From Thalassotalea sp. PP2-459 (GTDB taxonomy: Bacteria; Pseudomonadota; Gammaproteobacteria; Enterobacterales; Alteromonadaceae), in the NCBI RefSeq assembly GCF_001913705.1, contig NZ_MKQD01000029.1, forward strand, positions 1 to 64,000: a stretch of DNA of 64,000 nt. Reading direction: 5' to 3'. Under the pieces are notes generated by a model. It did not search any database. It had not been told where the DNA came from and saw nothing but the letters and a program-made list of their open reading frames with translations. Within the stretch, counting starts at the first letter, position 1. Each line of letters opens with the position of its first letter. Shown here in pieces: positions 1 to 64,000 of the stretch. Position numbers and translations under genes: made by a program.

Positions 1-1026
<1,026 letters not shown>

Positions 1027-1038
1027 ATAAGAGCCACT

Positions 1039-1731
1039 ATGATTCGCTTTAATCAGGTTAACAAAACTTACCCAGGCGGCTTTGTCGCACTTAATAATGT
1101 TAATTTTAGCTTAGCCGCTGGAGAAATGGCATTTCTAACTGGCCATTCAGGTGCCGGAAAAAGTACTTTGTTAAAGCTGATGTCGTTAATGGAAACACCT
1201 ACAAGCGGCAGTGTTCATATCAATGGGGTTAATCTTTCCTCTGTATCGTATTCACAAGTACCCTTTGTGCGCCGTGGTATAGGCATGATTTTTCAAAATC
1301 ACAATTTACTGATGGATCGCACTGTCTTTGATAATGTCGCTTTACCTTTAGTTATTGAAGGCTTTGGTCATAAAGAAACAAAAAAACGTGTTGAAGCTGC
1401 GCTAGAGAAAGTTCAATTAACCAGTAAAATACGTTGTTATCCTCATATGTTGTCGGGAGGGGAGCAACAGCGTGTCGGTATTGCTCGGGCTATTGTGAAT
1501 AAGCCGCCAATTTTATTAGCGGATGAACCCACCGGAAATTTAGACCCCAAACTCTCATTAGAAATCATTAAATTATTTGAAGAGTTTAATGATTTAGGCG
1601 TTGCTGTGCTAATTGCCACTCATGATCTTGGCCTTATTGCACGATTAAAATATCGCACGTTAACGTTAAAACAAGGTGCAATGATTAACGATGGCCTTGT
1701 TGAAGGGTTGCAAGGTGGAAGTGATGAATAA
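1039..1731 (+). CDS. ftsE: Cell division ATP-binding protein FtsE
   Basis: FtsE is the ABC ATPase that pairs with FtsX at the septum and, in the known family, drives periplasmic activation of peptidoglycan amidases. The 230-residue length is usual. Walker A is GHSGAGKS (residues 35-42), the signature LSGGEQQR is at 138-145, and Walker B with the D-loop (ILLADEPTGNLD) at 158-169. It lies 12 bp after ftsY, and its last 8 bp overlap the start chosen for ftsX, consistent with translational coupling. The ribosome binding site is weak, so coupling to ftsY is plausible. Confidence 0.97.
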   Translation: MIRFNQVNKTYPGGFVALNNVNFSLAAGEMAFLTGHSGAGKSTLLKLMSLMETPTSGSVHINGVNLSSVSYSQVPFVRRGIGMIFQNHNLLMDRTVFDNVALPLVIEGFGHKETKKRVEAALEKVQLTSKIRCYPHMLSGGEQQRVGIARAIVNKPPILLADEPTGNLDPKLSLEIIKLFEEFNDLGVAVLIATHDLGLIARLKYRTLTLKQGAMINDGLVEGLQGGSDE

Positions 1732-2710
1732 ACAACGCGACACAGCAAAGAACCATTCTAGTCAGCCACATACAAATGTTGCTGCCAAACTGTTGGCATA
1801 TTTTATCCGTCATTTACAGCAAGGTATTGGTAGTTTAGGCGATTTATGGCGCACGCCTTTTACCTCAGTAATGACAATTCTTGTACTTGGCATTAGCTTA
1901 ACTTTACCTGCAACGTTACATGTTTTTGTTAAAAACGCACAATCGATTTCACAGCAATGGGAATCAGCATCAGAAATAAGCTTATTTTTGAAACTCTCTA
2001 CCAGCGAAAAAGCAGCAGAAAACTTAGTGAAGCGATTGTCGCTTTACCCTGAAGTGGCTAGCGTTAACTATATTTCTGCAAAAACTGCGATGGAAGAATT
2101 TAAATCGACATCTGGTTTTGGACAGGCACTAGATTACTTATCAACAAATCCATTACCGGCAACGGTACTTGTGATCCCAACAAAGCATTCAAGCCAGCCT
2201 CAAGCGGCTGAAGAATTACTGCAAAAATTAACCAATGAACGAGAAGTTGAACAAGGTAAACTTGATTTAGAATGGTTAACGCGATTAGCTGCGATCACTA
2301 CTTTAATTGAAGATATTGTTGTTGGTATTGCAATATTATTATGTGCCTCAGTAGTACTTATTATTGGTAATACCATACGTTTAGCGATTTTAAATCAACG
2401 AGACGCTATTGCTGTAATGAAACTCGTTGGCGCAACAGATAGTTTTATTCAACGGCCATTTTTATATGCCGGTGCATGGTATGGTGTTTTAGGTGGTATG
2501 GTAGCGATACTTTGTGTCACTGCCCTGGTGCATTATTTTTCTTATTCATTGGTGGCGTTAACTGATCTTTACCAAAGCAACTTTAGCTTAATAGGGCTAA
2601 GTGGTGGAGAAATGCTATGGCTATTACTCTTTGCGATCGTGTTAGGGTTGTCTGGCAGTTATATCTCAGTAAGAAAACATATTCGCGCAATTGAACCAAC
2701 AGCAGAATAA
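1724..2710 (+). CDS. ftsX: Cell division protein FtsX
   Basis: FtsX is the membrane partner of FtsE. The protein has a cytoplasmic N-tail, a first TM segment at about residues 50-70, a periplasmic loop, and three closely spaced TM segments toward the C-terminus, the normal FtsX plan. I start it at the ATG in MNKQRDTAKN because GGTGGAAG lies just upstream and the start overlaps the ftsE stop (ATGAATAA). A longer reading from an ATG at 1691 would overlap ftsE by 41 bp and has no advantage. Length from this start is 328 residues. It ends the ftsYEX operon; rpoH follows after about 190 bp. Confidence 0.93.
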   Translation: MNKQRDTAKNHSSQPHTNVAAKLLAYFIRHLQQGIGSLGDLWRTPFTSVMTILVLGISLTLPATLHVFVKNAQSISQQWESASEISLFLKLSTSEKAAENLVKRLSLYPEVASVNYISAKTAMEEFKSTSGFGQALDYLSTNPLPATVLVIPTKHSSQPQAAEELLQKLTNEREVEQGKLDLEWLTRLAAITTLIEDIVVGIAILLCASVVLIIGNTIRLAILNQRDAIAVMKLVGATDSFIQRPFLYAGAWYGVLGGMVAILCVTALVHYFSYSLVALTDLYQSNFSLIGLSGGEMLWLLLFAIVLGLSGSYISVRKHIRAIEPTAE

Positions 2711-2902
2711 GTTGTCGTAAGTTATCTCAGATAGCTTAAAGCGTGTATGTTTTACGTCATAAAAAATTCATCGCATATTGTTTGAAAGATGCTAGTCTTA
2801 TCTTCGGTCTTATTAATATAAATGACGATTTGTTTTAGCTATCGATCTATTAGATGCTTCGTGTTAACATCGCGAGCAAGGTTTTAAAAAAGGTGACTTT
2901 AA

Positions 2903-3766
2903 ATGAGTGATACAATGCAATCGATGGCGCTAACTGTGCCACAAAGCGGCAGCATTGAAGCCTATGTGCAATCGGCCTATAGCATCCCTATGCTTACCGC
3001 TGAGCGGGAGCATGAGCTAGCGACTCGTTTACACAATGACAACGATTTACAGTCGGCACAAGAATTAATCATGTCGCACTTACGGTTCGTTATTCATGTT
3101 GCGAAGGGATATGCAGGATACGGTTTACCACAGGCTGATTTGATCCAAGAAGGTAATGTGGGCTTAATGAAAGCTGTTAAGCGTTTTAACCCAGAAGTAG
3201 GTGTACGCTTAGTATCATTTGCTGTTCATTGGATTAAAGCTGAAATTCACGAATTTGTATTACGCAACTGGCGTATCGTGAAAGTGGCAACAACAAAAGC
3301 ACAACGTAAATTATTTTTTAATTTACGTAAAAATAAAAAGCGTTTGGGTTGGTTTAGCAATGACGAAGTAAGTCATGTGGCTGAATCACTTGGTGTGACT
3401 AAAAAAGACGTGTTAGAAATGGAATCACGTATGACAAGCCAAGATCAAACCTTTGAAATGTCGAATGACGACGATGACAATGCTGCCGGCAGTAATTTTT
3501 CACCTGCTCAATATTTAGAAGACGCTGCTTCAGATATTGCACAGCAAGTTGAAGAAAATAACTGGGAGCAACATGCGAATAAGCGTTTAGCAAATGCGTT
3601 AGTTGCACTTGATGATCGTAGTCAAGATATCATCAAAACTCGTTGGTTAGATGAAGATAAATCTACCTTGCAAGAGTTAGCTGATAAATATGAAATATCA
3701 GCAGAGCGTGTTCGTCAGTTAGAGAAAAACGCGTTAAATAAACTGAAAAATGGCATGGCTGCATAG
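2903..3766 (+). CDS. rpoH: RNA polymerase heat-shock sigma factor RpoH (sigma-32)
   Basis: RpoH directs RNA polymerase to heat-shock promoters. The 287-residue protein has region 2 ([12 protein letters not shown], then [16 protein letters not shown]) and region 4 with its helix-turn-helix ([20 protein letters not shown]). It carries the RpoH box QRKLFFNLR at residues 134-142, which separates RpoH from RpoD and RpoS. AAGGTGA lies 6-7 nt before the ATG. The 192-bp gap after ftsX probably holds its own promoter, as in other gammaproteobacteria, but I could not assign boxes with confidence. A strong intrinsic terminator follows. Confidence 0.97.
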
Positions 3767-3783
3767 TCATTAGCCATTGCGAT

Positions 3784-3809
3784 AAAAACCGGCATTTGCC
3801 GGTTTTTTT
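3784..3809 (+). terminator. Intrinsic terminator of rpoH
   Basis: An inverted repeat CCGGCA/TGCCGG with a 2-nt loop is flanked by an A-run and followed by seven T, so the A and T runs extend the stem. It begins 18 bp after the rpoH stop codon. Confidence 0.93.
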
Positions 3810-3978
3810 GTGCTTAAAAAGATAATTATAGTTCGAAAGTTGGTTAAGATAATGGTTTTCGTTTACGTCATGTGAAAATAATGCTCATTTTTTGTGCTTT
3901 TGTACTAGTCAAAAGGCTAAATTTTGGTAGACTAGGTCGCAAAATAATAATACTAATAAAAAGATGGGTTAGCCTTAG

Positions 3979-6597
3979 ATGGAAGTAAAGGCAAGTACAG
4001 ATATTCAAGCAGCGCGCCAATTGCCTAAACTTAAGTCGCTGTTAAAGAAATATCGACAAGTAAAAACGATGCAATCAGGATTACTGCGTTTGTCTGAATT
4101 GGCAAGTACGGTAAATGATATGCCGTCGTTTTATAGTGCGCTTGAGTCAGTGATAAAATCATTATTAATTGCTGATAGTTTCCATATACTTCTTGTAAAC
4201 AAATCTCGTCGTTTATCCCTCGCACATGCGCATAATGCCAAAGAAAAGCGTCTACTTGAATACTTAGAAAAAAATCATTGGCAACAAAGCTTAAGCAGTT
4301 TAGTTTTTGATGATTGTGAGGCTATTCATTGTAGTTCGGCAGAGCGTATGGCGTTAGCAAAAGCTGAGAAAATTTCCTTATACGGTTCTTCCTGCGTAGA
4401 CTGGTTAGGTGTTCCTCTTAAACGTGGTCATCAAATTATTGGTGTTATTGCGTTACAAAGCTACGACAATAAGCTTTATTTTGATGACCGGGATTGTCAA
4501 CTATTAGAATTTATCGCTGAGCATCTTGTTACCGCAATTGATCGTGTAAAAAGCAGGGAGTTGCTTGAGCAGAATATTCGTCAGCGTACGCAGAAACTAA
4601 CAGATACCAATAGAAAACTACAGCAAGAAATAGGCGAACGGCAAAAAGCAGTAAAGCTTTATAAAGCGATGCTGTCCATTTCAGAGCTCACAGCAGCTAA
4701 TCAAGATATTCAAGTATTTTATCAATCGTTACACCAAGAGATTAATGCACTTTTACCTGCGGAAAACTTTTATATTGCTTTAGTTAATGGTGAAGACAAG
4801 AAGCTGAGCTTTCCTTATTACATTGATGAAAAAGTTGCACAACCCCAACCAAGAAAAATGGGCAGTGGCTTAACGGAATTAGCCATTACAAGACGTTTAC
4901 CGTTGCTTATCACAAATGGTAGTGTTTACGCGTTAACTGAACAGGGTGATATAGAACAGAAAGCCTTTACCTTGCAATATCCGGTTGAAAAATTGCCTAA
5001 GGCCTGGTTAGGTGCTCCATTAATCGATCAAGGCAATATTATCGGTGTGTTGGCGATTCAGCATTATCACCATCATCATGCCTATGGTCATCAAGACTTG
5101 GAACTTATTCGCTTTGTCAGTCAACATGTTGCCTCTGCAATTATGCGTAAAGAATCGCAAGAGGCGGCACAACGAAGCCGTGACGAACTTGAACGAATGG
5201 TGAATCAACGCACACAAGAGTTACAAGCAACTAATTTAAATTTGCGGATGCAAATAGAAGAACGTCGCAAAGCAGAGCAGCAGCTTTATTTTGAAGCACA
5301 TCATGACGCGTTAACTAAATTACCTAATCGGGCAATGTTTTCTGATCGATTAAACTACGCGTTAAGTCATGTTAAACGTCATCCAAAACATAGGTTCGCG
5401 GTATTATTTATCGATTTAGATCGTTTTAAATTAATTAACGATACCTTAGGCCATCATGCAGGCGATGAGTTTTTAAAAGAAATCGCAAAACGTTTAACCA
5501 TTTGTGTTCGCGATAATGATATTTTAGCGCGTTTAGGCGGCGATGAATTTGTTATTTTACTTGATTCATTGCAATCACAAGACGATGTTGAAGAAGTCGC
5601 TACTCGTATTATTTCAGCGATTGAGAAACCGTTTGATATCAATGGTCATACTTTATATTCGAATGCGAGTATTGGTATTGCTTTATGCAACCACCACTAT
5701 AACGATGCTAATGAAATATTGCGCGATGCAGATGCTGCAATGTATCAAGCAAAAAGTATGGGACGTGGCCGGTACGTATTCTTTGATGACAGCATGCGTG
5801 AGCAATTAATTGCCAGTCTAACGCTAGAACAAGAACTACGTATTGCCATAAAGCAACAGCAGTTTGAATTACATTACCAACAAATTAGTGAGCTACAAAG
5901 TACTGATACCCTTGGGTTTGAAGTGTTACTTCGCTGGAAGCATCCAAGCAAAGGTTTATTAACACCAAGCGAGTTTTTATTTATGGCGGAAGAAACCGGC
6001 ATGATCCTAGAAATTGAAACCTGGGTAATTGAACAAGTTTCTTTACGCTTGCGTCAATGGGAATCTCATGAAGAATATGCCAATGCGTTTATTGGCGTGA
6101 ACCTTTCAGGGCGTCACTTAACACAAGCAAATCAGTTAAATTTACTCATAGAATTAATTAAACAAAATACCGTTCAGCCGGAGCGTTTAATTTTAGAATT
6201 TAATGAGTCTGCATTTACTCAACATACAGAGCTAGCATTGAAAGGGTTGCGTAAATTAAAAGACTTTGGCGTTAAGTTGGCGCTGGATGATTACGGGGCA
6301 GGCTTATCGTCGTTCAATTTCTTACATAGCTATCCTTTTGAATTTATTAAACTAGATCGTAGTTTAATTCGCTCTATTAGTTGTAATGAAGAAAATATTT
6401 CGCTTGTTAAAGCATTGCGTGACTTAGGAAGTAAGTTTGGCTACAGATTGGTGGCAGAAGGCATTGAGTCGCAAGATATGCTCGACAAGCTTAACAATGC
6501 TGGTTGTGATTTTGGCCAAGGTTACCATATTGCTAAACCAAAAAGGTTTGCTGATAACTGTGAGATCGAGGAAAGTACCTCCAAAGCGAGTGCATAG
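3979..6597 (+). CDS. GAF-GAF-GGDEF-EAL cyclic-di-GMP turnover protein
   Basis: This 872-residue protein has two GAF-like sensor domains (about residues 55-195 and 230-395), a coiled linker, a GGDEF domain (about 435-600) and a C-terminal EAL domain (about 612-862). The cyclase motif is intact (LGGDEF, GGDEF near residue 520). The phosphodiesterase core is EVLLRW (near 648), VNLSGRHL, DDYGAG (near 770), FIKLDR and VAEGIES. The glutamate, asparagine and paired aspartates needed for metal binding are therefore present, and EVL in place of EAL is common. There is no TM segment or signal peptide, so it should be cytosolic. Both activities look possible and the net direction cannot be read from sequence. 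The next gene converges 5 bp away. Confidence 0.9.
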   Translation: MEVKASTDIQAARQLPKLKSLLKKYRQVKTMQSGLLRLSELASTVNDMPSFYSALESVIKSLLIADSFHILLVNKSRRLSLAHAHNAKEKRLLEYLEKNHWQQSLSSLVFDDCEAIHCSSAERMALAKAEKISLYGSSCVDWLGVPLKRGHQIIGVIALQSYDNKLYFDDRDCQLLEFIAEHLVTAIDRVKSRELLEQNIRQRTQKLTDTNRKLQQEIGERQKAVKLYKAMLSISELTAANQDIQVFYQSLHQEINALLPAENFYIALVNGEDKKLSFPYYIDEKVAQPQPRKMGSGLTELAITRRLPLLITNGSVYALTEQGDIEQKAFTLQYPVEKLPKAWLGAPLIDQGNIIGVLAIQHYHHHHAYGHQDLELIRFVSQHVASAIMRKESQEAAQRSRDELERMVNQRTQELQATNLNLRMQIEERRKAEQQLYFEAHHDALTKLPNRAMFSDRLNYALSHVKRHPKHRFAVLFIDLDRFKLINDTLGHHAGDEFLKEIAKRLTICVRDNDILARLGGDEFVILLDSLQSQDDVEEVATRIISAIEKPFDINGHTLYSNASIGIALCNHHYNDANEILRDADAAMYQAKSMGRGRYVFFDDSMREQLIASLTLEQELRIAIKQQQFELHYQQISELQSTDTLGFEVLLRWKHPSKGLLTPSEFLFMAEETGMILEIETWVIEQVSLRLRQWESHEEYANAFIGVNLSGRHLTQANQLNLLIELIKQNTVQPERLILEFNESAFTQHTELALKGLRKLKDFGVKLALDDYGAGLSSFNFLHSYPFEFIKLDRSLIRSISCNEENISLVKALRDLGSKFGYRLVAEGIESQDMLDKLNNAGCDFGQGYHIAKPKRFADNCEIEESTSKASA

Positions 6598-6602
6598 TAA
6601 TA

Positions 6603-7625
6603 TTAATCTCTAGAAAAATATCCTTCTACTCTCAAGGCAATACCAGGCGTTGTTGTGTAATGCTGTTCCTCAGGCCATTCTAAAAAAGGCTCAATTTCAA
6701 AAAACAACCAGCTTCGTAATGCGTTAAAGCGATAGCGGTGACTTAGTCGGTAGTTATCAATCATAAAGCCATTCTCGCCATTGCGCTCTCCTTCAACTTG
6801 TAATGCAGTGATAGAGGCTGAACTATGATCAATTTGTCGCAAGTAGTAGGCTCCGTGTTTCCAACGTAAACCGCTAAAGGCAGCCGAACCACGTACGCTA
6901 TAATTGATTCGAAGTTGTGTTTTCGCATTAACTTGATAATCATATTCAAGCAATAACTTTGCACCTAAACCGTCACCAAGAAAGTAATACACAGAAGGAT
7001 CTATTTTTATACTATTACGCTCATTCCATGTAATTCTGCGGTCATGCTTGATGCGAAAAAAAATATCCCCGCCCGAAATACCAATGCGTGATTCAAAAAT
7101 ACGACTTTTAGATTTTCGATGAGTATATCGTAAAGCAGCTGAGAAGCTTTCTTCATCAGTATGTGGTTTAGTGTTGATCGATTCTAACGGTAAGTGGCTT
7201 TGATCATTATCATCATCATCTGAAAAAATTAAATCAGCTTTATTTTTAAAATGAGGCAGTTTCACTTTAACACGAAATCGTGTATCAAATTTAGCCCAAT
7301 CTCTTGCCTCTGGTTCCCATCCTAAACGAATACGGGCTGTTGTTTTAGGAGACTCTTGCTCCATTCCTTCTTCGAGAAAAAAATCATCAAACCAAAGCGC
7401 TGAATGATAGACGCTATCTGAAACCGCTTGATGTAAGCTTTCCATCCAATGTTGTTGCTTTTTATCCGAATACGATAGCTTTTTGCAGTCTTTTTGGGTT
7501 ATATGTTGTTGTTTGCTTTGCTCTTCTTGAGTACATTTTTCTTGAACAACATTTGCCCTTACAGGACTGGTAAGCATGAATAAAACTGTGACTTTAGTGA
7601 CGATGAATAGCTGCAATTTAGACAA
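6603..7625 (-). CDS. Unknown exported envelope protein
   Basis: I do not recognise this 340-residue protein. It starts with a probable signal peptide (LFIVTKVTVLFMLTSPVRA), followed by a Gln/Lys-rich segment. The rest alternates charged and aromatic strands (for example RIRLGWEPEARDW, TQLRINYSVRG), which would suit a small outer-membrane beta-barrel or beta-rich periplasmic protein. The start is a TTG chosen because AAGGAG lies about 10 nt upstream; the next Met is inside the signal peptide. It is divergent from tatA and convergent with the GAF-GGDEF-EAL gene, so it is probably monocistronic. No function is assigned. Confidence 0.75.
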   Translation of the reverse strand: MSKLQLFIVTKVTVLFMLTSPVRANVVQEKCTQEEQSKQQHITQKDCKKLSYSDKKQQHWMESLHQAVSDSVYHSALWFDDFFLEEGMEQESPKTTARIRLGWEPEARDWAKFDTRFRVKVKLPHFKNKADLIFSDDDDNDQSHLPLESINTKPHTDEESFSAALRYTHRKSKSRIFESRIGISGGDIFFRIKHDRRITWNERNSIKIDPSVYYFLGDGLGAKLLLEYDYQVNAKTQLRINYSVRGSAAFSGLRWKHGAYYLRQIDHSSASITALQVEGERNGENGFMIDNYRLSHRYRFNALRSWLFFEIEPFLEWPEEQHYTTTPGIALRVEGYFSRD

Positions 7626-7720
7626 CGTTTTATTTTCTCCTTAAATTTAAAACAGTGAACAGATGCTTTTTTGAAATATAACTTTATAATGGCTGTAACT
7701 GAATTATAGGAGTTTTTTTA

Positions 7721-7948
7721 ATGGGTGGAATAAGTATTTGGCAATTATTGATAATTGCCGCCATTGTTATTTTATTGTTTGGCACCAAAAAGTTACGTAA
7801 TTTAGGCTCAGATCTAGGCTCTGCGGTTAAAGGTTTTAAAAAAGCCGTGACTGATGAAGAGAAAGAAGAGCAGTCTGCGGAAGCACTTGCAAATAAAAAG
7901 GCGACGGAAGAAAACACTGAAGCTAATAAAGAAAAAGATAAAGCGTAG
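7721..7948 (+). CDS. tatA: Sec-independent protein translocase subunit TatA
   Basis: TatA forms the expandable translocation element for folded proteins with twin-arginine signals. The 75-residue product has one N-terminal TM helix ([16 protein letters not shown]), the conserved hinge FGTKKL, an amphipathic helix ([15 protein letters not shown]) and a charged tail. A good ribosome site (AGGAG) precedes the ATG. It opens a tatA-tatB-tatC-tatD cluster with 3 bp between tatA and tatB. Confidence 0.97.
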
Positions 7949-7951
7949 CAC

Positions 7952-8332
7952 ATGTTTGATATCGGTTTTTGGGAACTATTAGTTATCTCGGTAATCGGGC
8001 TTGTCGTATTGGGGCCAGAGCGGCTACCTGTAGCTATTAGAACGGTAAGTGACTGGATTAAAGGCGTAAAGAGCTTTAGTCGAAATGTACAAAATGAAAT
8101 TTCTCAGGAATTACGTATACAAGAATTACATGCGGATTTAAAAAAAGCTGAGCAAAGTAAATTTGAAGATATATCGCCTGAAGTCGCAAAATCACTTAAG
8201 TCGCTAAAAGAAGCTGCTGAGTCTGTGCAGCACCCGTACCCAAGCCAGAGTGATAATGCCCGAGTAACTGATACCACCTCAGGTGAAAATACATCAGATA
8301 AAACTACGGATAAAAAAGAAGTTGATCGTTAA
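7952..8332 (+). CDS. tatB: Sec-independent protein translocase subunit TatB
   Basis: TatB works with TatC as the receptor for twin-arginine signal peptides. It has the TatB signature start [26 protein letters not shown], given here only to identify the start as residues 1-26 with the TM helix and the GPERLP hinge, followed by an amphipathic helix and a hydrophilic Ser/Thr-rich tail. At 126 residues it is shorter than the E. coli protein (171), the difference being in the variable tail. Its stop codon overlaps the tatC ATG by one base (TAATG). Confidence 0.96.
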
Positions 8333-9099
8333 TGGATAATACACCGCAATATACCTTATTTGATCATTTGCTTGAGCTACGTGATCGACTGCTACGTATG
8401 GTATTGGCTGTTCTCATTGTTTTCTGTTCAATGGTGTACTTTGCAAATGATATTTATGAGTATGTTTCTAAGCCTTTACTTGCTGTAATGCCTGAAGGCG
8501 GTCAAATGATAGCAACAGATGTGGCATCATCCTTCTTTGCTCCGTTTAAATTGACTATTGTACTCGCGATATTCATTGCAATGCCTTACATTTTGTATCA
8601 AGTATGGGCGTTTATCGCACCGGGATTGTACCGTAAAGAAAAGCGATTAGTTGCGCCGTTACTGTTTGGTAGCAGCTTTTTATTTTATGCAGGCATTGTT
8701 TTTGTCTATTTCGTCGTTTTTCCAATTGTCTTTGCCTTTTTTACCTCAGTAGCGCCAGAAGGTGTCAATATTGCCACTGACATCAGCAGCTATTTAGACT
8801 TTGTATTAAAACTGTTCTTTGCTTTTGGTCTAACCTTTGAAATACCTGTGGTGATCTTGTTGTTATGTTGGACTGGATTTACTACACCAGAAAAGTTGAA
8901 AACGAAGCGCCCTTATATCGTCGTTGGTGCTTTTGTGCTTGGTATGTTGTTAACGCCTCCTGACGTTATATCGCAAACACTTCTAGCGATACCTATGCTA
9001 TTGTTATTTGAAGCGGGGGTTTTTATTGCTGGTTTTTACCATGCAAATGATGATGAAGATGAGCAACAGCAAGCTGATGTAAATAGTGATAACACATAA
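8332..9099 (+). CDS. tatC: Sec-independent protein translocase subunit TatC
   Basis: TatC is the polytopic subunit that binds the twin-arginine motif. The 255-residue protein has six hydrophobic segments, the N-terminal [10 protein letters not shown] motif, the FAPFKLT segment and the FGLTFEIPV motif in the fourth helix, all typical of TatC. The acidic tail ([12 protein letters not shown]) is variable. One-base overlap with tatB indicates coupled translation. Confidence 0.97.
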
Positions 9100-9118
9100 T
9101 AAATAAGCGGCGAATATA

Positions 9119-9904
9119 TTGATCGATATTGGTGTTAACTTAACAAACGCTCGGTTTGATAAAGATCGAGCTGACATTATTTTACGGGCGAAGGCTAACA
9201 ATGTTAGTGCAATGTTGGTGACCGGTACGAATGTGGCTGAAAGTCAACAAGCGTTAACCTTGTGTCAGCAATATCCTGAGTATTTATCTTGTACCGCGGG
9301 CGTTCATCCACATGATGCGGATCACGTGATAGACAATTATTTAGAACAACTACGTGAACTATCTACGCATGAATCAGTTAAAGCGATAGGAGAATGTGGA
9401 TTAGATTTTAACCGTAATTTCTCTACACCTGAAAACCAACAAAGAGTGTTTAGTCAACAGTTAGCCCTAGCCGCTGATGTGCAATTACCGGTATTTTTAC
9501 ATCAGCGAGATGCTTTTGACAGTTGGCTGGCGATTATTAAGCCATTTATCAATAAAATTCCAGCATTCGTTACGCATTGTTTTACTGGTAATGAAACGGA
9601 AGTGAAACAGTGTTTAGCACATGATATGTATATAGGGATCACTGGCTGGCTATGTGATGAGCGAAGGGGCAGTGAGTTAAGAGCAGCTGTTAAGCATATT
9701 CCATTAGAGCGGCTAATGATTGAAACAGACGCTCCTTATTTAACACCTCGTACGATTCGGCCAAAGCCTAAAAGTAGCCGAAATGAACCGTCATATTTGC
9801 CATATGTAGTGAAAGCATTAGCAGAGATAACGGGTTACTCTGAGCAGACTATCATCGAATACAGTGTTGAAAATAGTCGTTATGTATTTAACTTGGAGCT
9901 CTAA
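9119..9904 (+). CDS. tatD: TatD family metal-dependent nuclease
   Basis: TatD is a TIM-barrel metal-dependent DNase of the amidohydrolase fold; despite its name and place next to tatABC it is not needed for Tat export. Metal ligands visible are GVHPHDAD, the Glu in GECGLDFNR, the His in FLHQRD, the His in THCFTGN and the Asp in ETDAPYL. The N-terminus reads DIGVNLT rather than the HxH form seen in YcfH relatives, which is the TatD subtype. The start is a TTG at the position matching the E. coli N-terminus; the ribosome site is weak. Length of 261 is normal. Confidence 0.92.
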   Translation: MIDIGVNLTNARFDKDRADIILRAKANNVSAMLVTGTNVAESQQALTLCQQYPEYLSCTAGVHPHDADHVIDNYLEQLRELSTHESVKAIGECGLDFNRNFSTPENQQRVFSQQLALAADVQLPVFLHQRDAFDSWLAIIKPFINKIPAFVTHCFTGNETEVKQCLAHDMYIGITGWLCDERRGSELRAAVKHIPLERLMIETDAPYLTPRTIRPKPKSSRNEPSYLPYVVKALAEITGYSEQTIIEYSVENSRYVFNLEL

Positions 9905-12806
<2,902 letters not shown>

Positions 12807-12811
12807 AAAAA

Positions 12812-13663
12812 GTGGTGCATTACCGACAAGCATTTATGGCGCTACACAGTGCAGTGCTATTATTTGCTTTGTCGGGACTGTTTGCGAAGTGGTTAACCTT
12901 ATCGCCGATTGATATTGTTTTTGGACGTGCATTTTTTGCCTGTATTGCTTTGGGTTGCTTACTTGTTGTCTATCAAAAACATGAGTTATTTACTACAAAA
13001 TCCAGGCTCTTTGGGCTTTTCATCACTGGCTCTATACTCGCTTTCCATTGGGTCAGCTTTTTTAGCGCTATTCAGGTATCTAGCGTAGCGATAGGATTAC
13101 TCACGTTTGCTGCGTTTCCAGTATTTGTTGCAATGCTTGAGCCGTGGGTGTTCGCTGAACGGTATAAATTAGCGACCTTAATACAAGCAGCTATCACGGT
13201 AATAGGCATCTATCTATTATTGCCAAATGAAGCATATGCTAATAATGCGCTGTTAGGTATTTATTGGGGTTTAGCTTCGGCACTTTCTTTTGCGATCCTA
13301 ACGCTATTAAACCGAAAATTTGTCGCTGAAGTGAAAGCTAAACAGGTAGCTTTTTATCAAAACGGTTTTGCGGCATTGGTGTTATTGCCGTTTATCGACC
13401 TTTTCACCGTATCTATGAATTTGTCTCAGTGGCAATTGCTCATGTTATTGGGGGTTGTATTTACGGCGTTGTCTCATTCCTTATTTAACTTCTCGTTAAA
13501 AAGATTAAGTGGTCAAACGGCAAGTATTGCTGTAAGTCTAGAGCCGCTATATGGCATTATTGCCGCGTATTTCTTACTAGGTGAACTTGTTAGTATTCAA
13601 ATGATGGTGGGCGGGGGTTTTATTTTATTTGCTAATATTTGGGCTATGTACCTTAAGGGATAA
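12812..13663 (+). CDS. EamA/DMT family permease
   Basis: The 283-residue protein has about ten TM segments in two EamA repeats, with the second repeat signature at SVALEPLYG-like SVSLEPLYGIIAAYFLLGE (here SIAVSLEPLYG). The family exports amino acids, purines or other metabolites; no substrate can be assigned. The start used is GTG, 5 bp after hemB; an ATG eight codons later is an alternative. Its last 39 bp overlap the end of gppA on the opposite strand. Confidence 0.85.
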   Translation: MVHYRQAFMALHSAVLLFALSGLFAKWLTLSPIDIVFGRAFFACIALGCLLVVYQKHELFTTKSRLFGLFITGSILAFHWVSFFSAIQVSSVAIGLLTFAAFPVFVAMLEPWVFAERYKLATLIQAAITVIGIYLLLPNEAYANNALLGIYWGLASALSFAILTLLNRKFVAEVKAKQVAFYQNGFAALVLLPFIDLFTVSMNLSQWQLLMLLGVVFTALSHSLFNFSLKRLSGQTASIAVSLEPLYGIIAAYFLLGELVSIQMMVGGGFILFANIWAMYLKG

Positions 13664-15133
13664 ACCAATAGCTTTTAAATGATCATTTTCCTGAATGAGT
13701 TCATCAGCAATTAAAGGGTGTAAAGTTAACCAAGCTTTAGGTAAGCATAAAGTGATTTCATTATTAGTAGCGCTGCTTTGATAAACCGGTAATACATCAT
13801 CTTTTCTGCGGCGGCACAAAATAACCGCTATTCTTATAATCGCCAATAAATAACATGCTGTTTGGAAGTCGCAGGCTGATTGAAGTGTTAATAATTGTGG
13901 ATCAATATCAGCGTTGTACATGGTTACAAGGGCGCAAAGTAATTGTTTATCAGCCTGATCAAATCCGGGAAGTTGGCTATGTTCGATAATATAGGCGCTG
14001 TGTTGTTGATGGTGTTTAAACGCTAACAAAAGCCCGATTTCATGTAATTGACATGCGGCAGTTAATAAAGCTAATCCGTTGTCATCGGTTAATGCCCATG
14101 ACGAGGAAAAGCTCGCATAAAGCTGTTGTGCTTGTGCCAAGATATTATTCGCATGAGGTTGATCAACATGACACTTTTCCATCAAAGAATTGATTGTTCG
14201 TTGTCGTAAATCAACTTTCTGGTTGTCGGGTAGCATTTCATATAACAATCCTTCTCGTAACGCGCCACTTGAAAGTTGTAACTGAGTGATATTAAAGCAT
14301 TCAAATAAGGCAATTAAAATGGCAACTCCGCTAGCAAAAACCGGTTTACGTTCGCTAGTTAGGCCGTCAATATCAATAGCATCGAATCGCTGGTATGTGA
14401 TTAATTTTTGCTTTATATCGTGTAAAAAACTCGTGGTAATCAATGCAGGCTTACGTTGAAACATAAGCACCTCTGAAAGCGCTTGCATCGTACCTGAACC
14501 ACCTAATACTTTTTGCCAACCGATTGACTTAAATTCTGAAACAAATGGTGTGATAAGTTGCTTAGCAGCATCAACGGCCTGTTGAAAGTTTTTATCGTTA
14601 AGTTGTTGATCTGAAAAATAGCGTTTATTAAAAATTACACAACCAATATTCAGACTAATGACTTTATTAGCGTTGGTATTTTGCCCGACGATTATTTCGG
14701 TGCTAGCACCTCCAATATCGAACACTAAGCGGTTTGATTCACCGTAGCTAGTATAGGCAACACCCTGATAAATATAACTAGCTTCTTCTATACCAGTGAG
14801 TACACGAATATTTTGGCCGAGTACTTTATTTGCTTGTTTGAGAAATTCGGCTTGATTTGTCGCAATGCGAACTGTAGCGGTTGCCACAATTCTGACGTTT
14901 TGTATTGGAATATCTTGTAAGCGCTCAGCAAAAAAACGTAAGCATTCTAAACCTCGCGCGATGGCATCTTCGCTCAAATGGTTATGTTTATCTAAGCCAG
15001 AAGCTAAGCGTACCTTGCGCTTTACCTTGTCAACAATTTGCACACTGTTTGCTAATTGGCGCGTAATTAACATATGGAAACTGTTAGATCCTAAATCAAT
15101 TACGGCGTATAACGGTGAGTGAATTGTTGACAT
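13625..15133 (-). CDS. gppA: Guanosine-5'-triphosphate,3'-diphosphate pyrophosphatase / exopolyphosphatase family (GppA)
   Basis: GppA hydrolyses pppGpp to ppGpp and belongs to the Ppx/GppA phosphatase family. Family motifs are VIDLGSNSFHML (phosphate loop 1), VATATVRIATN, GIEEASYIYQGV, VFDIGGASTEI (phosphate loop 2) and GSGTMQAL. Context settles GppA over Ppx: it lies just downstream of rhlB with trxA divergent, the arrangement known from E. coli. I prefer the ATG giving MSTIHSPLYAVIDLG because it matches the family N-terminus; a GTG four codons upstream (15145) is possible. The C-terminal HD-like part (CQLHEIGL) is present. The 3' end overlaps the DMT permease gene. Confidence 0.92.
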   Translation of the reverse strand: MSTIHSPLYAVIDLGSNSFHMLITRQLANSVQIVDKVKRKVRLASGLDKHNHLSEDAIARGLECLRFFAERLQDIPIQNVRIVATATVRIATNQAEFLKQANKVLGQNIRVLTGIEEASYIYQGVAYTSYGESNRLVFDIGGASTEIIVGQNTNANKVISLNIGCVIFNKRYFSDQQLNDKNFQQAVDAAKQLITPFVSEFKSIGWQKVLGGSGTMQALSEVLMFQRKPALITTSFLHDIKQKLITYQRFDAIDIDGLTSERKPVFASGVAILIALFECFNITQLQLSSGALREGLLYEMLPDNQKVDLRQRTINSLMEKCHVDQPHANNILAQAQQLYASFSSSWALTDDNGLALLTAACQLHEIGLLLAFKHHQQHSAYIIEHSQLPGFDQADKQLLCALVTMYNADIDPQLLTLQSACDFQTACYLLAIIRIAVILCRRRKDDVLPVYQSSATNNEITLCLPKAWLTLHPLIADELIQENDHLKAIGLSLKVHSPNISK

Positions 15134-15155
15134 GGTTTTATGCACTTACAATAAG

Positions 15156-16409
15156 TTATCTTCTGTGGTTGCCCGCCCTGCCTCGGTTTTGACCACCTTG
15201 ATGAGGCTTTTGACGTCTTTGCCGTGGCTTAGGTTTCGGGAAATCAGTGATAAGTGCTTCGTGATCGTATTTACTAACAGGCAATGAATGATCAATGTAA
15301 GTTTCTATGGCGGGTAAATTAAATACGTACTCTTCACACGCTAGGCTTATTGCATGACCTGTAGCACCTGCACGGCCAGTACGGCCAATACGGTGTACAT
15401 AATCTTCACAATCATCTGGGAGATCATAATTGAACACGTGTGTTACCTGCGGAATATGTAACCCTCGTGCGGCAACATCTGTTGCAACTAATATATCTAA
15501 GTGCCCTTCAGTGAAATGTTCAAGAATTTTTAAACGTTTCTTTTGTGGAACATCACCCGTAAGTAAGCCAACACGTATATCATCTGCAATTAAATGATTG
15601 TAAATGTTTTCGCAGCTATGTTTAGTGTTTGCAAAAACAATGGCTTTATCAGGCCACTCTTCTTCAAGCAATGTTTGTAATAAGCGCATCTTATCTTCGT
15701 TTGAAGGATAAAATAATTCTTCAGAAATACGCGTATTGGTTTTTTGTTCGGGCGCTACTTCAACACTGACTGGGTCGTTCATATGCTCAAAAGCAAGTTC
15801 TTTAACGCGGAAAGACAAGGTTGCAGAAAACAGCATGCTTAATCGTTCTGTTGCTGGTGGCATACGCCTAAACATATAGCGAATGTCTTTAATAAAGCCT
15901 AAATCAAACATGCGATCGGCTTCATCTAACACGATTACGTCAAGGTTGTTTAAATGATAAGTACCTTGTTTAAAGTAATCGATAAGTCTACCGCAGGTGC
16001 CGATTAAAATATCAACACCTTGTTCTAAGGTTTGACGTTGGCTGTCATAGCCTTCACCGCCATAAACAACGCCTAAACGTAGCCCTGTAGATTTAGCCAT
16101 TTCAATGGCATCACGATGAATTTGAATGGCTAATTCACGTGTCGGCGCCATAATCAAAGCACGAGGTTGATTATGCTCTGTTTTGCCCTTTGAAAGTATG
16201 TGGTGGAAAGTGGCAGCCAGAAAAGCGATAGTTTTACCTTCACCTGTTTGTGCTTGCCCTGCAATATCTTTACCTTCAAGTAATACGGGTAATGATTTTG
16301 CCTGAATATTTGTGCATTGCTCGAACCCCATCGCAGATAAACCTGCGGTAACTTTAGGGTCAAGGCCTAATTCGATAAATTTTTTATCTGATAAATGTGT
16401 TTTGTTCAT
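15156..16409 (-). CDS. rhlB: ATP-dependent RNA helicase RhlB
   Basis: RhlB is the DEAD-box helicase of the RNA degradosome. Ordered motifs are the Q motif ([14 protein letters not shown]), Walker A (AQTGEGKT, residues 54-61), PTRELA (89-94), DEAD (162-165), SAT, and [10 protein letters not shown]. The arginine-rich tail ([12 protein letters not shown]) is typical. Length is 417 against 421 in E. coli. It is cotranscribed with gppA (22 bp to its ATG) and divergent from trxA. Confidence 0.96.
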
Positions 16410-16564
16410 AGCCGATAAGCTTAACAGGTAAATGTAGTAATAAATACAACCAAGGGTAATAAATCATCACAAAACTGTTAATTATTTCAAGCATTTTACA
16501 TCCAAATTATGAAAATGACGGTGATTGAGTGTTTAAAATGAATATATGCTATTAATTTTTAGCT

Positions 16565-16593
16565 ATGGTAATTACACTATATACGCGTATAAT
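16565..16593 (+). promoter_or_regulatory. Candidate trxA promoter
   Basis: TATAAT at 16588-16593 is a perfect -10 box 42 bp before the trxA ATG. The hexamer 17 bp upstream (ATGGTA) is a poor -35, so this is a moderate candidate only. The whole rhlB-trxA gap is 226 bp and must carry both divergent promoters. Confidence 0.35.
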
Positions 16594-16635
16594 CTCGATC
16601 AATTTGGCGAAGGGCCAGCACAAACGGAGAAAATA

Positions 16636-16962
16636 ATGAGCGATAAAATTGTTCAACTATCAGATGACAGTTTTGAAGCTGACGTCATCAATGCATCAGG
16701 TCTAGTATTAGTTGATTTCTGGGCTGAGTGGTGTGGACCTTGTAAAATGATTGCACCATTACTTAATGATATTGCAGATGAATATGCAGACAAAGTAACG
16801 GTTGCTAAATTAAATATTGATCAAAATGATGCGACACCGCCTAAGTATGGTATTCGTGGTATTCCAACACTATTGTTATTTAAAGATGGTGCGGTAGCAG
16901 ACACGAAAGTAGGTGCATTATCAAAAACTCAACTTAAAGAGTTTATTGACGCAAACCTATAG
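16636..16962 (+). CDS. trxA: Thioredoxin 1
   Basis: Thioredoxin is the general cytosolic protein disulfide reductase. The 108-residue product has the active site WCGPC (C33 and C36) within [16 protein letters not shown], and the cis-proline loop [11 protein letters not shown]. The start is fixed by GGAG 8 nt before ATG and by normal length; reading further upstream to 16546 would add 30 residues that do not belong to the family. A terminator follows, then rho, as in E. coli. Confidence 0.97.
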
Positions 16963-16979
16963 AAGGTTAAGTTGATTTT

Positions 16980-17004
16980 AGGCTCGCCAATTGCGAGCCT
17001 TTTA
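16980..17004 (+). terminator. Intrinsic terminator of trxA
   Basis: GGCTCGC and GCGAGCC form a 7-bp stem, extended by a flanking A-T pair, around a 5-nt loop (CAATT), followed by a short T-run. It lies 17 bp after the trxA stop and separates trxA from the rho leader. Confidence 0.9.
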
Positions 17005-17046
17005 ATTTCTATCATTTGTAACTTTACGCTTTCAATATTTAATGCT

Positions 17047-17150
17047 AACTTTATAACTCGAAAGAAAATAACATTTCTTCAAATCAAACTCTATTCAAAC
17101 AACAAGCCAGCAGGCCAACATAAACCGTTAAACAGCCTAAGAACTTCAAT
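17047..17150 (+). promoter_or_regulatory. rho leader, C-rich and G-poor
   Basis: The untranslated stretch before rho is unusually poor in G and rich in C and A (for example CAAACTCTATTCAAACAACA), the composition Rho prefers for loading. rho is autoregulated by premature Rho-dependent termination in E. coli, so this is a reasonable rut candidate. No rhoL-like leader peptide is evident. Confidence 0.4.
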
Positions 17151-18410
17151 ATGAATCTTACCGAACTTAAAGAAAAATCCGTCAATGAATTGGTTAAACT
17201 AGCTGAATCAATGCAGTTAGAAGACCTTGCTAGAACACGTAAACAAGATATTATTTTTGCAATACTCAAAAAGCATGCTGAAAATGACAATGACATTTTT
17301 GGTGGTGGTGTTTTAGAAATACTACAAGATGGCTTTGGCTTTTTACGTTCAGCTGATTCATCATATTTAGCTGGCCCAGATGATATTTACGTTTCTCCGA
17401 GCCAAATTCGACGCTTTAGTATGCGTACCGGTGATACCATTGCAGGTAAAATACGCGCACCTAAAAAAGGTGAACGTTACTTTGCATTATTAAAGGTCAC
17501 AGAAGTCAACTTTGACCGCCCAGAGAATTCACGTAATAAAATCTTATTTGAAAATTTAACGCCGATTCATCCAAATCAGCGCATCACCATGGAACGTGGT
17601 AATGGCTCAACTGAAGATATTACGGCGCGAGTGCTTGATTTAGCCTCACCTATTGGTAAAGGCCAACGTGGTTTGATTGTTGCGCCGCCAAAAGCGGGTA
17701 AAACGCTATTACTGCAAAACATAGCGCAAAGTATTGCTTATAATCACCCAGAAGCTGAGCTTATGGTGCTATTGATTGACGAGCGCCCGGAAGAAGTAAC
17801 AGAAATGCAACGCCTTGTGAAAGGCGAAGTTGTTGCATCAACCTTTGACGAGCCAGCCAACCGCCATGTACAAGTGGCAGAAATGGTGATTGAAAAAGCT
17901 AAGCGTTTAGTTGAACACAAAAAAGACGTGGTCATTCTGCTTGATTCCATTACCCGTTTAGCGCGTGCTTATAACACTGTTATCCCTTCATCAGGTAAAA
18001 TTTTAACTGGTGGTGTTGATGCTAATGCCCTACACCGTCCGAAACGTTTCTTTGGTGCAGCACGAAATATCGAAGAAGGTGGTAGCTTAACCATTATCGC
18101 TACAGCGTTAATTGAAACAGGCTCTAAAATGGATGAAGTGATTTACGAGGAGTTTAAAGGTACGGGTAATATGGAATTACACCTTTCTCGTAAAATTGCG
18201 GAGAAGCGTGTATTCCCTGCTATTCATTTTAATCGTAGTGGTACACGTCGTGAAGAGTTACTGACTAAGCCTGATGAACTGCAAAAAATGTGGATATTAC
18301 GCAAAATAGTGCATGAAATGGGTGAAATTGATGCCATGGAGTTTATGATAGATAAGCTGGCCATGACAAAAACGAATGACGAGTTTTTTGACTCGATGAA
18401 ACGTAAATAA
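17151..18410 (+). CDS. rho: Transcription termination factor Rho
   Basis: Rho is the hexameric RNA-dependent ATPase that ends transcription. The 419-residue protein (same as E. coli) has the N-terminal RNA-binding cold-shock-like domain ([16 protein letters not shown]), the P-loop APPKAGKT (residues 178-185), [10 protein letters not shown] (Walker B region) and the R-loop/Q-loop region near [13 protein letters not shown]. It is monocistronic: a terminator lies on each side. Confidence 0.98.
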
Positions 18411-18428
18411 AACATTTCCTGTTTACAT

Positions 18429-18458
18429 AAAAAACGCCAGTATTACTGGCGTTTTTTA
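18429..18458 (+). terminator. Intrinsic terminator of rho
   Basis: ACGCCAGT and ACTGGCGT form an 8-bp stem with a 3-nt loop, with A-run before and T-run after that extend the stem. It starts 18 bp after the rho stop. Confidence 0.93.
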
Positions 18459-18570
18459 TGCCTAATAGTTTTACTATTGAATAATTTGTTGTGGTTTAAA
18501 ACGACAAATAGCCAACAATAGTGTAGTATTCGCGCTTTCAAATATTAAACGTGCAACGAAAAAGTAGCCA

Positions 18571-20064
18571 ATGAAATATAGCGACTTACGAGACTTTATT
18601 AACCAGCTTGAAAAATTAGGTCAGTTAAAACGGATCAGTATGCCGATTTCAACTGATTTGATGATGACAGAAATAAGTGACCGCACGCTAAGAGCAGGCG
18701 GCCCTGCATTGTTATTTGAAAATCCTGAAGGTTATGAAATTCCCGTACTTACCAATCTTTTTGGTACCCCAGAACGGGTTGCATTAGCAATGGGTCAACA
18801 AGATGTTGCTGCGTTGCGTGATGTAGGTAAACTACTTGCGATGTTAAAAGAGCCTGAACCACCAAAAGGCTTTAAAGATGCTTTAGCAAAAATACCTGTA
18901 TATAAACAAGTTTTGAACATGCCGGCTAAGGTGGTGAAAAAAGCCCCCTGTCAAGAAATCGTAATAGCGGGTGATGATGTCGATTTAACTAAGCTACCTA
19001 TTCAAAAATGCTGGCCAGGTGATGTTGCCCCTCTCATTACTTGGGGTTTAACCGTTACCAAAGGCCCGCATAAATCACGACAGAATTTAGGCATTTATCG
19101 TCAGCAATTACTGGGTAAAAATAAAGTGATCATGCGTTGGTTATCACACAGAGGCGGCGCATTAGATTTCCTAGAATGGAAACAAACAAATCCTGGGGAA
19201 AAATTTCCAGTATCTGTGGCTTTAGGTGCTGATCCTGCTACTATTTTAGGTGCTGTAACGCCAGTTCCAGATAGTTTGTCTGAGTATGCATTTGCCGGGC
19301 TATTACGTGGAAGTAAAACTGAAGTTGTTAGCTGTATTAGTAACGATTTAGAAGTGCCTGCTTCGGCAGAAATTGTCCTTGAAGGCTACATTGACCCAGA
19401 AGAAATGGCACCAGAAGGGCCATATGGCGATCATACTGGTTACTATAATGAAGTTGATGACTTCCCCTTATTTACCGTTACGCATATTACTCAGCGTAAA
19501 TCACCCATTTATCACAGCACCTATACAGGTAGGCCACCAGATGAACCGGCAATTTTAGGTGTTGCTTTAAACGAAGTTTTTGTGCCGATATTACAAAAAC
19601 AATTTCCAGAAATTGTTGACTTTTATTTGCCGCCTGAAGGTTGTTCGTATCGATTAGCCGTTGTTACGATGAAAAAGCAATACCCAGGTCATGCGAAACG
19701 CGTGATGATGGGGGTATGGTCATTCTTACGACAGTTTATGTACACCAAGTTTGTTATTGTCTGTGACGATGATGTAAATGCTCGAGATTGGAAGGATGTT
19801 ATCTGGGCGATGACAACGCGTATGGATCCTGCTCGTGATACAACCTTGATAGAAAATACACCAATCGATTACTTAGATTTTGCCTCACCTGTTTCAGGCT
19901 TAGGCTCTAAGATGGGCATGGATGCAACGAACAAATGGCAAGGTGAAACAGACCGAGAATGGGGTGTACCCATCGTTATGGATGAAACGATTAAAACCGC
20001 AGTAGATGAAATTTGGTGTGAACTAGGCATCGAAGAAATAGACAAACAACGTAATGAACAGTAA
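18571..20064 (+). CDS. ubiD: 4-hydroxy-3-polyprenylbenzoate decarboxylase UbiD
   Basis: UbiD is the prenylated-FMN-dependent decarboxylase of ubiquinone synthesis. The 497-residue length equals the E. coli protein. Recognisable segments are [21 protein letters not shown], cited only as the family N-terminus at residues 2-21, [20 protein letters not shown] (flavin site) and [12 protein letters not shown]. fre follows 26 bp downstream, the conserved ubiD-fre pair. Confidence 0.97.
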
Positions 20065-20090
20065 TAGTTACGTTCGATAAAGGTTAACAA

Positions 20091-20786
20091 ATGAAGCAAG
20101 TACAGTGTAACGTTGAGTCAATTACCTCATTGACTGAGCATGTATATAAAGTGTTATTGCGACCTGAGCAAAAGGTCGACTTTCTGCCCGGGCAATATTT
20201 AAATTTCATCATGGATGAAAATGATAAGCGCCCGTTTTCAATTGCAAGTTCACCAAATAACGAACTAATCGAATTGCAAATAGGTGCCTTTGGTGCTGAT
20301 AGTTATCCCATGCAAGTGATTGAGCGTATTAAAGCACATGACAATGTATTGGTTGAAATACCATTAGGCGGTGCAGAGCTGCGTCAAAGTAGTGATCGAC
20401 CCATTATTTTGTTAGCGGGCGGCACAGGTTTTTCTTATATTAAATCTATGTTTGAATATCTTGCTGATACTGACAGCCAACGTGAAGTTTTAGTATATTG
20501 GGGCCTTAGAGAACCAAGCGCTTGTTATGAGCTTGAGCAAACAGCAAATACTGTTGAAGGCTTAGCACGCGGTAAATTTATACCTGTTATAGAAACGCCG
20601 CATGATGATTGGTCGGGGAGAACAGGTATGGTGCATAAAGTTGTCATGAGTGATATTAAAAATTTAGCAGATTATGACATTTATGTTGCCGGACGATTTG
20701 ATATGGTGGGTGTGGTGCGAACTGATTTCGTCGCCAATGGTGCTAATATCAATCATATGTTTGCCGATGCATTTGCGTATATATAA
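20091..20786 (+). CDS. fre: NAD(P)H-flavin reductase Fre
   Basis: Fre reduces free FMN/FAD with NAD(P)H; reduced flavin can feed UbiX/UbiD cofactor chemistry and ferric reduction. The flavin-binding motif is KRPFSIASSP and the nucleotide loop is LLAGGTGFSYIKSM. Length is 231 against 233 in E. coli. It follows ubiD closely and ends at a strong terminator. Confidence 0.96.
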   Translation: MKQVQCNVESITSLTEHVYKVLLRPEQKVDFLPGQYLNFIMDENDKRPFSIASSPNNELIELQIGAFGADSYPMQVIERIKAHDNVLVEIPLGGAELRQSSDRPIILLAGGTGFSYIKSMFEYLADTDSQREVLVYWGLREPSACYELEQTANTVEGLARGKFIPVIETPHDDWSGRTGMVHKVVMSDIKNLADYDIYVAGRFDMVGVVRTDFVANGANINHMFADAFAYI

Positions 20787-20805
20787 ATTTTTGTTAGTGA
20801 CAGAT

Positions 20806-20828
20806 AAAGCCCTTTAGCGGGCTTTTTT
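20806..20828 (+). terminator. Intrinsic terminator of fre (overlaps the end of the opposing gene)
   Basis: AAAGCCC and GGGCTTT form a 7-bp stem with a 6-nt loop followed by more T. The 3' arm lies inside the last codons and stop of the minus-strand gene, so one hairpin may serve both convergent transcripts. Confidence 0.88.
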
Positions 20829-21497
20829 TATGTAATGTTCACTGCTTGTTTTACAGTCTCTGAGTAATGCTGCAAATTCGGTGAGTGAGCGATCAATATT
20901 ACCATCAGTAATGAATAAATGTGCCCCAAGGGCTTGTTTTAATGTCTGACATTGATGTAAAAAGCCAGCAATTGGCCCTTTTATTTGTTCGCCATTATTA
21001 CATTTGTAGGGTTCGAAGTTAATCACAGCCTGTTCAGGTTTAATTAACTCATTAGCGACACAGTAAGTGACTAACGGTCGTTGTTCATGGATCAAATGAT
21101 TAGCAAGTCTAACTGATATTCTGTCTTTAAAAGTATCGATGTTATCAATTGCTAAGCCGATATAATTCAATTCATCTAGTACTATGCCACGATCATTAGT
21201 TAGCGGCCGTATTGCCAATATTTGCTGCCATTCAAGCTGCCAGTAGCCCTTTCTATGTTGAAATTTCAAGTATTGTGGCGACAAATAAAAGCTGGTTTTA
21301 GGCTCTAATAACTTTAATACACCTAAAGTAACGCCTGCGATACTAGCCAGTATCAAGAACATTAAGACAAACCTAGCTTGCTGCCAATAAAACTGGCTGA
21401 TTAGAGTAATAATGAGCAGTGCAAGTAAGCTTGTTAAGGTGATAAATAACCCATGGCATTTAGCTTTCGGTTTAATGGTGATGATTGGTGATGTCAT
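20814..21497 (-). CDS. Two-TM membrane protein, probably DUF2982 family
   Basis: The 227-residue protein has two TM segments near the N-terminus (about 16-34 and 40-62), then a cytosolic part that starts like a PH-type module (FYLSPQYLKFQH, WQLEWQQILAIRPL). This plan and the taxonomic setting fit the DUF2982 family of marine gammaproteobacteria, from memory only. Function is unknown. It is divergent from arfA and convergent with fre. Confidence 0.7.
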   Translation of the reverse strand: MTSPIITIKPKAKCHGLFITLTSLLALLIITLISQFYWQQARFVLMFLILASIAGVTLGVLKLLEPKTSFYLSPQYLKFQHRKGYWQLEWQQILAIRPLTNDRGIVLDELNYIGLAIDNIDTFKDRISVRLANHLIHEQRPLVTYCVANELIKPEQAVINFEPYKCNNGEQIKGPIAGFLHQCQTLKQALGAHLFITDGNIDRSLTEFAALLRDCKTSSEHYIKKAR

Positions 21498-21569
21498 GTA
21501 TTAAAAAAATGTATCTTTTTTATGCTTGATATTTTTATAATAGCCATCATTAACCAAAGAGGAAAACTG

Positions 21570-21758
21570 ATGAGTAAAAAAGATAATAAAAATCATACCA
21601 CTGAGCATGGTCGAGGTGAAATTAAGCATAATTATTTAGCGGCGCTGGTAACTTCAAAAGCGTTTAAAATACAAGTAGTCAAAGCTAAAAAAGGTAAAGG
21701 ATCTTTTAGCCGTAAAGTTAAGTACCAAGGCCGAGAGTCTTATTTAATGGCAGCATAA
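21570..21758 (+). CDS. arfA: Alternative ribosome-rescue factor ArfA
   Basis: ArfA recruits RF2 to ribosomes stalled on mRNAs without a stop codon and backs up tmRNA. The 62-residue product has the family core HGRGEIKHNYLAALVTSKAF followed by the basic KAKKGKGSFSRK motif. AGAGGA lies 8 nt before the chosen ATG; the longer reading from 21522 is not supported. In known cases the arfA message is cut by RNase III or ends early so that it lacks a stop, making its synthesis depend on tmRNA failure. The strong hairpin over the end of this gene fits that control exactly. C-terminal hydrophobic extension seen in E. coli ArfA is absent. Confidence 0.9.
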   Translation: MSKKDNKNHTTEHGRGEIKHNYLAALVTSKAFKIQVVKAKKGKGSFSRKVKYQGRESYLMAA

Positions 21759-21786
21759 TTGCTGTTATTAAATAAGGCTCTCTTTT
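21733..21786 (+). promoter_or_regulatory. 22-bp hairpin over the arfA 3' end, stop codon in the loop, T-run after
   Basis: Bases 21733-21754 pair without interruption with 21761-21782 (22 bp, three of them G-U), leaving a 6-nt loop ATAATT. The TAA stop codon of arfA occupies 21756-21758, inside that loop. Four T follow the stem. It can act both as an intrinsic terminator and as an RNase III substrate that removes the stop codon. Confidence 0.9.
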
Positions 21787-21855
21787 ACTGTTGTCATGCT
21801 CATGTCATAGAACAAAAGTATAATAAAACGTTTATGTTTTTGGGGTGTTTAAACA

Positions 21856-23043
21856 TTGTGGCAAATATTTAACTCTTTTCTAATACTTGGTTGTATGTCT
21901 TTTGGTGGGCCAATTGCTCATATTGGTTACTTTCATCGCACATTTGTTGATGAAAAAAAATGGTTAACTGAACAAGCCTATAGCAATATCGTTGCCTTAT
22001 CACAAATATTACCTGGGCCAGGTTCAAGCCAAGTGTGTTTTGCTATTGGTTATCAGCGAGGAGGTATTATTGGCGCTATTTTGGCGTTTCTTGCTTTTAC
22101 CTTGCCTTCTTTCTTACTGATGTGGTTATTTGCAACGACCTATTCTAACTATAGTGAGCATCCTTATTTAGTCACCTTAATTACTGCCTTTAAATTACTT
22201 GCTGTGGTGGTGGTGACTGATGCTGTGTACACCATGTTTACTCAGTTTTGTAAATCCAAAGCAACCCAGACTATTTGTTTGATCACAGCGATAAGTTTAC
22301 TGCTTTTTCCTATTCCGATGAATCATTTACTGATTTTGACGCTATTTGCATTGATTGGGGCGCGATACTTATCATCAGAATCGTTGAGTAAAGCAGAGTT
22401 AATCGATAACAGCCGACCAAAAAATTATTACTGGTTGATAGTATTTATTGCGGTATTTTTACTGAGCTTGTTGACATACACACAACCCATATTGTCATTG
22501 TTTACTCGCTACTTTCAAGTGGGAAGTTTAGTTTTTGGTGGTGGTCATGTGGTTTTGCCGTTATTACAAACGGCGACTAATGACGTGGTACAAAATGATA
22601 TTTTTATGGCTGGTTATGCTGCCGCTCAAGGTGTGCCTGGGCCAATGTTTACCTTTGCAAGTTTCTTAGGTGCTATAGAAATTTCATCTGCACCCATGCT
22701 CGGAGCATTAACAGCCACTCTTGCTATTTTTTTACCAGGCTTTTTATTAATGGCTGCTTTTTTACCTAATTGGCAACGTCTTGCGACACATAAAAAAGTT
22801 GCAGGCGCTATTATCGCGATTAATGCGGCAGTGGTTGGATTGCTCATCAGTGCGCTTTATCAACCACTCTTTGTTAGTGCAGTGAATTCGGCAACTGACT
22901 TTGCTTGGGTTGTTGCGGGAATATTGCTGTTAAAAGTATTGAAGTGGTCAATATTACGTTTGTTGTTCCTTGCTGTGGTTAGTGCGATATTAGGATCTGT
23001 TGATCTTTCGCGTGTATTTTTGCAGCCGTTTATTGGTATTTAG
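21856..23043 (+). CDS. chrA: Chromate transporter ChrA family
   Basis: The 395-residue protein has two CHR halves. The first holds FGGPIAHIGYF and LPGPGSSQVCFAIGYQRGG; the second repeats GGHVVLPLL and AQGVPGPMFTFASFLG. About ten TM segments are evident. Long-chain ChrA proteins export chromate by proton exchange and also affect sulfate-like anions. The start is TTG with GGGGTG about 9 nt upstream; no in-frame ATG fits. It stands alone between the arfA hairpin and the hem cluster. Confidence 0.88.
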   Translation: MWQIFNSFLILGCMSFGGPIAHIGYFHRTFVDEKKWLTEQAYSNIVALSQILPGPGSSQVCFAIGYQRGGIIGAILAFLAFTLPSFLLMWLFATTYSNYSEHPYLVTLITAFKLLAVVVVTDAVYTMFTQFCKSKATQTICLITAISLLLFPIPMNHLLILTLFALIGARYLSSESLSKAELIDNSRPKNYYWLIVFIAVFLLSLLTYTQPILSLFTRYFQVGSLVFGGGHVVLPLLQTATNDVVQNDIFMAGYAAAQGVPGPMFTFASFLGAIEISSAPMLGALTATLAIFLPGFLLMAAFLPNWQRLATHKKVAGAIIAINAAVVGLLISALYQPLFVSAVNSATDFAWVVAGILLLKVLKWSILRLLFLAVVSAILGSVDLSRVFLQPFIGI

Positions 23044-23253
23044 ACAAGGCATTGCGATGAATATGTGGTTTTTCCACATGAAAAAACAATAACGACGTAT
23101 AAATGACAAAAAACGCTGCTCTCTGGGTTCAGCTAAACGCTCTTTCTTCATCGTTGTTCGCACTTTACATGGAGTAACCATGCGTCATTGCTCACGCCTT
23201 GAACAAAAAGCGTTTAGTTCGAACAAAACTTAATCTCGAAAGAACAACAGACC
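23044..23253 (+). other. Intergenic region with imperfect inverted repeats, possible dispersed repeat
   Basis: No gene is supported here. ATGTGG/CCACAT with a T5 loop lies at the left. Further right AGCTAAACGCT is answered by AGCGTTTAGTT, and AATGAC by GTCATT, giving a partly self-complementary unit of about 130 bp. It could fold as RNA or be a copy of a dispersed intergenic repeat; one copy in one window cannot decide. Confidence 0.4.
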
Positions 23254-24474
23254 CTAACCACTTATTTTTAAAGTGTTATCAACATCAGAAATAGAAATTG
23301 CTTTTTTTAATGCTGATATCGCTTGTTCAGGTCTATTAAGCTGTTCTAATACGTGAGCGAAAGTCGTGAGATCGAGTGTATCTACTGGTTGTTCAAGGTG
23401 TAGGCGGGCATTAAAGGCTTTTTCAGCCATTTCCCACTGTTGATCCATTGCTGATAAATGAGCGAGTGCTGTTAACCATTTTGCGTTTTTCGCATCATGG
23501 TGTAAATGTTTTTGCACCGCTTGAATTAATGCATCTACTTGCGTTAGCGGTAACTGCCTTATCGCATAAATGAACTTATCATTCGCGCCCTTTTTAACGG
23601 TTGGTAATAATATGTCGGTCAGTGGTTTATTGATGCGATTTGCAGCTAATACTTGGCAATAGGCAAGTAAAACAGTTTCTTCTTGTTTAACCTTACGAGG
23701 TAAGTTATTCCAATAATTATTTAATGCCTGCTGGTTTTCTTTGGTAATTTTTTGATGAAAAGCCCCTGAAAATGCAGCTTGTTGCCAACTGTTTATTTGC
23801 TGCTGTGTAAAGTGTTTACTTTTTTGTGCTTTATTTAATTGTTCAACCACGTAAAAAAAGCGTTGTTCGATCAAGCTTAAATCGAGTTCCAATGCCAATA
23901 AACGGTCATCGTGACCAATAAATTTATGATATTTGTCGATAAGTGTTCTTGCGCTGGAAAATTCTTGATGGTTTAACAATAATTTTATCGTGATTAAGAC
24001 TGACTCTAATCCTGTTTCTTTAACGTCGAGTTGATCGCCATTTATTTGCTGTAAATAATGTTTTGTGTTGTCCGGTAATCCTTGTAAGTTAGCTGCATTT
24101 GCAGCCATTAAGTAGGCAGTTTCGGTAAAAGGGATGCTATCAGCAGATTTAACTAATAAATGTTCAGCCTGTTTATTATCGCCTAATACGTAAGCGGCAA
24201 TGCCTTTTTGAAAGTTGCGTAACGCCCGTCGTTGACCAGAAAATCTAATTTTATGCCAAGCAGAAAAGCTTAATGATAAGCCGCCGCGCAATAACTTCAG
24301 AGTAATCAATAAGCTAATAAATAAAATTATGATAGCAATTAGGGCGGTAACAACCGTTGATTCAATAGTGTAGTCGCCCATGGCAACTAAAATGTACCCT
24401 TTTTCACCTATAAGAACAGGGCTGAGTGCAACTGCAGCAAAAAATAAAATAAGCGCTAAAATAAGGCGTTTCAT
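23254..24474 (-). CDS. hemY: HemY, inner-membrane TPR protein of the heme cluster
   Basis: HemY (enterobacterial type) is a membrane-anchored TPR protein encoded with heme genes; its exact role is unsettled, and it is not the Bacillus protoporphyrinogen oxidase. The 406-residue protein has two N-terminal TM segments (about 4-22 and 40-62), then the conserved HKIRFSGQRRALRNFQKGI segment and helical repeats. It overlaps the hemX stop by 4 bp (ATGA), so it is cotranscribed. Last gene of the cyaY-hemCDXY unit. Confidence 0.93.
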   Translation of the reverse strand: MKRLILALILFFAAVALSPVLIGEKGYILVAMGDYTIESTVVTALIAIIILFISLLITLKLLRGGLSLSFSAWHKIRFSGQRRALRNFQKGIAAYVLGDNKQAEHLLVKSADSIPFTETAYLMAANAANLQGLPDNTKHYLQQINGDQLDVKETGLESVLITIKLLLNHQEFSSARTLIDKYHKFIGHDDRLLALELDLSLIEQRFFYVVEQLNKAQKSKHFTQQQINSWQQAAFSGAFHQKITKENQQALNNYWNNLPRKVKQEETVLLAYCQVLAANRINKPLTDILLPTVKKGANDKFIYAIRQLPLTQVDALIQAVQKHLHHDAKNAKWLTALAHLSAMDQQWEMAEKAFNARLHLEQPVDTLDLTTFAHVLEQLNRPEQAISALKKAISISDVDNTLKISG

Positions 24475-25715
24475 ATAACGTCTCCGTGTTGTTCGCTAAT
24501 ATCGTTTTGCTGTTCCTTTTGTTGTGTAGGTGAGTTTAGAGGTGTTTGTGGCTGAGGAAGCGTTTCAAGCTCAGGTTCACTCATGTGTTGCTTAATTGCT
24601 TCTAGTGATTGCAAACTACTTGGCAGCTCAAATTCGATGGTTTCATTTTTAAGCACCTGTAACGCTTGATTAAATTTTATTGTTTTTGATTCATTGGTGT
24701 CAAAGTATGTGAGTAACCACGATTGTGCTTTATTTAACGATGCCAAATATAGCGTGTTATTTTCTTTACTTGCTGCCCATTGAGCTTGTTGTAAAGTCAG
24801 CGATAAATTTTCTTTCAAGTTTTGTTGATGAGCAGGTGACATTAGCGGCTCTACTTGGCCACTACGTCGTCTAATAGTGATAAAATCTTGTTTAAAACGT
24901 TGCCAAGTTTTGGCTAGATTTTCACGCCAATCAGCAGTGTTGTTTGAAAGCGTTAAGTCTTCTTCGCTTTCAATTGGCTCCGGAATGTCAGCCATTGCTA
25001 AGGGTAATTGTGCAATTTGCTCCTCTAAGGCCATTAACGTTAATGTTACTTCTTCTGTGGTTAATTCAGGCACCAGTTTTAACGCTTCAATATCGGCTCT
25101 GATTAATTGTCTAATCGATAAGAACTCAGCAGAATCTAACGCTTTTAGGCGTTCATCGGCGTCTTTTAGTAAGTTAATTGCTGCTTGCGTATCTCGCTCA
25201 AACCAGATAGTTCTACTCGCAATACGAATTAAATAGTTTGCTTCATGTAAAAGCCAATCTTCTGGTGATGATTGTTCTAATCGAGAGATCTGAGCATTTA
25301 ATTGTGCAATACGGGCGTCGTGTTGTGCCGTTATTTCTGCTAATGCGCTGGTAAGCTGCTGCTGAGAATCAACCTGCTGTTGACGCAGAAGCTGTGTGAC
25401 TTGTTGGCCAAACTGCTCGTTGTTTTGTTGTATTTGCGTGTTTATTGCCGTTTTTTGCTCAGATGCATGTTGTTGATGCCAATAAAATAAGGCTGCTACA
25501 CCTGCAATGGTGAATAAAGACAATAAAAGTGAGACAAGTGCTGTTTTTGAAATAGGCTGCTTAGGGGAAGCCAAGGAAGTACGTGCACTAGTTCTAACGG
25601 GATTGCTTGGCGAATCCGTAGGTTTATTAACGTGAGCGTTTTTTTTAGTAGGTTGCTCAGTGCTTTTAAGTGTGCTGTCAGGCGTATTTTTATCAGAAGA
25701 TGATGAGTCAGTCAT
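24471..25715 (-). CDS. hemX: HemX, uroporphyrinogen-III C-methyltransferase-like membrane protein
   Basis: The 414-residue protein has a long Ser/Pro/Lys-rich cytosolic N-tail, one TM segment (about 57-76), a Gln-rich coiled coil, then the conserved WLLHEANYLIRIASRTIWFE block of the HemX family. Despite its old name there is no methyltransferase domain. GGAAT lies before the ATG. It sits 4 bp after hemD and overlaps hemY. Confidence 0.93.
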   Translation of the reverse strand: MTDSSSSDKNTPDSTLKSTEQPTKKNAHVNKPTDSPSNPVRTSARTSLASPKQPISKTALVSLLLSLFTIAGVAALFYWHQQHASEQKTAINTQIQQNNEQFGQQVTQLLRQQQVDSQQQLTSALAEITAQHDARIAQLNAQISRLEQSSPEDWLLHEANYLIRIASRTIWFERDTQAAINLLKDADERLKALDSAEFLSIRQLIRADIEALKLVPELTTEEVTLTLMALEEQIAQLPLAMADIPEPIESEEDLTLSNNTADWRENLAKTWQRFKQDFITIRRRSGQVEPLMSPAHQQNLKENLSLTLQQAQWAASKENNTLYLASLNKAQSWLLTYFDTNESKTIKFNQALQVLKNETIEFELPSSLQSLEAIKQHMSEPELETLPQPQTPLNSPTQQKEQQNDISEQHGDVI

Positions 25716-25719
25716 AGGG

Positions 25720-26469
25720 TTATTCCATGCCTTTTAATGTTGTCACAATGGCGTTATCACTGGCGCCGTTACTGATCAATATATTGCGTAAGCCTAATGC
25801 ACTAGCTGTATTTGCTACGCGTTTACTGGGCACAATATACGTGCAATGCTGCGTCCAATAATCATCCATTGGTTTGAGAACATCAACCATGCGTATTAAT
25901 TGTGATTCACTAGTGATGACCATAGCGTTAATTTGCTTATTTTTCCAGACTTTGTCTTGTTCTGCGGCAATATTAAGCCAATTTCGTTGATAACTTTCAA
26001 AATAATCTACGTTAGCCCCACGCTTAATTAATGATTGTGCTAAATGTTCTCTACCGCCGTCCCCGCGTATAATTAATACATGTTGATTCACAACCTTTTC
26101 TGCTGCAAGTTCAGGTAATGCTAGCATACCTTCACTGTTGTGTTGTGTTGGACATATTGCTTGGTAACCGAGGTTTTTCAGACATTGTTGAGTTTTTTCA
26201 CCTACGGCAATAATAGAGGTAACTTGCATCAGCCAATGAGATAACGCATAGCTATTATGTGCAGACTCAACCGCTGCTTGGCTAATAAAAATAACAATAT
26301 TGGGTTGAAACGTGTTGATTAACGACTCAAGCTGCGTGCCATCACCTTTATCTTGATATTCAAGTAATGGCTGACATAAATTATTGATACCCGCTGAATT
26401 AAGCGCCTGTTGTAATTGCCAACAGGCGGGTTCAGGGCGGGTATTTAGCACATACAGGTTACTGTTCAT
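25720..26469 (-). CDS. hemD: Uroporphyrinogen-III synthase
   Basis: HemD closes and inverts ring D of hydroxymethylbilane to give uroporphyrinogen III. The family is poorly conserved, but [15 protein letters not shown] at the start, [23 protein letters not shown] and [17 protein letters not shown] match it. The 249 residues are normal. It overlaps hemC by 11 bp, supporting coupled translation. Confidence 0.93.
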
Positions 26470-27388
26470 ATACCTGTTTTAAAATGTTGTCAGCACCTTG
26501 CGCGAGTAATTTCTCGGCTAAAGTATTGCCTAATGATTCGGCTTGGTCGGCTTGTCCGGTAACTTCATCACTGATGATTTTACTGCCGTCTACCGCGCCG
26601 ACCAATCCGCGTAAATAAATTGTTGAACCTTCAAGTGTCGCGTAGCTCCCAATAGGGACCTGACAACCACCCTCTAATTTAGCATTCATTGCACGTTCGG
26701 CTAACACTCTAGTACGTGTTTCTGCGCATTCTAAAGGCGCCAATAATGCCTTAACGTGTTCATCGTCTGTTCTACATTCAATGCCTACAGCACCTTGACC
26801 ATTGGCGGGTAACATGACTTCTGGCGCAATGTATTGACGAATGCGGTCTAACATTTTTAATCGAATTAGACCTGCTGAGGCTAATACGATAGCGTCAAAC
26901 TCTCCAGCATCGAGTTTAGCAAGACGGGTGTTAACATTGCCACGTAAGCTTCGAATAACGAGATCAGGACGCATCGCTCGTAATTGGCTTTCACGGCGTA
27001 AACTTGACGTACCTACAACAGCACCTTGTGGTAATTCTTCAACGCTATTGACAGTATTTGAAACGAACGCATCGCGAGGATCTTCACGCGGACAAATAAC
27101 TTCCAGACCTAGCCCCTCAGGAAACTCAACGGGCACGTCTTTCATTGAGTGAACGGCAATATCCGCTTTGTTTTCTAAAATTGCCACTTCTAACTCTTTG
27201 ATAAATAATCCTTTACCGCCAACTTTCGCTAAGGGCGTATCTAAAATAATATCACCTTTTGTCGTCATAGGTACAAGTTCAACAGTAATGTTTTGATGAA
27301 AATGTTCAAGTTGAGCTTTTACATACTCTGCTTGCCAAAGTGCTAAAGCACTTTTTCGTGTGGCGATACGAATGATAGGTTGTGTCAT
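26459..27388 (-). CDS. hemC: Hydroxymethylbilane synthase (porphobilinogen deaminase)
   Basis: HemC joins four porphobilinogens. The 309-residue protein has [18 protein letters not shown], the KGLFIKELE loop, [18 protein letters not shown] and the dipyrromethane-cofactor cysteine in [13 protein letters not shown]. It starts 12 bp after cyaY on the same strand. In enterobacteria cyaA lies divergently here; in this window it does not. Confidence 0.97.
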
Positions 27389-27400
27389 GCGGGATCCTAA

Positions 27401-27721
27401 TTATTGTGCGCTTAAAGTCACGTGTGCGTCTGCTTGTTTAGTTACAGCGTCTGAGATAAATTGCCAAAATTCACCACCACCGCGTTTGTCGATCCATTGT
27501 TCATTGTCATAGTGAAAATGATGACCGTTAAATTTGGTAGCAACCCAAATTTCATGCAATGGCGCTTGCTTATTAATGATGATTTTACTGGCATTTTTGA
27601 AGGTTAACGTTAGCATACCACCAACACCTTCATAATCGATATCAATACCGCAGTCTTCTATCGCTTCTTCAAGTGTCAGTAATAGGTCGTCTGCCATTAA
27701 ATTGTACTGTGTATCGTTCAT
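27401..27721 (-). CDS. cyaY: Frataxin-like iron-binding protein CyaY
   Basis: CyaY regulates iron-sulfur cluster assembly by binding iron and IscS. The 106-residue protein has the acidic helix (DDLLLTLEEAIEDCGIDID), the strand VGGMLTLTF and the family motif HEIWVATKFNGHHF followed by WIDKRGGGEFW. It lies 12 bp before hemC, so it is probably the first gene of a heme operon. Divergent from lptM. Confidence 0.96.
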   Translation of the reverse strand: MNDTQYNLMADDLLLTLEEAIEDCGIDIDYEGVGGMLTLTFKNASKIIINKQAPLHEIWVATKFNGHHFHYDNEQWIDKRGGGEFWQFISDAVTKQADAHVTLSAQ

Positions 27722-27830
27722 TGAGTGGTCCTTTTATTGAATCGAAAAAATTAGTCTTCGATTCGTTGGTAATTGATGGTCATGAGATTATAAAACGTCT
27801 ATCATGGGAAAAAAATCGAATTAATCAAAA

Positions 27831-27989
27831 ATGCGTAAACAAAATTCAATTATTTTCGGTGGCTTACTCTCAATAGTGTTGTTTTCCGGCTGTGGAATGC
27901 CTGGTCCTTTATACCAAGAATCAAACGAGAAAAAAACACAGTCTAATACTGTTATTGAGCAACCGGTAGAAAAACAGGAACAACAATAG
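27831..27989 (+). CDS. lptM: LPS-assembly lipoprotein LptM (YifL type)
   Basis: This 52-residue lipoprotein was found between cyaY and lysA. It has a signal peptide with lipobox LFSGC, followed directly by the family motif GMPGPLYQ (compare the CGLKGPLY type) and a hydrophilic tail. LptM helps oxidative maturation of the LptD-LptE outer-membrane LPS translocon. The stop overlaps the lysA GTG by one base (TAGTG), so translation is coupled. The lptM-lysA-dapF order is conserved in many gammaproteobacteria. The ribosome site is weak. Confidence 0.88.
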   Translation: MRKQNSIIFGGLLSIVLFSGCGMPGPLYQESNEKKTQSNTVIEQPVEKQEQQ

Positions 27990-29236
27990 TGGATTTTTTT
28001 AATCGTCGCTCGGCGCAGTTATATGCCGAAGATTGTGCCGTTGCTGAATTAGCGAAAAACTACGGCACACCTTTATTTGTCTATTCTAGGGCAACCATTG
28101 AACGTCATTGGCATGCCTTTGATAACGCTGCGGCGGGTCGAAAGCATTTGGTCTGCTATGCGGTAAAAGCCAATAGTAATATCGCGGTGCTGAATATTTT
28201 AGCGCGATTAGGATCAGGCTTTGATATTGTTTCAAAAGGCGAGTTAGCACGCGTGTTAGAAGCCGGCGGTGATCCTGCTAAAGTGGTTTTTTCGGGTGTT
28301 GGTAAAAAAGCGGATGAAATAGCCTACGCTTTAGAAAAAGGCATTTATTGTTTTAATGTTGAATCAGAAGCTGAGCTTGCGCGTATACAGCAAGTCGCAC
28401 AATCAATGAATAAAATCGCACCTATTTCTTTGCGGGTGAATCCTGACGTTGATGCCGGCACGCATCCCTATATTTCTACAGGGTTGAAAGAGAATAAATT
28501 TGGCGTAAGTATTGATGATGCCTACCGTATTTATGCACACGCAGCTACTTTGTCTCACATCAATGTGAAAGGTATAGATAGTCATATTGGTTCTCAGCTT
28601 ACCGAAATAGCCCCGTTTTTAGATGCCCTTGATCGCGTGTTGGTTTTAGTTGATAGCTTGGCTGAGCAGGGTATAACACTTTCTCATATTGATGTCGGTG
28701 GTGGCCTAGGTGTGTGCTACCAAGATGAGCAACCGCCTCATCCTCAACAATATGCAGAAGCTATTGCAGAAAAACTTTCTAACAGAGATATTACACTTAT
28801 TTATGAGCCCGGCCGTGCAATTATGGCCAATGCTGGCATTTTAGTGACTGAAGTTGAGTTTTTAAAAACCAATCAAGATAGACATTTTGCGATTGTTGAT
28901 GGTGCAATGAATGACCTTATTCGTCCTGCGTTATATCAAGCTTGGCAAGCAATCATACCCGTGATAAAGCACAATAACGTTCCGAAAAAAAATTATGATG
29001 TAGTTGGCCCAGTGTGTGAAACGGGGGATTTTCTCGGTAAAGATAGAGCATTGGCTATTGAAGCGGGTGATTTACTTGCCGTTCGATCGTCAGGTGCCTA
29101 TGGCTTTACCATGAGTTCAAATTATAATAGTCGACCAAGAGCCGCGGAAGTGATGGTAGATGGTGACAAAGCATTTGTTATCAGGCAGCGCGAGTCATTA
29201 GCAAGTTTATGGCAGGGAGAAGCCTTGCTTCCTTAA
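27989..29236 (+). CDS. lysA: Diaminopimelate decarboxylase
   Basis: LysA decarboxylates meso-diaminopimelate to lysine using PLP. The PLP lysine is K60 in CYAVKANSN; other motifs are HIDVGGGLGV, EPGRAI and the substrate-contact segment CETGDFLGKDR. The 415-residue length is usual. The start is a GTG overlapping the lptM stop. dapF follows 9 bp later. Confidence 0.97.
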   Translation: MDFFNRRSAQLYAEDCAVAELAKNYGTPLFVYSRATIERHWHAFDNAAAGRKHLVCYAVKANSNIAVLNILARLGSGFDIVSKGELARVLEAGGDPAKVVFSGVGKKADEIAYALEKGIYCFNVESEAELARIQQVAQSMNKIAPISLRVNPDVDAGTHPYISTGLKENKFGVSIDDAYRIYAHAATLSHINVKGIDSHIGSQLTEIAPFLDALDRVLVLVDSLAEQGITLSHIDVGGGLGVCYQDEQPPHPQQYAEAIAEKLSNRDITLIYEPGRAIMANAGILVTEVEFLKTNQDRHFAIVDGAMNDLIRPALYQAWQAIIPVIKHNNVPKKNYDVVGPVCETGDFLGKDRALAIEAGDLLAVRSSGAYGFTMSSNYNSRPRAAEVMVDGDKAFVIRQRESLASLWQGEALLP

Positions 29237-29245
29237 GAGAGCTAG

Positions 29246-30076
29246 ATGTTAGTAAATTTTTCAAAAATGCATGGGTTGGGTAATGATTTTTTAGTGCTCG
29301 ATAACGTGACACAAAATGTGTATTTACCTAATGAGCAAATCAAAATGCTCGCTGATCGAAACTTTGGTATTGGCTTTGACCAACTACTGATTGTCGAGCC
29401 GCCATACGATCCTGATTTAGATTTTCATTATCGCATTTTTAATGCTGATGGTAGTGAGGTTAGCCAATGTGGGAATGGAGCCAGATGCTTTGCCCGTTTT
29501 GTTAAAATGAAAGGGCTAACCGGGCGTAATAAAATTCGTGTATCTACGCACTCAGGTAAAATGACGCTTTTTATAGAACGTGATGGTAACGTGACTGTCA
29601 ATATGCCAGTTCCGCAATTAGAGCCGAGTAAAATACCTTTTACTGCTCAAAAAGCAGAAGGTACTTACATCTTACGAAGTGACGAAGAAACGGTGCTTTG
29701 TGGTGCTGCGTCAATGGGTAACCCGCATTGCGTGCTAACTGTTGACGATGTTTCGAAAGCGCCAGTTGAGTACTTAGGCGCGCGCTTGGCAACTCATGAT
29801 CGCTTCCCTCAAGGAGCAAATGTAGGGTTTATGGAGATTGTTTCTCCTGAATTCATTAAATTACGCGTTTTTGAGCGAGGATCCGCAGAAACATTAGCTT
29901 GCGGCAGTGGCGCATGTGCTGCTGTTGTTGTTGGGCAAATTCAGAAAAAACTCGCCAAACAAGTCACCGTGCAATTACCTGGTGGCAAATTAAAAATATA
30001 CTGGAAAGGCCCCGGTAGTCCTGTAAAAATGACAGGACCAGCGGTGCATGTTTTCGATGGACAAATTCATATATGA
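29246..30076 (+). CDS. dapF: Diaminopimelate epimerase
   Basis: DapF converts LL- to meso-diaminopimelate for lysine and peptidoglycan. The two catalytic cysteines are C75 (QCGNGARC) and C219 (ACGSGACA). The 276-residue length is typical. It supplies the LysA substrate, and overlaps the DUF484 gene by 4 bp (ATGA). Confidence 0.97.
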
Positions 30077-30792
30077 GTAAACATGAAACCTCAATTACTG
30101 CTGAAAACTCAACAGAAAACTTAGTGGTACCAGATGTCGATATACAATTAACCGATGAGTTAATTGTGACCTATTTACAAGATAACCCAGACTTTTTTAA
30201 TCGACAGCCAGATTTAGTCGCTCAACTACGTTTATCAGATCCTCACCGAGGCGCTATTTCACTCGTTGAACGTCAACAGTTGGCATTACGCACAAAAGTA
30301 CAAACGTTAGAAGAAGAAATTACTCATTTGATGTCAGTAGCGAATCAAAATGAACAACTATTTTCTTTATACAGTGATTTATATCTACGCTTACTCGATT
30401 GTGAAACCGCAGCAGAGTTATTAAATTGTTTGCGCCAAGCAACGACTGAATTATTATCTTTAAAGTCATTAAAGGTATGGCTTGTAGCACCTTATAGTTT
30501 TGAGCATGATTGTCTTATAGAGCAAGATTGTCAGGAAATTTTGGATAATAGATTACAGGCAGAAGATTATTATTTTGGTCGTATTCAACAGCGTGAACAG
30601 CAAATGGTTTTTGATCAAGCCTGTGAAGGCTCGGTTGTCATGATTAAATTAGAGCATCACGAAAAAGTGATAGGCTTCATTGCCATCAGTTCTCAAGATG
30701 CGGATCACTTTGAGCCAAGAATGGATACCTTACTATTGAACCAATTTAGGAAGTTAGTGGCTAAATTATTGGTGCAACTCCAGGCAAGTTAA
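30073..30792 (+). CDS. DUF484 family protein
   Basis: The 239-residue protein has the family N-terminus ([22 protein letters not shown], i.e. DFF and PDL around residues 37-46), then [15 protein letters not shown], a coiled segment and a GAF-like C-terminal half. Function is unknown; it is usually encoded between dapF and xerC. Here the next gene is the HAD phosphatase, coupled by TAATG, so xerC is absent. Confidence 0.93.
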
Positions 30793-31496
30793 TGCGTTAT
30801 AACCGTCGTTTATTGCCTTTTAAGGCCATTAGTTTTGACCTTGATGATACGTTGTATCATAACGCTCCAGTGATGTTAGCGACTGATGAAAAAATGCAGC
30901 AATACTTCGCTGAATTGCTACCTGATGGCCAGTATGGCTATCAGTATTGGTTTCGCTTTCGTCAGCAAGCGTTATTAGATAATGCCGAGCTAATACATGA
31001 TGTTGGCGAGTTAAGGCTAGTGAGTTATCGTTTAGGCTTAATGGCGCTAGGTTTTGATAAAGCGCAGGCAGAAACGATGGCGCAGCAGGCGCTTCAATAC
31101 TTTGTTGAACAACGTAGCAACTTTGTTGTGCCTGACGCTGTACATGAACTATTATCAAAACTAGGAAAGAAATGGCCTTTAATCGCGATTTCTAATGGAA
31201 ATGTAGATACAAGGGCGATTAATCTGGCACAATATTTTTCCTATATTTATCATGCAGGCCAAGGTAATAAACAAAAGCCTTCTGCCGATATGTTTGCAAA
31301 AACTTGTCAGCAATTATTAATTAAGCCTATTGAACTTTTACATGTTGGTGACTGTGGCATTAACGATATTATTGGCGCTGCCCAATTTGGCTGTCAAACC
31401 GCATGGGTATCGACTTATGATGTTGGTCAGCCAATTAAGCAACTAGCAACGCTAGAGTTGCGACATATCACCGAATTAAGCCGTTTAATTAATTAA
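30792..31496 (+). CDS. yigB: HAD-superfamily hydrolase, YigB type
   Basis: HAD motifs are I: FDLDDTLYHN, II: ISNGN, III: Lys in GNKQKPSADMF, IV: VGDCGINDI. E. coli YigB can dephosphorylate a riboflavin precursor and FMN; the same activity is likely but not proved here. It starts on the last base of the DUF484 stop and precedes uvrD, the standard order apart from missing xerC. Confidence 0.9.
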   Translation: MRYNRRLLPFKAISFDLDDTLYHNAPVMLATDEKMQQYFAELLPDGQYGYQYWFRFRQQALLDNAELIHDVGELRLVSYRLGLMALGFDKAQAETMAQQALQYFVEQRSNFVVPDAVHELLSKLGKKWPLIAISNGNVDTRAINLAQYFSYIYHAGQGNKQKPSADMFAKTCQQLLIKPIELLHVGDCGINDIIGAAQFGCQTAWVSTYDVGQPIKQLATLELRHITELSRLIN

Positions 31497-31520
31497 CACC
31501 TTTACAACGAGAGACACCCT

Positions 31521-33695
31521 ATGGATGTATCTGAACTATTAGATTCACTTAATGATAAACAACGTGAAGCGGTAGGCGCTCCGTTACGAAATATGCTGGT
31601 GTTAGCAGGCGCAGGTAGCGGGAAAACACGAGTATTGGTACAGAGAATTGCATGGCTTATGCAAGTTGAGAAAGTATCGCCGCACAGCATTCTTGCTGTT
31701 ACATTTACCAATAAAGCGGCGGCTGAAATGCGAGCACGAGTTGAACAAATGGTAGGTGGCAATATCCATGGTATGTGGATCGGTACCTTTCATGGGCTAG
31801 CACATCGATTATTGCGTATGCACTTTCAAGAGGCTAACTTACCGCAAAGCTTTCAAGTGTTGGACTCTGACGATCAGCTGCGCTTAATAAAACGTATTTT
31901 ACGCGCGTTAAATCTTGACGAAAAACGTTGGCCAGCAAAACAAATGCAATGGTATATCAACGGCAAAAAAGATGAAGGGCTACGTGCTAAACATATTGAA
32001 ACCCATTACGATCAAACAGAAGAAACCTTTGTTAAAGTTTACCAAGCGTATCAAGACGCCTGTGATCGTGCTGGGTTGGTAGATTTTGCTGAATTATTAC
32101 TACGTGCACATGAACTTTGGTTGCACCATCCGATTCTGTTACGGCACTATCAACAGCGATTTTCTCAAATTTTAGTGGATGAATTTCAAGATACCAATGC
32201 GATTCAATACGCCTGGTTAAACTTGCTTGGCCGAGAGCAAAGCAATGTGATGATCGTGGGGGACGACGACCAATCAATCTACGGTTGGCGTGGTGCGAAA
32301 ATAGAGAATATACAACGATTTTTAGATGATTTTACCGGCGCTGAAACCATACGTTTAGAGCAAAACTATCGCTCAACTGCCAATATTTTAACGGCTGCAA
32401 ATAAGTTAATTGATAACAATAACAATCGCTTGGGGAAAGACCTTTGGACACAAGGTGAACAAGGGGAAAAAATTGCTATTTATACTGCCTTTAATGAAAT
32501 AGATGAAGCACGTTTCATTGCTGGCAGAATAGAGCAATGGCGAAGTGATAACGGTGATTTAAACAATGTAGCTATCTTATATCGTAGTAATGCGCAGTCG
32601 CGTATTTTGGAAGAAGCATTACTTCAAGCGAATTTACCCTACCGTATTTATGGTGGTTTACGCTTTTTTGAACGCCAAGAAATTAAGGATGCATTAGCTT
32701 ATTTACGGATAATTAATAATCGAGATGATGATGCAGCGTTTGAGCGTATTATCAATACCCCAACACGAGGTATTGGTAATCAAACGTTATCGTTAGTACG
32801 CGATGCTGCACGTAGTTTGCAAATGACCATGTGGCAAGCATGTCAAACTATGTTGGCAAGCGATCAGTTAAAAGGCCGTAGTGCAAAGGTCATTAACGTG
32901 TTTGTCGAACTGATCGATCAACTTGAAGATGAATCACAACATTTAGATTTAGATCAACAAGCAAACTTTGTTATTCAACACAGTGGCTTAAAAGCGATGT
33001 ATCAAGCTGAAAAAGGCGAACGAGCAGAAGCGCGTATTGAAAACTTAAATGAATTAGTTACTGCTTGCCAAACCTTTGAAGTAGATCCTGAACTTGAACA
33101 AGAGCAAAGTGAACTGACGAGTTTTTTAACCCATGCCGCGCTAGAATCTGGTGAAGGACAAGCCGATGAATTTGAACATGCAGTACAGCTAATGACAATG
33201 CATTCTGCTAAAGGGTTAGAGTTTCCTTTAGTGTTTATTGCTGGCTTGGAAGAAGGCATGTTTCCTTCGCAACAGTCATTAGAAGAAATTGGTCGTTTAG
33301 AAGAAGAGCGACGTTTATGTTATGTTGGTATGACACGGGCAATGGAAAAGTTATATTTATGTCATGCAGAAAGCCGTCGCTTATACGGACAAGAAAAAAT
33401 TCATCCGGCAAGTCGGTTTTTACGTGAATTGCCAAGTGATTGTGTAGAAGAAATACGAATGCAAAACCAAGTTACTCGCCCTAAATCTTCTGGCCGGTTT
33501 GCTAATACCATTTCGTTAGAAACATTCGAGGGAACTGGCTTTAAGTTAGGACAATCTGTTGTCCATCAAAAATTTGGTGAAGGTGTTGTGTTAAATTATG
33601 AAGGTAATGGCGCTCAAAGTCGTGTTCAGGTAAATTTTGCAGAAGTCGGTAGCAAATGGCTGGTAATTGCCTATGCTAATTTAAAAGCATTATAA
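31521..33695 (+). CDS. uvrD: DNA helicase II UvrD
   Basis: UvrD is the SF1 3'-5' helicase of nucleotide excision and mismatch repair. The 724-residue length (E. coli 720) and motifs [45 protein letters not shown] and TMHSAKGLEF are all present. The C-terminal Tudor-like RNA polymerase interaction region (LGQSVVHQKFGEGVVLNYEG) separates it from Rep. Confidence 0.97.
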   Translation: MDVSELLDSLNDKQREAVGAPLRNMLVLAGAGSGKTRVLVQRIAWLMQVEKVSPHSILAVTFTNKAAAEMRARVEQMVGGNIHGMWIGTFHGLAHRLLRMHFQEANLPQSFQVLDSDDQLRLIKRILRALNLDEKRWPAKQMQWYINGKKDEGLRAKHIETHYDQTEETFVKVYQAYQDACDRAGLVDFAELLLRAHELWLHHPILLRHYQQRFSQILVDEFQDTNAIQYAWLNLLGREQSNVMIVGDDDQSIYGWRGAKIENIQRFLDDFTGAETIRLEQNYRSTANILTAANKLIDNNNNRLGKDLWTQGEQGEKIAIYTAFNEIDEARFIAGRIEQWRSDNGDLNNVAILYRSNAQSRILEEALLQANLPYRIYGGLRFFERQEIKDALAYLRIINNRDDDAAFERIINTPTRGIGNQTLSLVRDAARSLQMTMWQACQTMLASDQLKGRSAKVINVFVELIDQLEDESQHLDLDQQANFVIQHSGLKAMYQAEKGERAEARIENLNELVTACQTFEVDPELEQEQSELTSFLTHAALESGEGQADEFEHAVQLMTMHSAKGLEFPLVFIAGLEEGMFPSQQSLEEIGRLEEERRLCYVGMTRAMEKLYLCHAESRRLYGQEKIHPASRFLRELPSDCVEEIRMQNQVTRPKSSGRFANTISLETFEGTGFKLGQSVVHQKFGEGVVLNYEGNGAQSRVQVNFAEVGSKWLVIAYANLKAL

Positions 33696-33709
33696 ATTTA
33701 GGTAAGTTG

Positions 33710-34952
33710 ATGTCAGATAAGTTGTTAGTAGTAGAAGACAGTAATTCGATAGCAGCTGTGATCAAAAAAATTGGTCAAACTTTAGGCTATCAAGTCACTG
33801 TGGCTAAGAGTCACGAAGATGTAGTTGCTATTTTAAAAGAAGATGCTTCTTTTTTTGCGGCTACATTAGATTATAACTTACCTGATGCTCAGCAAGGCGA
33901 AGTGATTAATACCGTGTTGTCACATGATATTCCAAGTGTGGTGATCACTGGTAAAATGGATGAAGAAACCCGGGCAAAAATTCTAGCACAACCGGTGATT
34001 GATTATATTCCGAAAGAAAACAGTCAAGCTTATATGTACCTAAAGCGGATACTATATTGGCAAAAAGCTAATAGAGGAACAGGGGTGTTAGTTGTCGATG
34101 ATTCGCGTTCTGCGCGTAATTACATAGTTCAATTATTAAAGCGACGAAATTTTGAAGTGTTTGTTGCCGATACAGGCCCTTCTGCCTTAAAAACAATGAA
34201 AGAACAACCCCATATAAAGCTGGTTCACCGATTTAGAAATGCCGATTATGGATGGCATTGAATTAACCAATGAGCTTCGCAAGCATTACAATAAAGAACA
34301 ACTTGCTATTGTTGGTATATCTGGAGCTGCTAATCCCATGTTGTCTGCGCGATTTATCAAAAATGGTGCTGATGATTTTCTACGTAAGCCGTTTTGTACT
34401 GAAGAATTTTATTGCCGAATGATGCAGAATATTGAAAATTTGCATAATATTGAGATGATTCAAAAAGCGGCAAACACCGATTACTTAACTGAATTACCTA
34501 ATCGCCGCGCTTTTTTTAGTGATGCTGAAAAATATTTAAAAGAATACATTGCTGCAGGTAATTGCTTTGGTTTAGTGATGATTGACATTGATTACTTTAA
34601 ACGTATTAATGATCAATATGGCCATGATGCCGGCGATCATATTTTAAAGTATTTAGCGCTTTATATGAGAAAACATATACCAAATAGTTTATTAGCAAGG
34701 TTAGGTGGTGAAGAGTTTGCTGTGTTAATTTCAGGAGAAAACCAAGAAGGTTTATATCAAGTGCTTGATAATTTCCGACAAAAGTTGTCTACTTCGACGG
34801 TAAAATACGCCCAGCAAGATATTCATTTTTCAGTCAGTATGGGCGTAGTGTTTAATAGTCATTTATCGCTTGCTGAACAAATGAATATTGCTGATCAAGG
34901 ACTATATCAATCAAAAGAAAATGGTCGTAATCAGATCACCATCATGGAGTGA
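33710..34952 (+). pseudogene. REC-REC-GGDEF response regulator, interrupted by a frameshift
   Basis: Two overlapping frames encode one PleD-like protein. The first frame (ATG at 33710, AGGTAAG upstream) gives a receiver domain with an Asp near LDYNLPD and the first half of a second receiver (VLVVDDSRSARNYI), then runs out of homology after EQPHIKLV and stops at 34261. The other frame resumes at FTDLEMPIMDG from about 34224, completes the second receiver (GISGA, RKPF) and gives a GGDEF domain with RLGGEEF. The shift maps to GGTTCACC near 34222-34229; two missing T would restore LVFTDLEMP. Either a real inactivating 2-bp loss or a sequence error. No slippery heptamer is seen. Confidence 0.88.
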
Positions 34953-34968
34953 ATACAACATCGAGGTG

Positions 34969-37089
34969 TTAAAAGCTCACTGATAACTGCGCGTTAAACC
35001 ATCGGCCTTTTTGCGGATATGGATGTACTGTTGTTCCCCCTTGTTGATACTGTTTATTCAACAGGTTATCAACACGCAATGCTAATGAAATGTGCTTACT
35101 GATTTGGTAACGTAAGTTGGAGTTTACTAATAAACTCGCATTAATTTTCTTTTCTGGTTGATAAAAGTTTACCCCACGCTCTGGATAATGATCCGTTAAT
35201 GACATGCCTTCCTGTTGAAGGTTGATAGGAGAAAACTGTTTGCCAATATAGCGTAAGCCAAGGTGTAGGCTAAGTTTATTATTAACGGGAAAATCAAAGG
35301 TGATATTAGCCGTGAGCTTGGGAATGTTATTAATGTAACTGCCAGTAACGGGTATTTTTTCGCTATTACTTACCGCCCGGTACGTTGCATTTGCCCGAAT
35401 ATTGAGGGCTGGTGTTAAGTATTGAACTTCTTGCTCGACCCCCCAAGAAGATAACTCACCTGCATTACTGTAATTGACGTTTTCGGTACTATTATCGCGA
35501 AAGATCACATCTTTTGACTGATCGTAAAAAAAGTTACTCGTAAGCTGCAAGTGATATTGAGGGATATTTATCGTTGGCGACATTTGCAAAGAGCGTAGTA
35601 TTTCAGGCTTTAATTGCGTAGCACCGATAAAGGATGAAAGGTTGGAAAATCGATTCCAATAAGTGGCGTCTACAAAGGCCTCTGAATAACTCAATTTAAA
35701 GCTGATGTCTTTATGTTGATATAATAAGCCAAGTCTCGGGCTTAGTTGATCGATGTTATTGGTCATCTTACGGTTCTTGTAGTCGTAACGTAAACCGATG
35801 TTACTTTGCCATTTATCAGTGATCGGATATTTATACTGTAAAAATCCTGAATAGTTACTTTCTGAACCATCGGGTAGTAATGGTTCGCTATTCGAGTTAA
35901 TTGTGAAGCTATTTGTGGCAGAAAGTACGGTACCGGCGTAAACTTTGTAGCTTTCAAGTTGTATGCCTAATAATAAGTCGCCGCCTTTGGCTTTAAATTC
36001 AACGGTGCTCGACACACCACCGGATAACTCTTTCCATGTGGGTGCTAAATAAACAGGTGTTATAGGATCAACAACGACTGCGGTTTCTGCAATATGTTGA
36101 TCAAAGTATAGACGATTTTTATTTACCCAAGCATCACCAGTTACGGTATTTGTAAAACCGAAATGCGTTGTTAAATAACCAAACCCTGGTCCCGTTCCGT
36201 TTACTTTTTCAAAACTGTCGTATTGATATGGTTCACCACTTAAGCCACCAGCAGTAAAGGGTTCAATATAGTGGCTACGTCGACGGTTGAGCAACCATTC
36301 ACCTGTTGGCGTAGTGATAGAAATGCCAATATCATAAGGATGCTTATCTTTAATGCCATAAATTATCGCTTCGCTATTGGGTTGAGGTTTTTCACTGTAA
36401 ATATTTTCAGGCGCAAGCGGGATTACTTCGCCATCTGCTTGATACATATCTGCCCACATCACAATATCGGCATGTGAAAAAGTTTTTGCTAAAAGAATGT
36501 TAGCAGATTTTTGACCGTGATTACCTACAGATAGATTTGCTTGCTGTTGTTCAATATCAGCAGCGGTTTTGAGGATGATATTAATGGTTGCCGTCAAAGA
36601 AACATTGCCGTATAGCGAAGAGGCTGGTCCTCTTAGCACTTCGATCTGTTTAATTTTATTTAACGAAATACTGTGATCTGGCGTTGCCATAGAATAACTT
36701 CTACTGTTGAAGCGATGACCATTAACCATAATGAGTATCTTTTGTTGGGCTGAGGTAAAAATACCGCGAGCTGAAATATTGATTTCATTTTGATCTTCTA
36801 CGTGGGTAAATCCAGGCACATATGTGAGTAACAATTCTTTTAACGTTTGTGCGCCACTTTGTTTAATCATTGAATCAGTAATTAAGCTTACTGGTACAGG
36901 AGCTTGGGCAACAGTTTCTTCAGATAGTGAGGCAACGGTAACTTTAGTGTCAATTAATTGTTGAAGGGAAAAATGGAGAAAATCATCATGATTAGCAGGT
37001 TGTGCTGCCGTAGGGTAATTTGCATTAGCCTGATGAGCTAGGCCTACTAACAACAATAACGCAATATGGATAATAGACTTGCTAAGCAT
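34969..37089 (-). CDS. TonB-dependent outer-membrane receptor
   Basis: The 706-residue protein has a signal peptide (cleavage likely after HQANA), a plug domain (SLITDSMIKQSGAQTLKELL, then IEVLRGPASSLYG) and a long beta-barrel ending in phenylalanine (QLSVSF). The overall form resembles the BtuB/CirA-type receptors with KVTVASLSEE near the N-terminus as the TonB-box region. The ligand (siderophore, vitamin or other) cannot be read. It is divergent from the YfiR-histidine kinase gene, with a shared 129-bp promoter region, hinting at linked control. Confidence 0.88.
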   Translation of the reverse strand: MLSKSIIHIALLLLVGLAHQANANYPTAAQPANHDDFLHFSLQQLIDTKVTVASLSEETVAQAPVPVSLITDSMIKQSGAQTLKELLLTYVPGFTHVEDQNEINISARGIFTSAQQKILIMVNGHRFNSRSYSMATPDHSISLNKIKQIEVLRGPASSLYGNVSLTATINIILKTAADIEQQQANLSVGNHGQKSANILLAKTFSHADIVMWADMYQADGEVIPLAPENIYSEKPQPNSEAIIYGIKDKHPYDIGISITTPTGEWLLNRRRSHYIEPFTAGGLSGEPYQYDSFEKVNGTGPGFGYLTTHFGFTNTVTGDAWVNKNRLYFDQHIAETAVVVDPITPVYLAPTWKELSGGVSSTVEFKAKGGDLLLGIQLESYKVYAGTVLSATNSFTINSNSEPLLPDGSESNYSGFLQYKYPITDKWQSNIGLRYDYKNRKMTNNIDQLSPRLGLLYQHKDISFKLSYSEAFVDATYWNRFSNLSSFIGATQLKPEILRSLQMSPTINIPQYHLQLTSNFFYDQSKDVIFRDNSTENVNYSNAGELSSWGVEQEVQYLTPALNIRANATYRAVSNSEKIPVTGSYINNIPKLTANITFDFPVNNKLSLHLGLRYIGKQFSPINLQQEGMSLTDHYPERGVNFYQPEKKINASLLVNSNLRYQISKHISLALRVDNLLNKQYQQGGTTVHPYPQKGRWFNAQLSVSF

Positions 37090-37218
37090 TTAATTCTTAT
37101 TGTTATTTTTTATATTGTTAGATTAACCTACGAAGAACTTAGCGGTCAAATTTAGCAGGTGATTTATGATGAAAAAGTCAGTACAGTATTCATAATAATA
37201 ATAAAAGGTATGGTATTT

Positions 37219-39120
37219 ATGTCCAGCTGGTGGCGTAAAAAACGGGGTATAGTGGCAATGATTCTATCTTGCCAATTGCTGATTGTGTGTACACTTCATG
37301 CTCAGCAACTCAGCAGTGATAAAATCAAAACAGCTTATCTTTATAATTTTATTAAGCATGTAGCTTGGCCATCGGAAGATAAAAAAAACGCTTTTACTAT
37401 TGCCGTATATCAAGACACAGATTTTTATCATAAAGTACAAAAAGAGTTAGCGAGAAAACAGGTTAAGAAAAAGCCAATCGTGGTAACGTTAGCGAATTCA
37501 ACACAACAAGCGGCAAAGGCAGATCTCGTATTTGTTAATGTCATCGATAAGTTTGATTTGAGTGTTGTTGCGTCAGATCTCAGAAAAACCGATACTTTGC
37601 TTGTTACCTTCAATAGCTTGGATAAGCATCATGTGATGTTAAATTTATTTTTTAACTCTAGGACTTCTGCGATCGAATTTGAGGTCAATAAGTCCAATAT
37701 TGTCTATGAAGGGTTAACTATCTCCAAAGAATTGTTATTGCTTGGTGGTACTGAAATTGATATTGCTGAGCTGTATCGAGAAACGGAACTGGCGATGCAA
37801 GAAATGCGTAAAAGAGAAACGCAATTACATAACGATTTACAACACCAAAGTGAAGCGCTAGCGGTAACGGCAAAAAGGTTGCATGTATTAGATCAACAAC
37901 TGAATGAACGACAACAAATAGCAGAGCAGCGGCAAATACAATTAATCGCGTTAAAAAAAGACATTGAACGACAAAAACAAGCGGTAGCGATAAAAGAAAA
38001 GCAATTAAGTGATATGGTCGGCCAGTTAACGACAATTAGAAAAAAATTAAAAACTCAGCAGAAGTCTGTTATTGAAAAAGAGCAAGAAAGCAGCGATATG
38101 GAGAGTCGTATTGCGTTTAATCGCGAAGTGATCGCCAAACAAAAATCACAAATTGACCAACAAGGTCAGCAACTAAATCAAAAGAATGTTGAACTAGCCG
38201 CGCGTACAGAAATGATTGAGCAGCAGCAGTTTTACCTTATGGTACTTGCTGTTGTTATTTGTATTGCCGTTTTTGTTAGTATTTTATTGGTGTGGTTTAT
38301 CGTCAAAAATATGCGCACTACGCGGAAATTGAGCTTAACATTAAATAATTTAAAAGAAATGCAAAACCAGTTAGTGCAATCAGAAAAGCTTGCATCTTTA
38401 GGCAAGCTCACTGCAGGTGTTGCTCACGAAATCAATACACCACTAGGTATTGCGTTAACCTCAACCAGTTCTGCATTAGAAAACACGCATGAAATTCAAC
38501 AATATTTTGAATTAAACAATTTAACAAAGTCGCAGATGCGCAAATATTTTGATTCGATTGATCAGGCCTCAAGACTTAATATGTCGTCACTTAACAGAGT
38601 CATTGAATTATTAAATAACTTTAAGCAAGTAGCAGCAGATCAGGTAGTTGGCGAAGCGAGAGAAATTAATTTGGTCGACTATAGCCATGAAATAATGCAA
38701 ACGCTATCAGCAGAAATGAAGCGAAATCATGTCACCTATGAAATCAATGGCCCTGAAAACATTGATATAAAAACAATCCCTGGAGCCCTAGCTCAAGTGT
38801 TCACTAATTTAGTCACCAATTCAATTAAGCATGGGTTTGAAAATAGAGCCTCAGGGAAAATAACCTTAAACCTAAGCGTGCAAGGAAGTTGGGTTACGAT
38901 AGTATATAAAGATAATGGCGAGGGTATGGAACCCGAGGTGTTACTTAATATTTTTGAACCATTTTATACCACAAAAAGAAATAGTGGCGGCACCGGTCTA
39001 GGTATGAATATTGTTTATAATATCATTAAACAGCAATTACACGGTGATATTACGATTGAAAGCACCCCAAGTGAAGGTGCACTGTTCAATATAACCATAC
39101 CAACATCAATTGACCGTTAG
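37219..39120 (+). CDS. YfiR-domain sensor histidine kinase
   Basis: From N- to C-terminus: signal peptide (to HAQQL), a YfiR/DUF4154 periplasmic domain (KIKTAYLYNFIKHVAWP to about residue 170), a long Gln/Lys coiled coil (180-335), one TM segment (about 338-363), a HisKA domain with phospho-acceptor H403 (GVAHEINTPLG), and a HATPase with VTNSIKHGFE, DNGEGM and GGTGLGMNI. YfiR normally is a separate periplasmic repressor of the diguanylate cyclase YfiN; here it is fused to a kinase. I use the ATG at 37219 (AAAAGG about 11 nt upstream) rather than a GTG at 37159. Its last 4 bp overlap rarD on the other strand. No response regulator is adjacent downstream. Confidence 0.87.
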   Translation: MSSWWRKKRGIVAMILSCQLLIVCTLHAQQLSSDKIKTAYLYNFIKHVAWPSEDKKNAFTIAVYQDTDFYHKVQKELARKQVKKKPIVVTLANSTQQAAKADLVFVNVIDKFDLSVVASDLRKTDTLLVTFNSLDKHHVMLNLFFNSRTSAIEFEVNKSNIVYEGLTISKELLLLGGTEIDIAELYRETELAMQEMRKRETQLHNDLQHQSEALAVTAKRLHVLDQQLNERQQIAEQRQIQLIALKKDIERQKQAVAIKEKQLSDMVGQLTTIRKKLKTQQKSVIEKEQESSDMESRIAFNREVIAKQKSQIDQQGQQLNQKNVELAARTEMIEQQQFYLMVLAVVICIAVFVSILLVWFIVKNMRTTRKLSLTLNNLKEMQNQLVQSEKLASLGKLTAGVAHEINTPLGIALTSTSSALENTHEIQQYFELNNLTKSQMRKYFDSIDQASRLNMSSLNRVIELLNNFKQVAADQVVGEAREINLVDYSHEIMQTLSAEMKRNHVTYEINGPENIDIKTIPGALAQVFTNLVTNSIKHGFENRASGKITLNLSVQGSWVTIVYKDNGEGMEPEVLLNIFEPFYTTKRNSGGTGLGMNIVYNIIKQQLHGDITIESTPSEGALFNITIPTSIDR

Positions 39121-40004
39121 CAAACGTTATGTCGATATTTGTATGTGTCGATGCAATAAATAATCAGTGCTAACCAAATAAAACCAAACGTGAGTAATTT
39201 CTCATGGCTCACTTGTTCTTGATAGAAAAAGACCGCTAATAAAAACATGATACTTGGCCCAATATATTGGAAAAAGCCAATAGTAGATAGCGTTAGCCGT
39301 TTTGCCGCCGCGGTGAAGCATAGCAGTGGCGCGGTAGTTACAATGCCTGTTACGATCAGAAAAGTGTTTAGTGTTATGGTGTTGTTAATCATGTTGCTGG
39401 TGCTGGTTTCAACAAAAAATAACCAATAACAAATAGCTATAGGCATCATGATGAATGATTCGATAAGCAGACCGACAATAGAGTCAACGTGTATCTTTTT
39501 TCGTAATAAACCATAAATGGCGAATGAAATTGCTAAAGTGAGTGAAATAATCGGTAACGTGCCTAGCGTAAACAATTGAATTAACACGCCTAAAATAGCT
39601 AAAGCAACAGCAAATATTTGCCATTTTCGTAACCTTTCACCTAAAAATAGCATGCCAAAAGCAACATTAATTAGTGGGTTGATATAGTAACCTAGGCTTG
39701 CATCAAGAATGTGATTGTTGTTTATGGCCCAAATGAACACAAACCAATTGAAGGCTAAAAAGCATGCGCTTAGTGCAAGTTTCCCTATAGTGCTTGGTGA
39801 TTTAAATAAAGTAGAAGCTATACGTCGTTTTGGAGTGAGCAGTACAAAGCTTAGTAAAAGTAAGCATGACCACAGAATACGATGCACCATAATTTCATCA
39901 GCAGGCACATGCTCAATGAGTTTAAAATAGATAGGGGCTAAACCCCATAACACATAGGCAGCTACGGCATTAATAACGCCTAATTTTTGTTCTTGCTGAG
40001 TCAT
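39117..40004 (-). CDS. rarD: EamA family permease RarD
   Basis: The 295-residue protein has ten TM segments in two EamA repeats and the RarD-specific motifs GVINAVAAYVLWGLAPIYFKL (residues 8-28, noted by ends) and SLGYYINPLINVAFGMLFLGERL (middle GYYINPL). Substrate is unknown; the E. coli name comes from a chloramphenicol phenotype. rarD-yigI-recQ order follows E. coli except that pldA is missing. Confidence 0.92.
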   Translation of the reverse strand: MTQQEQKLGVINAVAAYVLWGLAPIYFKLIEHVPADEIMVHRILWSCLLLLSFVLLTPKRRIASTLFKSPSTIGKLALSACFLAFNWFVFIWAINNNHILDASLGYYINPLINVAFGMLFLGERLRKWQIFAVALAILGVLIQLFTLGTLPIISLTLAISFAIYGLLRKKIHVDSIVGLLIESFIMMPIAICYWLFFVETSTSNMINNTITLNTFLIVTGIVTTAPLLCFTAAAKRLTLSTIGFFQYIGPSIMFLLAVFFYQEQVSHEKLLTFGFIWLALIIYCIDTYKYRHNVC

Positions 40005-40172
40005 GGTATATGCGCTGATTAAATATATATTTTATCATGACTTATGCTAAGTTAATTAATTATTTAATTAGGCGCTTCACTTATTTATCGGGAACAATCC
40101 CATCAAAAAGTGTAGTTTTGTACAATTACCAAATATAATGTTGAAAAGGTGTACAGCAAAGTTCAATACGGC

Positions 40173-40628
40173 CTAGCCAACCATATAGGTACCCGTGCCG
40201 AATGCGATATGCACTCCCTCTTCGTTATGTAGCTCCATTCTTGCTACTGCTACCTTACTGCCGCTGCGAATAATACGAGCGGTCGCTACAAACGCTTGAC
40301 CACGGCCTGGGCGCAAAAAGTCAGTGCGTAAATCAATAGTGCCTAATTTAGATAAACTTCGTGCAATATTGGCTTCCGACGTATCATCAAGATGCTCAAT
40401 GATGTTAGCTGCTGCAACAATACCGCCAGCGAGATCTAAGGCAGAAGCTGTTACGCCGCCGTGTAATATTTTCTGCATTGGATTACCAATAAGTTTATCT
40501 TGCCATTGAAAGCGTATTTCTGAGGTTTGAGTATCGAAAGTTATGATCTCTAACCCTAGCAATTGATTAAAAGGCATGCCACTGTTCCAAAAGTGGGCAA
40601 TTTGTTTAAAAACGTCGGCTTGATTCAT
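40173..40628 (-). CDS. yigI: Hotdog-fold acyl-CoA thioesterase, YigI type
   Basis: The 151-residue protein is a PaaI-like hotdog thioesterase with LHGGVTASALDLAGG (active-site loop) and RTDFLRPGRGQAFVATARI (final strands). Its location between rarD and recQ matches E. coli yigI, an acyl-CoA thioesterase, which supports the symbol. It is divergent from recQ across about 120 bp. The 168-bp gap before rarD is AT-rich and shows nothing clear. Confidence 0.85.
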   Translation of the reverse strand: MNQADVFKQIAHFWNSGMPFNQLLGLEIITFDTQTSEIRFQWQDKLIGNPMQKILHGGVTASALDLAGGIVAAANIIEHLDDTSEANIARSLSKLGTIDLRTDFLRPGRGQAFVATARIIRSGSKVAVARMELHNEEGVHIAFGTGTYMVG

Positions 40629-40751
40629 AATGTCTGGTCGGATGAGAGTGATAAGGTAAAGTGTGCACCGTTTTTAGTGAAAAAGAAAGTTTTCTTCTTG
40701 AGGTGATAATCGGGTAAAATATGCCTTTCATTTATTTCAGAAGATTTTCCA

Positions 40752-42566
40752 TTGAGTGATCTATCAGTAGCTGAACCGTTAAATACTTTGCAACAAAATT
40801 TGCAAGAAATTTTTGGTTATTCTGAATTTAGAGCAGGTCAGCAGCACGTTATAGAGCAAATTATTTCAGGCAGAGATTGTTTGGTGTTAATGCCTACTGG
40901 TGGTGGTAAGTCTTTGTGTTATCAATTACCCGCAACCTTGCTAAAGGGTATAACGATTGTTGTTTCTCCGCTGATTGCCTTGATGAAAGATCAGGTTGAT
41001 AGCTTGAATAGGCAAGGTATTCCTGCTGCCTATGTTAATTCGTCATTGTCGAATGAACAAATACAAGACACTTTTAGTCGGCTCGCGAGTGGGAAATTAA
41101 CCCTGCTATATGTTGCGCCAGAGCGATTAACACAGCATTATTTTTTACAAGGATTGCATAACTTACCGATTCGTTTATTTGCCATTGATGAAGCACATTG
41201 CATTTCACAATGGGGTCATGACTTTAGACCTGCATATACGCGACTATCGATATTAAAAGCGCAATTTCCTGCGATTCCTGTGGTGGCATTAACCGCAACC
41301 GCTGACGTGACAACTAGGAAAGATATTTTACAACAGCTAAATTTGCATGATCCTTATATTCAATTAGACAGCTTTGATCGGCCGAATATACGACTAACCA
41401 TGGCAGAGAAATATCGAGGCGCCACGCAAGTGATAAGTTACATCAAAAAGCGTGGACAAGATGCGGGCATTATTTATTGTAGCAGTCGTTGGCAAGTAGA
41501 AAAATTAAGCGAAACCTTGGCAAAAGCAGGTATAAATTGTGCCGCTTATCATGCAGGAATGGAGCATAGTATTCGTGCAGTAGTACAAGATGGTTTCGCT
41601 AAAGATAATATTCAAGTGGTGGTGGCAACCGTTGCTTTTGGTTTAGGTATTAACAAGCCGAATATCCGCTTTGTTATTCATTTTGAACCACCAAGAACCC
41701 TAGAAGCCTACTATCAAGAAATTGGTCGGGCAGGACGAGACGGCCTTAATGCAGAGGCGCTATATTTACACGATGAAAAAGATGTTTCGCGTATCCAAAA
41801 GCGCATACAAGAAACGGAAAACGAACATAAGCGTAACGTAGAGTTATTAAGATTTGCCTCGGTAAATGATTTTGTTGAATCTCAAACGTGTCGTCGGCAG
41901 TTAGTACTGAATTATTTTGCGGAATTTACCACATCAGGTTGTGGCAATTGTGACATTTGCTTAGACCCACCAAGTCAATTTGATGGCTTGAAGGTTGCTC
42001 AAATGGTGTTATCGTGCGTATATCGTAGTAATCAACAACATAATGCAAATTATGTTATTGATGTATTACGTGGCCAGTTAACAGAAGTCATTGCTCAGGC
42101 ACAGCATCAACAATTATCAACGTTTGGTATTGGTCGAGATAAAACACCAGGGTATTGGTACGCGATTATTCGTCAATTGATACATTTAGGCTACTTACAA
42201 CAAGATATAGCGAACCATTCAGCGCTGATGTTAACGCAAGCCTCTCGTTCGATTTTAACCGGTGAGCAAGCCTTGAGTTTAGCAACGCCTAGATTACAAA
42301 AAGCCAGTTATTGGCGGCAGGATAAACAATCTGGGCAATATGACCGTGTATTATTTGCCAAGCTGCGAGAGTTGCGAAAAACCTTGGCAGACAGCGAAGA
42401 CATACCGCCTTATATTGTGTTTAATGATGCGACGTTGTCGGAATTAGCGCGCTTTAAACCGAAAACACCGACAGAAATGCTCAATATCTCAGGGATAGGT
42501 CAAACAAAGTTAGCACGTTATGGTGCGCCGTTTTTAAGTGTAATAAATGAAGTAATCGATAAGTAA
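40752..42566 (+). CDS. recQ: ATP-dependent DNA helicase RecQ
   Basis: RecQ is a 3'-5' helicase in the RecF recombination pathway. Motifs: aromatic GYSEFRAGQ (motif 0), PTGGGKS (48-54), DEAH (144-147), the zinc cysteines in QTCRRQLVLNYF and CGNCDIC, and an HRDC domain at the C-terminus. Length is 604. The start is a TTG giving MSDLSVAEPL, which aligns with the family N-terminus; no closer ATG fits. Confidence 0.96.
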   Translation: MSDLSVAEPLNTLQQNLQEIFGYSEFRAGQQHVIEQIISGRDCLVLMPTGGGKSLCYQLPATLLKGITIVVSPLIALMKDQVDSLNRQGIPAAYVNSSLSNEQIQDTFSRLASGKLTLLYVAPERLTQHYFLQGLHNLPIRLFAIDEAHCISQWGHDFRPAYTRLSILKAQFPAIPVVALTATADVTTRKDILQQLNLHDPYIQLDSFDRPNIRLTMAEKYRGATQVISYIKKRGQDAGIIYCSSRWQVEKLSETLAKAGINCAAYHAGMEHSIRAVVQDGFAKDNIQVVVATVAFGLGINKPNIRFVIHFEPPRTLEAYYQEIGRAGRDGLNAEALYLHDEKDVSRIQKRIQETENEHKRNVELLRFASVNDFVESQTCRRQLVLNYFAEFTTSGCGNCDICLDPPSQFDGLKVAQMVLSCVYRSNQQHNANYVIDVLRGQLTEVIAQAQHQQLSTFGIGRDKTPGYWYAIIRQLIHLGYLQQDIANHSALMLTQASRSILTGEQALSLATPRLQKASYWRQDKQSGQYDRVLFAKLRELRKTLADSEDIPPYIVFNDATLSELARFKPKTPTEMLNISGIGQTKLARYGAPFLSVINEVIDK

Positions 42567-42572
42567 GGTAAG

Positions 42573-42597
42573 AAAAAGCGCTCATGGAGCGCTTTTA
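42573..42597 (+). terminator. Bidirectional terminator between recQ and cytochrome c
   Basis: AAAAGCGCTC and GAGCGCTTTT form a perfect 10-bp stem with loop ATG. The A and T runs on the two sides let it end both recQ and the convergent cytochrome gene. Confidence 0.9.
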
Positions 42598-42605
42598 AAG
42601 AGAAA

Positions 42606-42905
42606 TTATTTTAAACTCGCGTAATAAGCCGCTAAGTTTTTCATATCTTCATCAGTTAAAGGCATTGCCATACCTGTCATCATCGGATCTTTACGGGCAC
42701 CTGATTTAAAGTCTTTTAATTGCTTATAAAGGTACTGTTCTTGTTGCCCTGCTAAATTAGGGTACATTGGCGTTGTAGATATGCCCGTTGCACCATGGCA
42801 AACGCCACAGGTTGCTGCTTTTTCTTTACCTTTGGCGATATCGCCTGCGAAAACCGGAGATGCCATCATCACAGTAGCAGCAATTGCTAACGTAAATATT
42901 TTCAT
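42606..42905 (-). CDS. Small periplasmic c-type cytochrome
   Basis: The 99-residue protein has a signal peptide ending at VFA, one heme site CGVCH (residues 33-37) and a Met-rich segment ([20 protein letters not shown]) giving the axial Met. It resembles the cytochrome c5/c553 class used as soluble electron carrier to terminal oxidases. It is monocistronic. The precise redox partner is unknown. Confidence 0.92.
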
Positions 42906-43034
42906 GCCTATATCTCTCTATCTTTGATTAGAAAATTTAATTGCCTAGCCAGATTATATGAAAAAACAGCATAGCTGTCTCAGATTTTTTTTGTATTATA
43001 TGCAATAGATCAATATTTCCTAGAGGTAAATCAA

Positions 43035-43364
43035 TTGTCTTGGTTTTTTAATAAAATAAAGTGGCAGCAACAAAATGATGTTATAAGCATTGATACTGAA
43101 AAAGTTGAGTCGTTATCACCTTTTACTTGGGAACAAGAAGACATTCCCGAAATATTTTCAGAAATATCGAGCTGCAATGAACAATTATCCCTTAAAAGTA
43201 CACACTTAGGCGCTGATCGTGTTAGTTATGAAGTCTGTTGGTTTGATTCGGTGTATTGGTTGCATTTTGAATGTTACAGTCAATCTATTTGGTTCGAGGC
43301 ACTTGATTCAACAGCGATGAAAAATATTAACCCCTTATATGATTATTTAACAGGTAATGCATAA
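43035..43364 (+). CDS. Small conserved protein, probably DUF3630 family
   Basis: The 109-residue acidic, aromatic-rich protein has no signal peptide or TM. The closing part (SVYWLHFECYSQSIWFEAL) and the setting match the DUF3630 family of marine gammaproteobacteria as I recall it. The start is TTG with AGAGGT 8 nt upstream. It is coupled to the DUF523 gene by TAATG. Function unknown. Confidence 0.75.
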   Translation: MSWFFNKIKWQQQNDVISIDTEKVESLSPFTWEQEDIPEIFSEISSCNEQLSLKSTHLGADRVSYEVCWFDSVYWLHFECYSQSIWFEALDSTAMKNINPLYDYLTGNA

Positions 43365-43840
43365 TGGAAAAAATTCTTGTCAGTGCATGTTTAATGGGAG
43401 ATCTGGTTAGATACGATGGTGGACATCAGCAGTTAGTCAATAAAACGTTCGAACAATGGCAGCATGAAGGTAGGCTAGTGAAGGTGTGCCCTGAAGTGGT
43501 GGGCGGGTTATCAACACCTAGAGCGCCGGCTGAAAGAGTGTTAAAGGACAATTTAGTAATAGATGTATCAGGAAAAGATGTGACTCACGCTTTTACCCGA
43601 GGGGCAAATATCGCGCTGTCGATTTGTCTTGAGCAACAGATTAAATACGCCTTATTAAAAGATTCTAGCCCTTCTTGCGGAAGCAATACCATTTATGACG
43701 GGCGGTTTACTGGTAGCAAAATATCAGGGGTGGGTTTAACGACCGAGCTACTACGACAACATGACATTGAAGTTTATAGTGAAAATACGGTGTTATTATT
43801 AGCTGAAAAGCTAACACATAATGAAAAAAAGTTTAGCTAG
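43364..43840 (+). CDS. DUF523 family protein
   Basis: The 158-residue protein has the family motifs ILVSACLMGDLVRYDGGH, VCPEVVGGLSTPRAPAE and LKDSSPSCGSNTIYDG with conserved cysteines that could bind metal or a cluster. Function is not established. It is coupled to the gene before it and converges on the GGDEF gene with an 8-bp overlap. Confidence 0.92.
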   Translation: MEKILVSACLMGDLVRYDGGHQQLVNKTFEQWQHEGRLVKVCPEVVGGLSTPRAPAERVLKDNLVIDVSGKDVTHAFTRGANIALSICLEQQIKYALLKDSSPSCGSNTIYDGRFTGSKISGVGLTTELLRQHDIEVYSENTVLLLAEKLTHNEKKFS

Positions 43841-44843
43841 CAACAGTAATTTTGTTACTGCTATGGCGCTGCATATCGACTACTAAAGTACGTGTATAAT
43901 TAAGTACCGTATCGATATTCTGCGATAAGGTAAAATCATTTACTCCCATTGAGATCGTCATATGGGGCAACCTGACACCAGATTTGCTACTTACGAAGCG
44001 AAGCTTTTCAACACCTTGGCGTATTTTTTCGGCAATTTCACTGGCAATATTACGTTCTACTTCGGGTAATAAAATTAAAAACTCATCATGACCGGAACGT
44101 ACAGGCAAACCGCTATCACCTACATAACTTCCAATTTTGTTGGCTATTTTTGACAATAATACATCGCTTATTAAACCGCCAAACTTTTCGCTTACTAAAG
44201 ATAGCTTATCAACATTAACAACAATAGCCGCCACTTGCTTGTTAGGGTCTTCAAGTGTCCATTGTTCTAAGTTTTTATTTAATGCCTTGCGATTATATAA
44301 ACCCGTTAACGGATCGAGGTAAATATCTTTTTTTATCTCGGCCAGTTCAGCTTTTAATAACTGTGATTGCTTTTTAGATATTATCAGTTGGTTAGAAAGT
44401 TGCTGTTGCTTCTGACGAAAACTTTTTGACGCTTGTTCGATTTGTTGAATAGCGCCAGTAATGGCTTTTTGATTATTAGATTTCAGATTAACGATATTGT
44501 GATCAAGCTTTTTCAACAGAGTATTCGCGCAATTCATCGACTGTTGATTATTATTCGCTAAACTATCTACTAATTCATCGATGTCTGTAACAATTTCTTC
44601 CCTAAACGTACTTTGGCCTAAAATATATTGTTTATATAGCTCTTGAATAACATATTCGTCTAGCTTTTTGCCTAAGGATAAATGTTGTTTTATTTGTTGG
44701 TTTAACGTTGGGTTTTTACCAATAATATATTCATAACAGATGGCGTAATTTATTGGAGATGCAGGAAGATGCCATTGCTGCAACTGCTTTATAGTCAGTG
44801 TTGATGTTTGCTCTGCTTTTTTGATGGAATCATGGTATTGCAA
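43833..44843 (-). CDS. GGDEF-domain protein with degenerate active site
   Basis: The 336-residue protein has an N-terminal helical region (LTIKQLQQWHLPASPINYAI, ...), a long coiled coil, and a GGDEF fold (DPLTGLYNRKALN onward). The signature is R249-S-G-H-D-E-F instead of R-x-G-G-D/E-E-F, and the metal loop reads VNVDKLSLVSEKFG rather than DIDxFKxxND. Catalysis is therefore doubtful; it may bind nucleotide or act as a scaffold. I start it at a TTG (MQYHDSIKKAEQ) because GAGGGGATGGG lies just upstream; an ATG at 44969 would add an unlikely hydrophobic extension. A cyclic-di-GMP riboswitch lies about 420 nt upstream on the same strand. Confidence 0.82.
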   Translation of the reverse strand: MQYHDSIKKAEQTSTLTIKQLQQWHLPASPINYAICYEYIIGKNPTLNQQIKQHLSLGKKLDEYVIQELYKQYILGQSTFREEIVTDIDELVDSLANNNQQSMNCANTLLKKLDHNIVNLKSNNQKAITGAIQQIEQASKSFRQKQQQLSNQLIISKKQSQLLKAELAEIKKDIYLDPLTGLYNRKALNKNLEQWTLEDPNKQVAAIVVNVDKLSLVSEKFGGLISDVLLSKIANKIGSYVGDSGLPVRSGHDEFLILLPEVERNIASEIAEKIRQGVEKLRFVSSKSGVRLPHMTISMGVNDFTLSQNIDTVLNYTRTLVVDMQRHSSNKITVAS

Positions 44844-44976
44844 AATTACCCATCCCCTCAGTAAATACGAAAAATAAATTGTTATTGTTATAAGTTCATT
44901 CTCTAGTAATTTATAAAAAAGTGCTAGCGTTAATCGCAAATAAATGGAAATAAATAATACCATTTTCACCCAAAGG

Positions 44977-45094
44977 AGTGACTGCTTAGCGCTACATGGA
45001 CGATAGTAGAATAAACAAATTTATGTTGCCGATGAAGTTCTAAGTTGATCAAATCTTAAATTCAATTGGTATAAATTCTCGCTAAGCGATCACT
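44977..45094 (-). repeat. Imperfect 15-bp inverted repeats bounding a 118-bp unit
   Basis: AGTGACTGCTTAGCG at the left end and CGCTAAGCGATCACT at the right end match as inverted repeats except for two adjacent central bases. The inside is AT-rich and has the AATTGGTATAA string often seen in intergenic repeats of this group. It may be a small fold-back or MITE-like element inserted in the leader between the riboswitch and the GGDEF gene. No target duplication is evident. Confidence 0.4.
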
Positions 45095-45222
45095 TTCTTA
45101 GACGGAATGGTATTAATGTTGTTCATTGAGACTTCGGTGAATAAAAAATTTAAGCGTAAACGGTGTAGTAGGTTTAAGGGGACAAGGGAGCACGCAAAGC
45201 TAGTGCTAAAAAGAAAGATATA

Positions 45223-45260
45223 ACATAGGAAAAGCCTCAATAGACAAGCCCCCACTATGT
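45223..45260 (-). terminator. Candidate expression-platform hairpin after the riboswitch
   Basis: On the minus strand ACATAG and CTATGT pair, followed after one mismatch by GGGGGC with GCTTTT (four G-U pairs), and the hairpin is followed by a U-rich tail (TATATCTTTCTTTTT). It begins about 8 nt after the riboswitch core, where a ligand-controlled terminator would be expected. The G-U content makes it moderate evidence. Confidence 0.5.
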
Positions 45261-45261
45261 C

Positions 45262-45346
45262 TAAATTCGGTAGTTCCGCTGCCATAGGTTTCCCCGTAGA
45301 CCGGTAACTTTGCGTCTCTAGCTTTCGCTAGATTTGCCCTTATCGA
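45262..45346 (-). ncRNA. Cyclic-di-GMP-I (GEMM) riboswitch
   Basis: The minus strand shows the GEMM-I order: AGGGCAAA; a perfect 6-bp hairpin TCTAGC/GCTAGA closed by a GAAA tetraloop; GACGCAAAG; ACCGGTCTACGGGG; and the 3' core GGCAGCGGAACTACCG. These match the invariant nucleotides of class-I cyclic-di-GMP aptamers (the GNRA loop, the GACGCAAAG joining strand, the tetraloop-receptor side and the final GCAGC..ACC arm). Transcription would run toward the degenerate GGDEF gene. Whether ligand turns expression on or off cannot be read directly. Confidence 0.88.
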
Positions 45347-45366
45347 GCTTTAGTAGCTCAAGAGAC

Positions 45367-45394
45367 ATTATATTCATAGATTTTTTCTTGTAAA
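45367..45394 (-). promoter_or_regulatory. Sigma-70 promoter for the riboswitch transcript
   Basis: On the minus strand TTTACA (-35) and TATAAT (-10) are separated by 16 bp. The expected start is near 45360, about 15-20 nt before the riboswitch core, which supports the riboswitch reading and its orientation. Confidence 0.75.
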
Positions 45395-45475
45395 CCATAA
45401 ATATTGTTTATATGGTAATCTTTATTTGTTTTTTAAATTAAACCCTTGAAATAAAGGGAATTGAAAACTCATCCG

Positions 45476-47332
45476 ATGATTTATAAATTGTTTTTCTACA
45501 GTGTATTTTTGTATGTTTTTAGCGCGTCTCTTCTGGCGGAAGATACAGCCAGTACAGATATATTACAGAATATTGCTGACGTTGATCGTTTCTACGAGGG
45601 CGATAGAGAGTCAATGCCTTATCAACGTGTATTAACACTTTCTCAACGTGTGATTAAGCAACGCCATTTGTATCATAATAACACGCTAGCAAAAGTGTTT
45701 ACTTTACTTGCAGATGCAGCGACAAATACTGGCGATCTCGCAAAGTCATTACAATTTGCTCAAGATGGGGTCACGTTATTGGGCGTTGACCAACAAATAA
45801 ATTTAAGGCTTTTACTAAAAGTTGCAGCAGGATATTACTACAAAGGTCAGTTTAATAGCGCCAAAGAAGTTGCTGAACGAGCGGTGTCACAGGCACAAGC
45901 ACTTAACCATGTTGAGTTATTAATCAATGCGTTAAGTTATCGGGCGATGGCCAACGCGTTATTAGCTGAACATGATAATGCATTAACTGATATTGAACGC
46001 ATTGAGCTGTTACTTGCTGAGCAACCTAGGTTGTCAGATCGTATTTCTTTAATTAATTTATTGGCTAACGCGCATTATTATTTGGGAGACGATAATACCG
46101 CTATTTCTTTATATAATAAGGTGTTAAAACTTAGGTTTGAGTTGAATAAAGTGGCTAACATTGATCAAACCTATTATCACTTAGCGCGTTCTTATTTATC
46201 ATTGGGCATGTTAGACGATGCTTACAATGCCTTTTGGGAAGCCTTAACCTACGCCCAAAAGAAACAAGCCCCTATTCGTATTGCTTATGCTCAGTCGGGC
46301 TTAGGGAAAGTACATTTTTTACAAACAGATTATCAACAAGCGTTAAACTTATTTAATAAAGCTGAATTGGGTTTTCGTGGTTACAATTTAACGCAACCGT
46401 ATTTAACGGTTTTATTAGATTTAGCAAGAGTGCATGAAACATTAAATAACAAGTCAGAAAGTTATAGGTATTTAACGAAAGCTCAACGTATTTCTGCTTC
46501 AACTGAACTGACGGAAAAGCAAATTGTGTTACATTTAATGGCGGCAAAAATGTACCGTGATCTTGGTCAATTCGATAAAGCCTTAGCTGCTTATTTTCAA
46601 TATACTGAGCAGGAAAAAGTGTTTAAACATTACGGCGAAAAAAATGTACTTCAAGAGGAAAAAAATCACGCTACAAGCCAAAAAAGTCGAAATTTTTCAT
46701 TACAATTTGCCAACCAATCAACCTTAACGCAAGAATATCAATTCAAATATCAACAACAACAAAAACTGATTAGTTTATTGATATTTTTTGTTATTATTTT
46801 GTTTGTTTTTTGTCTTTGGTTAGGAGTAAAGCTAAGAGCACTTAAATTAAAATACGTGTATGAAGAAGCGGAAAAGCCTATCGACTATATCGCTGGACCT
46901 AGCTACAGTAAAAAACTGTACCAATATCATTATAAAATGGCGCGAAAATTCGAGTACCCGTTAACTATAGGTTACTTCACGATTGAAAATTGGAATGAAC
47001 TGACGTTTCAGTTTAATAAAAAAACCGTCGCAGAAGTCACATTGGCGTTATTTGAATTAATTTACAACGCTAAGGAAGAGTTTGTTCAAGTAGGGGTGAT
47101 AAACGATGGCGAGTATTTATTTTTGGCACCACATCAACGGCCAGAAGAGTTACAGCAAAATTTAGAAAAGCTTGCCCAAGCAGTTAAACTACAATTCTTT
47201 GCAAACCTAGGTGAGTTTTCATTAAAAGTTCGGTACGATTGCCAGTCTCCCAGTGTGCAAGATATCGACCCATATATCTTTTTATCGCGAATAAGTGATG
47301 CAACTGTTCCTGATAGTCGTTTTAATGTGTAG
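45476..47332 (+). CDS. TPR membrane protein with GGDEF-like remnant domain
   Basis: The 618-residue protein has a signal peptide (MIYKLFFYSVFLYVFSASLLA start), a helical TPR-type solenoid (about 45-400), a TM segment (LISLLIFFVIILFVFCLWLG) and a C-terminal domain of about 140 residues. That domain follows the order of a GGDEF fold (helix, TIGYFTIENWNEL strand, then VGVINDGEYLFLAP where RxGGDEFxxLLP would be) but lacks every catalytic residue. I prefer the ATG; a TTG five codons upstream has AAAGGGAA almost touching it. It is coupled to the next small gene and lies beside the riboswitch on the other strand. Confidence 0.8.
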   Translation: MIYKLFFYSVFLYVFSASLLAEDTASTDILQNIADVDRFYEGDRESMPYQRVLTLSQRVIKQRHLYHNNTLAKVFTLLADAATNTGDLAKSLQFAQDGVTLLGVDQQINLRLLLKVAAGYYYKGQFNSAKEVAERAVSQAQALNHVELLINALSYRAMANALLAEHDNALTDIERIELLLAEQPRLSDRISLINLLANAHYYLGDDNTAISLYNKVLKLRFELNKVANIDQTYYHLARSYLSLGMLDDAYNAFWEALTYAQKKQAPIRIAYAQSGLGKVHFLQTDYQQALNLFNKAELGFRGYNLTQPYLTVLLDLARVHETLNNKSESYRYLTKAQRISASTELTEKQIVLHLMAAKMYRDLGQFDKALAAYFQYTEQEKVFKHYGEKNVLQEEKNHATSQKSRNFSLQFANQSTLTQEYQFKYQQQQKLISLLIFFVIILFVFCLWLGVKLRALKLKYVYEEAEKPIDYIAGPSYSKKLYQYHYKMARKFEYPLTIGYFTIENWNELTFQFNKKTVAEVTLALFELIYNAKEEFVQVGVINDGEYLFLAPHQRPEELQQNLEKLAQAVKLQFFANLGEFSLKVRYDCQSPSVQDIDPYIFLSRISDATVPDSRFNV

Positions 47333-47337
47333 GTTTT

Positions 47338-47835
47338 ATGATGATGTTTTTATTGGCTGTCTTAGCCATATTTATAGCGGTAAGTGTGTATTTTTATTTT
47401 AAAGCTGAAGGTCTTCAACAGCAGTTGATTGCTGCAAAACGGGAGAGGAATAACGCTAAGAAAGAAGCCAAAGTGTTATTTGAGTCTATAGCGGTTATCG
47501 CACGTAAAAATGAAGAGGTAGTGAAAAATCGAGCTCGGCAATTACAAGAAAAAGATACACAAATTGATGCAGAATTTCTTGATTTATTACATCCCTTTAT
47601 CAACAATTATGCAGTAATTTATACTGAAGCCCTGCGTGAAAAAGGAAAATTACATAAAATTACGAAAAAATGTTTCGAAAGCTATCAAAAAGACAGTTAC
47701 CGTAGATTCACAGGCCAAATTGGGGCAATGAAACCCCATATTAATAGGGCATGGTCAGAAAATAATATTGCTGCATTAATCACATTTACCGAAGCAATTT
47801 TTTATTATTTAGAAAACCCTGAAAGCGAAGAGTAA
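47338..47835 (+). CDS. Small membrane-anchored coiled-coil protein
   Basis: I do not recognise this 165-residue protein. It has one N-terminal TM segment (MFLLAVLAIFIAVSVYFYF), a Lys/Glu/Arg-rich coiled coil (about 24-75) and a helical C-terminal domain with AMKPHINRAW. It starts 5 bp after the TPR gene with GTAGG spanning its stop, so the two are probably cotranscribed and may act together at the membrane. Confidence 0.72.
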   Translation: MMMFLLAVLAIFIAVSVYFYFKAEGLQQQLIAAKRERNNAKKEAKVLFESIAVIARKNEEVVKNRARQLQEKDTQIDAEFLDLLHPFINNYAVIYTEALREKGKLHKITKKCFESYQKDSYRRFTGQIGAMKPHINRAWSENNIAALITFTEAIFYYLENPESEE

Positions 47836-47882
47836 TAAACCCTTTTGAATAAATTGCTTGATGCTACTTAACCTCAGGTTAC

Positions 47883-49910
47883 TTACTTTGATTGGCCTTT
47901 GTTTTTTAATAACTCGCGTAAATTTGCTACACCCGCTTTAGCAGTATGTTGCTTTTGTTCTTGCGTTTTTGTTGCCTTTTTTAATTCCCAGTTAAGATCG
48001 TCTTGTGGCAATTCATGTAAAAACCGGCTAGATTCTGTGCGTGAAACCTCGCCAAACTGTCTACGTTCTCTGGCATAAGTAAAAGTGAGCTCTCGTTGAG
48101 CGCGGGTAACGCCTACGTAAGCTAAGCGTCTTTCTTCTTCGACATTCCCTTCATCAATACTAGTTTGATGCGGCAAAAGCCCTTCTTCCATACCGATTAG
48201 GTAGACATATGGAAATTCTAGACCTTTCGAGGCGTGTAAGGTCATTAATTGTACTTGATCGGCAAACTCTTCTTCTTCGTTACGTTCCATCATGTCGCGA
48301 AGTGTTAAACGTGTGACAATTTGAGGCAAAGTCATTGGCTCTTCATCGTCTGTTCCTTCAAGCATTTGCGTAACCCAACTGAATAATTCAGTTATGTTTT
48401 TCATGCGCATTTCTGCTGCTTTTGCGCTAGGGGAAGTATCGTATAACCAATCTTCATAGTTAATTTCGCGGATCATGCTTCTCAGCACCGCAGCGGTATC
48501 GCCTCTTTCTGCATTATCGGCAGTTTCAACCAGCCAACGTGTAAAAGCTTGCATTTTAGCTAAGCCTCGACCCGTTAAATGCTGTTCTAAGCCAAATTCA
48601 AAACTGGCAGCGAACATACTAATTTGGCGCTTATTTGCGTAACTGCCTAATTTTTCTAGTGTTGCTGGGCCGAGTTCTCGTTTTGGTACATTCACTATCC
48701 GCAAAAAGGCATTATCATCATCAGGATTTACTAATACACGTAGGTATGCCATGACGTCTTTTATTTCAGCGCGTGAGAAAAAAGAGGTTCCTCCACTAAT
48801 CTTGTATGGAATACGGTTAGTCATTAATGCTTTTTCTAACAATCGTGACTGATGATTGCCACGATAAAGGATGGCGTAGTCTTTATAATGACTACGATTT
48901 AAAAAGCGATGACCGATCAAATCACCCACCACCCGTTCAATCTCATGTTCTTCATTCTTTGTCTGCAATACCCGCAACTCGACACCGTAATCAAGTTCAC
49001 TAAATAATGATTTATCGTAAACATGCGGGTTATTAGCAATAAGAATATTCGCGCACTTTAAAATACGACCACTTGAGCGGTAATTTTGTTCGAGTTTAAT
49101 CAATTTTAACGTAGGATAATCTTGCCCTAGTAATACTAAGTTCTGTGGTTTAGCACCTCGCCAAGAATAAATAGATTGGTCATCGTCGCCTACCACTGTT
49201 AAACGGCCGCGTTCTCCAGTAATTAATTTTACCAGTTCGTATTGGCTGGTATTGGTATCTTGATATTCATCGACCAGCATATAGCGAATTTTATTGCGCC
49301 ATCGTTCTCTCACTTCAGGATAATTTTTTAGCAGTAGCGTTGGGATCAAAATTAAATCATCGAAATCTAACGCATTATACGCTTTCATATGCTGATGGTA
49401 TTGTTGATAAAACTCTGCATATTGCAACGTATCTGCATCGCTTGATTGCTTAATGGCTGCATCAGGAAGGAGTAAATCATTCTTCCAATTAGAAATCATG
49501 CTTTGTAATTTATTGAGTAAGTCTTTATCGCCACCGAACTGTTCATCGGTTAACTCTTTAAGTAAAGCGAGTGTGTCTTGATCATCAAATAAGGTAAAGC
49601 CGGGTTTGTAACCTAAGGTTTTTATTTCTCTTTTAACAATATCAAGACCTAACGAGTGAAAGGTTGAAACCGTTAATCCACGGGTTAAATCACGGCCAAG
49701 CATTTTTATCACACGTTCTTTCATTTCACGTGCCGCTTTATTGGTAAAGGTTACCGCAGCAATATTACGGGCTTTGTAATCACATTTATTAATTAGATAC
49801 GCAATTTTTTGACAGATCACCCCAGTTTTTCCACTGCCGGCACCTGCTAAAACTAGGCAGGGTCCGCTGACATAATTAACCGCTTCTTGTTGTCCGGGGT
49901 TGAGTTTCAT
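47883..49910 (-). CDS. rep: ATP-dependent DNA helicase Rep
   Basis: Rep is the SF1 3'-5' helicase that aids replication forks through obstacles. The 675-residue length (E. coli 673) and motifs [47 protein letters not shown] and [10 protein letters not shown] are present. It lacks the UvrD-type C-terminal Tudor domain. The gene is divergent from ubiK. Confidence 0.96.
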
Positions 49911-50018
49911 GAGTTAACGCAATTGACGATAAAGGGCGGTGATTTTACCTTGTTTTTTACGTTGGCAAAATAGCTAAATCGATTACAATAGTAATATATA
50001 TTGTGATGAGGCTTAGCC

Positions 50019-50273
50019 ATGATTAACGCGAAAAAAATTGAAGATATAGCTAAACAAGTAACAGAGGCTATTCCGCCTGGCTTGAAAAATTTAGCGACTG
50101 ATTTTGAAGATAAAACCAAAACGGTGCTACAACGAAAATTATCAGAACTTGATGTAGTGACTCGGGAAGAGTTTGATATACAAACTCAAGTATTGATCAA
50201 AACGCGAGAGAAATTAGCAATACTTGAACAAAAAGTAAATGAGCTCGAAGCTAAAGTTAATGACGTAACATAA
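50019..50273 (+). CDS. ubiK: Ubiquinone biosynthesis accessory factor UbiK (BMFP family)
   Basis: UbiK helps the soluble Ubi complex in aerobic ubiquinone synthesis. The 84-residue protein has an amphipathic N-terminal helix (IEDIAKQVTEAIPPGLKNL), then KTVLQRKLSELDVVTREEFD and a C-terminal trimerising coiled coil (LAILEQKVNELEAKV), the BMFP plan. Good match in length. Confidence 0.93.
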   Translation: MINAKKIEDIAKQVTEAIPPGLKNLATDFEDKTKTVLQRKLSELDVVTREEFDIQTQVLIKTREKLAILEQKVNELEAKVNDVT

Positions 50274-50357
50274 GGCTTGGACTCCCGTTAATCAAGCAAG
50301 ACATTTTGTTTTTTGGTCAACATTTTTATTATTTTTACTCATTGAAAGGGATGACGT

Positions 50358-50996
50358 ATGTTTAACATTCTAAAAAAAATACCAGTATTTATTACGATAG
50401 CTTTAGGTGTATTGTTATCACATCAAGTAGTCGCACAAGACACGTTTGTAAAAGATAAAATTGAAAGCTTTTCAATAATGGGCATATCCCTGACGACCAA
50501 GCCTGCAGAACTAGACCGTTTGTTAGATCAGCACCCTTTGCAATTTAAATGTAGCGTTGAACAAAGTGGTATTAGCGTCAATCGACAGAATTATCCTGTA
50601 GAGTATCGAAAGTGCAAAGCAAGTGGCGTTAAAATTGAACTCACTATCACGCATACTGACGAACAAATTTCACAGATTCATTTCAGAGGTCAAAGCAAAA
50701 AAAATTATCATGCAGAGCTGCTGAGTGACATCAAAATACTTAGTCAAGATTTGATTAAAGCAGGTAAAGTGCTACAAAAGAGTCATCCTAAGAGCTCAGA
50801 TAAAGAGGGCTTCTTTTATCGAAGCGATGAAATGGCTCCTGGGATGAGCGATACAAATTTGGCTTTAATAACGTCGGCAACATGTACTCACCAAGTGCCT
50901 CCTACAGTCGTTGGTCTTTCAGCACGAATTATGGAAATGCCAGGTTTAAATGACGTTGCGGTTACGGTGAGTAACGGTAACGCCCATCTCTGTTAA
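50358..50996 (+). CDS. Unknown secreted protein
   Basis: I do not recognise this 212-residue protein. It has a signal peptide (cleavage near VVAQ-D) and a mature part with four cysteines spaced as C59-type, KCK, TCT and a C-terminal HLC, which could form two disulfides. No TM or lipobox is seen. AAAGGGATG lies upstream of the start. It is followed by a convergent SPFH gene across a hairpin. Confidence 0.75.
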   Translation: MFNILKKIPVFITIALGVLLSHQVVAQDTFVKDKIESFSIMGISLTTKPAELDRLLDQHPLQFKCSVEQSGISVNRQNYPVEYRKCKASGVKIELTITHTDEQISQIHFRGQSKKNYHAELLSDIKILSQDLIKAGKVLQKSHPKSSDKEGFFYRSDEMAPGMSDTNLALITSATCTHQVPPTVVGLSARIMEMPGLNDVAVTVSNGNAHLC

Positions 50997-51011
50997 TTGT
51001 ACTTGAGTGAA

Positions 51012-51037
51012 AAGCCTATTGAGTCACCAATAGGCTT
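51012..51037 (-). terminator. Hairpin between the secreted-protein and SPFH genes
   Basis: AAGCCTATTG and CAATAGGCTT form a perfect 10-bp stem with a 6-nt loop. On the minus strand it is followed by TTTC, so it most likely ends the SPFH transcript; on the plus strand no T-run follows. Confidence 0.65.
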
Positions 51038-51058
51038 GGAGGCTTCATGAATTTATGT

Positions 51059-51991
51059 CTACTTTTCTTTCATGTTCCAAAGTATGCCTTGGTCGCTACC
51101 CATAACCGTTGTTGGTAGTTTTCCATCCCACTGTTGGGCTTTAACATATTCAACAAGCACTTTACTGGTTTTTATCGCTTCAGCTTTTTTCTTTATTGCT
51201 TCCGCTTCCGCTAAACCTTTTAATTTAATCGCTTCTGCTTCAGCTTTTGCTTCAGTTGTGATGGCATATGCTGAACCGTCAGCTCGTGCTTTTTCTGCAT
51301 CTCGTTTGGCTTCTGCAGTATTTACTTCACGTTGTGCTTCAAGCTTTTGACGCTCTAAACGATGTTCTTCTGCTGCAGCGAGGTTTTTCTCTGTTTGTTT
51401 CGTTTCAATACTCTGTAAATATTTAGGTGGTAGCACCAGGTTTTCAATTTGAACACTATCTAGTTTTACCGGGAATTCAGTCATTTCTGATAATAGTGTT
51501 TCTTCAATTTTTTGAATCACTTGGCCACGATTTTGAACAATCTGCTCTGCTTTAAATCTTGCTAACGCGTCTTTTGTTGCTGAACGTAATCTTGGGTCAA
51601 GAATACGGTTTTCAAATTGATCTAAACCGCCGTAATTTTTATAAAGCTCGAATGCTTCCGAGCGTATTACTGTCCAGTTCACTGAAACTTCAGCAGTCAC
51701 TGGCATTTGTTCGTAGGTAGAAGCTTTTAAAGATTCTGCATTTTTTCGAGTACGTATTTCTAACTCTTCTATAGTATCTGCCAGTGGTACTTTAGTGTGC
51801 AGCCCTGGATTAACCTGTGTGGTTGCTTCCCCAAAGCGTTTTACTATCCCTACATGGCCTTCATCTATGGTATAAAATGTCATCCATGCACTAATGATAA
51901 CCACTACAGCAATAATGACTTTAATCAAGTGTTTAGTCACTTGAGGAGAGTCGATATCTGGTGTTTTCGATGCTAGGTTATTTTTCAACAT
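51059..51991 (-). CDS. SPFH/prohibitin-family membrane protein
   Basis: The 310-residue protein has a short cytosolic tail, one TM segment (about residues 19-38), an SPFH domain (EGHVGIVKRFGEA, VNPGLHTKVPL) and a long Ala/Glu/Lys coiled coil (EEHRLERQKLEAQREVNTAE). Such proteins form membrane rings or microdomains and often regulate proteases such as FtsH. The start is fixed by TAGGAG 7 nt before the ATG; a frame open to 52024 adds 11 residues without support. A palindrome overlaps its promoter. Confidence 0.88.
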   Translation of the reverse strand: MLKNNLASKTPDIDSPQVTKHLIKVIIAVVVIISAWMTFYTIDEGHVGIVKRFGEATTQVNPGLHTKVPLADTIEELEIRTRKNAESLKASTYEQMPVTAEVSVNWTVIRSEAFELYKNYGGLDQFENRILDPRLRSATKDALARFKAEQIVQNRGQVIQKIEETLLSEMTEFPVKLDSVQIENLVLPPKYLQSIETKQTEKNLAAAEEHRLERQKLEAQREVNTAEAKRDAEKARADGSAYAITTEAKAEAEAIKLKGLAEAEAIKKKAEAIKTSKVLVEYVKAQQWDGKLPTTVMGSDQGILWNMKEK

Positions 51992-52018
51992 ATAAGCTCC
52001 TACTAAAGTATGTTTACT

Positions 52019-52053
52019 TGACATAATATGTCATCGGAGCTGTATGCTGTCAA
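52019..52053 (-). promoter_or_regulatory. Promoter with overlapping palindromic operator (SPFH gene)
   Basis: On the minus strand TTGACA (52048-52053) is a perfect -35, with CATATT 17 bp later as -10. A perfect palindrome TGACATA-A-TATGTCA (52019-52033) covers the -10 box, a placement typical of a repressor site. The regulator is not identifiable. Confidence 0.55.
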
Positions 52054-52101
52054 GTTGTTAATGACTTAGTGGTGATATTAACTTCGCACTATGTTGATGT
52101 T

Positions 52102-53670
52102 TTAACTCAAAAAATTTTGATAAGCAGGGTTGCTTGTTTCTTCTTGCCACGCATAATTTAATGCTTTTACATGATTGAAAAAATCAAGCTGATCATCGTT
52201 CGTTACTTCAAAACCAGCTAACACCTGTCCGAATGCTGCACCGTGGTTTCGATAATGAAATAAACTAATATTCCAACGTTCGCCTAAAGTGTTTAGAAAG
52301 TTTTCTAATGCGCCTGGATATTCCGGAAATTGGAACCTGAATATACGCTCTTGCGTTGTTGATATATTATGGCCACCTATCATGTAACGCACGTGTAGCT
52401 TTGCAAGTTCATTGTTGGTAAAGTCATTCACCAAATAACCCTGTTGTTGCAATAAAGTGATTAACGCTTCTCTTTCTTGCTGACCAGATAGTTTGATACC
52501 AACAAAAATATGGGCTTGTTCATCGGCGCTATTTGATTGTGCCTGACGATAGTTAAACTCAGTGATCACACGCCCTTCAAGCGTCTGACAAAAGCGTCTG
52601 AAGCTGCCTTTTTTCTCTGGAATTGTGACCGATAGTACGGCCTCTTTTTGCTCGCCTAATTCACAGCGCTCAGAAACATAGCGAAGTGTGTGAAAATTCA
52701 TATTGGCGCCAGATAATATGGCGACAAGAGTTTCATTGCCTGCGCTCGTTTGGCAATATTTTTGTAACCCTGCTAACGATAATGCACCTGCGGGCTCTGC
52801 TATAACACGAGTATGTTCAAAAATGTCTTTTATTGATGCGCATATTTCATCTGTTGATACGGTGATCACCTGATCACAATATTTTTTGATTAAATCGAAT
52901 GTGTTTTCGCCGATACGTTTTACCGCAACGCCATCGGCAAAAAGCCCCACTTGGTTAAGATCAGTAGGGCTACCATGTTCCATTGCAGCTTTAAGGCATG
53001 CAGAATCTTCCGCTTCAACACCAATGACTTTGATATTCGGCTGTAATTGTTTTAAATAAACAGCCATGCCGGCTAATAATCCACCACCGCCAACAGGCAC
53101 GAAAATAACATCACAAGAAGATTGTTGCTGCAATATTTCTTTTGCAACAGTACCTTGCCCAGCAATAACATCAATATCGTCAAACGGGTGTATAATGGTT
53201 TTGCTTTCATCTTTCGCAAATTGTAAACACGCGGTAGCTGCTTCATTAAAACTTTTACCCACTAGGCGTACATCAGCACCAAAGCGGCGAACATTATCTA
53301 CCTTAATATCAGGGGTTGTGATCGGCATAACAATTGTCGCGTTAATGCCTAACTTATTCGCGGCTAAGGCTAATCCTTGTGCATGATTACCTGCTGAGGC
53401 AGCAATAACACCATGAATACATTGTGTTTCAGATAAATTCGCGAGCTTGTTATACGCACCACGTAATTTAAACGAATGAACAGGCTGCTGGTCTTCTCGT
53501 TTAAGAAAGATTTGATTGCCTAACCGTGTTGAAAGTTTATTTAGTGGTGTTAATTCGGTTTCAACAGCAACGTCATAAATAGGCGCAAGTAAAATACGTC
53601 TCAGGTAATCTAACGCTTGTTCTTGATCTTCATTAAGTTGACTTAACGCTTGTTGCTCTTCATCCGTCAC
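52102..53670 (-). CDS. ilvA: Threonine deaminase (biosynthetic)
   Basis: IlvA turns threonine into 2-oxobutanoate, the first step to isoleucine. The PLP lysine is in [11 protein letters not shown]; the glycine-rich loop is [11 protein letters not shown]. Two ACT-like regulatory domains occupy the last 180 residues, so isoleucine feedback control is expected. Length is 522 (E. coli 514). Its start overlaps the ilvD end by 11 bp. Last gene of the ilvGMEDA operon. Confidence 0.97.
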
Positions 53671-55528
53671 TGCTTTGTACTCCGTCTAGCAATTCTCGAT
53701 TACGTACTGCACCTTTATCAGCACTGGTTGCTAACATCGCATAGTTTTTTAGCGCATAACTGATTGGACGAACACGATCTTCTGGCTTCCATGCATTGTT
53801 TCCTTTAGCATTCATAGCATCACGTCGTTGTGTGAGCTCTTCCTCACTAACGTTTAATTGAATACTTCTGCTAGGAATATCAATATGAATAATGTCACCT
53901 TGCTCAACTAAGGCAATCGTGCCGCCACTTGCCGCTTCAGGTGAAACATGACCGATAGAAAGCCCTGAAGTACCACCAGAAAAGCGGCCGTCGGTTAATA
54001 GTGCGCATGCCTTACCTAAGCCCATTGATTTCAAGTATGTAGTAGGATAAAGCATTTCTTGCATACCAGGGCCTCCCTTCGGGCCTTCATAGCGAATAAC
54101 TACAACTTCACCGGCAACGACACTCCCGTTTAAAATACCTTCAACAGCTGCATCTTGGCTTTCAAAAATATGTGCAGGTCCGGTAAACGTTAAGTTATCC
54201 TCAGATACGCCTGCGGTTTTAACTACACAGCCATCAGCGGCTATGTTACCTGATAAGACGGCTAGGCCACCTTCTGTAGAGAACGCATTGTCAATGCTTC
54301 GGATACAGCCATTTTCTCGATCGTCATCTAAAGTGTCCCATCGGCAATCTTGACTAAAAGCTTTGGTGGTACGAATACCTGCAGGGCCAGCACGATAGAA
54401 TTTTTTAACTTCTTCGTCTTCAGTCACTTTGATATCGTATTTAGCGATAACGTCTGCCAATGTGGTACCTAATACATTAGGTACATCAGTATTCAATAAA
54501 CCAGCACGGGCTAACTCGCCTAAAATAGCGATAACGCCGCCAGCACGATGTACATCTTCCATATGGTATTTAGGCGTGGAAGGTGCAACTTTACATAGTT
54601 GTGGCACTACTCGTGATAACTTGTCCATATCTTCCATGGTATAGTCAACTTCTGCTTCTTGCGCCGTGGCTAATAAGTGCAATATGGTATTCGTTGAGCC
54701 ACCCATCGCAATGTCTAAACACATCGCATTATGCAATGCTTCTTTACTGGCGATATTGCGTGGTAACGCTGACTCATCATTGTCTTGGTAATATCGCTTA
54801 GTTAAGTTAACAATTTCTTTACCAGCATCTAAGAATAACTGTTTTCGATCTGCATGTGTTGCTAACATCGAACCATTACCCGGCAACGCTAACCCCAAAG
54901 CTTCTGCTAAACAGTTCATTGAATTTGCGGTAAACATGCCTGAACAAGAGCCACATGTTGGACAAGCAGAACGTTCTACTTGATCACTTTGTTCATTCGA
55001 AACGGTTGGATCAGCGCCTTGGATCATGGCATCTACTAAATCAAGCTTGATAATTTGGTCAGAAAGCTTGGTTTTTCCTGCTTCCATTGGTCCGCCAGAA
55101 ACGAAAATTACTGGAATATTTAAACGCATTGCTGCCATTAACATGCCCGGAGTAATTTTGTCGCAGTTTGAGATACAGACCATGGCATCAGCACAATGTG
55201 CATTGACCATATATTCAACAGAGTCAGCAATAAGATCACGAGAAGGCAAGCTATATAACATACCACTGTGCCCCATCGCGATACCATCGTCGACGGCTAT
55301 GGTATTGAATTCTTTGGCAACACCACCTGCTTCTTCAATGGCGCCAGCGACTAATTGTCCCATGTCTTTTAAATGGACATGGCCTGGCACAAACTGAGTG
55401 AATGAATTAACCACGGCAACAATAGGTTTACCAAAATCATTATCTGTCATTCCTGTTGCACGCCATAATGCGCGAGCGCCCGCCATATTGCGGCCTTGAG
55501 TTGAAGTGGCTGATCTTAATTTAGGCAT
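53660..55528 (-). CDS. ilvD: Dihydroxy-acid dehydratase
   Basis: IlvD dehydrates dihydroxy-acids in valine and isoleucine synthesis using an iron-sulfur cluster. Cluster cysteines are in [11 protein letters not shown] and [18 protein letters not shown]. The 622-residue length is close to E. coli (616). It follows ilvE after a 109-bp gap that contains a strong hairpin. Confidence 0.97.
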
Positions 55529-55599
55529 AATGTAATTCCATGAAGATAATAAATTTACTTGTGAAAACGAACTAAATCGCGAGTTTTAACAAGCAAACT

Positions 55600-55621
55600 T
55601 AGGGGGAATATTTACCCCCTA
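55600..55621 (-). other. Intercistronic hairpin between ilvE and ilvD
   Basis: TAGGGGG and CCCCCTA form a 7-bp G/C-rich stem with an 8-nt AT loop, 17 nt after the ilvE stop. On the minus strand it is followed by AGTTTG, a weak U-run, so it may be a partial terminator, a processing site or an mRNA stabiliser that sets the ilvGME to ilvDA ratio. Confidence 0.5.
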
Positions 55622-55637
55622 GATTGCTATCAAATTG

Positions 55638-56564
55638 TTATTTTACTGGCGCTAACCAAGCATCATCAATTGGTGTTGTGCCATCAAAAATACCGAAAAA
55701 TGCCGCTTGAATAGCTTGGGTTATCGGGCCTCTTGTGCCGCTGCCAACAGGTAAACCGTCAACAGATTTAACCGGTACAACCTCTGTTGCAGTACCTGTC
55801 ATGAAAAACTCATCAGCTAAATAAAGTGACTCTCGTGAAACAGGTTCTTCGCGCACTTCATAGCCTAATTTACGAGCAAGTTGAATAACGGTATCTCGCG
55901 TTAAGCCAGGTAAAATAGATGCGGTACTAAATGGAGTGTAAATAACGCCATTACGCACTAAAAATAAGTTTTGTCCTGCACCTTCGCTCACCATGTTGTT
56001 TACATCAAGGGCAATTCCTTCTGTATAACCGTGACGGCCTGCTTCCATTGAAATAAGCTGAGAAGACAGGTAGTTACCACCAGCTTTTGCAGCAGTTGGC
56101 ATAGTATTTGGTGCTAAGCGATTCCAGCTTGATACCCCAACTTCAACACCATCTTCAATGGCATCTGCGCCTAAATAGGCTTCCCATGCAAATGCTGCAA
56201 CCATCAAATCTGCTTTTGCATCAACAGGTGGACGTAAGCCCATACCAACATCACCTAAGAACGCCAATGGGCGTAAATATGCAGAATCTAAGTTATTTTT
56301 AGCAACGGCATCTTTACACGCCTGCATAACTTCTTCACGAGTAAAAGGAATATTCATGCGATACACTTTTGCAGAATCAAAAAGTCTATCGATATGTTCT
56401 TCTAATCGAAATATACATGTGCCTTTGTGTGTTTGATAGGCACGAATACCTTCAAATACAGATGAACCGTAATGTAAAGCGTGACTCATCACATGTACGG
56501 TTGCGTCTTTCCATGGGATAAGACCACCATTAAACCAGATGAGTTCTGCACTAACTTTTGCCAT
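55638..56564 (-). CDS. ilvE: Branched-chain amino acid aminotransferase
   Basis: IlvE is the PLP fold-IV transaminase for valine, leucine and isoleucine. The PLP lysine is in TAAKAGGNYLSSQL; other motifs are HYGSSVFEGIRAY, EGIALDVNNMVSEGAGQNLF and FFMTGTATEV. The 308-residue length matches the family. Part of the operon between ilvM and ilvD. Confidence 0.97.
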   Translation of the reverse strand: MAKVSAELIWFNGGLIPWKDATVHVMSHALHYGSSVFEGIRAYQTHKGTCIFRLEEHIDRLFDSAKVYRMNIPFTREEVMQACKDAVAKNNLDSAYLRPLAFLGDVGMGLRPPVDAKADLMVAAFAWEAYLGADAIEDGVEVGVSSWNRLAPNTMPTAAKAGGNYLSSQLISMEAGRHGYTEGIALDVNNMVSEGAGQNLFLVRNGVIYTPFSTASILPGLTRDTVIQLARKLGYEVREEPVSRESLYLADEFFMTGTATEVVPVKSVDGLPVGSGTRGPITQAIQAAFFGIFDGTTPIDDAWLAPVK

Positions 56565-56608
56565 TTTCTTTTCCTAATTTTGATCATGTTCAGCGAATAT
56601 ACCGCTGA

Positions 56609-56896
56609 TTATTTGTATTGGGTGCTTAGTAAGTAATCTTGCACGCTGCTTTGGCGCGAGCTTCTATTGTCTACTTTGACACCCTTGATGTCGATCAGTT
56701 TATTGATTTGGTCGACCAATAATTCAATAGGACGTTCACTACTAACTTGTAGTTCTATGGTGCCGATTTGTGTGCCAGTATTGACAACCGCGCTCATGCC
56801 ATTAATTAAAAAGCCGCGATAACGCGTCACTTGTAAAATGCGTTCTAATACCACTTGTTTATCGTCAACTGTGATGAGTAATTGATAATGGTTCAT
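56609..56896 (-). CDS. ilvM: Acetolactate synthase II small (regulatory) subunit
   Basis: IlvM is the small subunit of acetohydroxyacid synthase II. The 95-residue protein has a single ACT domain (ILQVTRYRGFLINGMSAVVN) as in E. coli IlvM (87). It starts one base after the ilvG stop. The short ACT form fits AHAS II rather than the longer IlvN/IlvH types. Confidence 0.93.
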   Translation of the reverse strand: MNHYQLLITVDDKQVVLERILQVTRYRGFLINGMSAVVNTGTQIGTIELQVSSERPIELLVDQINKLIDIKGVKVDNRSSRQSSVQDYLLSTQYK

Positions 56897-56897
56897 C

Positions 56898-58562
56898 TTA
56901 GCTGCTCTCCATCATTTTATCGTTTGCTGTTTCTGGCGGTACAAGCGGCCAAACATTTTCTTGCGCATCTATTTTCACTTGTAGAAGGTATGGGCCATCA
57001 TGGTCTAACATTTCATCAACGGCTTCACTAACTTGATCTTTTTCGGTGATCATTTTTGATTGGATATCAAAAGCGTTTGCTAGCATTAAGAAATCTGGAT
57101 TATCAGATAGATCGGTTTCGCTCAGTCGACCATCAAAAAATAGGTCTTGCCATTGTCTTACCATGCCTAGCTTAGCGTTATCAATCAGAACGATTTTTAC
57201 CGGTAGCTGAAAACGTTTTATCGTCGATAGTTCTTGTACATTCATCATGAATGAACCGTCACCTGTAACTGCGATAATCGTATCGTGTGGTCTACTCACC
57301 TGCGCACCGATTGCTGCTGGCAAACCAAAGCCCATGGTTCCCATGCCACCACTGGTTAAGAAGTTACAAGGTTCATTAAACGACATGTGCTGCGCAGCCC
57401 ACATTTGGTGTTGACCAACATCGGTGGTTACACAGGCATTTTCAGACATTTTCTCACTGATTTCATTCAATACTGCTGGCGCATAAATACCTTTGCCGGG
57501 GTGATCATATTGCCAGGCAAAATCTTTCTTCATCGTTACGATTTTATCTTGCCAATCAGTAATATTCAAAGGCATAGAAAGCAAAGGTACGTTGACTTTT
57601 AAATCGCCAAGGATAGCGGCATCAGCGGCTCTTCGTTTATTAATTTCAGCTGTATCAATGTCAAAATGAATAACTTTCGCGTTAGGAGCAAATTCATTTA
57701 ATTTTCCAGTGACTCGATCATCAAAACGCGCACCAACGGCCACTAATAAATCACATTCTTGTACAGCTAAATTTGCTGCTTTAGTGCCATGCATACCTAA
57801 CATACCTAAGTAATATGGGTTGTCGTCATTAATGGCACCTAGCCCTTTAAGAGTCGACACGCAAGGTAATCCTGTTTCGTTTGCAAATTGACGAACTTCA
57901 TCTAACGCGTTTGCCATACCTACACCGCCGCCAACATAAAGGATAGGTTTTTTAGCTTGCGATAACACCTCAAGTGCTTTGGAAACGTCAGCAGGGGGAA
58001 GCTTCACCTTATTGGTGATTTTATCGTAATGAATGCCTAATTTTTCCACTGCAGCTAGTTGAACATCTTTTGGAATATCAACTAATACCGGCCCCTGACG
58101 TCCCTCAAGTGCAATGGTGAATGCTTTATGAAGAACTTTTTCTAGTTCATCAACACTACGTACTTGAAATGAGTGTTTAGTACATGCCAAAGATAGGCCA
58201 AATACATCAATTTCTTGGAAAGCGTCAGAACCCATTGCTGCGGTAGCAACTTGTCCAGTGATAGCAACAATAGGAATGGAATCAGCTAACGCATCAGCAA
58301 GCCCGGTGATTAAGTTGGTTGCACCAGGACCTGATGTTGCTAAGCATACACCTATTTTACCGGTGGCTCTAGCATAGCCAATAGCTGAAAAGGCTGCACC
58401 TTGTTCGTGTCGCACGAGAAAATGTTGAACATCACTATCATACAAAGCATCGTATATTGGCATAATAGCACCGCCTGGATATCCAAATACGTGTTGTACG
58501 CCATGTTGTTGCAGCACATCAAATAATAAAGATCCACCGGTGTGTTGATTGTCAGTTGCCAT
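56898..58562 (-). CDS. ilvG: Acetolactate synthase II large (catalytic) subunit
   Basis: IlvG makes acetolactate and acetohydroxybutyrate from pyruvate with thiamine diphosphate. The catalytic Glu is in [16 protein letters not shown], and the ThDP motif is [12 protein letters not shown] with its Asn in IDNAKLGMV. The 554-residue frame is intact, unlike the frameshifted gene of E. coli K-12. It is preceded by an attenuator and leader peptide. Confidence 0.97.
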
Positions 58563-58656
58563 GATTGTTTTATACTTTTGAGAGTGGTTAACCCTACTAA
58601 GTAGACTCCTTTTGTCTTGTTACCTTAACGTTCACGTTAATTGGCTGCCCTATACG

Positions 58657-58692
58657 AAAAACCCCCCGGTCCATTAGGAGCGGGGGGTTTGT
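58657..58692 (-). terminator. ilvGMEDA attenuator (terminator form)
   Basis: ACCCCCC and GGGGGGT pair in a 7-bp stem that continues with a G-C pair and, after one mismatch, three more pairs; on the minus strand it is followed by five T. Upstream in the leader, GCGGGG (minus strand, 58734-58729) can pair instead with CCCCGC of the 5' arm (58685-58680) and so prevent the terminator. It lies between the leader peptide and ilvG. Confidence 0.9.
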
Positions 58693-58712
58693 AGTTAATT
58701 TCTGAGTTTACT

Positions 58713-58793
58713 TTAGCTCAACAAACGGCCCCGCGATGATTTAATAATCACCACGACGAGAATGTTAATAATGACTGAGCTATAGTTTTGCAT
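58713..58793 (-). CDS. ilvL: ilv operon leader peptide IlvL
   Basis: A 26-residue frame reads MQNYSSVIINILVVVIIKSS and ends RGRLLS. Ten of eleven consecutive residues (7-17) are Val, Ile or Leu, the mark of attenuation by branched-chain aminoacyl-tRNA supply. The peptide end overlaps the GCGGGG segment of the antiterminator (codons 20-22), so a ribosome that reads through would hide it while a ribosome stalled on the Val/Ile codons would not. The ribosome site (AGAG) is weak. Confidence 0.9.
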   Translation of the reverse strand: MQNYSSVIINILVVVIIKSSRGRLLS

Positions 58794-59197
58794 GTTTATT
58801 CGATTACTCTGAAAAAATATTAAATTTTGCGCTTAATTCGCTGTCTTTTTAAATTAGTATCATAGCTCTAATTCAATGTGCAAGTTTTTTTCTTAGAGTT
58901 TTTCATAGCAAATATTTACCTTTGGTTATAACTAACCTGATCTCGAGATAACAACTTACTTTCTAGCAGTTGTTTTTCCTTATTACTGCGTTACATTTAT
59001 TTGCAATAGACAGGTCATTGACGCACAAATTTGCCTTGTACTAAGAAAAAACTCCGTGCTAGAACAGTGTGACAAATAAAAACTTACCGTCTCAGTTGAT
59101 TAGCTAGAGCTCAGGTTAACCAGCTGCGATTAGCGTTATTAAAAAAGCGGGTCTACACTTGCTTGCAAGGAAGAAAAGCAGTGTAAATGGATTTATT
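58794..59197. other. 404-bp divergent control region between ilvL and comM
   Basis: No gene is supported. It must contain the ilvL promoter (a possible -35 TTGCAC with a -10-like GATACT 16 bp later is seen on the minus strand near 58860-58890) and the comM promoter. It is AT-rich with no clear hairpin. An in-frame comM extension to 59159 is not supported by homology. Confidence 0.5.
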
Positions 59198-60718
59198 ATG
59201 TCTTTAGCGTGTGTCTATAGTCGCGCCCGTATAGGTTTATCGTCACCGTTGGTTACTGTAGAAGTACATTTAGCCAATGGGTTACCAGCCTTCAACATCG
59301 TTGGCTTGCCAGAAACCAGTGTGCGCGAATCAAAAGATCGAGTGCGTAGCGCAATGTTAAATTGTGGTTATGAATTTCCGGCAAAACGTATCACCATCAA
59401 TTTAGCGCCTGCCGATTTACCCAAGGAGGGTGGTCGGTTTGATTTGCCGATTGCAGTAGGTATTCTTGTGGCGTCTGAACAGCTACCTGGTGATGAGATT
59501 GCACAATATGAATTTGCCGGTGAACTTGCCCTTTCTGGAGAGTTACGACAAATTGTTGGTGAAATACCGATGGCAATGGCCAGCGCACATGCTAACCGAA
59601 CATTGATCGTGCCTTCTTCAAATGCTGAACAAGCGAGCTGGGTTGAATCAGCCACTGTTTTGCCACTAACACACCTTGCAGAATTATATCCACATCTTAT
59701 GAAACAGCAGCACTTACCTGTCGCAGAGCCTAAAAGACAATCAGAGCATAACATCATTATCGAAGACGATATCAGCGATGTGGTTGGGCAACCCCTTGCT
59801 AAAAGAGCATTAGAAATAGCTGCTAGTGGCGCTCATAATTTGTTATTTATTGGCCCGCCAGGGACAGGGAAAACCATGTTAGCAAGTCGGTTATCTGGGA
59901 TTTTGCCCACGATGACTGAGCAAGAAGGTATTGATGTTGCGGCGATAAAGTCGATTAGCCATCAGGCGGTAGATTCAACAGCTTGGTTAACAAGGCCATT
60001 TCGTTCTCCGCATCATACGGCCTCTTCCGCAGCGTTGATCGGTGGTGGTAGTATTCCACAACCAGGTGAAGTGACGCTAGCGCATCATGGTGTACTTTTT
60101 CTTGATGAGTTACCTGAATTTGATCGAAAAGTGTTAGATGTATTACGTGAACCGATGGAGTCTGGTGAGGTGACGATTTCGCGTGCGTTACAAAAGCAAA
60201 CATACCCTGCGCAGTTTCAATTAGTGGCAGCGATGAACCCTTCACCTACAGGTTTTTATAATGATAACCGCAGCACGCCAGAACAAGTATTGCGATATTT
60301 AAGTAAGTTATCAGGGCCATTTCTTGACCGTATTGATATTCAAATTGAAGTTGCCCGCTTACCCAAAGGTATGTGGTCAGATAACGTGCCAGAGGTAGAA
60401 ACTAGTGCGCAAGTGCGACATAGGGTGCAACAATGTAGAGCCTTACAGCTTGCTAGGCAGGGTAAAGCGAATGCGTATTTGTCGAGTACAGAGTTAAGAA
60501 AGTTCTGCGCGTTAACGCCAGATGATAACGAATTCTTAGCGTTAGCGGTTGAAAAACTAGGCTTATCAACGCGTGCACATCATAAAATTCTTAAAATAGC
60601 GCGTACGCTGGCAGATATGGAAAAAAGCCAACAGATAGCTCATAAACATTTAATTGAAGCAATGTCGTATCGCGCGATGGATCGATTATTAAAACATTTA
60701 ACTACCGCGGTTGCTTAG
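59198..60718 (+). CDS. comM: Mg-chelatase-like AAA+ helicase ComM (YifB)
   Basis: ComM is a hexameric AAA+ branch-migration helicase that helps integrate DNA during natural transformation. The N-terminal Lon-S5-like domain (LVTVEVHLANGLPAFNIVGLPETSV, middle ANGLPAFNIVGLPE) is followed by Walker A GPPGTGKT, the FRSPHHTAS motif, Walker B LFLDELPEF and a C-terminal lid. From this ATG the protein is 506 residues, the same as E. coli YifB. Divergent position next to ilvL is conserved from E. coli. Confidence 0.95.
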   Translation: MSLACVYSRARIGLSSPLVTVEVHLANGLPAFNIVGLPETSVRESKDRVRSAMLNCGYEFPAKRITINLAPADLPKEGGRFDLPIAVGILVASEQLPGDEIAQYEFAGELALSGELRQIVGEIPMAMASAHANRTLIVPSSNAEQASWVESATVLPLTHLAELYPHLMKQQHLPVAEPKRQSEHNIIIEDDISDVVGQPLAKRALEIAASGAHNLLFIGPPGTGKTMLASRLSGILPTMTEQEGIDVAAIKSISHQAVDSTAWLTRPFRSPHHTASSAALIGGGSIPQPGEVTLAHHGVLFLDELPEFDRKVLDVLREPMESGEVTISRALQKQTYPAQFQLVAAMNPSPTGFYNDNRSTPEQVLRYLSKLSGPFLDRIDIQIEVARLPKGMWSDNVPEVETSAQVRHRVQQCRALQLARQGKANAYLSSTELRKFCALTPDDNEFLALAVEKLGLSTRAHHKILKIARTLADMEKSQQIAHKHLIEAMSYRAMDRLLKHLTTAVA

Positions 60719-60720
60719 AC

Positions 60721-61599
60721 TTATTCAATTGATTGTAAAAAAGCGGTAATTAAACTATTGGCTTTGTGTTGATTTAAACAGCATACGCCGAGCTCAAAAG
60801 GGGGGATATCGCCAATATTCTCTAAGTTTTTCACGCGGTCTTTTACCGGGCTATTATCAACGACCACTTGTGGAACCATACCAACGCCACAACCAAGCGC
60901 AACCATACTCACAAGTGCCTCATGACCCGAAACCGTAGCATAGATGTTCGGCTTTCCTTGTTGCCGGCGACGAAACCAATAGTCGAATCGTTTTCGTGCG
61001 ATGCCGTGTTCAGGCAAAATCATCGGGATATTTCCCCACTCAATTACGGGCATATTGACTTGCTGTTGTACATGGCAAACTTTACTTGGCGCGATCACAG
61101 TTAAGGGAACTTGCGCGAGCGGATGAAAATAAAACTGACGTGATAATGACTCGGGCTTTACCGCAATGGCTAAATCAACAGATTGAGAACTGAGCTGTTC
61201 AAAGGCATCGGCTGCATCGCCAGTTACGAGCATAATCTCTACTAAGGGGTGTTGTTGACGAAATTGATCGAGCAATGGCGGTAAGTGGCTGTATGCTGCG
61301 GTAACCGAACAAAAAATATTAAGTTTTCCCTGTAACTGGGTTTGTTCTTGTCGCAGTGAAAGCTGTAATACATGCCAGTTATCAAGTTGCTGTTGTGCAT
61401 ATTGCTGAAACTGCTGACCCGCCTGTGTGAGTACCACCGTTCTATTGTCACGATGCAATAAGTTGCAACCCACTTCAGTTTCAATGCGCTGAATGGCACG
61501 GCTCAAGGTCGAGGTACTTACGTGGTTTGCTTCTGCCGTTTTGCCAAAATGTAAATTATTGGCGAGGTCAACGAACATTTTTAATGATTTTTGATCCAT
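60721..61599 (-). CDS. ilvY: LysR-type activator IlvY
   Basis: IlvY activates ilvC when its substrates acetolactate or acetohydroxybutyrate are present. The 292-residue protein has an N-terminal winged helix (AEANHVSTSTLSRAIQRIE) and a LysR substrate domain. It is divergent from ilvC, as in E. coli, and converges on comM with 2 bp between stops. Confidence 0.94.
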   Translation of the reverse strand: MDQKSLKMFVDLANNLHFGKTAEANHVSTSTLSRAIQRIETEVGCNLLHRDNRTVVLTQAGQQFQQYAQQQLDNWHVLQLSLRQEQTQLQGKLNIFCSVTAAYSHLPPLLDQFRQQHPLVEIMLVTGDAADAFEQLSSQSVDLAIAVKPESLSRQFYFHPLAQVPLTVIAPSKVCHVQQQVNMPVIEWGNIPMILPEHGIARKRFDYWFRRRQQGKPNIYATVSGHEALVSMVALGCGVGMVPQVVVDNSPVKDRVKNLENIGDIPPFELGVCCLNQHKANSLITAFLQSIE

Positions 61600-61614
61600 G
61601 GTAGTGACTTAATG

Positions 61615-61703
61615 TTGCGTATTTTGCAATGCAGTGATGCGAATATATCATTTTAAGCAATGTTCGTCTTGCAGTATTATGCTCATAGGTCAGAAAATCT
61701 GAC
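61615..61703. promoter_or_regulatory. ilvY-ilvC intergenic control region
   Basis: Two dyads are visible. TTGCGTATTTTGCAA (61615-61629) has TTGC/GCAA ends and the spacing of a LysR-type site. GTCAGA-AAA-TCTGAC (61689-61703) is a perfect 6-bp inverted repeat in the ilvC leader. A -10-like TATTAT at 61675-61680 lies between them. IlvY binding is expected from the divergent layout; exact operators are inferred. Confidence 0.5.
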
Positions 61704-61748
61704 ATCCTGTTTTAGTTAGTTCAGCATTGAGGCTGGCAAGGAAATATT

Positions 61749-63233
61749 ATGAGTAATTATTTTAATACCCTAAGTTTACGTGAAAAATTGGCTCAATTGG
61801 GCAAATGTCGTTTTATGAAGCGTGAAGAGTTCAGCGATGGCTGTAACTTTATTAAAGATTGGAACATCGTTATTGTAGGGTGTGGTGCACAAGGCTTAAA
61901 TCAAGGCCTTAATATGCGCGATTCTGGCTTGAATATTTCTTATGCATTACGTGAATCAGCGATTGCCGAAAAACGTCAGTCGTGGGCTTGGGCAACTGAA
62001 AATGGTTTTACCGTTGGTACATACGAAGAACTGATTCCGCAAGCAGACTTAGTATTAAATTTAACACCAGATAAACAACATACGTCTGCTGTTTCGGCGG
62101 TAATGCCATTTATGAAACAAGGATCGACGTTAGCATATTCACATGGCTTTAATATTGTTGAAGAAGGCATGCAAATTCGTGCTGATATTACTGTGGTAAT
62201 GGTAGCCCCGAAATGTCCAGGTACGGAAGTACGTGAAGAATACAAACGCGGTTTTGGTGTGCCTACACTCATTGCTGTTCACCCTGAAAATGATCCACAA
62301 GGTAATGGTTTAGCCATTGCAAAAGCCTATGCTTCAGCAACCGGTGGTGATCGTGCAGGTGTACTTGAATCATCATTTATTGCAGAAGTTAAGTCTGATT
62401 TAATGGGTGAGCAAACCATTTTATGTGGCATGTTACAAACGGCTGCGGTACTGGGTCATGAACAGCTTGTAGCACAAGGTGTAGACGCGGCGTACGCACG
62501 TAAATTATTGCAATATGGCATTGAAACGGTTACCGAAGGGTTAAAACATGGTGGCATTACTAACATGATGGACCGCTTGTCAAACCCTGCTAAAATTCGT
62601 GCTTTTGATATGGCTGAAGAATTGAAAGACGTATTACGTCCATTATTTGAAAAGCACATGGATGATATTATCGAAGGTGTATTTTCAGCAACGATGATGG
62701 AAGACTGGGCAAATGACGATGCAAACTTATTAAAATGGCGTGAACAAACTGCTGAATCTTCTTTTGAGCAAGCCCCTGATTGCGAAACAGCGATCAGCGA
62801 ACAAGAATATTACGATAAAGGTATTTTTGTTGTAGCAATGGTTAAAGCTGGCGTTGAATTAGCGTTTGAATCAATGGTAGCTGCGGGTATTATCGAAGAG
62901 TCAGCCTACTACGAATCGTTACATGAAACACCATTAATCGCCAACTGTATTGCTCGAAATAAGCTATATGAAATGAATGTGGTTATTTCTGATACAGCTG
63001 AGTATGGTAATTACTTATTTACCCATGCTGCACAACCCATGTTAAAAGATTTTGTTAGTAAGCTTTCATTAGAAGATTTAGGTGAAGGTTTATCAAATAC
63101 ATCTAACGGTGTAGATAATGTTCGTTTAATTGAAGTAAACGATGCTATTCGTAACCACAGTGTTGAAATTGTTGGTCAAGAACTGCGTGGTTATATGACT
63201 GATATGAAACGTATTGTGGAATCTAACCTTTAA
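61749..63233 (+). CDS. ilvC: Ketol-acid reductoisomerase (class II)
   Basis: IlvC isomerises and reduces acetolactate in valine and isoleucine synthesis. The NADP loop is [18 protein letters not shown], followed by metal-binding segments ([11 protein letters not shown] and the second-domain E-rich helices). The 494-residue length with a duplicated C-terminal domain marks the class II form found in enterobacteria (491). AAGGAA precedes the ATG. Terminators follow. Confidence 0.97.
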
Positions 63234-63251
63234 TATTAGAAATTCACCCTA

Positions 63252-63316
63252 GACCTTGCTTATCTGAGTAAGGTCAAAAACCGATATTGGTACTCTGGAG
63301 CTAATATCGGTTTTTT
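63252..63316 (+). terminator. Tandem hairpins ending ilvC
   Basis: GACCTT/AAGGTC (63252-63275) is followed at once by AACCGATATT/AATATCGGTT with a 14-nt loop and six T. The second hairpin is a good intrinsic terminator; the first may protect the 3' end. Confidence 0.85.
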
Positions 63317-63421
63317 ATTACCTGATATCCTTTGATTGATAATATTACTGTGTATCAATAAGGCATTACGTATTTGTATTACCCTTATGAGCTGTTTAAT
63401 CAAAGGAGTATTCCTTTCGGA

Positions 63422-64000
63422 TTATTCTCTAATTTGACCGTCACCAACAACAATAAATTTTTCTGTGGTTAGGGCGGTTAACCCCATCGGGCCATACGCG
63501 TGTAATTTACTGGTTGAAATGCCAATTTCAGAGCCTAAGCCCAATTGACCGCCATCAGAGAAACGAGATGAAGCATTCGACATGACTACTGATGAGTTTA
63601 TTTGACGAATAAATGTTTGGCATCGGCTAACATCTTGGCTGACGATGACTTCAGTATGATCAGAAGTAAACTGATTAATGTGTTCAACTGCCTGATCATA
63701 TGAAGATACTATTTTAATCGCGATTTCATGGGCGAGGTATTCTGTATGGTAGTCTTCATCAGTAGCGCGGCTTGCACCTGTGAAATAGGGCTGGCTGAGT
63801 TCACAAGCATGCACTTTGACCTGCTTGTCTGCTAACGCATTGGCTGCTATCGGTAAAAAAGTGTCAGCAATGTCTTTATGGATAAGCATGGTTTCAAAGG
63901 CGTTACAGGCACTAGGTTTCTGTGTTTTACCGTTGATTAGAATATTGATGGCCTTGTTAGTATCAGCAAATTTGTCGATATATAAATGGCAAACGCCTTT
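63422..64000 (-). CDS. proA: Gamma-glutamyl phosphate reductase ProA (5' end outside window)
   Basis: ProA reduces gamma-glutamyl phosphate to glutamate semialdehyde in proline synthesis. The frame stays open to the window edge (KGVCHLYIDKFADTNKA), so this is the C-terminal 192 codons. The catalytic cysteine is in QKPSACNAFETM, and the NADP/aldehyde-dehydrogenase end is SSRFSDGGQLGLGSEIGIST. A short stem (AAAGGA/TCCTTT) lies just after the stop. proB would be expected upstream outside the window. Confidence 0.95.
   Translation of the reverse strand, partial: KGVCHLYIDKFADTNKAINILINGKTQKPSACNAFETMLIHKDIADTFLPIAANALADKQVKVHACELSQPYFTGASRATDEDYHTEYLAHEIAIKIVSSYDQAVEHINQFTSDHTEVIVSQDVSRCQTFIRQINSSVVMSNASSRFSDGGQLGLGSEIGISTSKLHAYGPMGLTALTTEKFIVVGDGQIRE

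Follow-up and report, generated by a model that had tools for sequence, protein, structure and literature searches.

A conserved c-di-GMP-I aptamer RNA with a complementary 3′ arm in the Colwellia–Thalassotalea group: a candidate two-state RNA gene

The window, a stretch of 64,000 nucleotides from Thalassotalea sp. PP2-459, carries on its minus strand a c-di-GMP-I aptamer that is part of a longer conserved RNA. The RNA has a conserved promoter, stays the same while its neighbour genes change, and has a conserved alternative pairing, predicted by folding, in which its 3′ arm is joined to the aptamer in a long closed structure, the rod. On balance, the RNA is probably an independent gene with two states, not the leader of another gene, in which c-di-GMP bound during transcription would block formation of the rod. 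Its parts are as follows.

45367–45394, minus strand: promoter TTTACA-16-TATAAT of the RNA, from a promoter scan and conservation
45178–45361, minus strand: the RNA, about 185 nt; putative ends, the 5′ end placed from the promoter and the 3′ end where conservation ceases
45345–45359, minus strand: 5′ hairpin P0; in 30 aligned rows, some of them misaligned, pairing reaches 77% of cells
45266–45348, minus strand: c-di-GMP-I aptamer, Rfam RF01051
45337–45344, minus strand: GATAAGGG, 5′ strand of the rod base, from the co-variation test
45317–45332, minus strand: aptamer helix P2 with its GAAA loop, retained in the predicted rod of the window
45308–45315, minus strand: ACGCAAAG, ligand-site strand, whose predicted partner in the rod is the 3′ arm
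45242–45262, minus strand: hairpin H1, from folding, with the GGGGG loop at 45253–45249, the tip of the rod
45223–45261, minus strand: longer hairpin over H1, an alternative fold with a U-rich tail behind it; the candidate terminator of the preliminary description, found only in the window's genus among the relatives folded
45181–45241, minus strand: 3′ arm complementary to the aptamer, holding CTTTGCGT (45199–45192) and CCCTTGTC (45188–45181)

Aptamers of the c-di-GMP-I class bind c-di-GMP tightly and release it slowly, and membership of this class suggests that the aptamer of the window binds c-di-GMP too. The preliminary description had claimed such an aptamer and proposed an Rfam comparison, which bears the claim out: RF01051 matches the minus strand at 45348–45266 over the whole model (1–87) with 79.6 bits, above the gathering score of 35, and an E-value of 5e-14, and it is the sole Rfam match listed around the locus at E up to 1. 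The claimed promoter is likewise present and near-consensus. TTTACA-16-TATAAT (45394–45367, minus strand) is the top one of six promoter-like sites in a scan of 2.5 kb, a number of sites that is not above the shuffle mean of 9.2. All 12 bases agree with TTTACA/TATAAT in 77 of 87 related RNAs, and at no control position do more than 10 of 12 agree; this set consists of 73 distinct RNAs and 14 of the 17 loci found by the covariance model, the other three being excluded as non-members. A transcription start near 45360 would agree with the promoter spacing. Three further c-di-GMP-I aptamers lie elsewhere in the same genome, followed twice by a DUF3718 gene and once by a gene for a PEP-CTERM-motif protein (just below the cut-off), and these three appear to be ordinary gene leaders. 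The small DUF3718 proteins behind two of them are at L002 1657–2016 and L004 1638–1997, and DUF3718-like proteins are also seen, by eye, behind aptamers in relatives.

The RNA is found in many members of a group of related marine bacteria. A TPR homologue lies beside the aptamer in 13 of the 33 loci first fetched, and those loci share a conserved extension after the aptamer. A search pattern of aptamer plus G-loop matched 62 named contigs, labelled mostly Colwellia, Cognaticolwellia, Thalassotalea, Thalassomonas and Litorilituus, with some unspecific MAG names and one Endozoicomonas. Within the window's family (NCBI taxonomy places Thalassotalea in the family Colwelliaceae), the pattern occurs in 84 of 395 genomes, at one place each, and the reversed pattern in none. 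The pattern matched 106 loci; with three set aside for their shortness, these gave 73 distinct RNAs. AGTGGGGGC belonged to the search pattern and is hence invariant in these matches by selection; GGGGGCUU is kept in eight loci (L151–L158) that were missed by the pattern and found by a covariance model. This model, which was built from the 5′ hairpin, the aptamer and the G-loop hairpin and searched with strict filters, matches 72 of 246 family genomes at 89–155 bits, with one copy each, and the next matches do not exceed 74.2 bits. The window scores 145.4 bits (model R1, 45365–45236, minus strand), and the aptamers of 32 other loci score 38–75 bits, with one further match of 17.9 bits. Because of the gap between 89 and 74.2 bits, the class is separable from ordinary c-di-GMP-I riboswitches. 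A looser pattern matched 20 of 394 genomes of the order, against four for a reversed control pattern; ten of the 20 are the RNA in the window's family and the ten outside it resemble chance by eye, so a wider spread in the order was rejected.

The secondary structure of the RNA is well kept. In an alignment of 30 representatives, 94.7% of cells are paired and two-sided changes occur at 14 pairs, compared with 5.9 in shuffles, while 26 of 500 shuffles have at least as many further pair types. In the G-loop hairpin, pairing reaches 99.6% and two-sided changes occur at three pairs. On the 3′ side of a variable stretch, the relatives have CUUUGCGUG and a pyrimidine tract that is nearly free of A to about 20 nt past UUUGC, after which the sequence falls to background. 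Conservation thus ceases at the 3′ end of the RNA in relatives aligned on UUUGC, an anchor that makes only the neighbouring positions of the profile informative. Terminator-like sites after the RNA are not in excess over chance (4 of 72, with 2.2 expected from shuffles). In L151–L156, which belong to one genus, aptamer helix P3b is lengthened by an extra hairpin, whose loop is UUGCGGGGGCUU in some of them, and the arm still pairs around the extension. The short peptide that had been proposed as a product of this locus finds no support: the 67-aa ORF (45285–45082) begins within the aptamer and is without a Pfam match, and by eye its frame meets a stop codon no later than 13 codons past GUGGGGGCU in L007, L012, L016 and L018. 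The proposed unannotated short RNA, by comparison, is supported by the conserved RNA, by the conserved promoter and by the convergent gene downstream in most named loci.

The distinctive feature of the RNA is the arm that can pair with its own aptamer. RNAalifold, applied to the 73 RNAs, joins the tail to the ligand-site strand, and most of the single RNA folds printed are long rods that end in the G-loop hairpin; for L012 a different fold is printed, yet 10.7 pairs are expected between the strand and the downstream half. The 15-nt ligand-site strand has 12.6 expected pairs with the downstream half, compared with 2.9 for shuffled halves. At least five expected pairs between arm and ligand site are found in all 73 distinct RNAs, a level reached by 2 of 24 other c-di-GMP-I loci (26 given, 24 scorable). 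Halves taken from different species fold less well together, by 2.6 kcal/mol (p 0.0003, 18 representatives). When the hairpin is left out, p is 0.026, 0.017 and 0.00075 for 10, 15 and 25 representatives, and with a second split it is 0.013, 0.024 and 0.001 for 10, 17 and 24 representatives. The rod base, formed by GANAAGGG and the pyrimidine tract, co-varies as GACAAGGG/CCTTTGTT, GAAAAGGG/CCCTTTTC and GATGAGGG/CCCTCCTT, with p of 0.023, 0.0011 and 0.0001 for 10, 20 and 37 representatives and 0.50 for three, and a few loci fit poorly. The co-variation tests with few representatives give modest evidence. A role of the pyrimidine-rich tail as an anti-Shine-Dalgarno seed was set aside for the simpler account that it is the partner of GANAAGGG. 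Pairing between the G-loop and the tail under the enforced aptamer, with a mean of 1.3 expected pairs, is not robust.

The rod was predicted at the level of secondary structure, by a model that contains neither tertiary nor ligand energies. Within this model, enforcing the aptamer raises the fold energy above that of the free fold by a mean of 19.5 kcal/mol (sd 4.6, smallest difference 4.4), ligand energy excluded. In growing transcripts the rod pairing takes over around the emergence of UUUGC (at a median of +1 nt from it, between −24 and +36), and the takeover point has a median of 42 nt past the G-loop. Since the rod wins only at this late point and the free fold is so far below the aptamer fold, the choice between the two folds is probably made during RNA synthesis. 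In the proposed mechanism, the strong promoter would give an RNA of about 185 nt composed of the 5′ hairpin, the c-di-GMP-I aptamer, the hairpin with the G-rich loop and the 3′ arm, and the aptamer would be open to c-di-GMP until the arm is synthesized. With c-di-GMP bound, the arm would remain free; with c-di-GMP absent, the arm would fold back to give the closed rod, and signal binding would be lost. The RNA would thereby record the c-di-GMP level at the time of its synthesis. Its output would most likely be that of a free regulatory RNA, whose 3′ arm is exposed or hidden by the fold.

The three elements next to the RNA that bear on its role are listed below.

43833–44843, minus strand: GGDEF gene with the motif GHDEF; the TTG start at 44843 was chosen by eye from relatives, and the listed ORF starts at 44969
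44898–44927, minus strand: conserved block GCACTTT..CTAGAGAAT upstream of the GGDEF gene, from comparison with relatives
45461–47332, plus strand: divergent TPR gene, from the ORF list and Pfam

Both flanking genes had been taken for genes of eroded GGDEF-type proteins. Pfam identifies the minus-strand neighbour as GGDEF (E 2.7e-24), with the motif GHDEF, but the plus-strand neighbour is a TPR protein. A Pfam GGDEF match is absent from the C-terminal part of the TPR protein at E up to 1, and its assignment as GGDEF from a profile alignment was rejected, the alignment being weak (probability 4%, E 0.01). Among 16 distinct relatives the motif of the GGDEF gene drifts: it is GGDEF or GGEEF in five, GHDEF in four (including the window), AGDEF in four, AEDEF in one, GQDEF in one and unread in one. 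The TPR protein resembles, in layout alone, RcbA and RcbB, which are described as TPR partners that modulate c-di-GMP in Vibrio vulnificus in the accessible part of that report (PMC12282931).

The RNA is constant while its neighbours vary. Among the homologues searched for, the closest one downstream is a convergent DUF885 gene in 42 of the 62 named loci, a co-directional GGDEF gene in 13 and neither in seven; five of these seven have less than 330 nt after the RNA. In L097, another of the seven, a more distant convergent gene appears oligoribonuclease-like by eye, and L103, the last, shows none. A gene of oligoribonuclease-like appearance is seen further along the neighbourhood downstream of the RNA in L085 and L066 as well. 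The DUF885 identity was confirmed by Pfam in L006. In several loci the GGDEF gene lies about 2 kb on, behind DUF885, and it adjoins the RNA in the four genomes of the window's genus that were read. Upstream, 57 of the 62 named loci have the divergent TPR gene; of the five where none was found, two have at most 114 nt of sequence on that side. In ten further loci of one genus, a TPR homologue was not found nearby, and DUF885 is present in nine.

The variation in neighbours bears directly on what the RNA controls. Its own promoter and a conserved non-coding body, as looked for in a small RNA, are both present. A conserved co-directional gene downstream, as looked for in a gene leader, was not found, GGDEF being next in only 13 of the 62 named loci. 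Control of the GGDEF gene, as put forward in the preliminary description, was therefore rejected as a role kept in evolution: a convergent gene follows in 42 of the 62 loci, and the GGDEF gene has a separate conserved block upstream, which is probably its own promoter region. The motif CTAGA[GA]AAT of such blocks is found in 11 of 16 loci with an adjacent GGDEF gene and in 9 of 16 with a distant one, with about 0.05 expected in each group; the block bears a poor likeness to a standard sigma-70 site. In the window itself, where the GGDEF gene adjoins the RNA and is co-directional with it, control is possible through the longer hairpin: the ligand-bound aptamer would permit the hairpin 45261–45223 with its U-rich tail to form and stop transcription, and the rod would act as antiterminator. 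The hairpin had been described as a candidate terminator; it is present, at −15.1 kcal/mol, and forms in the window RNA under the enforced aptamer, but the terminator scan gives it no score. Only 5 of 200 shuffles fold as well. Within the genus, the hairpin is identical in a sister species, reaches −15.7 kcal/mol in Thalassotalea marina, where it is similar, and −11.4 in another genome; other folds take its place in all four more distant relatives folded. Since the hairpin is kept at the level of the genus and the GGDEF gene is adjacent in four genomes, an added ligand-dependent attenuator may exist in the window's genus. As an account of the RNA, such attenuation in the window's lineage is improbable, given that DUF885 intervenes in most named loci and that the GGDEF gene has its upstream block in adjacent and distant cases alike.

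The frequent convergent DUF885 gene points instead to an antisense-acting riboswitch, in which c-di-GMP would decide on read-through into DUF885 and so interfere with it. Antisense-acting riboswitches have been reported by Serrano-Gutierrez and Merino in 2023 (PMC9943018); in the accessible text, c-di-GMP is the most enriched antisense family (152 antisense, 2,554 sense), and a Colwellia gene of unknown function (A3Q33_07785) is named as an example, so that the reported cases perhaps include the locus of the present RNA in Colwellia. Terminators between the RNA and DUF885 are not above chance, which fits read-through. However, a convergent gene within 500 nt, though present in most relatives, is absent in the window, whose GGDEF gene is co-directional, and the RNA is kept there and in the 13 loci with GGDEF next although DUF885 is not beside it. 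The DUF885 stop codon lies anywhere between −43 and +448 nt from the RNA (73 loci, duplicates included), and conservation ceases with the RNA. Antisense read-through is thus unlikely, if somewhat less so than GGDEF attenuation. A sponge, that is, an abundant RNA that buffers c-di-GMP, would suit the near-consensus promoter and the complete aptamer, but it makes little sense because the conserved arm destroys the aptamer, and this explanation is very improbable. Action in trans is rated first, antisense read-through second and attenuation of GGDEF in the window's lineage third. The full form of the preferred reading, in which a free-standing second-messenger RNA chooses its fold once during synthesis, acts in trans and is kept across the Colwellia–Thalassotalea group, is put forward tentatively, as a conjecture that falls somewhat short of probable. 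Complements of the H1 G-loop occur at zero to two further places in each of eight genomes, and one is common only to two sister species; the idea that the H1 loop pairs with a trans site conserved among these eight genomes was therefore rejected.

In the literature searched, with subscription journals mostly outside reach, no publication on this RNA or its kind was among the listed results. As a rule, a riboswitch is taken to lead the gene that follows it. Here a well-known aptamer class seems to have given rise to an RNA in its own right, in which the aptamer's constant companion is an anti-aptamer arm. Should the RNA act in trans, it would be the counterpart of a c-di-GMP effector protein, giving c-di-GMP an RNA route to distant genes in these marine bacteria, and annotators who name the following gene as target would be misled at such loci. 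The RNA also offers a natural model of folding decided during transcription.

The c-di-GMP-I (GEMM-I) riboswitches of RF01051 have the same aptamer sequence and structure as the RNA of the window. They usually lead the next gene, whereas this RNA has an anti-aptamer arm that spans the aptamer and neighbours that change. The title of a 2019 study by Pursley et al. reportedly ties the c-di-GMP-I riboswitch Vc2 to a putative small RNA. In Vibrio cholerae, Vc2 sits in the 5′ leader of tfoY, according to the accessible part of one report (PMC7371385), unlike the window-type RNA, which has no conserved leader role. Bc1 of Bacillus thuringiensis is a c-di-GMP-I riboswitch that likewise has a long expression platform, but, as far as the accessible text goes, it is a leader with two intrinsic terminators ahead of genes (PMC11218506). 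The antisense riboswitches of PMC9943018 face a convergent gene, as the RNAs of most relatives do, but the window-type RNA is kept even without a convergent gene; the accessible text of that paper describes neither a stand-alone RNA nor an anti-aptamer arm and does not state the riboswitch class of the Colwellia example. The nearest tested cases are Listeria Rli55, AspocR and SreA, in which, in the accessible part of the source (PMC8079631), a riboswitch aptamer lies within a regulatory non-coding RNA, as is proposed here. These three respond to B12 or SAM, are switched by terminators and have known targets, and SreA also controls its downstream operon (PMC8079631).
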